24,105 nt of DNA from the IMG/VR virus record IMGVR_UViG_3300025671_000525, positions 1 through 24,105 of that record; one strand, written 5' to 3'. Under the pieces are notes generated by a model. That model was not told the origin of the DNA. It did not search any database and worked only from the letters and a program-made list of their open reading frames with translations. Below, one piece after another: positions 1 through 24,105 of the stretch. This stretch comes from a virus. How positions within the stretch are numbered: position 1 is the stretch's first letter; the number at the start of each line of letters is the position of its first letter. The translations under genes and the position numbers were made by a program.

Positions 1-151
1 TGGTTCGGAAGTCATTGAATAGTTCAAATAAGGTCTTGACTTTTTCTTTCAAGATGTCAATCTCGGAATGCATCTTGGCCAGTACGATGACAAGCGTGAT
101 GAAAGAGAGACCAACAGGCCATAGAGTGCCTATGTAATCAAGAAGTTCCAT
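1..151 (-). CDS. Small membrane protein with cytoplasmic helix (3' end outside window)
   Basis: Reading leftward from the ATG at 149-151, the frame stays open to the window edge (50 codons visible, no stop). The peptide starts MELLDYIGTLWPVG. It then has a hydrophobic stretch at about residues 12-26 (LWPVGLSFITLVIVL), followed by a charged amphipathic helix with Glu, Lys and Asp in heptad-like spacing. One N-terminal membrane span plus a short coiled coil is common among small phage proteins of the holin or lysis-accessory type, but no family is recognised. No strong Shine-Dalgarno is visible upstream, only a weak AAGATC, which lowers confidence in the start. It runs in the same direction as the gene at 437-709 and opposite to the long rightward block. 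Confidence 0.5.
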   Translation of the reverse strand, partial: MELLDYIGTLWPVGLSFITLVIVLAKMHSEIDILKEKVKTLFELFNDFRT

Positions 152-397
152 GAGTTGATCTTAGCATAACACGGCTGATTCTCAGAAATTTTACGGGGGT
201 ATGGGTACCCTAAAAATAAAACAAAGGGGGGGTGTTTCCAGAATGATGGGGTGTATCGTTGTGAAACACTAAGTCTGTTTTCTGGGAATTTTTCTTGGGT
301 GGGTATATTACAGAAAAGAACAGGGCCAATTTTTTCTCCCCCCCAGTCCCACTGCGAATGCAACTAAGAATCATTCGCATCCAGGTGGTAAAGCATC
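152..397. other. Non-coding spacer with long G and C tracts
   Basis: No convincing gene is visible. The stretch has G-runs at 195-199, 203-205, 226-232 (seven G) and 248-251, and a run of seven C at 338-344, set in A/T-rich sequence. The leftward open frames that cross it have no ribosome binding site and odd composition. A perfect palindrome, GGGTACCC, lies at about 203-210. The G-tracts could form a G-quadruplex with long loops, or the G7 and C7 tracts could pair. Neither is proven. Confidence 0.4.
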
Positions 398-423
398 GCC
401 CGGACACCATGTGGCATCCGGGC
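398..423 (-). terminator. Terminator-like hairpin after the 437-709 gene
   Basis: GCCCGGA at 398-404 pairs perfectly with TCCGGGC at 417-423, and the 12-nt loop can add an internal CC/GG pairing. It lies 14 bases past the stop of the leftward gene at 437-709. The following leftward sequence is not a clean U-run, so intrinsic termination is plausible but not textbook. Confidence 0.45.
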
Positions 424-436
424 TTTGCCTAGTGGA

Positions 437-709
437 TTAGCCGAAGGCCTTCGGCGGCTGCTTCACTGCAACCTTGGGAACGTCCGGCTTCCTTTCCGTA
501 ACCCTGCGAAGGGTTAGGGTTTTGCGATAGGCGTTAAACACCGCCTCAACATCCGCATCTTTAGGAAGGCCTTTGATTGTCACGTTAGGCTGGCATGCGC
601 CAATGTTAAGCCAATGGCCGGCGACGATGTTGCCAGCGGGCTGCAGGGCGTTCCCGACAGTGAAGGCATCCAGAGGGATCGAGATGACGATATCGACTTT
701 CTTAGTCAT
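437..709 (-). CDS. Hypothetical protein, 90 residues
   Basis: Unrecognised leftward gene. The frame extends upstream to 763, but the ATG at 707-709 is preferred because GGAG sits nine bases before it. The product begins MTKKVDIVISIPLDAF, is mildly hydrophobic in its first half, and ends in a basic, proline-rich tail (KPDVPKVAVKQPPKAFG). No signal peptide, membrane span or catalytic motif is obvious. The gene is visibly richer in G+C than the rightward genes, and a terminator-like hairpin follows it. It is transcribed away from the repeat region at 827-1217, so that region may hold its promoter. It could be an early accessory protein, but no function can be assigned. Confidence 0.5.
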   Translation of the reverse strand: MTKKVDIVISIPLDAFTVGNALQPAGNIVAGHWLNIGACQPNVTIKGLPKDADVEAVFNAYRKTLTLRRVTERKPDVPKVAVKQPPKAFG

Positions 710-826
710 GGGCGTTTGCTCCAATGATGTCGCTGCTTGATTGCGGCTAACGGGGACATTCAACCCTGGTGCTGTGGCGAAAATAAGGCAACAAGGGATT
801 TTTTTTGTTTACCTTTTGTTCCTCTA

Positions 827-981
827 GGTTTGTTCCCGGTTTGTTCTCTTAGGTTTGTTCCCGGTTTGTTCTCGGTTTGTTTTCTTAGGTTTGTTCCCGG
901 TTTGTTCTCGGTTTGTTTTCTTAGGTTTGTTCCCGGTTTGTTCTCGGTTTGTTCTCTTAGGTTTGTTCCCGGTTTGTTCTC
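827..981 (+). repeat. Left array: 13 copies of an 11-bp repeat in 36-bp higher-order units
   Basis: Thirteen units of GGTTTGTTCNC (third-last base C, T or, twice, TTC variant) start at 827, 838, 852, 863, 874, 888, 899, 910, 924, 935, 946, 960 and 971. They are organised as three perfect-length 36-bp blocks at 852-887, 888-923 and 924-959, each three 11-mers plus TTA. Shortened blocks flank them on both sides. The 11-bp spacing is close to one helical turn, so bound proteins would lie on nearly one face of the DNA. Because 36 is a multiple of three, open frames cross the array, but their peptides are low-complexity and start without a ribosome binding site. The array is treated as non-coding. 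An iteron-type replication origin or a multi-site operator are the leading readings. Confidence 0.85.
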
Positions 982-988
982 TTTATAT

Positions 989-1034
989 GACTCTGAACAT
1001 GAACATGACTCTGAACATGAACATGACTTTGAAC
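989..1034 (+). repeat. 18-bp direct repeats at the array centre
   Basis: GACTCTGAACATGAACAT occurs at 989-1006 and again at 1007-1024, followed by a partial third copy with one change (GACTTTGAAC, 1025-1034). The GAACAT core resembles the GAACAAAC core of the right array. The block sits exactly between the left array and its inverted counterpart, where a cruciform or RNA hairpin would have its loop. Confidence 0.8.
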
Positions 1035-1217
1035 AAACCGGGAACAAACCGGGAACAAACCGTGAACAAACCGTGAACAAACCAAGAGAACAAAAGGTGA
1101 ACACTCATATGAGAACAAACCGTGAACAAACCATGAATAAACTAAAAGAACAAACCGTGAACAAACCGGGAACACACATAAGAGAACAAAGAATGATCAT
1201 GGATATGGGAACAAACC
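1031..1217 (-). repeat. Right array: degenerate inverted copies of the 11-bp repeat
   Basis: The same 11-mer appears here as its reverse complement (GNGAACAAACC). Tandem copies run from 1031 to 1083. More copies lie at 1111-1132 and 1147-1167, with a last one at 1207-1217. Decayed versions such as ATGAATAAACT lie between. With the left array this makes an inverted pair of about 150-190 bp arms around a short centre. The right arm is clearly more degenerate and lacks the neat 36-bp phasing. In single-stranded form the arms could pair extensively. Confidence 0.8.
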
Positions 1218-1289
1218 ATGAATAAACATTGTTCTTGACTGTGATTATTATGCAACACTAGGTTATATCATTGTTTATTTCATTGGTCT

Positions 1290-1311
1290 GCCGGGAGGCC
1301 GCCGGGAGGCC
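1290..1311. repeat. Tandem 11-bp GC-rich duplication
   Basis: GCCGGGAGGCC is present twice in direct tandem (1290-1300 and 1301-1311), followed by a third partial GCCG. The sequence is unrelated to the GGTTTGTTC repeat but has the same 11-bp period. It opens a GC-rich block that runs to about 1460 and contrasts sharply with the A/T-rich arrays before it. Confidence 0.75.
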
Positions 1312-1331
1312 GCCGAAAAATTTGTTTGACC

Positions 1332-1373
1332 GTGGCAAAAAGGCCACACCGGGGCGAAAAAACGCAGCGTTTT
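1332..1373. promoter_or_regulatory. Two dyads (candidate operators)
   Basis: The first is a hairpin-capable dyad, GTGGC (1332-1336) with GCCAC (1343-1347) around AAAAAG. The second is a near-perfect 15-bp palindrome, AAAACGC A GCGTTTT, at 1359-1373. Both sit between the repeat arrays and the first rightward gene. A palindrome with a central base is typical of a dimeric repressor site; that role is inference. Confidence 0.45.
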
Positions 1374-1402
1374 CCGGGGGTTAGCTTGGGGAAAAAAACC
1401 TG

Positions 1403-1432
1403 TTGACCGCCGGGTTCGGGTCGTGGGATAAA
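1403..1432 (+). promoter_or_regulatory. Sigma70-like promoter candidate for the rightward block
   Basis: TTGACC (1403-1408) is followed after 18 bases by GATAAA (1427-1432), about 60 bases before the first rightward gene. The -35 matches the consensus at five of six positions and the -10 at four of six. A separate perfect TATAAT at 1476-1481 has no matching -35 and nearly touches the ribosome binding site, so it is a weaker candidate. The spacer carries CGGGTT, also found after TTGACA at 5256. Confidence 0.45.
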
Positions 1433-1441
1433 TTCGGCTCA

Positions 1442-1459
1442 GGAAATCCGGCGATTTCC
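1442..1459 (+). promoter_or_regulatory. Perfect hairpin/dyad in the leader of the first rightward gene
   Basis: GGAAATC (1442-1448) and GATTTCC (1453-1459) are perfect inverted repeats around a 4-base CGGC loop. The dyad lies between the promoter candidate and the GGAGG at 1482-1486. It could be an operator, an mRNA stability hairpin or an RNA-protein binding site. No U-run follows, so it is not an intrinsic terminator. Confidence 0.5.
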
Positions 1460-1491
1460 GATAGATCGTCACACGTATAATGGAGGATTAA

Positions 1492-2139
1492 ATGACAAAG
1501 CTCAGTGTCCTTAAGGCTTCTGTAGGTTCTGATCTAGGCCGGCCAAGCAAGATGCCGGGTTATGCATGGGGTATCAGTGCAAAGCTTTGTAAGACTGGGT
1601 CTAAACTAGCTAAAATAAAGGGTTCTGTATGCCACAAGTGCTATGCACTTCGTGGAAACTATCTCTATCAATCCGTGGTAACGTCCCATAAAAACCGGAT
1701 CGATGGTTATGACCGGGATAACATTGGATGGCGCAACGCTATGATTGAGTTAATCCGGAAGCGTATTCCTGAAAGTGCCGAAGAGGATGATAAATATTTC
1801 AGGATATTTGACAGCGGTGATCTTCAGTCGGAAGCCATGCTTCGGGATTGGATCTGGATTGCTGAGCAATTGCCGGACATTAAGTTCTGGCTTCCGACTA
1901 AAGAATATGCCCTGATCGATGGTTTCACTGGAGCATTTCCAGACAACCTTGTCATCAGGGTTTCATCGCCCAAGGTCGACCAGAAACCGTTGAAAGCCTA
2001 TCAATTCACAAGCACAGTTCACGACAAAGAAGAGCCACATGGTTTTGTCTGCCGTGCTTACGAAAGAGATGGCAAGTGTGGTGATTGCCGGGCCTGCTGG
2101 TCTCGGCTTGTATCCAATGTTTCGTATCCCAAGCACTAA
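1492..2139 (+). CDS. GP88-family phage protein
   Basis: A 215-residue protein resembling the phage GP88 family (named after mycobacteriophage gene product 88), whose biochemical role is not established. Recognisable features are a Lys/Gly-rich N-terminus with a conserved-looking Cys33 region and the VCHKCYALRGNY block (Cys47, Cys50). The central FDSGDLQSEAMLRDW segment follows, and the C-terminal cluster CGDCRACW has two more closely spaced cysteines. The paired CxxC motifs suggest metal binding, possibly Zn or an Fe-S cluster; this is inference. The start has an ideal GGAGG five bases upstream (1482-1486). It is the first gene after the divergent control region, so it is probably expressed early and strongly. 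Confidence 0.8.
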   Translation: MTKLSVLKASVGSDLGRPSKMPGYAWGISAKLCKTGSKLAKIKGSVCHKCYALRGNYLYQSVVTSHKNRIDGYDRDNIGWRNAMIELIRKRIPESAEEDDKYFRIFDSGDLQSEAMLRDWIWIAEQLPDIKFWLPTKEYALIDGFTGAFPDNLVIRVSSPKVDQKPLKAYQFTSTVHDKEEPHGFVCRAYERDGKCGDCRACWSRLVSNVSYPKH

Positions 2140-2157
2140 CTAAGCAGGAGTAATCAA

Positions 2158-2331
2158 ATGATAAACTACGTAGAAATGGACGGTGTTCTGGTTATCTCGT
2201 TTGACAATGGTAAATCCTATTATGTCAAATGTGACAATGACGAGATATACGAAACAGACAACTTTGACGATGCCATGCAAATGGCCGAAATCATTTCCTT
2301 CAACAATCATGCAGAAAACTGGAGCGAGTAA
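2158..2331 (+). CDS. Small acidic hypothetical protein, 57 residues
   Basis: Begins MINYVEMDGVLVISFDNGKS and ends NNHAENWSE. AGGAG at 2146-2150 precedes the ATG by seven bases, a good ribosome binding site. The product is acidic (many Asp and Glu) with alternating hydrophobic residues that suggest a small beta-rich fold followed by a helix (DDAMQMAEIISF). No known family is recognised. It lies 18 bases after the GP88-family gene and one base before the next start, so it is part of the same transcription unit. Confidence 0.7.
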   Translation: MINYVEMDGVLVISFDNGKSYYVKCDNDEIYETDNFDDAMQMAEIISFNNHAENWSE

Positions 2332-2332
2332 G

Positions 2333-2602
2333 ATGAATATTCGTGTGGAAAACTGGGATGGTCTTAGCTATAAGGTCGGGACCATTACAAACGTCAGTGT
2401 GTCTGACATGGTAGCTTTATTGGGGCCATCTAATTATGTAGATGACATTGACAAGGTCAGTCATTCATGGCGCTTTTATATTGATCAGGAGCCAATCAAT
2501 GTATGGGATTGGAAAGGTTCCTGCTTCATGGATCGCTGGTCGTTCTATGGTCATCCCGCAACAATTGCCAAGCTTTTTGGAGAAGAAAATGTCAAAGTGT
2601 GA
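2333..2602 (+). CDS. Hypothetical protein, 89 residues
   Basis: The frame extends upstream, but the ATG at 2333 directly follows the previous stop and has GGAG at 2321-2324. The upstream part also overlaps the good 57-residue gene, so the short form is preferred. The product starts MNIRVENWDGLSYKV and is rich in Trp and aromatic residues (HSWRFYID, INVWDWKGSC, DRWSFYGHP). This suggests a compact globular protein of unknown function. Its end overlaps the next gene by 14 bases, typical of translational coupling in this cluster. Confidence 0.7.
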   Translation: MNIRVENWDGLSYKVGTITNVSVSDMVALLGPSNYVDDIDKVSHSWRFYIDQEPINVWDWKGSCFMDRWSFYGHPATIAKLFGEENVKV

Positions 2603-2759
2603 GAGGAATACCAAGACGTGCCCTCTGGAATATACGTTCTACATGGGAGGTAATGAGCATTATCATTGCCACCAATGTAATCAAGAGGTAATCATTGAAT
2701 CCTCCCGATATGAATCTTATACACCAACCCATCGTCTCATCGAACGCTTCGGAGAATAA
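2589..2759 (+). CDS. Small putative zinc-binding protein, 56 residues
   Basis: Begins MSKCERNTKTCPLEY, with GGAGAA just upstream inside the previous gene. Cys4 and Cys11, then the CHQC pair in HYHCHQCNQEV, give four cysteines with nearby histidines. That is the pattern of a small zinc ribbon or knuckle. The C-terminal part is charged and ends HRLIERFGE. It overlaps the previous gene by 14 bases and stops four bases before the next start. The cysteine pattern supports a real gene; whether it binds nucleic acid or protein is unknown. Confidence 0.65.
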   Translation: MSKCERNTKTCPLEYTFYMGGNEHYHCHQCNQEVIIESSRYESYTPTHRLIERFGE

Positions 2760-2763
2760 TCCA

Positions 2764-3639
2764 ATGTCCAATATCGACCTTAACTTCACCCCGATCATGA
2801 GCAACATCTCGCTTACCAATGGCTCTCCCATCAAGGGACACCGAGCAATCGTGCATCCAAATGGGAATGTCCTCGGCATTGTCGGGGACAATTACCGGGT
2901 TATTACGAATGCCGAACTATTCGAACGGGTTGACCATGCAATCCATACCAACCTAAATAGCTCTGCAATTGACACTATGCAGATCATTGATAAGGCATCC
3001 CGTGGTTATGCCCGCACATTCAGGGATATCAGGTTCCCGGAAATCTCCCGATCGATCACGACATCACGGCATAAAACTGACGTAGGTTTTCGGATCATCA
3101 TTGACAATTCTTTTGATGGTTCAGGCTCGGTCAAGATTCTACTTGGTGCTATCGACTTTTTCTGCACGAATGGAATGGTCCATGGCTCTTATGACGTGTT
3201 CAAGAAGGTTCACAAGGGGAGCAATGAAATTCCAAGCTTTGATGGTCTGTTCATTAAGGCGTTGGAACAATACACAAACAAGATGGAACTGTACCAGACA
3301 TGGGCCAGCAAGGAACTCAAGAATCAGTCTGTGCATCGCTTCATTGAAACCCTGTTCCCAAATGAGAACACGAAGAAAAACATCAACCTACCTTACAATA
3401 AGATGGGAGACAATCTGTTGAGTCAGTACATTACAGAAGCTGATACACGGGGTCATAATGTGTGGGCCATGTATAGCGCCATGACCTACTATGCATCCCA
3501 TGATTCAGCACAATTCTCACTAAATCGCATGGCAAATGATAATGACACCACCACGGAGCGCCTTCACAAGCGCAATGACAAGGTCATGTCATGGCTCAAT
3601 TCCAAGGCGTGGTCCCAGCTTGTCGCTGAGGCAGCATGA
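2764..3639 (+). CDS. DUF932 phage/plasmid-like protein
   Basis: A 291-residue protein matching the layout of the DUF932 family (phage/plasmid-like protein), a widespread mobile-element family of unknown function. Diagnostic-looking parts are an N-terminal PIKGHRAIVHPNGNVLGIVG followed by YRVITNAELFERVD. The central block has DNSFDGSGSVKI followed by FFCTNGMVHG. The ATG at 2764 is chosen over one at 2695 because it follows the previous stop and has GGAG about ten bases upstream. Its last codons overlap the next tiny ORF as ATGA. DUF932 genes often sit in replication or accessory modules, which fits here. Confidence 0.8.
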   Translation: MSNIDLNFTPIMSNISLTNGSPIKGHRAIVHPNGNVLGIVGDNYRVITNAELFERVDHAIHTNLNSSAIDTMQIIDKASRGYARTFRDIRFPEISRSITTSRHKTDVGFRIIIDNSFDGSGSVKILLGAIDFFCTNGMVHGSYDVFKKVHKGSNEIPSFDGLFIKALEQYTNKMELYQTWASKELKNQSVHRFIETLFPNENTKKNINLPYNKMGDNLLSQYITEADTRGHNVWAMYSAMTYYASHDSAQFSLNRMANDNDTTTERLHKRNDKVMSWLNSKAWSQLVAEAA

Positions 3640-3698
3640 GCATCGTCATATTTATCATCTGGATTTGTTGTCTTTATTGGATCGTAAGGAACGTCTGA
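3636..3698 (+). CDS. Tiny membrane peptide, 20 residues
   Basis: The ATG overlaps the DUF932 stop as ATGA, a strong coupling signal. The peptide MSIVIFIIWICCLYWIVRNV is almost entirely hydrophobic, with an Arg near the C-terminus, so it would form one membrane span oriented by the positive-inside rule. An AAGGA at about 3687 inside it serves the next gene. It may be a functional micropeptide or merely a translational relay between its neighbours. Confidence 0.45.
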   Translation: MSIVIFIIWICCLYWIVRNV

Positions 3699-3699
3699 C

Positions 3700-3846
3700 A
3701 TGTCAATAAATGCTGATTGGTTGCTCCGGGACTATATCGAGAAAGTCTCAGCAACCCCATATGAGGACCTTACAACCGAAGAGGTTCTCCAATTTATCAA
3801 GGAGCTACATCAGTTCCTCGCAGAACAGGCCCAAGAAACCACCTAG
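3700..3846 (+). CDS. Small helical acidic protein, 48 residues
   Basis: Begins MSINADWLLRDYIEKVS one base after the preceding stop, with AAGGAA upstream at the right distance. The sequence is predicted helical and acidic (DLTTEEVLQFIKELHQFLAEQAQETT), giving an amphipathic helix pair with no cysteines or membrane span. No family is recognised. A strong hairpin begins 17 bases after the stop, so it may close the first sub-operon. Confidence 0.6.
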   Translation: MSINADWLLRDYIEKVSATPYEDLTTEEVLQFIKELHQFLAEQAQETT

Positions 3847-3862
3847 GAAGCTCACCTGATGC

Positions 3863-3909
3863 CCTCTGGGGTTATCTCAGGTATCCCCCTACCTGAGATA
3901 CCCCAGAGG
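3863..3909 (+). promoter_or_regulatory. Long intergenic RNA hairpin
   Basis: The arm at 3863-3883 pairs with 3890-3909 over 20 base pairs with a single bulged T and a 6-base TCCCCC loop. No T-run follows, so it is not a standard intrinsic terminator. It occupies most of the 83-base gap between the 48-residue ORF and the deaminase gene, whose start lacks a clear ribosome binding site. An RNase III processing site, an mRNA stabiliser or a translation control element are all possible. Confidence 0.7.
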
Positions 3910-3929
3910 CCACTCTACGGTCAAAAATC

Positions 3930-4334
3930 ATGCCCTTTCACCTACTCGAAACAGAGACAACCAATCGGTTCATCAATCGGCTTGTCGAGGTTGCCGTTGA
4001 TAAGTCGGGGCGCATCAGATCATCCCGCCATGCTGCTGCCATTATCATGCCCCGTGGTCATAGAATTCTTGCCACTGGTTGGAACAAGCTTAAGTCACAT
4101 CCAATGCAGGCCAAGTTTTCCATCGATGCCGGAAGGCCCCAGAGAATATTCCTGCATGCTGAGACTGACGCCATCATTAAGACAATCAACAAGCATGGCT
4201 CCGAAATTCTTTCAGAATGTGATCTGTATGTAATCAGGATTACCAAGGATGGTACATTGGCAGGCTCCCGGCCATGCACCTCATGCTGCAATCTTGTTAA
4301 ACACTTCGGTATTAACCATGTGTTTCATAGTTAA
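3930..4334 (+). CDS. Cytidine/deoxycytidylate deaminase-like enzyme
   Basis: A 134-residue zinc-dependent deaminase. His76-Ala-Glu78 (in LHAETDAI) supplies one zinc ligand and the proton-shuttle glutamate. Pro115-Cys116-x-x-Cys119 (PCTSC) supplies the other ligands. Family knowledge suggests deamination of dCMP or cytidine to dUMP or uridine, feeding the ThyX encoded 17 bases downstream. Substrate choice cannot be fixed from motifs, and other deaminase-fold enzymes remain possible. The chosen ATG has no convincing Shine-Dalgarno; a strong hairpin ends 20 bases before it. The length is that of a minimal single-domain deaminase. Confidence 0.75.
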   Translation: MPFHLLETETTNRFINRLVEVAVDKSGRIRSSRHAAAIIMPRGHRILATGWNKLKSHPMQAKFSIDAGRPQRIFLHAETDAIIKTINKHGSEILSECDLYVIRITKDGTLAGSRPCTSCCNLVKHFGINHVFHS

Positions 4335-4351
4335 AAGGAAGACAACCACAA

Positions 4352-5014
4352 ATGAGTAAAGTTTCTTTATCCCATATATCCACGATCCCCGGAATGACAC
4401 CGGAGGAATCCATTCTTTATTATGCCCGTGTCTCCAATCCATCAGGGCAGACCAAGAACAATCCGAGACTTTTCAAGTATCTCTATGAACATGAACATTG
4501 GTCTCCATTCGAGATGATCTCCATGTGTCTCCATATTGAGACAACCAGAGACATATCAAGACAGATACTCAGGCATAGGTCCTTTTCATTTCAGGAATAT
4601 TCTCAGCGGTATGCCCGTGTTGATGACCTTGGGTGGACCAAGAGAGACATGAGATTTCAAGATATAAACAACAGGCAATCTTCTGTACTCCCTGATCCTG
4701 ATAATCTTGAACATTTCAACATGAATCAAAAGTGGGAGTCTCTGCAATACGATGTAATCGAGACAACGACCAAAGCATATACATGGGCTCTTGATCAGGG
4801 TATTGCCAAGGAACAAGCCCGGGCAGTATTACCGGAGGGTCTTATCAAGACAAGCCTGTATATGCATGGGAGCATACGTAGTTGGATTCATTATGTCAAT
4901 CTTAGAACAGGACCAGAGACACAGAGAGAACACCGGGAGGTAGCTTTGGAGTGTCAGAGAATTCTCTATGAACAGTGTCCTAGTTTACAGGGTATCCATG
5001 AGGATCTTGGCTAG
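4352..5014 (+). CDS. thyX: FAD-dependent thymidylate synthase ThyX
   Basis: A 220-residue flavin-dependent thymidylate synthase, converting dUMP to dTMP with methylene-tetrahydrofolate and NADPH. The ThyX signature is intact: Arg74-His-Arg, then Ser79, Ser84 and Arg86 in RHRSFSFQEYSQR. The N-terminal LYYARVSNPSGQ and HEHWSPFEM segments and the C-terminal PEGLIKTSLYMHGSIRSW are also typical. The length is usual for the family. AGGAAG precedes the ATG. With the deaminase upstream and RNR and MazG downstream it forms a dTTP-supply set for phage replication. Its stop codon lies in the first copy of a 51-bp repeat. Confidence 0.95.
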   Translation: MSKVSLSHISTIPGMTPEESILYYARVSNPSGQTKNNPRLFKYLYEHEHWSPFEMISMCLHIETTRDISRQILRHRSFSFQEYSQRYARVDDLGWTKRDMRFQDINNRQSSVLPDPDNLEHFNMNQKWESLQYDVIETTTKAYTWALDQGIAKEQARAVLPEGLIKTSLYMHGSIRSWIHYVNLRTGPETQREHREVALECQRILYEQCPSLQGIHEDLG

Positions 5015-5111
5015 GATAACAAGGATAATAAAGACAGAGCTAAGACTTAGCTAGGACAGAGCTAGGATAACAAGGATAATAAAGACAGAGCTAAGACAGA
5101 GCTAAGACAGA
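5010..5111 (+). repeat. 51-bp tandem duplication at the thyX stop
   Basis: Positions 5010-5060 and 5061-5111 are two copies of a 51-bp unit, identical in the first 37 bases and differing at three positions in the rest. The first copy includes the thyX stop codon. A 15-bp perfect dyad, AGCTAAGACTTAGCT, occurs at 5038-5052 and again at 5155-5169. The second copy runs directly into the 11-bp array. Confidence 0.85.
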
Positions 5112-5170
5112 GCTAAGACAGAGCTAAGACAGAGCTAAGACAGAGCTAAGACAGAGCTAAGACTTAGCTA
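5083..5170 (+). repeat. Seven to eight tandem copies of AGACAGAGCTA
   Basis: The 11-mer AGACAGAGCTA repeats without interruption seven times (5083-5159) and ends in a diverged eighth copy, AGACTTAGCTA (5160-5170). The period is again 11 bp, though the sequence is unrelated to the array at 827-981. Frames across it contain frequent TAA and TAG. It is followed by two CCTAGG hexamers (5175-5180 and 5186-5191) that could fold into a 6-bp hairpin with an AATAA loop. Confidence 0.85.
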
Positions 5171-5255
5171 GGAACCTAGGAATAACCTAGGCTTCTCCCG
5201 GCCTCCAACCCCAACCTACCACACGAAACCAACCCTGTCAACCCCCGAAACACGC

Positions 5256-5285
5256 TTGACATCCCCGGGTTTTTCCCGGTAAGGT
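5256..5285 (+). promoter_or_regulatory. Possible promoter with CCGGG hairpin in the spacer
   Basis: A perfect TTGACA (5256-5261) is followed by a hairpin-capable CCGGG-TTTTT-CCCGG (5265-5279) and a poor -10 candidate, TAAGGT (5280-5285). The stretch 5192-5316 is GC-rich and holds no gene. TTGAC followed by CGGGTT also occurs at 1403, upstream of the other long rightward segment, which supports a shared regulatory motif. Confidence 0.35.
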
Positions 5286-5316
5286 CCGGCCTTCCCCGCC
5301 AGAGAGGCACCATCAG

Positions 5317-5799
5317 ATGAACATCTTCTTTCTTGACAGAGATCCGAATACCTGTGCCAGATACCATGTTGACAAGCATGCATCCAAGATGGTACTGGAG
5401 ACTGCACAGCTTCTCTCCACAGCACATCACCTTTGTGATTCCCCGTTTGTATTCTCGGTCTACCGGATGACACACCGGAATCATCCAAGTGCCATCTGGG
5501 CACGGGAGTCTAAGGCACATTACGAGTGGTTATATGGTCTGTTCATGGAACTCAACATGGAGTTCAAGCATAGGTATGGGAAGGATCACCTGTCATATAC
5601 CAAGCTTGACCAGTATCTCTCCCACGTACCACCGGGTATTCAAGAGGAACCATGGCTCAGGGATCCACCCCAGTGCATGCCATCTGAATACCATGATGAA
5701 GACACGGTTAAGGCTTATCGTTCCTATTACATCCATGGTAAGAAGCATCTGCATGCCTATACCAACAGGGAATATCCGGATTGGATCATGGACGCTTAG
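5317..5799 (+). CDS. Conserved phage protein with CARYH-DKH motif
   Basis: A 160-residue protein of a type often seen in phage genomes but without an assigned function. Its N-terminus carries the characteristic pattern: MNIFFLDRDPNTCARYH, then VDKHASKMVLETAQLLSTAHH, rich in Cys, His, Asp and Lys residues that may form a metal or catalytic site. The middle has THRNHPSAIWARES and HYEWLYGLF, and the C-terminus has AYRSYYIHGK. No signal peptide or membrane span is visible. The ribosome binding site is weak (GAGAGG about 12 bases upstream). Its stop codon TAG lies inside the acceptor stem of the tRNA gene, so the mRNA and the tRNA compete or are processed from one transcript. Confidence 0.75.
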   Translation: MNIFFLDRDPNTCARYHVDKHASKMVLETAQLLSTAHHLCDSPFVFSVYRMTHRNHPSAIWARESKAHYEWLYGLFMELNMEFKHRYGKDHLSYTKLDQYLSHVPPGIQEEPWLRDPPQCMPSEYHDEDTVKAYRSYYIHGKKHLHAYTNREYPDWIMDA

Positions 5800-5866
5800 C
5801 TCAGCCGGATAGAGCAACAGCCTTCTAAGCTGTGGGTCAGTGGTTCGAGTCCACTAGCGTCCACCA
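5790..5866 (+). tRNA. tRNA-Arg (anticodon UCU), CCA encoded
   Basis: A full cloverleaf is readable. The acceptor GGACGCT (5790-5796) pairs with AGCGTCC (5856-5862). The D-arm is GCTC/GAGC and the anticodon stem ACAGC/GCTGT, around loop CTTCTAA with anticodon TCT at 5824-5826. The variable loop has five bases, and the T-arm is AGTGG/CCACT with TTCGAGT. Discriminator A5863 is followed by an encoded CCA (5864-5866). The tRNA reads AGA/AGG, codons that are frequent in the surrounding phage genes, so supplementing a rare host tRNA is the likely role. Its first ten bases overlap the end of the preceding gene. Confidence 0.95.
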
Positions 5867-5899
5867 CCACCACTCATACAACAAAGGAGTAGTATTAAG

Positions 5900-6169
5900 A
5901 TGAGTAACCAAGAAGAAGAAGGGCTAAAAGTCCTGATTGACTTTGAAACATGTGATCGTATTCTTGTTGAGAACATCAAGCATACTCTTGAGATTGATGC
6001 TAAGAACAAGTCATTCATGGTTGATCCCGAGACACATGATGCCATGCTCAGAGTTCTGGAGTGGTACGCATCCCCCAGAGAATTCAACACATTCAAGAAT
6101 AATCTTCTGCATACATACAGAGAATACCATGACATCGAGATCAACCATGAACATCGATTCTTTGAGTAG
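5900..6169 (+). CDS. Hypothetical acidic protein, 89 residues
   Basis: Begins MSNQEEEGLKVLIDFETCD after GGAG at 5885-5888 (11 bases, slightly long). It is a charged, mostly helical protein ending HTYREYHDIEINHEHRFFE, with no recognised family. It sits between the tRNA and the primase-helicase gene, eight bases from the latter, and is co-transcribed with it. A small replication accessory role is possible but unsupported by any motif. Confidence 0.65.
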   Translation: MSNQEEEGLKVLIDFETCDRILVENIKHTLEIDAKNKSFMVDPETHDAMLRVLEWYASPREFNTFKNNLLHTYREYHDIEINHEHRFFE

Positions 6170-6177
6170 TTCAAATT

Positions 6178-7881
6178 ATGTCTAAAATTTCTGAAGTCAC
6201 ACACTCGAAGTTCATCAGACACTCACCATGTGAATCATGTGGAAGCAGTGATGCCAATGCAATCTATGAAGATCAGTTATCAAACGGGGATGTGTCCATC
6301 AGGACCTTCTGTTTCTCCTGCGAAAAGATAACATTCCCTGACCAAGAGAGGCACTCCAGTATGAACAACTACGTAGCACCTGTGTCTAAAGGGCGTACCG
6401 ATACAAGCGCCTATCAGTTCTCTGATATTTCAGATCGTAAGATTAATCGACAAACAGCAGAAATGTTTGGAGTCCGGGTATCCAAGGATACCAATGGTAG
6501 TATTATTTCCCATGTCTATCCCTTCTATGAAAAGACAGGGCAGAAGATTGTTGCATACAAGAAGCGTGTCTGTTCTGACAAGAGCTTCTCTGTCATCAGC
6601 CCGGAGAAAGAGGTCCATCATGGTTTTGATCAAGCCACCCTCTTTGGTCAGCAGCTATTCAATGGCACCGGGAAATACATTACCATCACCGAAGGTGAAC
6701 TGGATGCCATGGCTACGTACCAGATGCTTGGTTCAAAGTGGCCTGTCGTTTCTCTACGTTCCGGGGCTCAGGGTGCTGAAAGAGACATCAGAAAAAATCT
6801 GGAGTTCTTTAACTCTTATGACAAGGTAGTTCTCTGCCTTGACAATGATGAACCCGGAAAGAAGGCAGCCCAGAAGCTATCCGAAATCTTCGAGATCGGT
6901 AAGTGTCTGATCATGCCGATGACTCGTAAGGACCCCTGTGAATATCTACAGGCCGGGGATAGCGCCTCGTTCACCCGAGAGTGGTGGAGGGCAAAGCCTC
7001 TGTCCCCTGATGGTATTGTCTCAGGCGAGGATGTCTGGGACCTTGTCTCGACTGAACTTGAGAACAACTCGATCTCCTACCCATGGGAAGACCTGAACAA
7101 GGTAACCTACGGCATTCGATGTGGTGAGCTTGTAACTATTACGGCAGGCTCTGGTATCGGCAAGAGCGCCATCATGAGGGAGATCATCTATCACATTCTG
7201 AAAAACACAGAGGAAAATGTAGGGGCTCTCTTTATGGAGGAGAGCATCCGACGTACAGCACAGGGCCTGATGTCCATTGATGCGAACAAGCAGTTCCATC
7301 TGCCAACAACCGTGTACACTCAGGAAGAACTTAAGACAGCCTTCAAGAACACGGTCGGATGTGGCCGAGTCTATCTCTATGATCACTTTGGTTCATCTGA
7401 GATTGACAACATCATCTCCCGAATCAGGTACATGGCTAAAGGTCTGGAGTGCAAGTACGTATTCCTTGATCACATCTCGATCATTGTCTCCTCTCAGGAG
7501 AACGGGGATGAACGCAAGGCCCTTGATGAGATCATGACCAAGTTACGCATGCTGGTACAAGAGACCCACATCAGTCTCTTCGTTGTCTCCCACCTGAAGC
7601 GTCCACAGAATGGAGGAGGCCATGAGATCGGTGGTGTCACAACCCTGTCTCAGCTTAGAGGCTCCGCAGGTATTGCCCAGCTATCTGACATCGTTCTAGG
7701 TCTGGAACGAAACTCACAGGATGATGACCCCGTTGTCCGGAACACCACCATCGTGCGTGTCCTGAAGAACCGGTTTTCCGGGGAGACTGGGCCTACATCC
7801 CGCCTTGTCTGGAGCAAGGAAACCGGGCGGCTCAATGAAACATTTGAAGATCTTGAAGCAGACATCGAGGAGGCTTTCTAA
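6178..7881 (+). CDS. T7-type bifunctional DNA primase-helicase
   Basis: A 567-residue protein with the complete T7 gp4 layout. The N-terminal zinc-binding domain has Cys18-x2-Cys21 and Cys45-x2-Cys48. The TOPRIM primase domain has E172 in TEGELDA and D222-x-D224 in CLDNDEPGKKAA. The C-terminal RecA-like helicase has Walker A GSGIGKS (324-330) and Walker B FLDH with D431. The length equals that of T7 gp4. The tail is acidic and ends in Phe (DIEEAF), like the T7 helicase tail that contacts the polymerase. It primes and unwinds at the replication fork. Its stop overlaps the next start by one base (TAATG), with GAGGAGG upstream serving that gene. Confidence 0.95.
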   Translation: MSKISEVTHSKFIRHSPCESCGSSDANAIYEDQLSNGDVSIRTFCFSCEKITFPDQERHSSMNNYVAPVSKGRTDTSAYQFSDISDRKINRQTAEMFGVRVSKDTNGSIISHVYPFYEKTGQKIVAYKKRVCSDKSFSVISPEKEVHHGFDQATLFGQQLFNGTGKYITITEGELDAMATYQMLGSKWPVVSLRSGAQGAERDIRKNLEFFNSYDKVVLCLDNDEPGKKAAQKLSEIFEIGKCLIMPMTRKDPCEYLQAGDSASFTREWWRAKPLSPDGIVSGEDVWDLVSTELENNSISYPWEDLNKVTYGIRCGELVTITAGSGIGKSAIMREIIYHILKNTEENVGALFMEESIRRTAQGLMSIDANKQFHLPTTVYTQEELKTAFKNTVGCGRVYLYDHFGSSEIDNIISRIRYMAKGLECKYVFLDHISIIVSSQENGDERKALDEIMTKLRMLVQETHISLFVVSHLKRPQNGGGHEIGGVTTLSQLRGSAGIAQLSDIVLGLERNSQDDDPVVRNTTIVRVLKNRFSGETGPTSRLVWSKETGRLNETFEDLEADIEEAF

Positions 7882-8867
7882 TGACCAAGGCTATCATCAC
7901 CGGAATCAGTGGACAGGATGGATATTATCTGGCTGATCTACTATTAAACAAGGGATATGAAGTTATCGGTATTTCCCGTAGACCTACGTACAAGGTAAAC
8001 CAGTATAATAACAATGATCTTTATTTCAAATACTATCCATGTTATCAGGAAATCAATGGGGATATCTGTGATTCATCTTTTATGATGCAGGTTATCTCCA
8101 GTCATAAGCCTGATGAATTCTATAATCTGGCAGCCCAGACACATGTAGGATATTCCTTCAGCAATCCGGATATCACCTTTGATACAAATGCCATGGCTGT
8201 GCTGAATATTCTGGAAGCCATCCGTCTTACATCAAAGCACACCAGATTTTATCAGGCATCAACATCAGAGATGTATGGGACAATTCACTCAGAGAGTGCT
8301 GATGAAACGACACCACTGAACCCTTATTCACCTTATGGCGTAGCAAAAACAGCAGCACATCACATGGTATCAGTCTATCGTGAATCCTATGATGTATGGG
8401 CATGTTCCGGGATTCTCTTCAATCATGAGAGTGAACGTCGAGGTAAGGACTTTGTAACAAGAAAGGTAACTTCATGGGTGGCTGATTATAAAAAGTTTAT
8501 TCATAACGCCGATCACAAACTCCATCTTGGAAATATTTCATCAGTCAGAGACTGGGGCTATGCACCAGATTATGTCAGGGGTATGTGGAAAATGCTCCAG
8601 CATTCATATCCGGATGACTATGTTCTTGCCACTGGAGAAACACGGTCAATCAGTGATTTGCTCGATACGGCTTTCGGTTATATCGGTATTGACAACTGGT
8701 CCAATCTTGTAGTACATAACACCCCTGCCGATATCAGACCTAATGATGTGACACGCCTATGCGGAAATCCGGCAAAGGCCATGACCGTACTTGGTTGGAA
8801 GCCGGAAGTTTCTTTCAATGAAATGATCGGAAGGATGATTGACCATGACATCAAGGTATCTTCTTGA
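7881..8867 (+). CDS. gmd: GDP-mannose 4,6-dehydratase
   Basis: A 328-residue extended short-chain dehydrogenase. It carries the nucleotide-binding GxxGQDG motif (GISGQDG, 8-14) and the STSEMYG block (127-133). The Tyr152-x3-Lys156 pair (YGVAK) and a FNHESERRGKDFVTRK segment are typical of Gmd. The reaction converts GDP-mannose to GDP-4-keto-6-deoxymannose, the precursor of GDP-linked rhamnose, fucose and perosamine. No downstream epimerase, reductase or aminotransferase is in the window, so the host must supply it or the product is used otherwise. It is slightly shorter than bacterial Gmd. It starts by one-base overlap with the helicase gene and overlaps the polymerase gene by 23 bases, so it is translated with the replication proteins. 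Confidence 0.9.
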   Translation: MTKAIITGISGQDGYYLADLLLNKGYEVIGISRRPTYKVNQYNNNDLYFKYYPCYQEINGDICDSSFMMQVISSHKPDEFYNLAAQTHVGYSFSNPDITFDTNAMAVLNILEAIRLTSKHTRFYQASTSEMYGTIHSESADETTPLNPYSPYGVAKTAAHHMVSVYRESYDVWACSGILFNHESERRGKDFVTRKVTSWVADYKKFIHNADHKLHLGNISSVRDWGYAPDYVRGMWKMLQHSYPDDYVLATGETRSISDLLDTAFGYIGIDNWSNLVVHNTPADIRPNDVTRLCGNPAKAMTVLGWKPEVSFNEMIGRMIDHDIKVSS

Positions 8868-10530
8868 CATTGAGACTGACGATCTTAATGCCACAAAGAT
8901 TTACTGCATAATCCTGAGAAAGATTAATGGACTTCCTTCAAACAAAAAGTTATCATTTGAAGAACATGAGATATATACATATGCAGGAGGTCTTGGTTAT
9001 CCGTCTCTGAATGAGTTCAGAAAAAAATTCATCAAGGATCATGATGTTATTTTTATTGGACACAATCTGATTTCATTTGATATTCCTGTTATCAACAAGC
9101 TTCTCAATATGGATATCAAACTGAATCAAATTGAGGACACCCTGCTTCTATCTCAGCTTGATGACCCCCGTAAAAATGGAGGACACTCTCTGAAAAATTG
9201 GGGGCAGATCCTGAATTTTCCAAAGATTGAGTTTACTGATTTTAAATCAGGTCTGACTCAGGAAATGCTGACGTATTGTATGCAGGATGTTGATCTCAAT
9301 GGCAAAGTATGGATGGCCCTTGTTAATAAAGATATTCCCGATAACGTTATTGAGACTGAGAAGAAAGTTCGATACATAATTCATAAACAGGAAGAACATG
9401 GTTTCTGTCTTGATATGCCAAAGGTCATGGAGTTCTCCTCTTTTCTTTCTGACAATATCAATAAGATTGAACAGGAGCTACAGGAAATCTTTGAGCCTAC
9501 AACAATTCATCTAAAGACCAAGACAAAGATTATCCCTTTTAATCCCGGATCCCGACAGCAGATTGCGGATCGACTAATCAAACAATTTGGATGGAAACCA
9601 GATAAGTTTACAGAAACAGGGAAACCAATGGTTGATGAGAAAATTCTTCAGGACATCAACACATATGAATCCTTGAAGCTTGTTGATTACCTGACGCTTC
9701 AAAAGAGGAATGCCCAAGTCCAGTCGTGGATTAATGCTGCTGATGAGTCTAATCTTGTACATGGTCGTGTACATACACTTGGAACAGTTACTGGAAGAAT
9801 GACACATTCAAATCCAAACATGGCTCAGGTTCCAAGTACACGGGCACCCTATGGATATCAATGCCGTGAGGTTTGGATCCCCAAAGAAAAAGACCATATT
9901 CTTCTAGGGTGTGATGCAAAGTCACTGGAACTTCGCTGTCTTGCTCATTACATGGATGATGAAGATTTTTCAAAAGAGGTAATCGAGGGAGACATCCATA
10001 CCTTCAATCAGAACAAGGCTGGTTTGGAGACACGAGATCAGGCAAAAACATTCATCTATGCCCTGATCTATGGTGCTGGCCCTGCAAAGATTGGGGCGAT
10101 TGTCGGAGGATCGGCGAATGATGGAAAGAGATTAATCGATAACTTCATGTCATCCCTACCGAAACTTCAGCGGCTGAAACAGAGGGTTGACCTGACGGTT
10201 CAGAAGCAGTACATTCCGGGCTTGGACGGTCGCCGAGTTCCGGTGGAACACCAGCACACAGGACTCAACTATCTTCTTCAGGGAGCCGGGGCTATCATCT
10301 GCAAGCATTGGTTAATCCAAATGTACTACATTGCCTTCAAGAAATCATTAAGAGCAACACCCATTGCTAACATCCATGATGAAATGCAATGGGAAGTTCA
10401 TGAGAATGACGTGGATAAACTAACAGGAGCAGCCCATGAAGCTATAAAGAATGTCAGAGAAATTCTTAAATTTCGTTGCGATCTTGGATGCGATGTCAAG
10501 ACAGGAAAAAATTGGGCCGAAACCCATTGA
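8845..10530 (+). CDS. T7-like family A DNA polymerase with 3'-5' exonuclease
   Basis: 561 residues from the ATG at 8845 (GGAAGG ten bases upstream; a TTG at 8839 is possible). The exonuclease domain has D8 and E10 in LDIETDD, a GHNLISFD block and YCMQDVDLNG. Polymerase motif A is DAKSLELR starting at D357. Motif B is R397, K401, Y405 and Y409 in RDQAKTFIYALIYGAG, nearly identical to T7. Motif C is His511-Asp-Glu513. Tyr405 sits where E. coli Pol I has Phe762. It is much shorter than T7 gp5 (704 residues), mainly between the exonuclease and palm. It replicates the phage genome with the primase-helicase. Its final codons overlap the -35 element for the SSB gene. Confidence 0.95.
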   Translation: MTSRYLLDIETDDLNATKIYCIILRKINGLPSNKKLSFEEHEIYTYAGGLGYPSLNEFRKKFIKDHDVIFIGHNLISFDIPVINKLLNMDIKLNQIEDTLLLSQLDDPRKNGGHSLKNWGQILNFPKIEFTDFKSGLTQEMLTYCMQDVDLNGKVWMALVNKDIPDNVIETEKKVRYIIHKQEEHGFCLDMPKVMEFSSFLSDNINKIEQELQEIFEPTTIHLKTKTKIIPFNPGSRQQIADRLIKQFGWKPDKFTETGKPMVDEKILQDINTYESLKLVDYLTLQKRNAQVQSWINAADESNLVHGRVHTLGTVTGRMTHSNPNMAQVPSTRAPYGYQCREVWIPKEKDHILLGCDAKSLELRCLAHYMDDEDFSKEVIEGDIHTFNQNKAGLETRDQAKTFIYALIYGAGPAKIGAIVGGSANDGKRLIDNFMSSLPKLQRLKQRVDLTVQKQYIPGLDGRRVPVEHQHTGLNYLLQGAGAIICKHWLIQMYYIAFKKSLRATPIANIHDEMQWEVHENDVDKLTGAAHEAIKNVREILKFRCDLGCDVKTGKNWAETH

Positions 10531-10555
10531 CACCAAGATCATATAGGCCTATATA
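10527..10555 (+). promoter_or_regulatory. Strong sigma70 promoter overlapped by a palindrome, for the SSB gene
   Basis: A perfect TTGACA (10527-10532) and TATATA (10550-10555) are separated by the ideal 17 bases. A perfect 14-bp palindrome, ATATAGGCCTATAT, covers 10541-10554 and so overlaps the -10 and spacer. This is the layout of a repressible promoter. The -35 overlaps the polymerase stop codon. It would boost SSB above its upstream neighbours, which suits a protein needed in stoichiometric amounts. Confidence 0.7.
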
Positions 10556-10600
10556 AGGCTTCCTACTTACACAAATAGACACACAAAGGAATATACACAA

Positions 10601-11113
10601 ATGGCTAATACTCCCGCAGCTGATACCACCAATAAGTCAGAGCGTTTCATTCTTTCAGGCAAGATGTTCTACGGTCATCTTCACCCTGAGTTTCCGGATA
10701 CCGCCTATACTCCCCGTTGGGGCATGGCACTGTCACTCGATAATGACATGCAGGATGTTGCATCATCCAATGGTATGACCGTCAAGGATGCGACAAGCAT
10801 CATGGATAATCCTTATGTCTCTCTTCATAAGAATGTGAAGAAGTCTGATGGCACCTCGAATGAGCCACCGCTTGTTCTGGATGCCAAGAAGAACACAGTG
10901 CCCTCAGATGTTCTGAACCGACTTGGCTGGGGTTCAGACGTAAAGGTTCTGATTGCAAAGTTCTGGATGTCCAAGTGGAAGAAGTGGGGTTACACCCTCG
11001 AAAAGGTACAGATCATCAACCTTGTGGAATACACTGGTGATGATGGCTTCAGTGAAGAAGACGGCTTTGTTTCATCAGGTGCTTCAAATCCTGATGATGA
11101 TCTGCCGTTTTAA
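10601..11113 (+). CDS. Single-stranded DNA-binding protein (gp2.5-like)
   Basis: A 170-residue protein with a central body of alternating hydrophobic and basic residues (FWMSKWKKWGYTLEKVQIINL), fitting an OB fold. A glycine/serine/acid-rich tail ends in DDDLPF. That tip closely resembles the DDDIPF tip of E. coli SSB and the acidic tail of T7 gp2.5, both of which recruit replication partners. Position between polymerase and exonuclease supports the assignment more than overall sequence does. AAGGA lies ten bases before the ATG, and a strong promoter sits about 45 bases upstream, consistent with high expression. Confidence 0.75.
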   Translation: MANTPAADTTNKSERFILSGKMFYGHLHPEFPDTAYTPRWGMALSLDNDMQDVASSNGMTVKDATSIMDNPYVSLHKNVKKSDGTSNEPPLVLDAKKNTVPSDVLNRLGWGSDVKVLIAKFWMSKWKKWGYTLEKVQIINLVEYTGDDGFSEEDGFVSSGASNPDDDLPF

Positions 11114-11128
11114 GAAACAGGTAGACTG

Positions 11129-11971
11129 ATGACACTTTCCAACATCACTGGAGATATCCGGGAAACCATTGAAAATGGTGGGTCTTCTCCTTCTGCAAAA
11201 GACTTGGATATCTTCCTTGAAGAAGTAAGGAATGCTGTCATCAGTCTATTTGACAGGAGGGATTCAAGAGATACTGAAGAGAATAATATCCTCCGATTCT
11301 CTTCTTTGGGGAAGAAAAATAGACAGCTGTGGTACAAGGCACACACCTATAGTGATGCCTCATATAACTCCCTTCCATATGACACAGCACTAAAATTTAC
11401 CTATGGAAATATTCTTGAATCCCTCCTCCTTCTTCTTGTAAAGACAGCAGGTTATGATGTCTCTGATTCCCAAAAAGAATATGAACTTGATGGGGTTCGT
11501 GGGCATATTGATTGCAAGATCAATGGATATGTTGTTGATTGCAAAAGCGCATCAGGCTACTCCTTTAGTAAATTCAAAAAGGGTAATCTTATGGATGACC
11601 CCTTTGGATACATGCACCAGCTTGGTGCCTACATTCAAGCTGATGGCATGAAGAATGAGGGAGGCTTCCTTGTCATCAACAAGGAATCAGGTGAAATCTG
11701 TTATATGCCTGTGCATGATTTAGAGTTACCCAATGCCAGAGAACGAATCAAAGAAGTTAAGGACATCATCTCAAAAGAAACTCCGCCCGAAAGATGCTAC
11801 ACCCCAGCTAAAGCTAGGGATGGTAGAGAGTATCTCAAGACAGGGTGCATCTACTGCGACTTCAAGGACAAGTGCTGGGAAGACTCGAACCAAGGAATCG
11901 GCCTCGTCTACGAAACAGGCTCGGACGGTAAGACACGATACTACACCAACACCATGGGTGATCCATTCTAA
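11129..11971 (+). CDS. PD-(D/E)XK exonuclease with cysteine cluster (RecB/Cas4-like)
   Basis: A 280-residue nuclease. The active-site signature is Asp128 (in GHIDCK), Asp137-x-Lys139 (VVDCKSAS) and a RecB-type Gln164-x3-Tyr168 (HQLGAYIQA). C-terminal cysteines are C223, C240, C243 and C249. The C240-C249 segment (CIYCDFKDKC) resembles the Fe-S or zinc cluster of Cas4 and AddB nucleases; cluster type is inference. Its place after SSB parallels the T7 gp6 exonuclease, so host DNA degradation and recombination or primer removal are likely jobs. It is not part of a CRISPR locus. Its end overlaps the next frame, whose start is unclear. Confidence 0.8.
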   Translation: MTLSNITGDIRETIENGGSSPSAKDLDIFLEEVRNAVISLFDRRDSRDTEENNILRFSSLGKKNRQLWYKAHTYSDASYNSLPYDTALKFTYGNILESLLLLLVKTAGYDVSDSQKEYELDGVRGHIDCKINGYVVDCKSASGYSFSKFKKGNLMDDPFGYMHQLGAYIQADGMKNEGGFLVINKESGEICYMPVHDLELPNARERIKEVKDIISKETPPERCYTPAKARDGREYLKTGCIYCDFKDKCWEDSNQGIGLVYETGSDGKTRYYTNTMGDPF

Positions 11972-12398
11972 GGATCAAGGCGATCCAGATCCCAAGTGGT
12001 TCTTTGGTTTTTTATACCTTATCTATAATAAAAAGAATGACAAGAAATATATAGGTAAGAAACAGTACAAGCGATATCTCAAAAACAAACCGGTTGGATA
12101 CACTGATTGGAAAACATACAAGGGTTCTTCCAAGTACCTCAATCAAGATATCAAGAAGTACGGGGTTAATAATTTTATTTTCATCATGATTCGACAGTTT
12201 GAAACTCGTGGTGGACTTACCTACTATGAAGCCAATGCTCAACACAAGCTTGACGCTTTGACTTCAAGGCTGGATGGCGTGGAAGACAGAGAGTATTACA
12301 ACGCCAATATCATGGGGATTAAGTTTATCCCTAAAGAAGTTGTTCCTGAATTCAACCAACTACTAGAGGAAATAATCAATGACTACTGCAAACCTTAA
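11958..12398 (+). CDS. GIY-YIG family nuclease, unusual start
   Basis: The coding part from about 11985 to 12398 is clear. FGFLYLIYNKKN followed by KKYIGKKQY is a GIY-YIG core (YLIY...YIG), and later YYEANAQH supplies the conserved glutamate. The family includes Seg-type endonucleases and junction-cleaving enzymes. Here a role like T7 endonuclease I, next to the exonuclease, or a homing role is possible. No ATG with a ribosome binding site is present. The only nearby start is GTG at 11958 (146 residues), inside the exonuclease gene in the +1 frame. Frames further upstream fully overlap the exonuclease and look non-coding. A +1 frameshift fusion with the exonuclease is an alternative. Confidence 0.65.
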   Translation: MIHSKDQGDPDPKWFFGFLYLIYNKKNDKKYIGKKQYKRYLKNKPVGYTDWKTYKGSSKYLNQDIKKYGVNNFIFIMIRQFETRGGLTYYEANAQHKLDALTSRLDGVEDREYYNANIMGIKFIPKEVVPEFNQLLEEIINDYCKP

Positions 12399-12612
12399 TA
12401 CCGTTGAAGAACACCTGACCAATGTTGGCCATATCTCAGCACGGGAAGCAATGCTTGACTATGGCATCATGTCTCTCCGTGATGTTGTCTATCGCCTACG
12501 TCAGAAGGGATACAACATTATTTCAGAGGAGCGTCACAATCCTGTGACGAACAAGAAGTACATTCGTTACTGGCTCTCCAAGAATTACAGAAACCGCCCA
12601 AAGACGGCTTGA
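12379..12612 (+). CDS. Helix-turn-helix protein, 77 residues
   Basis: Begins with ATG after GAGGAAAT and overlaps the GIY-YIG gene by 20 bases. The region VEEHLTNVGHISAREAMLDYGIMSLRDVVYRLRQKGYNI reads as a winged helix-turn-helix like the small phage HTH_39 family. The pattern ISAREAM-x-DYGIMSL-RDVVYRLR gives turn and recognition helix. The basic C-terminus (KKYIRYWLSKNYRNRPK) suits DNA contact. Similar proteins are common near phage replication genes, and a transcription or replication regulatory role is likely. It could act on the palindrome at 10541-10554, but that is speculation. Confidence 0.75.
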   Translation: MTTANLNTVEEHLTNVGHISAREAMLDYGIMSLRDVVYRLRQKGYNIISEERHNPVTNKKYIRYWLSKNYRNRPKTA

Positions 12613-12619
12613 TAAACAA

Positions 12620-13000
12620 GTGGGTATCTTTGATATAGAACAGACAGATCATGATGATCTGGACTATGTATCATTGAGTATGCTCAGGACTTCAGATCAA
12701 TACTGGAGTCCTGAGCAAATTCTCTGGCTTGCTGTTGTGGCTCAGGCTCTTCTTGATGCCACCAAGGAACCACGAAATACAGATTCAGAAGCAATCGTGG
12801 AACATCGTAGAGCGGCAACCAGATGGCTTACTGTTGTTTCAGCATGTGTTACCTCAGAAGACATGGAAGAGGTATGCGAACTTGCTGGAATATCTTCAGA
12901 TAGAATTAGAAAACTAGCCACCAATATCTTGGTTGATGGTCTTCCTTTTGAAAGATTCAGAATCAATGCACTGTTGGATAGCACAACAAAGGAGAATTAA
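12620..13000 (+). CDS. Hypothetical helical protein, 126 residues
   Basis: Starts with GTG seven bases after the HTH gene; no ATG is available and the ribosome binding site is weak. The product is acidic at its N-terminus (GIFDIEQTDHDDLDY), has a Trp-containing helix (YWSPEQILWLAVVAQALLDA) and ends with SEDMEEVCELAGISSDRIRK. The end looks like a degenerate helix-turn-helix, so an adaptor or small DNA-binding protein is conceivable. No family is recognised with confidence. Co-directional with tight spacing, ending two bases before the next gene. Confidence 0.65.
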   Translation: MGIFDIEQTDHDDLDYVSLSMLRTSDQYWSPEQILWLAVVAQALLDATKEPRNTDSEAIVEHRRAATRWLTVVSACVTSEDMEEVCELAGISSDRIRKLATNILVDGLPFERFRINALLDSTTKEN

Positions 13001-13002
13001 TT

Positions 13003-13236
13003 ATGGTAGATGTATGGGTTACTCTTGTCGTGTTTGCTTTTATGAAGGGACCCGGAGTTCATACTACGCCTCTTTATATGGGCGATGAACCTGCACGGTG
13101 TGAGCAGGTTGCGGAGGATTTCAATAATATTTATGTTGACTTTCCGTATAAGAAAGCCATCTGTCTGAAAATTGGCACGGTATATGATCCCGTTGAAGAC
13201 GCCCTTCCATATCAGGAAAATGCTTATGATGAGTGA
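13003..13236 (+). CDS. Small possibly exported protein, 77 residues
   Basis: GGAG in the end of the preceding gene lies about ten bases upstream of the ATG. The N-terminus MVDVWVTLVVFAFMKGPG is hydrophobic but lacks a basic residue before the core, so it is an atypical signal peptide or short membrane anchor. The rest has two cysteines (C33 region in ARCEQV, and AICLKIG) that could form a disulfide outside the cytoplasm. No family is recognised. It overlaps the DUF3310 gene by 11 bases. Confidence 0.6.
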   Translation: MVDVWVTLVVFAFMKGPGVHTTPLYMGDEPARCEQVAEDFNNIYVDFPYKKAICLKIGTVYDPVEDALPYQENAYDE

Positions 13237-13453
13237 TGATGACAAGGTTAATCACCCAAGCCACTATAAATCAGGTGGTCTGGAAGTCATTGATATTATC
13301 GAAGCCAAGCTATCCCCGGATCAGTTAAAGGGATATTATCTTGGTAATATCATGAAGTATGTATTTAGACATGAATACAAGGATGGTATCACAGACCTCA
13401 AGAAGGCCCGCTGGTATCTTGATCGGCTTATTCAGAATGTCGAACAAACCTGA
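13226..13453 (+). CDS. DUF3310 protein
   Basis: A 75-residue member of DUF3310, common in phages and of unknown biochemical role (sometimes annotated as nucleotide kinase-like without proof). The family pattern is clear: VNHPSHYKSGGLEVIDIIEAKL, then GYYLGNIMKYVFRHEYKDG and DLKKARWYLDRLIQ. The frame is open upstream, but ATG-ATG at 13226 and 13229, with AGGA at 13214-13217, is the sensible start. It sits just before the MazG gene, a frequent neighbourhood for this family. Confidence 0.85.
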   Translation: MMSDDDKVNHPSHYKSGGLEVIDIIEAKLSPDQLKGYYLGNIMKYVFRHEYKDGITDLKKARWYLDRLIQNVEQT

Positions 13454-13691
13454 TACCCGAAAGATAATATGGAAAGATGCCAGAGGTGGTCAATCTAATT
13501 GGTGCCTCTATGATCCTGATAATTATACTCCTGCAATCGTGACAACCATTGGGCAGGTGTTTAAGGAAACAGAAGAGTACATAGTTCTTCTGTCTTCTTT
13601 TTATGAAGATGGTCCCAATGAAATCATGCACCACAATGGTGTCCTGATTCTTAAATGTAACATCATAGCTGATAAAAAACTTAAAGGATAA
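13437..13691 (+). CDS. Hypothetical protein, 84 residues
   Basis: Begins MSNKPDTRKIIWKDARGG inside the end of the DUF3310 gene (17-base overlap), with only a weak ribosome binding site, so translation probably depends on coupling. The product looks like a small beta-rich protein (NWCLYDPDNYTPAIVTTIGQVFKE, EYIVLLSSFYEDG, HHNGVLILKCNII). No membrane span or known motif. Six bases separate it from the MazG gene, and AAGGA near its end serves that gene. Confidence 0.65.
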   Translation: MSNKPDTRKIIWKDARGGQSNWCLYDPDNYTPAIVTTIGQVFKETEEYIVLLSSFYEDGPNEIMHHNGVLILKCNIIADKKLKG

Positions 13692-13697
13692 AGACTA

Positions 13698-14108
13698 ATG
13701 GATATTGATGAATATCAGATCAATGCCTCAAAGACAGCGATCTATCCAGAAAATTCAAAGGTGATCTACCCTGCCCTTGGGCTTGCGGGAGAGGCCGGAG
13801 AGGTATCTAACAAGATCAAGAAGACACTCCGGGGTGACATCTCTATCGAGGATATCCGCCACGATCTTATCCACGAGATCGGGGATGTCCTCTGGTATAT
13901 CTCAGCGCTTTGCTCTGATCTTAATATCCGCATGTCATCCGTGGCTCAAATGAATCTTGACAAACTGAACAACCGCCTTCAGAATGATATGCTTGGCGGG
14001 AGCAGCATGAGGGAAAAAGCCAAGGAACAGGAAGACACGGTTGCCTACCTAAAGAAGAGAGTCATAGAGCTTGAGACACGCATTCGTAAATCTTTGCGTC
14101 ATCCGTAA
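13698..14108 (+). CDS. MazG-like NTP pyrophosphohydrolase
   Basis: A 136-residue all-alpha NTP pyrophosphohydrolase. The metal-binding signature EXXE...EXXD is intact: Glu32 and Glu35 in GLAGEAGEV, Glu60 and Asp63 in EIGDVLWYIS. The family hydrolyses nucleoside triphosphates to monophosphates plus pyrophosphate. In phages it is thought either to alter (p)ppGpp or to cleanse or recycle nucleotides; which applies here is unknown. The region after residue 100 is a charged coiled coil (MREKAKEQEDTVAYLKKRVIELE) that may drive oligomerisation and is an extension beyond the minimal domain. AAAGGA precedes the start. Confidence 0.9.
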   Translation: MDIDEYQINASKTAIYPENSKVIYPALGLAGEAGEVSNKIKKTLRGDISIEDIRHDLIHEIGDVLWYISALCSDLNIRMSSVAQMNLDKLNNRLQNDMLGGSSMREKAKEQEDTVAYLKKRVIELETRIRKSLRHP

Positions 14109-14137
14109 TTTCATATAGAATTAAGGCTTATCGGAAA

Positions 14138-14338
14138 ATGATTGATCAAAACATTCCAGATTACGTCTCCTCATTCAGAGACAGCGTGAGACTTGCTAAC
14201 CGAATCCGAAACTACTGGTTGCAGAAAGGTAAGGAAGTACATGTTTATGTTGAAAAATTTATGGTAGGAAAATCTGGGCCATTCTATCAGATCAGATCAG
14301 ATATTAACCTCAAAGGATTTCAAAATGACGATCTCTAA
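14138..14338 (+). CDS. Small hypothetical protein upstream of RNR, 66 residues
   Basis: Begins MIDQNIPDYVSSFRDSVRLAN; AAGG and CGGAAA lie before the start. It is basic in its first half (RIRNYWLQKGKEVHVYVEKF) and ends GFQNDDL. No recognised family. It overlaps the RNR start by 14 bases, and the AAAGGA for RNR lies inside it, so it is translationally coupled to RNR and may be a leader or partner. The basic helix plus short beta region could bind nucleic acid, but this is a guess. Confidence 0.65.
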   Translation: MIDQNIPDYVSSFRDSVRLANRIRNYWLQKGKEVHVYVEKFMVGKSGPFYQIRSDINLKGFQNDDL

Positions 14339-16232
14339 TCAACTCCCAACCCTATATCAGCAGTATATCCATCTATCTAGATATTCCCGTTGGAATAAGG
14401 AGGAGGAGAGAAGGGAGACATTCTCTGAAACAGTTGATCGTTATTTTTCCTTCTTTGAGGACCAGTTGGGTTCTGATCTTCTGACCTCTGAACTAAGAGA
14501 GTATCTTGAAAACAAGGTCCTATCGCTGGAGGTAATGCCATCCATGCGGTGCCTGATGACAGCTGGGCCTGCCCTGAAACGGGAGAACATTGCCGGGTAT
14601 AACTGTTCCTATCTCCCTGTTGATCATCCCCGTGCCTTTGATGAGACCTTGTATATTCTCATGAATGGTACCGGGGTTGGGTTTTCTGTAGAAGAAGATT
14701 ACACCAGAAAGCTCCCTATCGTTTCTGAGAACATGGAACAATCTGACTCTGTCATCATCGTTGATGATTCCAAGGAAGGATGGGCACGTGGTCTCAGAGA
14801 ACTTATTGGGGCTCTCTACCAAGGCTCCATTCCAAAGTGGGATCTCAGCGCTGTCAGGCCAGCTGGGTCTCTGCTGAAGGTCTTTGGCGGAAGAGCATCA
14901 GGTCCTGCTCCTCTTGATGACCTCTTTAATTTTACTGTTAAAATTTTTAAAAATGCAGCAGGAAGACGGCTAGATCCAATTGAGTGTCATGACCTGATGT
15001 GCAAGATCGGGGATGTCGTTGTGGTCGGCGGTGTTCGTCGCTCAGCCCTCATCTCACTCTCAGATCTCTCTGACACTAGCCTGCGCACGGCCAAGAGTGG
15101 GGAGTGGTTCAATTATGAACCGCAGCGGGCACTTGCAAATAATTCTGTATGTTACAAGAAGACCCCAAGCATCGGCGTATTCATGGAAGAGTGGCTAGCT
15201 CTATACAATTCCAAGAGCGGGGAACGTGGCATCTTCAATCGTCTCGCCGCCAAGCAGCATGTGGCAAACAGCGAGCGTAGAAATTCTACTTATGATTTCG
15301 GAACCAATCCCTGTTCAGAAATTATTCTACGGCCAAACCAATTCTGTAACCTGACAGAGGTTGTCTGCCGCCCCAATGATACCCGTGAAACCCTGATGGA
15401 CAAGGTCAAGGCTGCAACCATTCTTGGAACCATCCAGTCAACCCTGACAAACTTTAAGTATCTTAGAAAAATTTGGAAGAACAACACAGAGGAAGAAAGA
15501 CTGCTCGGCGTGTCCCTGACTGGTATCATGGATTGCCCCGTTCTTACTCAATACAATGCCAACCTGAAGGAGCTACTAAATGATCTACGGGATCATGCGA
15601 TTGAAATCAATCATGAGTATGCCGCTAAACTGGGTATTAACGAAAGTACAGCTATTACTTGTGTTAAGCCTAGCGGCACTGTATCTCAGCTTGTGGATAG
15701 TGCTAGCGGTATTCATGCTCGTCATAACCCCTATTATGTGCGTTCTGTACGCAGCGATATCAAAGATCCTATCACTACTTTCATGGTTGAAAGTGGAATC
15801 CCCAATGAAGTAGATAAAGGCAATTCACAAAACATTGTCTTCTCTTTTCCCATGAAGACACCAGAAAACGCCATCTGCCGGAATGATATGGGTGCCATCG
15901 AGCAGCTTGAATTCTGGAAAATCTATGCCACATCATGGTGTGAACATAAGCCATCCGTTACAATCTCTGTCAAAGAAGAAGAATGGCTTGACGTCGGAGC
16001 ATGGTGCTGGAGAAATTTTGATATCCTCTCCGGTATCTCATTCCTACCCTATGATGACCACATCTATCAGCAGGCTCCCTACATTGACATCAACAAGGAA
16101 GATTATGAGGAACTACTCATGAAGATGCCTTCACATATTGATTGGACAAAGCTGTCCCTGATTGAAAAAGAAGACAACACAAAAGGTTCACAGGAGCTTG
16201 CATGTTCAAGCGGCTTTTGTGAAATCGTGTGA
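14325..16232 (+). CDS. nrdJ: Class II (B12-dependent) ribonucleotide reductase, monomeric type
   Basis: A 635-residue enzyme resembling the Lactobacillus leichmannii triphosphate reductase, which uses adenosylcobalamin to make deoxynucleotides. Key residues are visible. C94 (GYNCSY) and C341 (NQFCNLTE) are the active-site redox pair. N328, C330 and E332 (NPCSE) are the thiyl radical cysteine and its neighbours. C627 and C632 (CSSGFC) are the C-terminal shuttle pair. PSGTVSQLVDSASGIHARH fits the substrate loop. It is shorter than the 739-residue Lactobacillus enzyme. No separate small subunit is needed, so a single gene supplies dNTPs in an oxygen-independent manner if the host provides B12. 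It supports ThyX and the polymerase. Confidence 0.93.
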   Translation: MTISNQLPTLYQQYIHLSRYSRWNKEEERRETFSETVDRYFSFFEDQLGSDLLTSELREYLENKVLSLEVMPSMRCLMTAGPALKRENIAGYNCSYLPVDHPRAFDETLYILMNGTGVGFSVEEDYTRKLPIVSENMEQSDSVIIVDDSKEGWARGLRELIGALYQGSIPKWDLSAVRPAGSLLKVFGGRASGPAPLDDLFNFTVKIFKNAAGRRLDPIECHDLMCKIGDVVVVGGVRRSALISLSDLSDTSLRTAKSGEWFNYEPQRALANNSVCYKKTPSIGVFMEEWLALYNSKSGERGIFNRLAAKQHVANSERRNSTYDFGTNPCSEIILRPNQFCNLTEVVCRPNDTRETLMDKVKAATILGTIQSTLTNFKYLRKIWKNNTEEERLLGVSLTGIMDCPVLTQYNANLKELLNDLRDHAIEINHEYAAKLGINESTAITCVKPSGTVSQLVDSASGIHARHNPYYVRSVRSDIKDPITTFMVESGIPNEVDKGNSQNIVFSFPMKTPENAICRNDMGAIEQLEFWKIYATSWCEHKPSVTISVKEEEWLDVGAWCWRNFDILSGISFLPYDDHIYQQAPYIDINKEDYEELLMKMPSHIDWTKLSLIEKEDNTKGSQELACSSGFCEIV

Positions 16233-16690
16233 TGGTTGTCAGAAAAGCTTTCTCTCGAACCCTCTATAACAAAAGCGATAAAACAGCAAAGGATATTCTG
16301 AAGGCATATTTAAATAGGTCAGGACACTCCCTTCTTGATGATGAAGAGAACTACCATGCTGACCTTGAAACAAAGAAGGATGGAAAGAGATATTTCCATG
16401 AGGCCGAAATCAAGTACGCATGGAATGGGGAGTGGCCACTGCATTGGGATGAGATAAGAATCCCATTTAGAAAGCAACGGCTTCTGGATAAATACCAAGA
16501 TCATTCTCTGATATTTTATGTTATCTCTGGAGATGAAGAGAGGTTCTGGAAGATCCCGGCAACCATCCTGAGATCATGTGAAGTCAGAGAGGCAAGCAAC
16601 AGGTATATTGACAAAGGGGAAAAGTTCTTCCATATACCAGTAAGCAAGGCCATTATGGTCATGATCAATCAAGAAGAAGTGGATTTATAA
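16232..16690 (+). CDS. Predicted PD-(D/E)XK nuclease-like protein
   Basis: Its ATG overlaps the RNR stop as TGATG (a GTG three bases earlier is also possible). The 152-residue product begins MVVRKAFSRTLYNKSDK. It contains HADLETKKDGKRYFHEAEIKYAW as two stretches: acidic Asp/Glu in ADLE, then an E-x-K strand (EIK). This is the arrangement of a PD-(D/E)XK active site. A Trp/Arg block (WPLHWDEIRIPFRKQRLL) and a beta-rich end follow. Similar proteins recur in phage replication regions. Nuclease function, perhaps junction or host DNA cleavage, is inferred from the motif only. Confidence 0.6.
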   Translation: MVVRKAFSRTLYNKSDKTAKDILKAYLNRSGHSLLDDEENYHADLETKKDGKRYFHEAEIKYAWNGEWPLHWDEIRIPFRKQRLLDKYQDHSLIFYVISGDEERFWKIPATILRSCEVREASNRYIDKGEKFFHIPVSKAIMVMINQEEVDL

Positions 16691-16692
16691 AT

Positions 16693-16926
16693 ATGAATGA
16701 CACCGATAGAATTTCTGAACTTGAAAAAGAAATCAAGGATCGAATGGACGAACTCAAGGAACTGACCATGTCAGACAGTGAAAAGGCTTATTCTTCCTAT
16801 CTGGCTTCTGTAGATAATTGTCAGGACCTTTGGATGAAGTATGTCGAAACCCTTAAGAAAGAAGGAGGAAAGATTCAAATGGGCTTGGCCTTTCATCGTA
16901 TTCCTCTAAGCTACCTAGATTGGTAA
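16693..16926 (+). CDS. Small coiled-coil protein, 77 residues
   Basis: Begins MNDTDRISELEKEIKDRMDELKEL, a strong predicted coiled coil over the first 30 residues, followed by a helical region and ending IPLSYLDW. The ribosome binding site is weak. No family recognised. Two bases separate it from the preceding gene and four from the glycosyltransferase gene, so it is in the same operon. It could be a scaffold or assembly factor. Confidence 0.6.
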   Translation: MNDTDRISELEKEIKDRMDELKELTMSDSEKAYSSYLASVDNCQDLWMKYVETLKKEGGKIQMGLAFHRIPLSYLDW

Positions 16927-16930
16927 TAAC

Positions 16931-17698
16931 ATGAACTACTGGCCAAAGATTTATATTGGTTATGACAACAGGGAAGACATTGCATATCAGGTTTGTCGGT
17001 CCTCTCTTCTAAATTCTTCAGGTACTCTCCTTGAAGATGACGTTGTACCAGTGAAACATCAGACCCTACGAAATGAAGGTATTTTCAATAGAGCATGGCG
17101 TATTGACGGAAGTGGACAATACTGGGATGAGCTTGATGGTAAGCCCTTCTCAACCGAGTTTTCTTTTACCCGGTTTCTTGTCCCTGAGTTAGCAAGACGA
17201 GATGGGATTAACAAAGGTCCTGTGATTTTTGTTGACTGCGATTTCCTCTTCTTGAAGGATGTTCATACAATGGTAATGGACTACTTCGATCCTTCAAAGG
17301 CAGTTCAGGTTGTCAAGTTTAATTTTAATCCAACATCAACCATCAAAATGGATAACAAGATTCAATCAAATTATCCAATGAAGCTATGGTCTTCACTCAT
17401 TATGTTTAACATGGAACATCCAGATAATCTTAAGCTTACTCCAGAAATGGTTAACTCGGCTACCGGAACATTTCTACATGGGTTTGGCTGGGTTTCTTCT
17501 CCAGATTTAATTGGGGAAATCCCACCACAGTGGAATTATGTAGCCGGGGTTACACAGGGTGACGAGCCTGCTGCCATCCATTACACAGAAGGAGGTCCTT
17601 GGTTTTTAGAATACAAGGAATGTCCGTTTGCAGATGAATGGTACAGGGCTCTTATTGCCTGTATTGACGAAGATCACTTTACAATCATGGACTCATAA
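16931..17698 (+). CDS. Glycosyltransferase (GT-A fold, GT8-like)
   Basis: A 255-residue cytoplasmic glycosyltransferase. The N-terminus KIYIGYDNREDIAYQVCRSSLL is typical of nucleotide-sugar-binding GT8/Stealth-type proteins. The metal-binding DxD is Asp102-Cys-Asp104 in VIFVDCDFLFLKD. The C-terminal AAIHYTEGGPWF is the usual acceptor-site His region. The donor cannot be read from motifs. A GDP-sugar made by the phage Gmd is attractive, but many GT8 enzymes use UDP-sugars. Its stop is immediately followed by the ATG of the next gene, implying a joint role with it. Confidence 0.8.
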   Translation: MNYWPKIYIGYDNREDIAYQVCRSSLLNSSGTLLEDDVVPVKHQTLRNEGIFNRAWRIDGSGQYWDELDGKPFSTEFSFTRFLVPELARRDGINKGPVIFVDCDFLFLKDVHTMVMDYFDPSKAVQVVKFNFNPTSTIKMDNKIQSNYPMKLWSSLIMFNMEHPDNLKLTPEMVNSATGTFLHGFGWVSSPDLIGEIPPQWNYVAGVTQGDEPAAIHYTEGGPWFLEYKECPFADEWYRALIACIDEDHFTIMDS

Positions 17699-19963
17699 AT
17701 GACAACCTCTTATAAAATCAAACTAACATCAGACATTACTGTTCTAACCTCTTTCAAGGTTGATGACTATCATACATATGCCTCCAGATTCTTAGAATCA
17801 TGGGTAAAGTTCTGGCCAAAGAATATCAGGCTTACGGCATACTATAATGGGGGAAAGCTTCCAAAAGATGTTATCAAGGCAAAGAACATCAATTATGTAT
17901 CACTGGATAAGAATCAACAGCTTGTTAGTTTCAAGGAACGAAACGCTCAGTTTAATGGGGGCACTCCTTATAACTATCGTATGGATGCTGTAAAGTTCTC
18001 ACATAAGGTTTTCGCCATCTGTGACCATGTAAATAAGATGTCAGTCAAAGATGAGATGGGATGGCTTGTCTGGATTGATGCGGATGTTCTGACGACCAAA
18101 AGGATTGAACCATCTTTTCTAAACAGTATTTTTCCAGACACTTCCGACATTGTCCATCTTGGACGTGCCGGAGTTATTGATTATTCCGAGACAGGATTTC
18201 TCGGTTTCAATCTGACATATAACAAGGCACACGACTTCCTCAGAGACTGGAGATCCCTATATACAACCAATGAAATCCTTGGACTAAGGGAATGGACTGA
18301 TGCGTTCTCATTTGAAAGACTCCTCAATATCCACAAGAATCATGGAATTACAGCGCACAATCTATCGCCACATGCGGCCTCTCTTGAGGCTTTTGATTAC
18401 TCTCCTCTCACAGAATATTTCATTCATTTCAAGGGTGGCAGAAAGAGCATTCTCAATTCTCCGTATGAACCCGGTCCTAACCGTTATCGGGACATTGAGA
18501 AGTTCATCCAACACTATAGCAGAACAAAGCTTCTTGAAGTCGGAACTTGGAATGGAAAGAGGGCACTCCGTCTCATTACGGCTGCGCTTCAGAATTCTGA
18601 TTCTGTCCATTATGTTGGACTGGACCTATTTGAAGACGGTAATGAAGAACTGGATAAGATCGAGGGTAATGTAAAGCAGAGAACATACCTGCATAATGTA
18701 AAGGCCCTGCTTAACACATTCTCCAAGGATGCTCTTCTTGAGGGTAAGAAGGTATCCTTTGAACTAGTCAAGGGTAATTCACGGGAGACTCTCCCGGAAA
18801 TTCTATCCAGATACACCCCTGACTTTGCCTACATTGACGGTGGTCATTCTGTTGAAACCATCAGGTCAGACTACGAGAACCTGAAGAATGTTCCGGTGAT
18901 TGTCTTTGATGATTACTACAAGAAGGATGGGGACGGGAGCCTCAGCTTTGACACGGAACTTTATGGGTGCAACCAGATCGTAGACAAGGAACTACCGGAG
19001 GATTATCATAAGGGTGTCATCCCATCCCGTGATGCTGTCCAAGGTGGCGGTATTACCTGTCTGGCATACGCCTGCAATTCAACTTTGCCAGCCCCGCCAG
19101 ACTTTGAGAACATCCAAGTTCCTATTAAGGTTCAGCCAAAGGATTGTGTCCCTGATGAATATATCCATAACAACATCAAGGCCAATCATCTTATCATCAA
19201 GAAATGGGTATCAAACAGATTCCGTTGGAATACAGAGACTGCCGTCTGTGTATCAGCCGGTCCGACAATCAAGAAGGACTTGGAGAAGATCCGGGATCTC
19301 TATCACGAGGGTCACAAGATTGTATGTGTCAAGCATTCTCATAATTTCCTTCTGGATAATGGGATCATTCCATGGGGCTGCGTCATCCTTGATCCACGGG
19401 AACTGGACGGCATCTCGACACATGGGGTGAAAAGACGGGATCTCCTTGAAGAGCCGTATCCATATACCTATTATTTTGTGGCAAGCATGACAGACCCCTC
19501 AGTTACCTATCACCTGAATAAGAAGGGTGCCAAGATTATCGGTTGGGATGCCTATTCAAATGCTGTCATGACTTTCAAGGATATCCATGACAGGATGATG
19601 ATCACCGGAGGAACCTGTGCTGCCATGCGGGCTATTGCCCTGATGCACACTTTTGGATTCCGGTCCTTTCATCTGTTTGGCTATGATGCCTGCATGGACC
19701 CAGAGATTCCAGTTGATCTGACAGAGAAGGATGCCTCCGGTCGCCAGAAGTATCTACAGGTTACGGTAGGTGGGCAAAACTTCATCACAACTGGAGAGCT
19801 TCTGGCCATGGGTCAGGACATGGAACAGTTCTTCCAGAAAGATGATGATATCGAATACCATGTCTATGGTGAAGGAGGCATGGGTTATGCCCTTTGGCAG
19901 ATTGAGAAAGCCAAGAAGAACTTTGATTCATATCACTCATTCCTTAAAATCAGTGGAGAATAA
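17699..19963 (+). CDS. Three-domain protein: glycosyltransferase + SAM methyltransferase + DUF115
   Basis: A 754-residue fusion. Residues about 1-255 form a GT-A-like domain with Asp127-Ala-Asp129 (WIDADVLTTK) and a late FIHFKGG. Residues about 265-450 form a class I SAM methyltransferase domain: LLEVGTWNG (278-286), YVGLDLF, then AYIDGGHS around D380-H383 and VFDDYYK. Residues about 490-754 resemble DUF115/MAF, with CVSAGPTIKKD (GP at 521-522) and FGYDACMD near 662. MAF proteins transfer nonulosonic sugars to flagellin in bacteria. Together this suggests building and methylating a glycan on one polypeptide. The target is unknown. It is directly joined to the GT8-like gene upstream. No membrane span is seen, so it acts in the cytoplasm. 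Confidence 0.8.
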   Translation: MTTSYKIKLTSDITVLTSFKVDDYHTYASRFLESWVKFWPKNIRLTAYYNGGKLPKDVIKAKNINYVSLDKNQQLVSFKERNAQFNGGTPYNYRMDAVKFSHKVFAICDHVNKMSVKDEMGWLVWIDADVLTTKRIEPSFLNSIFPDTSDIVHLGRAGVIDYSETGFLGFNLTYNKAHDFLRDWRSLYTTNEILGLREWTDAFSFERLLNIHKNHGITAHNLSPHAASLEAFDYSPLTEYFIHFKGGRKSILNSPYEPGPNRYRDIEKFIQHYSRTKLLEVGTWNGKRALRLITAALQNSDSVHYVGLDLFEDGNEELDKIEGNVKQRTYLHNVKALLNTFSKDALLEGKKVSFELVKGNSRETLPEILSRYTPDFAYIDGGHSVETIRSDYENLKNVPVIVFDDYYKKDGDGSLSFDTELYGCNQIVDKELPEDYHKGVIPSRDAVQGGGITCLAYACNSTLPAPPDFENIQVPIKVQPKDCVPDEYIHNNIKANHLIIKKWVSNRFRWNTETAVCVSAGPTIKKDLEKIRDLYHEGHKIVCVKHSHNFLLDNGIIPWGCVILDPRELDGISTHGVKRRDLLEEPYPYTYYFVASMTDPSVTYHLNKKGAKIIGWDAYSNAVMTFKDIHDRMMITGGTCAAMRAIALMHTFGFRSFHLFGYDACMDPEIPVDLTEKDASGRQKYLQVTVGGQNFITTGELLAMGQDMEQFFQKDDDIEYHVYGEGGMGYALWQIEKAKKNFDSYHSFLKISGE

Positions 19964-19965
19964 AA

Positions 19966-20229
19966 ATGACCATCATTAATTTCCCCGGTTCTTCTGTCAA
20001 GGAGGAGCTTACTCAGGAAGACAAGCTGCAAAATATCAGGGAAGACCTTAAGAAGTTTGAGGAATATCTTGAAGAATCTCAGGATAATGTCGATGGTGTA
20101 CTGATGATTACATTTTCTAAGTCAGAGTGTAGACATTGGATTTCTCCGGGTTTGTCAGTGGCTGATATTTATTTTATGCTTAGTCGTATCCAGTATGCTC
20201 TTATAGAGTATGTGGAATCCTCAGAATAA
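19966..20229 (+). CDS. Hypothetical protein, 87 residues
   Basis: Begins MTIINFPGSSVKEELTQEDK two bases after the fusion gene, with GGAG upstream of the ATG. An acidic coiled-coil-like segment (EDLKKFEEYLEESQDN) is followed by a beta-strand region (VDGVLMITFSKSECRHW) and a helix (SVADIYFMLSRIQYALIEY). The architecture recalls small phage regulators or DUF proteins, but no family is recognised. It precedes the lysis genes by 15 bases. Confidence 0.65.
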   Translation: MTIINFPGSSVKEELTQEDKLQNIREDLKKFEEYLEESQDNVDGVLMITFSKSECRHWISPGLSVADIYFMLSRIQYALIEYVESSE

Positions 20230-20244
20230 GGAGGCATAAAGCCT

Positions 20245-20448
20245 ATGGATATCATTGAAAGAATTTGGGACGCACGTGATCTGATCATCCAGATTGCCGG
20301 TATGAGTGTCATTGCAGCATCCATGCTGATCGCAGGGACCAACACCCCTGATCCCAACAGCACTCTAGGTCGGGTGTATAAGCTTGTCGAATGGGCTGCC
20401 CTTAATTTTGGCAAGGCCAAAGACAAGGGTCCAGGAGATCAGGCTTAA
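20245..20448 (+). CDS. Putative holin-like membrane protein, 67 residues
   Basis: A strong AAGGAGG precedes the ATG. The product MDIIERIWDARDLIIQIAG has one clear membrane segment at about residues 12-31 (LIIQIAGMSVIAASMLIAG) and a weaker hydrophobic stretch in VYKLVEWAALNFG. The C-terminal tail is charged (GKAKDKGPGDQA). Size, topology and position next to a spanin pair suggest a holin. No endolysin is present in the window, so this is inference. It abuts the next gene directly (stop then ATG). Confidence 0.6.
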   Translation: MDIIERIWDARDLIIQIAGMSVIAASMLIAGTNTPDPNSTLGRVYKLVEWAALNFGKAKDKGPGDQA

Positions 20449-20658
20449 ATGCTTTCTATTATTGGATCTCTCCTCAGCGTATTCGGTAAGTTAGCGGGAT
20501 TTCTTCTCCCCTATTTTGCAGGAAAGAAGGCAGCCCGTGCCGATTATGCTGAGGAGTCTCTCAAGAAATCACAGGAAAAAAATGAAGTACGCATGGATGT
20601 CAATGGTATGTCTGATGCTGATGTTAGGCGCCTGCTCGACAAATGGAGCCGGAACTGA
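20449..20658 (+). CDS. Rz-like inner-membrane spanin (putative)
   Basis: A 69-residue protein with an N-terminal membrane span (about residues 3-24: SIIGSLLSVFGKLAGFLLPYF). A charged helical domain follows (KKAARADYAEESLKKSQEKNEVR), then MSDADVRRLLDKWSRN. The layout matches i-spanins, although it is much shorter than lambda Rz (153 residues). The key support is that a lipoprotein gene lies inside it in another frame, the classic Rz/Rz1 arrangement. It would act at the inner membrane in the last step of Gram-negative lysis. It starts at the base after the holin-like gene stop. Confidence 0.65.
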   Translation: MLSIIGSLLSVFGKLAGFLLPYFAGKKAARADYAEESLKKSQEKNEVRMDVNGMSDADVRRLLDKWSRN

Positions 20659-20767
20659 CATCTGCTCCATCATGGAGCCCATCCTGATCTCAAAGGATGA
20701 TATACTGACAGACGAGACTGCCAGACAGATTCTAATTCATAACGAATTTTATGACAGGGTTTGTTAG
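20582..20767 (+). CDS. Rz1-like outer-membrane lipoprotein (o-spanin), overlapping the Rz-like gene
   Basis: A 61-residue lipoprotein begun at the ATG at 20582 in the +1 frame inside the Rz-like gene, with AGGAAAA upstream. The signal peptide MKYAWMSMVCLMLMLGAC has a lipobox Leu15-Gly-Ala-Cys18, so the mature protein starts at Cys18. The mature part carries further cysteines (ICSIMEP and the C-terminal DRVC) that may form disulfides. It has 77 bases of overlap with the Rz-like gene and extends past it. Its stop overlaps the stop of the convergent leftward gene by 4 bases. A Gram-negative host is implied. Confidence 0.75.
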   Translation: MKYAWMSMVCLMLMLGACSTNGAGTDICSIMEPILISKDDILTDETARQILIHNEFYDRVC

Positions 20768-23700
20768 GTCTGAGGCTGATAACGCCAGCCGAATTGACCA
20801 AGAATGTTCTCCTGATACTCCCCTCGAATATTCTTTGGCAGATCTGTAAGAGGAACACGAACACCTTCTCTTCTCAGGAAATCATCAAGGGCATATCTGG
20901 CAATTGTCTTGGGATCAAAGGAGAATGGCTCTGATGGATTTTCTCGTCTGCTCTCGGCCACAGCCATCTGAATTGCTCTGAGGTCTTCCTGAAGTTCCCT
21001 GACGGCTTCTTGGTCACCCTCGGCCCGAGCCTCATACAGATCAACCATAGTGTTTCTGTATTCATTCCTGAATCTTTCACCACGTCTGTTATAGTTGCGC
21101 TCCATCATGTTCTGCTGATACTGGGAATTGCGGGCTTCAACGACGGCTGTCGGAGTGAAGCCTGATGCCTGCATGATCGTGTCAAAGAAATCAATGCCTC
21201 CGAATGCTTCAACAGGAAGCTCACGTCCGGCCAGAGTGACTCTCCGAGATCCCATGGAGGCAAGGGCTATGTTTCGGAATACAGGAGGAAGAAGCTCCAT
21301 GAGCGCAATGTCTTCATCCCCATTATTATATCGACGGAAAAAGTTACTCGCTTGTCCCAACATACCACCGGCAGGACCAAGGAAATCTGGGAGGGATGCT
21401 TCTTGATTTCCAAGTACATTATTGAAAAAACTACGTGGGCCTTCGATACCAGTTCTCTTACCAATTTCAACACCAGCAAGAGAGGGAAGACCACGGTAAG
21501 CCAGAGCGGCTGATATTTCCTGTGGCAGACCAAATGAATTAAACATGTCAGTCAGCATCTTTTCCGGATCTTCTTCATCACCGCCAAAAGCACTGATGAT
21601 CATGCTGATCAAATCTCCGATAATACCAGCAAGAGGCATACCAATAATGCCACCACCGGCGATGAAAGCCATGCTGGAAATGAGGGCCATCTTCTGATAA
21701 ATCTTGCGAGTTTCAGGATCCAGTTTTCGAGGATTTCCTTGGGCATCAATACCGGATGCACCAACGATGCCAGCATATAGAGCCCCAAAGAAATAACGCA
21801 TGACATTAAACTGATATGGGAGGAACTGGGTGACCACGCCACCGATTGGTCCCCGGTTATATTCGGGCCTCTCTGTCTTATCAAATTTGAACTGGGCTTT
21901 TTCAACAGAGAACTTGGTGAAGTTCTCGGCATTGAATTCACCAAACTTATTAGTCCCCTCGGCTTCATAGATGCGACGGGCAGCCTCCGGGTTTTTCTTA
22001 TAGGTCTCATAGGCGGCAATGGCCGTGGCAACTCTGTTGAATGTCTCAACCCATGCAAAGGCAAATCCTGCACCTCTCACGGCAATATCAAAGGCACGAC
22101 CAGCTTTTGTATTTTTGCGCAATCCCTGCTGTGTAAGCTCGCCTGTAAAATCTGATAGCATGATGGGGTTAAGACTTGGCTGAATGCTCTTCAGCATGTC
22201 AAAGATATCCTGCGGCATTCCATCAGGCTTTGTCGTAAAGTCAAAAGGCTTGTTGGCAAAATCTAGGAATTGAAGAACCCGTGACATTCCGACTTTTTCT
22301 TGGGATGCAAAAGGCATTTTCTTCGTCAACATTGTGGCCAGCTTGACTCCCTTGATAAGAGCCTGTGTACCTTCGGCGGGATTCTTTGCTATTGCCATAA
22401 TATAAGGCATTGTTGTATGTACAAGACCAACAAGGTTAACCATGGCAGATGAGAGGTTGTAGCCAAGCCACCACACAAAGGCTGCTCTCTTAAACTTATC
22501 TGCGACCCTATGTTCCTCCGTCAGATAGCCATCTTTCCCCCAGACTTTCTCAACTTGTTGAATGACAGGTTCAGGGATAGATCTGTCACTCTTTGCTTTC
22601 TTGATTTCTTTCTGAAGCTGAATGTTGTTAGGCATTCTGGAAATAAGGTTGGCCTGTGATGAAACATAGTTATTAAAGTTTTCACTCAGGTATGTTGATC
22701 GATTATCACGGGTCAGATACCCATATACTGATTTTGATTTTGGCAGAAGCCTTGTGCCTACTGACTTGGAGATCTTGCCAATGAATTTTGATCTCAGATC
22801 TCTCAGGGCATCCTTATCCATCTTGGAAGAAAGTTCAGTAGACCCAATGGCAGAATCAAAGATCATCTGGATCATGAATGAATCAGAGGCATCAATGTTC
22901 TTTCTGATGAAGTTATCATAGGTTACTTCAAAGACATCCCCGTCTTTCTCATAGTCCGGGTTTTCAAGGAAGAACTTCTTCTGAAATTCTTGAGCATTAC
23001 GACGGAGAGACTTGATAGTAATCCCGGTATCATTAATTACCTTGAAGCCAGTTTGTTCAACGCCACGGGCATCCTTGAATTTATATTTAAAACCATATCG
23101 ACCATTACGGATTGATGGGAAATACATCAGTCTCTTCTGCTTCTTAGCCTCATTGTAAATTTTTAATGTATCTTCAATGTCTTTGACACGCTTGGTTTGA
23201 TTATTTTGATTTAATTGATCCAGCTTGGACTTCAAAGATTCTGGATTAGTCTTAATTTCATCCAGAGTGATATTAAGATAATTGTCCTTTGTTAGTTCCT
23301 CATTAATGGCAGCAAGATTAATAAGGACATAGGCATCAAGTTTTTCATCAAAGAGATAATCAAAAATCTTTCGTGTGTCTTCCGCAATCTTGGCAATGGG
23401 GGTATTAGGATCAATGCGGTATGTTTGATCCTGTAGGGAGGGATCTTGATGGATAATGTCCTGCCCAAAGAAATCAGTAATATTTAAATCTTCCCCGGAA
23501 AGAATCTTTCTGATTGTCTCAGTATTGGTGACGCCCATGGCACGAAGATCTTGTTCGGTCAGGGTCTCTTCCGTGGATACCTGAAGGATTCTATTGACAG
23601 CATCCAGAAAACCATTAAGCGTTGTTTTCTCTGTCTGATTTAGTTTTTCAAGAAATGCAGTCCCGGCAATTTCCTCAACTTTGAGAATGACATCATCAAA

Positions 23701-24084
23701 CTTGGCCTGAATCTTTCGTGTAATCTGGGCAATAGGCTTAAGACCCTCATACTTTGCAAAGAAGTCACCCATTGTTCCAGTCAGTCCGTAGAGATTATAA
23801 AAAAGATCTCCCAGCCATGACCTTATGTTACTTGGTGTTTGACCCTGCATAAATTTATTTATTGCAGTGGTGCTCTTCAGAGCCCTTGTTGGAGCTTGTG
23901 CATTATTGGCATAAATCTTATCCAGATTCTTTGACTCAACGATCAGGGGTTTTCTGGCTTCAGAGGGTCTGGCCAACTCTCCGGAAGTGAATGCATCAAA
24001 GATTTCATCGATGCTCTGGTACTCGGAGTTATTTTTCTTGGCTACCCCGGCCAAGGACTTGAGACCTTTCAAGAGTTTGTCCAT
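20764..24084 (-). CDS. Large virion-associated protein, candidate internal/ejection protein
   Basis: A leftward protein of 1106 residues from the ATG at 24084. The frame stays open (KGFIRRI) to the window edge and the ribosome binding site is poor, so the true start may lie outside. The N-terminal half is charged and helical. Two hydrophobic regions stand out: AFVWWLGYNLSSAMVNLVGL around residue 530 and a glycine-rich stretch (MAFIAGGGIIGMPLAGIIG) around 800-835. A charged coiled coil (RGERFRNEYRNTMVDL) lies near 1000-1040. Such size and membrane-active segments suit an internal core protein ejected with DNA, like T7 gp16. It also recalls large polyvalent-protein-associated domains. This is inference; no enzyme motif was found. 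Confidence 0.6.
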   Translation of the reverse strand: MDKLLKGLKSLAGVAKKNNSEYQSIDEIFDAFTSGELARPSEARKPLIVESKNLDKIYANNAQAPTRALKSTTAINKFMQGQTPSNIRSWLGDLFYNLYGLTGTMGDFFAKYEGLKPIAQITRKIQAKFDDVILKVEEIAGTAFLEKLNQTEKTTLNGFLDAVNRILQVSTEETLTEQDLRAMGVTNTETIRKILSGEDLNITDFFGQDIIHQDPSLQDQTYRIDPNTPIAKIAEDTRKIFDYLFDEKLDAYVLINLAAINEELTKDNYLNITLDEIKTNPESLKSKLDQLNQNNQTKRVKDIEDTLKIYNEAKKQKRLMYFPSIRNGRYGFKYKFKDARGVEQTGFKVINDTGITIKSLRRNAQEFQKKFFLENPDYEKDGDVFEVTYDNFIRKNIDASDSFMIQMIFDSAIGSTELSSKMDKDALRDLRSKFIGKISKSVGTRLLPKSKSVYGYLTRDNRSTYLSENFNNYVSSQANLISRMPNNIQLQKEIKKAKSDRSIPEPVIQQVEKVWGKDGYLTEEHRVADKFKRAAFVWWLGYNLSSAMVNLVGLVHTTMPYIMAIAKNPAEGTQALIKGVKLATMLTKKMPFASQEKVGMSRVLQFLDFANKPFDFTTKPDGMPQDIFDMLKSIQPSLNPIMLSDFTGELTQQGLRKNTKAGRAFDIAVRGAGFAFAWVETFNRVATAIAAYETYKKNPEAARRIYEAEGTNKFGEFNAENFTKFSVEKAQFKFDKTERPEYNRGPIGGVVTQFLPYQFNVMRYFFGALYAGIVGASGIDAQGNPRKLDPETRKIYQKMALISSMAFIAGGGIIGMPLAGIIGDLISMIISAFGGDEEDPEKMLTDMFNSFGLPQEISAALAYRGLPSLAGVEIGKRTGIEGPRSFFNNVLGNQEASLPDFLGPAGGMLGQASNFFRRYNNGDEDIALMELLPPVFRNIALASMGSRRVTLAGRELPVEAFGGIDFFDTIMQASGFTPTAVVEARNSQYQQNMMERNYNRRGERFRNEYRNTMVDLYEARAEGDQEAVRELQEDLRAIQMAVAESRRENPSEPFSFDPKTIARYALDDFLRREGVRVPLTDLPKNIRGEYQENILGQFGWRYQPQT

Positions 24085-24105
24085 GATTCTGCGGATGAAA
24101 CCCTT

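Follow-up and report, generated by a model that had tools for sequence, protein, structure and literature searches.

A tandem GAAC-N7-GAAC array between divergent genes of an HMO-2011-type phage as a candidate landing site for host LexA

What purpose might a dense cluster of short repeats serve when it separates two divergent gene modules of a phage? Such a cluster lies near one end of the window, i.e. the whole 24,105-nucleotide stretch of IMG/VR record IMGVR_UViG_3300025671_000525 that was analysed, and an earlier note, made from the sequence alone, had proposed a phage origin, a multi-site operator or a giant cruciform. The unit GAAC-N7-GAAC, counted on either strand, is present in 14 exact copies, all of them within the array (832-1173) and none elsewhere in the 24,105 bases, compared with 0.55 on average, and never more than 3, in 100 dinucleotide shuffles; the array is real. 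The place originally given for it (827-1217) is correct, its true extent being slightly longer, at about 815-1228. Two inverted arms flank an 18-bp repeat and together form a long imperfect inverted repeat, across which the AT skew passes from -0.38 to +0.31. The left arm (815-982, minus strand) holds six strict boxes, starting at 832, 857, 893, 929, 940 and 965 and arranged in 36-bp blocks of 11+25 or 11+11+14 bp, and its heptamer TTTGTTC recurs in 12 exact copies (815-973) spaced by 11, 14 or 25 bp, alongside TTTGTTT variants. The centre (987-1022, plus strand) consists of ATGACTCTGAACATGAAC (18 bp) in two exact copies, at 987-1004 and 1005-1022. Eight further strict boxes make up the right arm (1031-1228, plus strand), at 1031, 1042, 1053, 1064, 1088, 1113, 1148 and 1159, followed by degenerate copies at 1184 and 1209; here the heptamer GAACAAA is found 12 times exactly (1031-1209), in addition to degenerate copies. 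The left arm is the more uniform of the two, in agreement with the view that it has been homogenised. The right arm had been called decayed, which suits its degenerate copies but not its strict boxes, since it carries 8 of the 14 and the left arm 6.

The array occupies a divergent control region, as had been recognised from the outset. On one side is a leftward 90-aa gene of no assigned function (437-709, minus strand), whose homologues occur in 17 array-bearing loci, the window being one of them; on the other, the first rightward gene past the array belongs to the GP88 family (1492-2139, plus strand; PF17338, phrog_1392). Beyond GP88 the rightward module encodes a DUF932 protein, thymidylate synthase, a primase/helicase, an A-family DNA polymerase, a Cas4-type exonuclease and ribonucleotide reductase, and the opposite module begins with a leftward ORF at 20,764. 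The rightward module also encodes a protein of 754 aa (17699-19963, plus strand) that combines MptE-like and methyltransferase domains, and a tRNA-Arg (TCT) gene is located at 5790-5866; the leftward ORF (20764-24084, minus strand; 1106 aa) weakly resembles the terminal parts of very long phage proteins (phrog_11358; phrog_10089, DarB-like). The gene order is that of Roseobacter phage CRP-603, which is of the HMO-2011 type. The best matches of the ribonucleotide reductase are to Roseobacter phage CRP-403 and Puniceispirillum phage HMO-2011 (both 63.4%), followed by Lentibacter and further Roseobacter phages, and those of GP88 and the primase mostly point in the same direction. Gene order and best protein matches therefore indicate a phage of the HMO-2011 type, a widespread marine group (PMC9038755), in place of the T7-like phage assumed at first; a scan of 20 window proteins, a subset of the ORFs, revealed no RNA polymerase gene. 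The closest cultured phages by ribonucleotide reductase and GP88 infect Roseobacter, Puniceispirillum, Lentibacter, Pelagibacter and Caulobacter, and the host is likely to be an alphaproteobacterium. Judged from relatives of 53-56 kb, the window is a fragment of a genome that is likely near 55 kb.

Comparison with related contigs shows which parts of the array endure. The same array is found in L027 and L046, contigs that may share one sample: the 480 bp spanning it are identical in both, and outside the array 12 of 3968 sites distinguish L046 from the window. Because these copies are identical while L046 differs elsewhere, the array is not an assembly error. In L052, whose GP88 is 82% identical, the right arm is kept and the left arm is absent. 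At a GP88 identity of about 72% (for those with a complete gene), eight loci (L054-L058, L060, L061 and L066) carry six discrete GAACN7GAAC boxes spaced 30-37 bp apart, again without a left arm. In an alignment of L054-L061 the invariant columns number 48 of 48 in the GAAC tetramers, 38 of 42 in the spacers and 86 of 94 in the gaps, and column conservation barely discriminates between them. Two arms are set on either side of an AT-rich tract in L022, L038, L048 and L050, and other arrays are one-sided or of mixed orientation. The inverted symmetry is consequently variable, and what persists in the divergent gap is the GAACN7GAAC boxes. A giant cruciform or other structural element, or else an artefact of assembly, would account for the long imperfect inverted repeat of the window; however, a cruciform is not a conserved function here, because the left arm is lost in L052 and L054-L061 while the boxes are retained, and an artefact is at odds with the recurrence of the same array in two other contigs. 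We regard both as highly improbable. The search of relatives that the earlier note had suggested has a divided outcome: relatives from metagenomes conserve the array, whereas it is absent from the cultured HMO-2011-type phages examined (HMO-2011, CRP-2, CRP-13, CRP-603 and HTVC033P), which, like other alphaproteobacterial phages, show background counts only.

Many arrays, unusually often, are situated no more than about 1 kb from a contig end (the window, L008, L009, L018, L024, L029, L031, L045, L048, L050, L111, L112, L117 and L118), which could be explained by repeats breaking assemblies or by nearby genome ends.

If the boxes are the durable element, which protein would read them? The alphaproteobacterial LexA (SOS) box has the published form GTTCN7GTTC/GAACN7GAAC (PMC3091678, PMC12700426), and the array unit fits this direct repeat in all 14 exact copies. 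As a positive control, the regions upstream of 20 alpha-type lexA genes were examined; every one carried a box of this type, as did 17 of 30 recA loci. Across 25 arrays, neighbouring GAACs on one strand are most often 11 apart (211 cases), and N7 pairs account for 314 of the 353 GAACs. An 11-mer duplicated in tandem would give this 11-bp spacing as well; that the pair is the unit is better supported by the discrete boxes of L054-L061. The spacers point the same way. When phage heptamers are counted once per array, a purine follows the first GAAC in 154 of 155, as it does in 30 of 30 host heptamers, versus 12 of 29 boxes in control phages; scoring with a position weight matrix gives an AUC of 0.91 (p 1e-12; per-array p 9e-9). 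Phage spacers hence resemble those of host LexA boxes and not random ones.

This similarity has a limit that bears on another explanation, namely that the array is an operator or landing array for a regulator encoded by the phage itself. The phage spacers have a consensus, AAACCGT, that is more tightly defined than known LexA boxes, as would be expected of a dedicated protein, and its CCGT half is without a host counterpart, host LexA boxes showing no CG preference at positions 5-6. Against such a regulator, spacer base composition tracks that of alphaproteobacterial LexA boxes, no DNA-binding protein was seen to be common to the array loci and Loktanella phage pCB2051-A (see below), and neither an integrase nor an S24 (LexA/CI-type) peptidase was detected in 20 array contigs, several of them partial; a LexA-like repressor or integrase of phage origin was accordingly dropped as a candidate for these contigs. 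We consider a phage-encoded regulator quite unlikely. Because no integrase or S24 protein was found, the array phages look non-integrating and devoid of a LexA-like protein of their own, which favours host LexA as the binder.

Is the exact phage box also used by a host? The pattern GAACAAACC[AG]TGAAC was rejected as a general host box, being present in 5 of 385 alphaproteobacterial genomes versus 5 of 369 in the class of a Marinobacter. In one of these alphaproteobacterial genomes (G278, 2.0 Mb), the match follows a TATAGT-like hexamer where a DinB-like polymerase gene begins. The best matches of the G278 gene are DNA polymerase IV models, below their cut-offs, and Y-family polymerases are classic SOS genes. 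The box contains the ATG of this gene, and its presence may therefore possibly reflect chance start-codon context. In the G278 family, whose genomes are small, recA boxes begin with GAACAAA in 14 of 19 cases, compared with none of 30 boxes from diverse alphaproteobacteria, and arrays L011, L012, L033 and L036 have the identical GAACAAAAAAAGAAC a few bases past TATAAT; the family was chosen for its exact match, and only the recA result is independent of that choice.

The phased layout of the repeats also recalls a replication origin. Iteron origins, such as those of lambda and of plasmids, consist of phased direct repeats, sometimes adjoining AT-rich DNA, and in this explanation a phage or host initiator would bind the repeats and open an adjacent AT-rich tract. 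The 11-bp phasing, the location at the divergence point of early genes and the AT-rich (TATA)n tracts found beside or between the arrays of L022, L038, L052 and L054 are all compatible with such a role; the window, however, has only a short TTTATAT as its own AT-rich element. Moreover, the cumulative GC-skew minimum, proposed earlier as a check, does not fall at the array within the 24-kb window, a partial genome, and the scanned window proteins include a DnaB-like primase/helicase and an A-family DNA polymerase but no dedicated iteron-binding initiator. The unit of the discrete-box relatives is the pair and not the 11-mer, and a motif common to otherwise unrelated phages would demand a shared initiator. 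The locus differs in these respects from known iteron origins, and we consider an origin unlikely.

How widely the motif is shared was assessed in viral and cellular collections. Tandem GGTTTGTTCNNGGTTTGTTC was retrieved in 48 stretches of the viral collection, many with at least 4 boxes, and 59 loci in total have at least 4 boxes, many from lineages that differ in terminases and gene content; a second viral search pattern also picked up some loci that may be due to chance. Among the cultured phages tested, three boxes (GAACAAACCATGAAC) lie at 56705-56749 of Loktanella phage pCB2051-A (Casjensviridae), whose detectable matches to proteins of the array loci are confined to thymidylate synthase, ribonucleotide reductase and one match that is local only. 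A further 16 phage records, cultured or complete, showed box counts at background. Across 257 Gb of bacterial and archaeal genomes the tandem pattern gave 43 scattered stretches, with no alphaproteobacterium named among them, and it was discarded as a feature of bacterial chromosomes; that of Paenibacillus foliorum (L067, L075, L076, L079) has several copies of it. A plasmid search returned nothing convincing.

This spread across lineages also bears on a role in packaging, in which the array would be a pac or cos site whose phased repeats are wrapped by the terminase small subunit. A small-subunit gene does adjoin the array in many other contigs (in L022 it is about 1.8 kb off), but the adjacent small terminases are of different families (phrog_51, phrog_1482) while the motif is one and the same. 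In addition, about 15 kb, measured across the record ends, separate the pCB2051-A array from the large-terminase gene, and G867, a relative of 53 kb, has its array in the middle of the contig. A packaging site is, in our estimation, very unlikely.

Other motifs accompany the boxes. Palindromes resembling parS (GTTTCACGTGAAAC), one to three per locus, are found among or close to the GAAC boxes of 13 loci (L009, L017, L020, L024, L025, L028, L031, L034, L035, L041, L043, L045 and L051), and none was found in the window. A ParB encoded by the phages themselves was set aside, as no ParB_N gene was present in the 15 contigs searched, of which several are short fragments. Apart from its main array, the contig of L113 (G879) has five GAACAGACCGAGAAC boxes with an exact 18-bp period at 7440-7526.

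Adjoining the last half-sites of the window is a candidate rightward promoter/operator (1223-1257, plus strand), with TAAACA-17-TATTAT at 1223-1251 and TTGACTGTGATTATTATGCAACA at 1235-1257 (plus strand), the core of which is found again next to the arrays of relatives. The promoter and terminator scan was at chance level (two promoter-like sequences found, 1.5 expected). A second recurrent motif, TGTGACATnnnnTGCAACA, has the window form TGTGATTATTATGCAACA at 1240-1257, is often preceded by TTGAC and is also located near the arrays of L022, L038, L052, L054, L113 and L128. A Fur/Mur-box-like TGCGAATGCAACTAAGAATCATTCGCAT is present at 353-380 of the window, and similar sequence is repeated in L052 (about 2290-2345) and L054 (about 9075-9170).

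Taken on motif, position and distribution, the array is probably a landing site for host LexA, acting as a multi-site operator, as a LexA sponge or as both, and the operator proposed at first is thereby supported as one part of the explanation. Host LexA dimers would fill the array by binding GAACAAACCGTGAAC and, as long as the genome is in single copy, would hold down or delay the divergent flanking promoters. Cleavage of LexA in the host SOS response, or multiplication of the sites by phage replication, would then exhaust LexA, which may free the phage promoters and, whether as by-product or as aim, derepress host SOS genes. About 97% of SOS promoters in Caulobacter have one LexA box (PMC12700426), and with a box number so far above this single box titration is likely to matter; binding, the direction of its effect and host identity are all inferred. 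Pelagiphage HTVC027P induces host SOS genes (PMC12753301), and a connection with the array was rejected, HTVC027P being without one.

Arrays of host-regulator sites have a precedent in alphaproteobacterial phages. CtrA sites have the form TTAA-N7-TTAA, and the GAACN7GAAC repeat of the present array makes it an analogue and not a member of that class. In the CtrA-site arrays, associated with 'lytic deferment', binding has been demonstrated by gel shift (PMC9437464). The two systems are alike in that dense host-regulator sites are restricted to one non-coding control region (intergenic or terminal in the CtrA phages) and have arisen independently in unrelated alphaproteobacterial phages; they differ in motif, in the regulator (LexA and SOS, as we infer here, versus CtrA and the cell cycle) and in the strict 11-bp tandem phasing of the present array. 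LexA-controlled phages such as GIL01, whose control by LexA is mentioned in PMC9437464, likewise use host LexA, the presumed regulator here, through sites in antirepressor, co-repressor or lytic-gene promoters; in contrast, the window has about 14 tandem direct-repeat boxes, and neither integrase nor S24 repressor was found in the array contigs. Phi29, also described in PMC9437464, is a virulent phage with sites for the host regulator Spo0A and with entrapment by Spo0J, a chromosome-segregation protein of the host, to which the parS-like sites of some array contigs offer a parallel, although host, regulator and arrangement are different and the window is without a parS-like site. A full-text literature search of partial coverage returned no report of LexA-box arrays in alphaproteobacterial phages, and LexA, SOS and promoters go unmentioned in the survey of HMO-2011-type phages.

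A broader proposal, which we advance tentatively and hold to be doubtful, is that many unrelated, apparently non-integrating marine alphaproteobacterial phages have independently built LexA arrays as copy-number-sensitive SOS switches, to which a subgroup has added parS sites. Replicating phage DNA would soak up LexA, turning on the host SOS response and releasing the phage promoters, and the addition of host parS (ParB) sites would turn the array region into a general platform on which host proteins of chromosome maintenance dock.

The motif itself offers a host-prediction signal for uncultured phages. Should LexA indeed bind, the SOS repressor would join CtrA as a host regulator that alphaproteobacterial phages tap via dense arrays, suggesting as a rule that phages devoid of an integrase and of a repressor of their own may read the state of the host through multi-site platforms. 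It would also provide a testable route by which a virulent phage could switch the host SOS response by titration, and phage take-over would be tied to the SOS alarm of the host, or the alarm itself switched by uptake of its repressor.

Follow-up and report, generated by a model that had tools for sequence, protein, structure and literature searches.

A GT8 glycosyltransferase gene joined to a GT-A, methyltransferase and DUF115 fusion in an uncultured phage: a candidate glycan-assembly module

Why would a phage carry a glycosyltransferase gene joined directly to a second gene that combines another glycosyltransferase domain, a methyltransferase and a DUF115/Maf-like domain in one polypeptide, and what would such a pair decorate? 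We addressed this question in the 24.1-kb virus record of an uncultured phage (the window, 24,105 nucleotides long, whose positions serve as coordinates throughout). Few phage isolates are known to glycosylate proteins, and a gene pair that recurs in several groups of phages, its parts separate in one and fused in others, offers a testable handle on particle decoration.

The gene pair and its predicted activities

The pair, the gmd gene and the downstream neighbours are laid out in the window as follows:

7881..8867, + strand: gmd, GDP-mannose 4,6-dehydratase (GMD)-like gene, 8 kb upstream of the pair and not adjacent to it
16931..17698, + strand: GT8-fold glycosyltransferase gene (255 aa)
17234..17242, + strand: DXD motif of GT8 (D102-C-D104); D102 and D104 invariant in 20 relatives
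17579..17602, + strand: HxTxGGPW of GT8 (H217-W224); H217, G221 and P223 invariant and W224 nearly so in 20 sequences
17699..19963, + strand: predicted trifunctional fusion gene, GT-A + O-methyltransferase + DUF115/MptE/Maf-like (754 aa)
17735..18448, + strand: GT-A domain with a GT6-like fold (residues ~13-250), from Foldseek
18077..18085, + strand: DXD motif of GT-A (D127-A-D129); D127 and D129 invariant
18461..19084, + strand: class I SAM O-methyltransferase domain (residues ~255-462), from fold and profile
18836..18913, + strand: metal-site motifs IDGGH (D380) to FDDY (D404, D405), invariant in 23 sequences
19127..19903, + strand: DUF115/MptE-like domain with a Maf/HPPK fold (residues ~477-735), PF01973
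20449..20658, + strand: Rz-like spanin (phrog_1026, E=2e-9), where the cassette borders lysis genes
20764-24084, convergent to the pair: large PLxRFG/DarB-like gene, downstream neighbour

In the window ORFs, the stop codon of the GT8 gene abuts the ATG of the fusion gene on the same strand, with 0 bp between them. An adenosylcobalamin-type ribonucleotide reductase gene and then two small genes are found upstream of the pair, while downstream lie three small genes, one of which encodes the spanin, followed by the convergent 1106-aa PLxRFG/DarB-like gene. The cassette closes the early/metabolic strand beside the lysis genes, outside the head operon. The early region also harbours a tRNA-Arg (TCT) gene (5790-5866), and imperfect tandem-repeat arrays with short units occur at 823-1190 and 5010-5163 (e.g. 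TGAACAAACCG and AAGACAGAGCT, 11 bp). The DNA polymerase of the window has its nearest relatives in the HTVC103P-group pelagiphages (43%). A host assignment of this type was dropped, since the GC content of the window is ~44% and isolates of this group gave no match to the fusion or to GT8; they were also absent among the gmd matches listed.

The GT8 protein matches phrog_28018 (E=2e-73). The window copy gave no Pfam match, including to the GT8 family, and its homologue in the related locus L063 matches PF01501 at 1e-7. Its structural model (pLDDT 91) adopts a GT-A fold akin to that of solved GT8 enzymes, which places it within the GT8 fold: the PDB matches include WbbM, LgtC, GlyE, LARGE and glycogenin (Foldseek E 7e-8 to 1e-5), the best being the C-terminal GT8 domain of WbbM (E=7e-8). 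A C-terminal HxxGxxKPW motif is a hallmark of GT8 enzymes, and we take the HxTxGGPW of the window protein to be its counterpart, with the K of KPW replaced by G.

The N-terminal ~250 residues of the fusion have no Pfam match, and their fold is nearest to the structures of alpha-1,3-GalT, ABO and BoGT6a (E about 1e-6 to 2e-5, TMt up to 0.57). Both aspartates of their DXD motif are kept in all of 18 sequences, the most distant at 31% identity, and also in the standalone homologues of L063 and of phage Mosig. The central domain matches PF13578 (Methyltransf_24) over residues 279-406 with E=5e-11, above the Pfam cut-off; it is similar in fold to COMT, TrmR and SafC (Z about 16), and in profile to the deoxysugar O-methyltransferase MycF (E=0.002-0.004). 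With its Rossmann SAM fold and acidic metal site, it belongs to the metal-dependent O-methyltransferases, although Methyltransf_24/COMT folds serve non-sugar substrates too. Among 18 diverse sequences, only L124 has lost the metal motifs: the methyltransferase domain of this fusion (~30% identity; L124:6708-8666) has also shed the bulk of its Rossmann core. Just upstream of the L124 GT8 gene lie two standalone genes with weak similarity to Methyltransf_23 (E 0.001 and 0.009; L124:4320-5371).

At the C-terminal end, PF01973 (MptE-like, formerly DUF115) covers residues 492-666 (E=8e-17, 62 bits against a cut-off of 34.6) and is present in all 12 records of 12. By profile, the domain is closest to Maf (5mu5, E=2e-5) and then to the archaeal pterin kinase MjMptE (8sd5, E=3e-4). 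By fold, Maf is again the best match, but this match spans the methyltransferase domain too; MjMptE reaches a Z of 14.8. The nearest NCBIfam model is the flagellin-modifying PseD, with which residues 504-723 are common. The original prediction described this domain as MAF-like: the resemblance in fold and profile is clear, but membership of the family does not follow, as the PseD match scores 22.3 bits against a cut-off of 670 and the archaeal pterin kinase MptE uses the same fold. More generally, the “MptE-like” annotation of many phage proteins could stand for glycosyltransferases and not for pterin kinases; a title and abstract search for MptE-like/DUF115 phage enzymes retrieved nothing relevant from the literature.

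The whole-protein model of the fusion has a pLDDT of 75.5 and a pTM of only 0.41, so it gives no guide to the mutual arrangement of its domains. No transmembrane segments are predicted in GT8, the fusion or GMD. Altogether, the domain chemistry of the pair is well supported. The two directly joined genes, proposed to encode a GT8-like protein and a GT-A/SAM-methyltransferase/DUF115 fusion, are borne out by ORFs, Pfam and fold matches, which agree; structure prediction recovered GT8, GT-A, O-methyltransferase and Maf/MptE-type folds, and when degenerate active sites were looked for, the catalytic motifs were found intact instead, apart from the lysine of the GT8 C-terminal motif.

Relatives, gene neighbourhoods and gmd

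More than 50 related loci were identified, down to 29-34% identity, in uncultured, mostly aquatic phages. Relatives with the same architecture form clade 1 (74-82%), clade 2 (36-43%), a third set (39-46%) and the L124/L130 pair of loci (about 30%), the last two groups having been found through GT8 searches. An apparent full-length relative, A0A6J7X5Q0 from an uncultured Caudovirales phage (714 aa, 31% identity, E=3e-58), is uncharacterised and annotated only as a methyltransferase domain protein. Cultured phages gave partial GT-A matches only and not the whole fusion, and a scan of bacterial genome contigs with two sequence patterns found no bacterial relatives, so that it points neither to a host nor to an ancestor.

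In 13 of the 17 loci inspected the two genes share 1-4 bp, the GT8 stop reaching into the fusion start, and in clade 1 they are 0-22 bp apart; from this spacing, they are probably translationally coupled. The dN/dS ratios, calculated on nine close pairs, range from 0.03 to 0.16 in each of the three fusion domains, indicating purifying selection. Both glycosyltransferase DXD motifs, the methyltransferase metal motifs and the GP/DPR/STHG/GxD motifs of DUF115 are largely kept to ~40% identity or beyond. The existence of full-length colinear relatives in many independent contigs, together with low dN/dS in every domain, argues that the fusion is neither a chance event nor an assembly artefact.

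The neighbourhood of the cassette varies among relatives. L063 encodes the four domains in separate genes (DUF115, GT-A, methyltransferase and GT8, in this order), placed directly behind the genes for a major head protein (phrog_9953, E=9e-93) and for a structural protein of the virion (phrog_29386). L149 has the same order behind head genes. L150 breaks off within its DUF115 gene, which stands behind the capsid gene as in the first part of the L063 order. In L124, the terminase and portal genes flank the GT8-fusion pair, and the order in clade 2 is GT8, fusion, terminase small subunit and gmd. Such positions among virion genes in relatives, for DUF115 alone in L150, point to a virion protein as the best candidate acceptor; against it speaks the window itself, where the cassette borders lysis genes. 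In the third set, a PLxRFG-type gene is directly upstream of GT8 in 10/10 loci (L068, L069, L071, L072, L073, L079, L081, L086, L108 and L110). The PLxRFG/DarB-like genes belong to the phrog_11358 family where scanned; their product may be the acceptor, or the loci may just share an insertion site.

Among cultured phages, CcrColossus encodes a GT8 homologue within a group of glycosyltransferase genes that is flanked by a tail gene and the lysis genes. Pelagibacter phage Mosig (L143 6665-12499) carries a glycan-like cluster composed of two methyltransferase genes, GT-A, GT8, a sulfotransferase-like gene and another glycosyltransferase gene. A 2OG-Fe(II) oxygenase-like gene that could hydroxylate a virion protein is found amid the structural genes of relative G002 (L153:13603-14739, - strand). 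In part of clade 2 (L042-L049), a ThyX-like gene (26-31% to the window ThyX) lies just upstream of the ribonucleotide reductase gene.

In the window, gmd is flanked by helicase and DNA polymerase I genes. Its product matches GMD (1rpn, E=2e-85) more closely than the GDP-6-deoxy-lyxo-hexulose reductase (2pk3, E=1e-33), and the catalytic T128, E130, Y152 and K156 are invariant, which together place it with the GMDs. It scores 347.5 bits against the cut-off of 415 of the TIGR01472 equivalog, yet this is its best family by far, and the protein is best called GMD-like.

The gene is present in 9/9 clade 1 records covering its site (some of them near-identical) and in 21/21 clade 2 contigs reaching it, as well as in L063 and in the L073 record, while at E <1e-30 just 83 of 50,697 phage records carry it. 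It was not found in nine other records of the third set, all fragments of <30 kb, nor in the L124 record or the 46.7-kb L130 record. A co-occurrence of 100% was rejected when a control on GT8-bearing contigs gave further fusion clades without gmd. The proposed association of gmd with the fusion holds in two clades, and the available DNA of the third set mostly lacks the gene: gmd is a frequent, not an obligate, partner. Since it is missing from most records of the other fusion-bearing sets, the sugar may vary. The gene order around gmd differs between clades 1 and 2, and their gmd sequences do not group together in a small, provisional tree (long branch, few outgroups, L073 gmd left out), which suggests that they were recruited separately.

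GMD alone yields GDP-4-keto-6-deoxymannose. No reductase or other gene of the epimerase/dehydratase family was found in 11 records, so the final sugar would depend on a bifunctional GMD, for which PBCV-1, whose GMD also yields GDP-rhamnose, offers a precedent (PMC9614988), on a host reductase, or on direct use of the keto-sugar. For the envisaged sequence of precursor, transfer and methylation with a phage Gmd, the domains and the gmd co-occurrence are in place; the steps themselves are putative, and no reductase gene was found.

A proposed virion glycan and its alternatives

We propose, with about even confidence, that the pair is a phage-encoded glycan-assembly module producing a short, O-methylated glycan destined for a virion protein. 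Sugars would be added from nucleotide donors both by GT8 and by the fusion's GT-A domain; in clade 1 at least one of these sugars is probably of the 6-deoxymannose type, with a precursor made by the phage GMD. The central domain would O-methylate a sugar and thereby cap the chain, and the C-terminal Maf-fold domain would most likely carry out a third transfer, perhaps the one that links the glycan to Ser/Thr of a protein. The target is most likely a virion protein, for shielding the particle or changing its adsorption, with the module lying among late genes in many relatives. Beyond the gene pairing, domain folds, motifs, selection and virion-gene location observed in the relatives, we infer the donor, the order of the steps, the role of the Maf-like domain and the acceptor.

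The cassette could instead modify a host surface glycan (LPS, capsule) and so exclude other phages or stop progeny from adsorbing to debris. This explanation deserves serious attention, although we consider it unlikely: GT8 relatives include the LPS enzymes LgtC and WbbM, and cyanophages carry gmd, followed directly by GDP-fucose synthase in the two that were looked at, but here the reductase gene was not found and the cassette has no transmembrane segments, which speaks against a complete pathway of the LPS type. Moreover, a scan of its surroundings that took in part of the small ORFs revealed no gene of the lipid-carrier or flippase type, and several relatives have the cassette in a virion operon. 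Since many phage glycosyltransferases act on hydroxymethylated DNA, the cassette might also glycosylate DNA bases for restriction escape, as the T4 glucosyltransferases do, and the G002 relative does possess a DNA methyltransferase in addition to its 2OG-Fe(II) oxygenase-like gene. We find this highly improbable: no ThyA-family hydroxymethylase was found in 11 records, large ones included, which argues against DNA glycosylation, the thymidylate synthase of the window is a ThyX, and we know of no DNA glycosylation system with a Maf-fold domain or a COMT-type methyltransferase.

Two further explanations turn on the C-terminal domain. Pfam names PF01973 after MptE, and the good fold match to MjMptE would fit a pterin pyrophosphokinase, the fusion then serving folate/cofactor metabolism for ThyX. 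We give this the least credence, as Maf precedes MptE in the profile and fold comparisons, PseD is the nearest NCBIfam model, and constant coupling to GT8 and GT-A fits glycan work. Protein O-glycosylation could also be aimed at a host appendage (flagellin, pilin), blocking flagellotropic or pilus-dependent rivals, in line with the glycosylation of flagellin by Maf/PseD relatives (PMC11339370). It is improbable in our view, given that the PseD match is weak, that gmd makes a different sugar, and that the window shows no recognisable nonulosonic-acid genes, the usual source of Maf donors.

Returning to a virion glycan, a bolder version can be put forward only tentatively: that a glycan synthase made of a single polypeptide arose in tailed phages separately from algal viruses. 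In it, the Maf-fold domain would attach, GT-A extend and the methyltransferase cap an O-linked glycan on the virion, and gmd would have been recruited more than once.

Comparison with known glycosylation systems

The original prediction knew of no described phage system of this composition; a viral system of close composition does exist. In PBCV-1, the 638-aa A064R (GT-GT-methyltransferase) builds and 2-O-methylates the end of the major capsid protein glycan, with a deoxysugar as the methylated unit, and the virus encodes its own GMD, A118R (PMC9614988). Both systems thus combine two sugar-transfer domains and a SAM methyltransferase in one viral polypeptide with a virus-encoded GMD. Unlike A064R, the phage fusion has a Maf-fold domain, a methyltransferase in the middle and a constant separate GT8 partner. 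PBCV-1 infects algae and its domain order is GT-GT-MT, the likeness resting on composition.

Among phages, mycobacteriophages (Che8 gp110, Corndog gp38, Myrna) encode glycosyltransferases that glycosylate their capsid and tail tube proteins; in the portion of that work available to us, these are described as single glycosyltransferases, with no mention of a methyltransferase fusion or a gmd linkage (PMC12363180). Maf/PseD flagellin glycosyltransferases have the fold of the C-terminal domain (5mu5), but the fusion falls far under the family cut-off, is joined to methyltransferase and GT-A domains, and comes without a recognised nonulosonic-acid pathway. With deoxysugar O-methyltransferases of the TylF/MycF type, the central domain has in common the profile match and the D...DD metal-site pattern, while being distant from them and embedded among glycosyltransferase domains. 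By analogy, the phage system would work like those of PBCV-1 and the mycobacteriophages and differ from them in composition, as a compact enzyme with three predicted activities that parallels chlorovirus capsid glycosylation.
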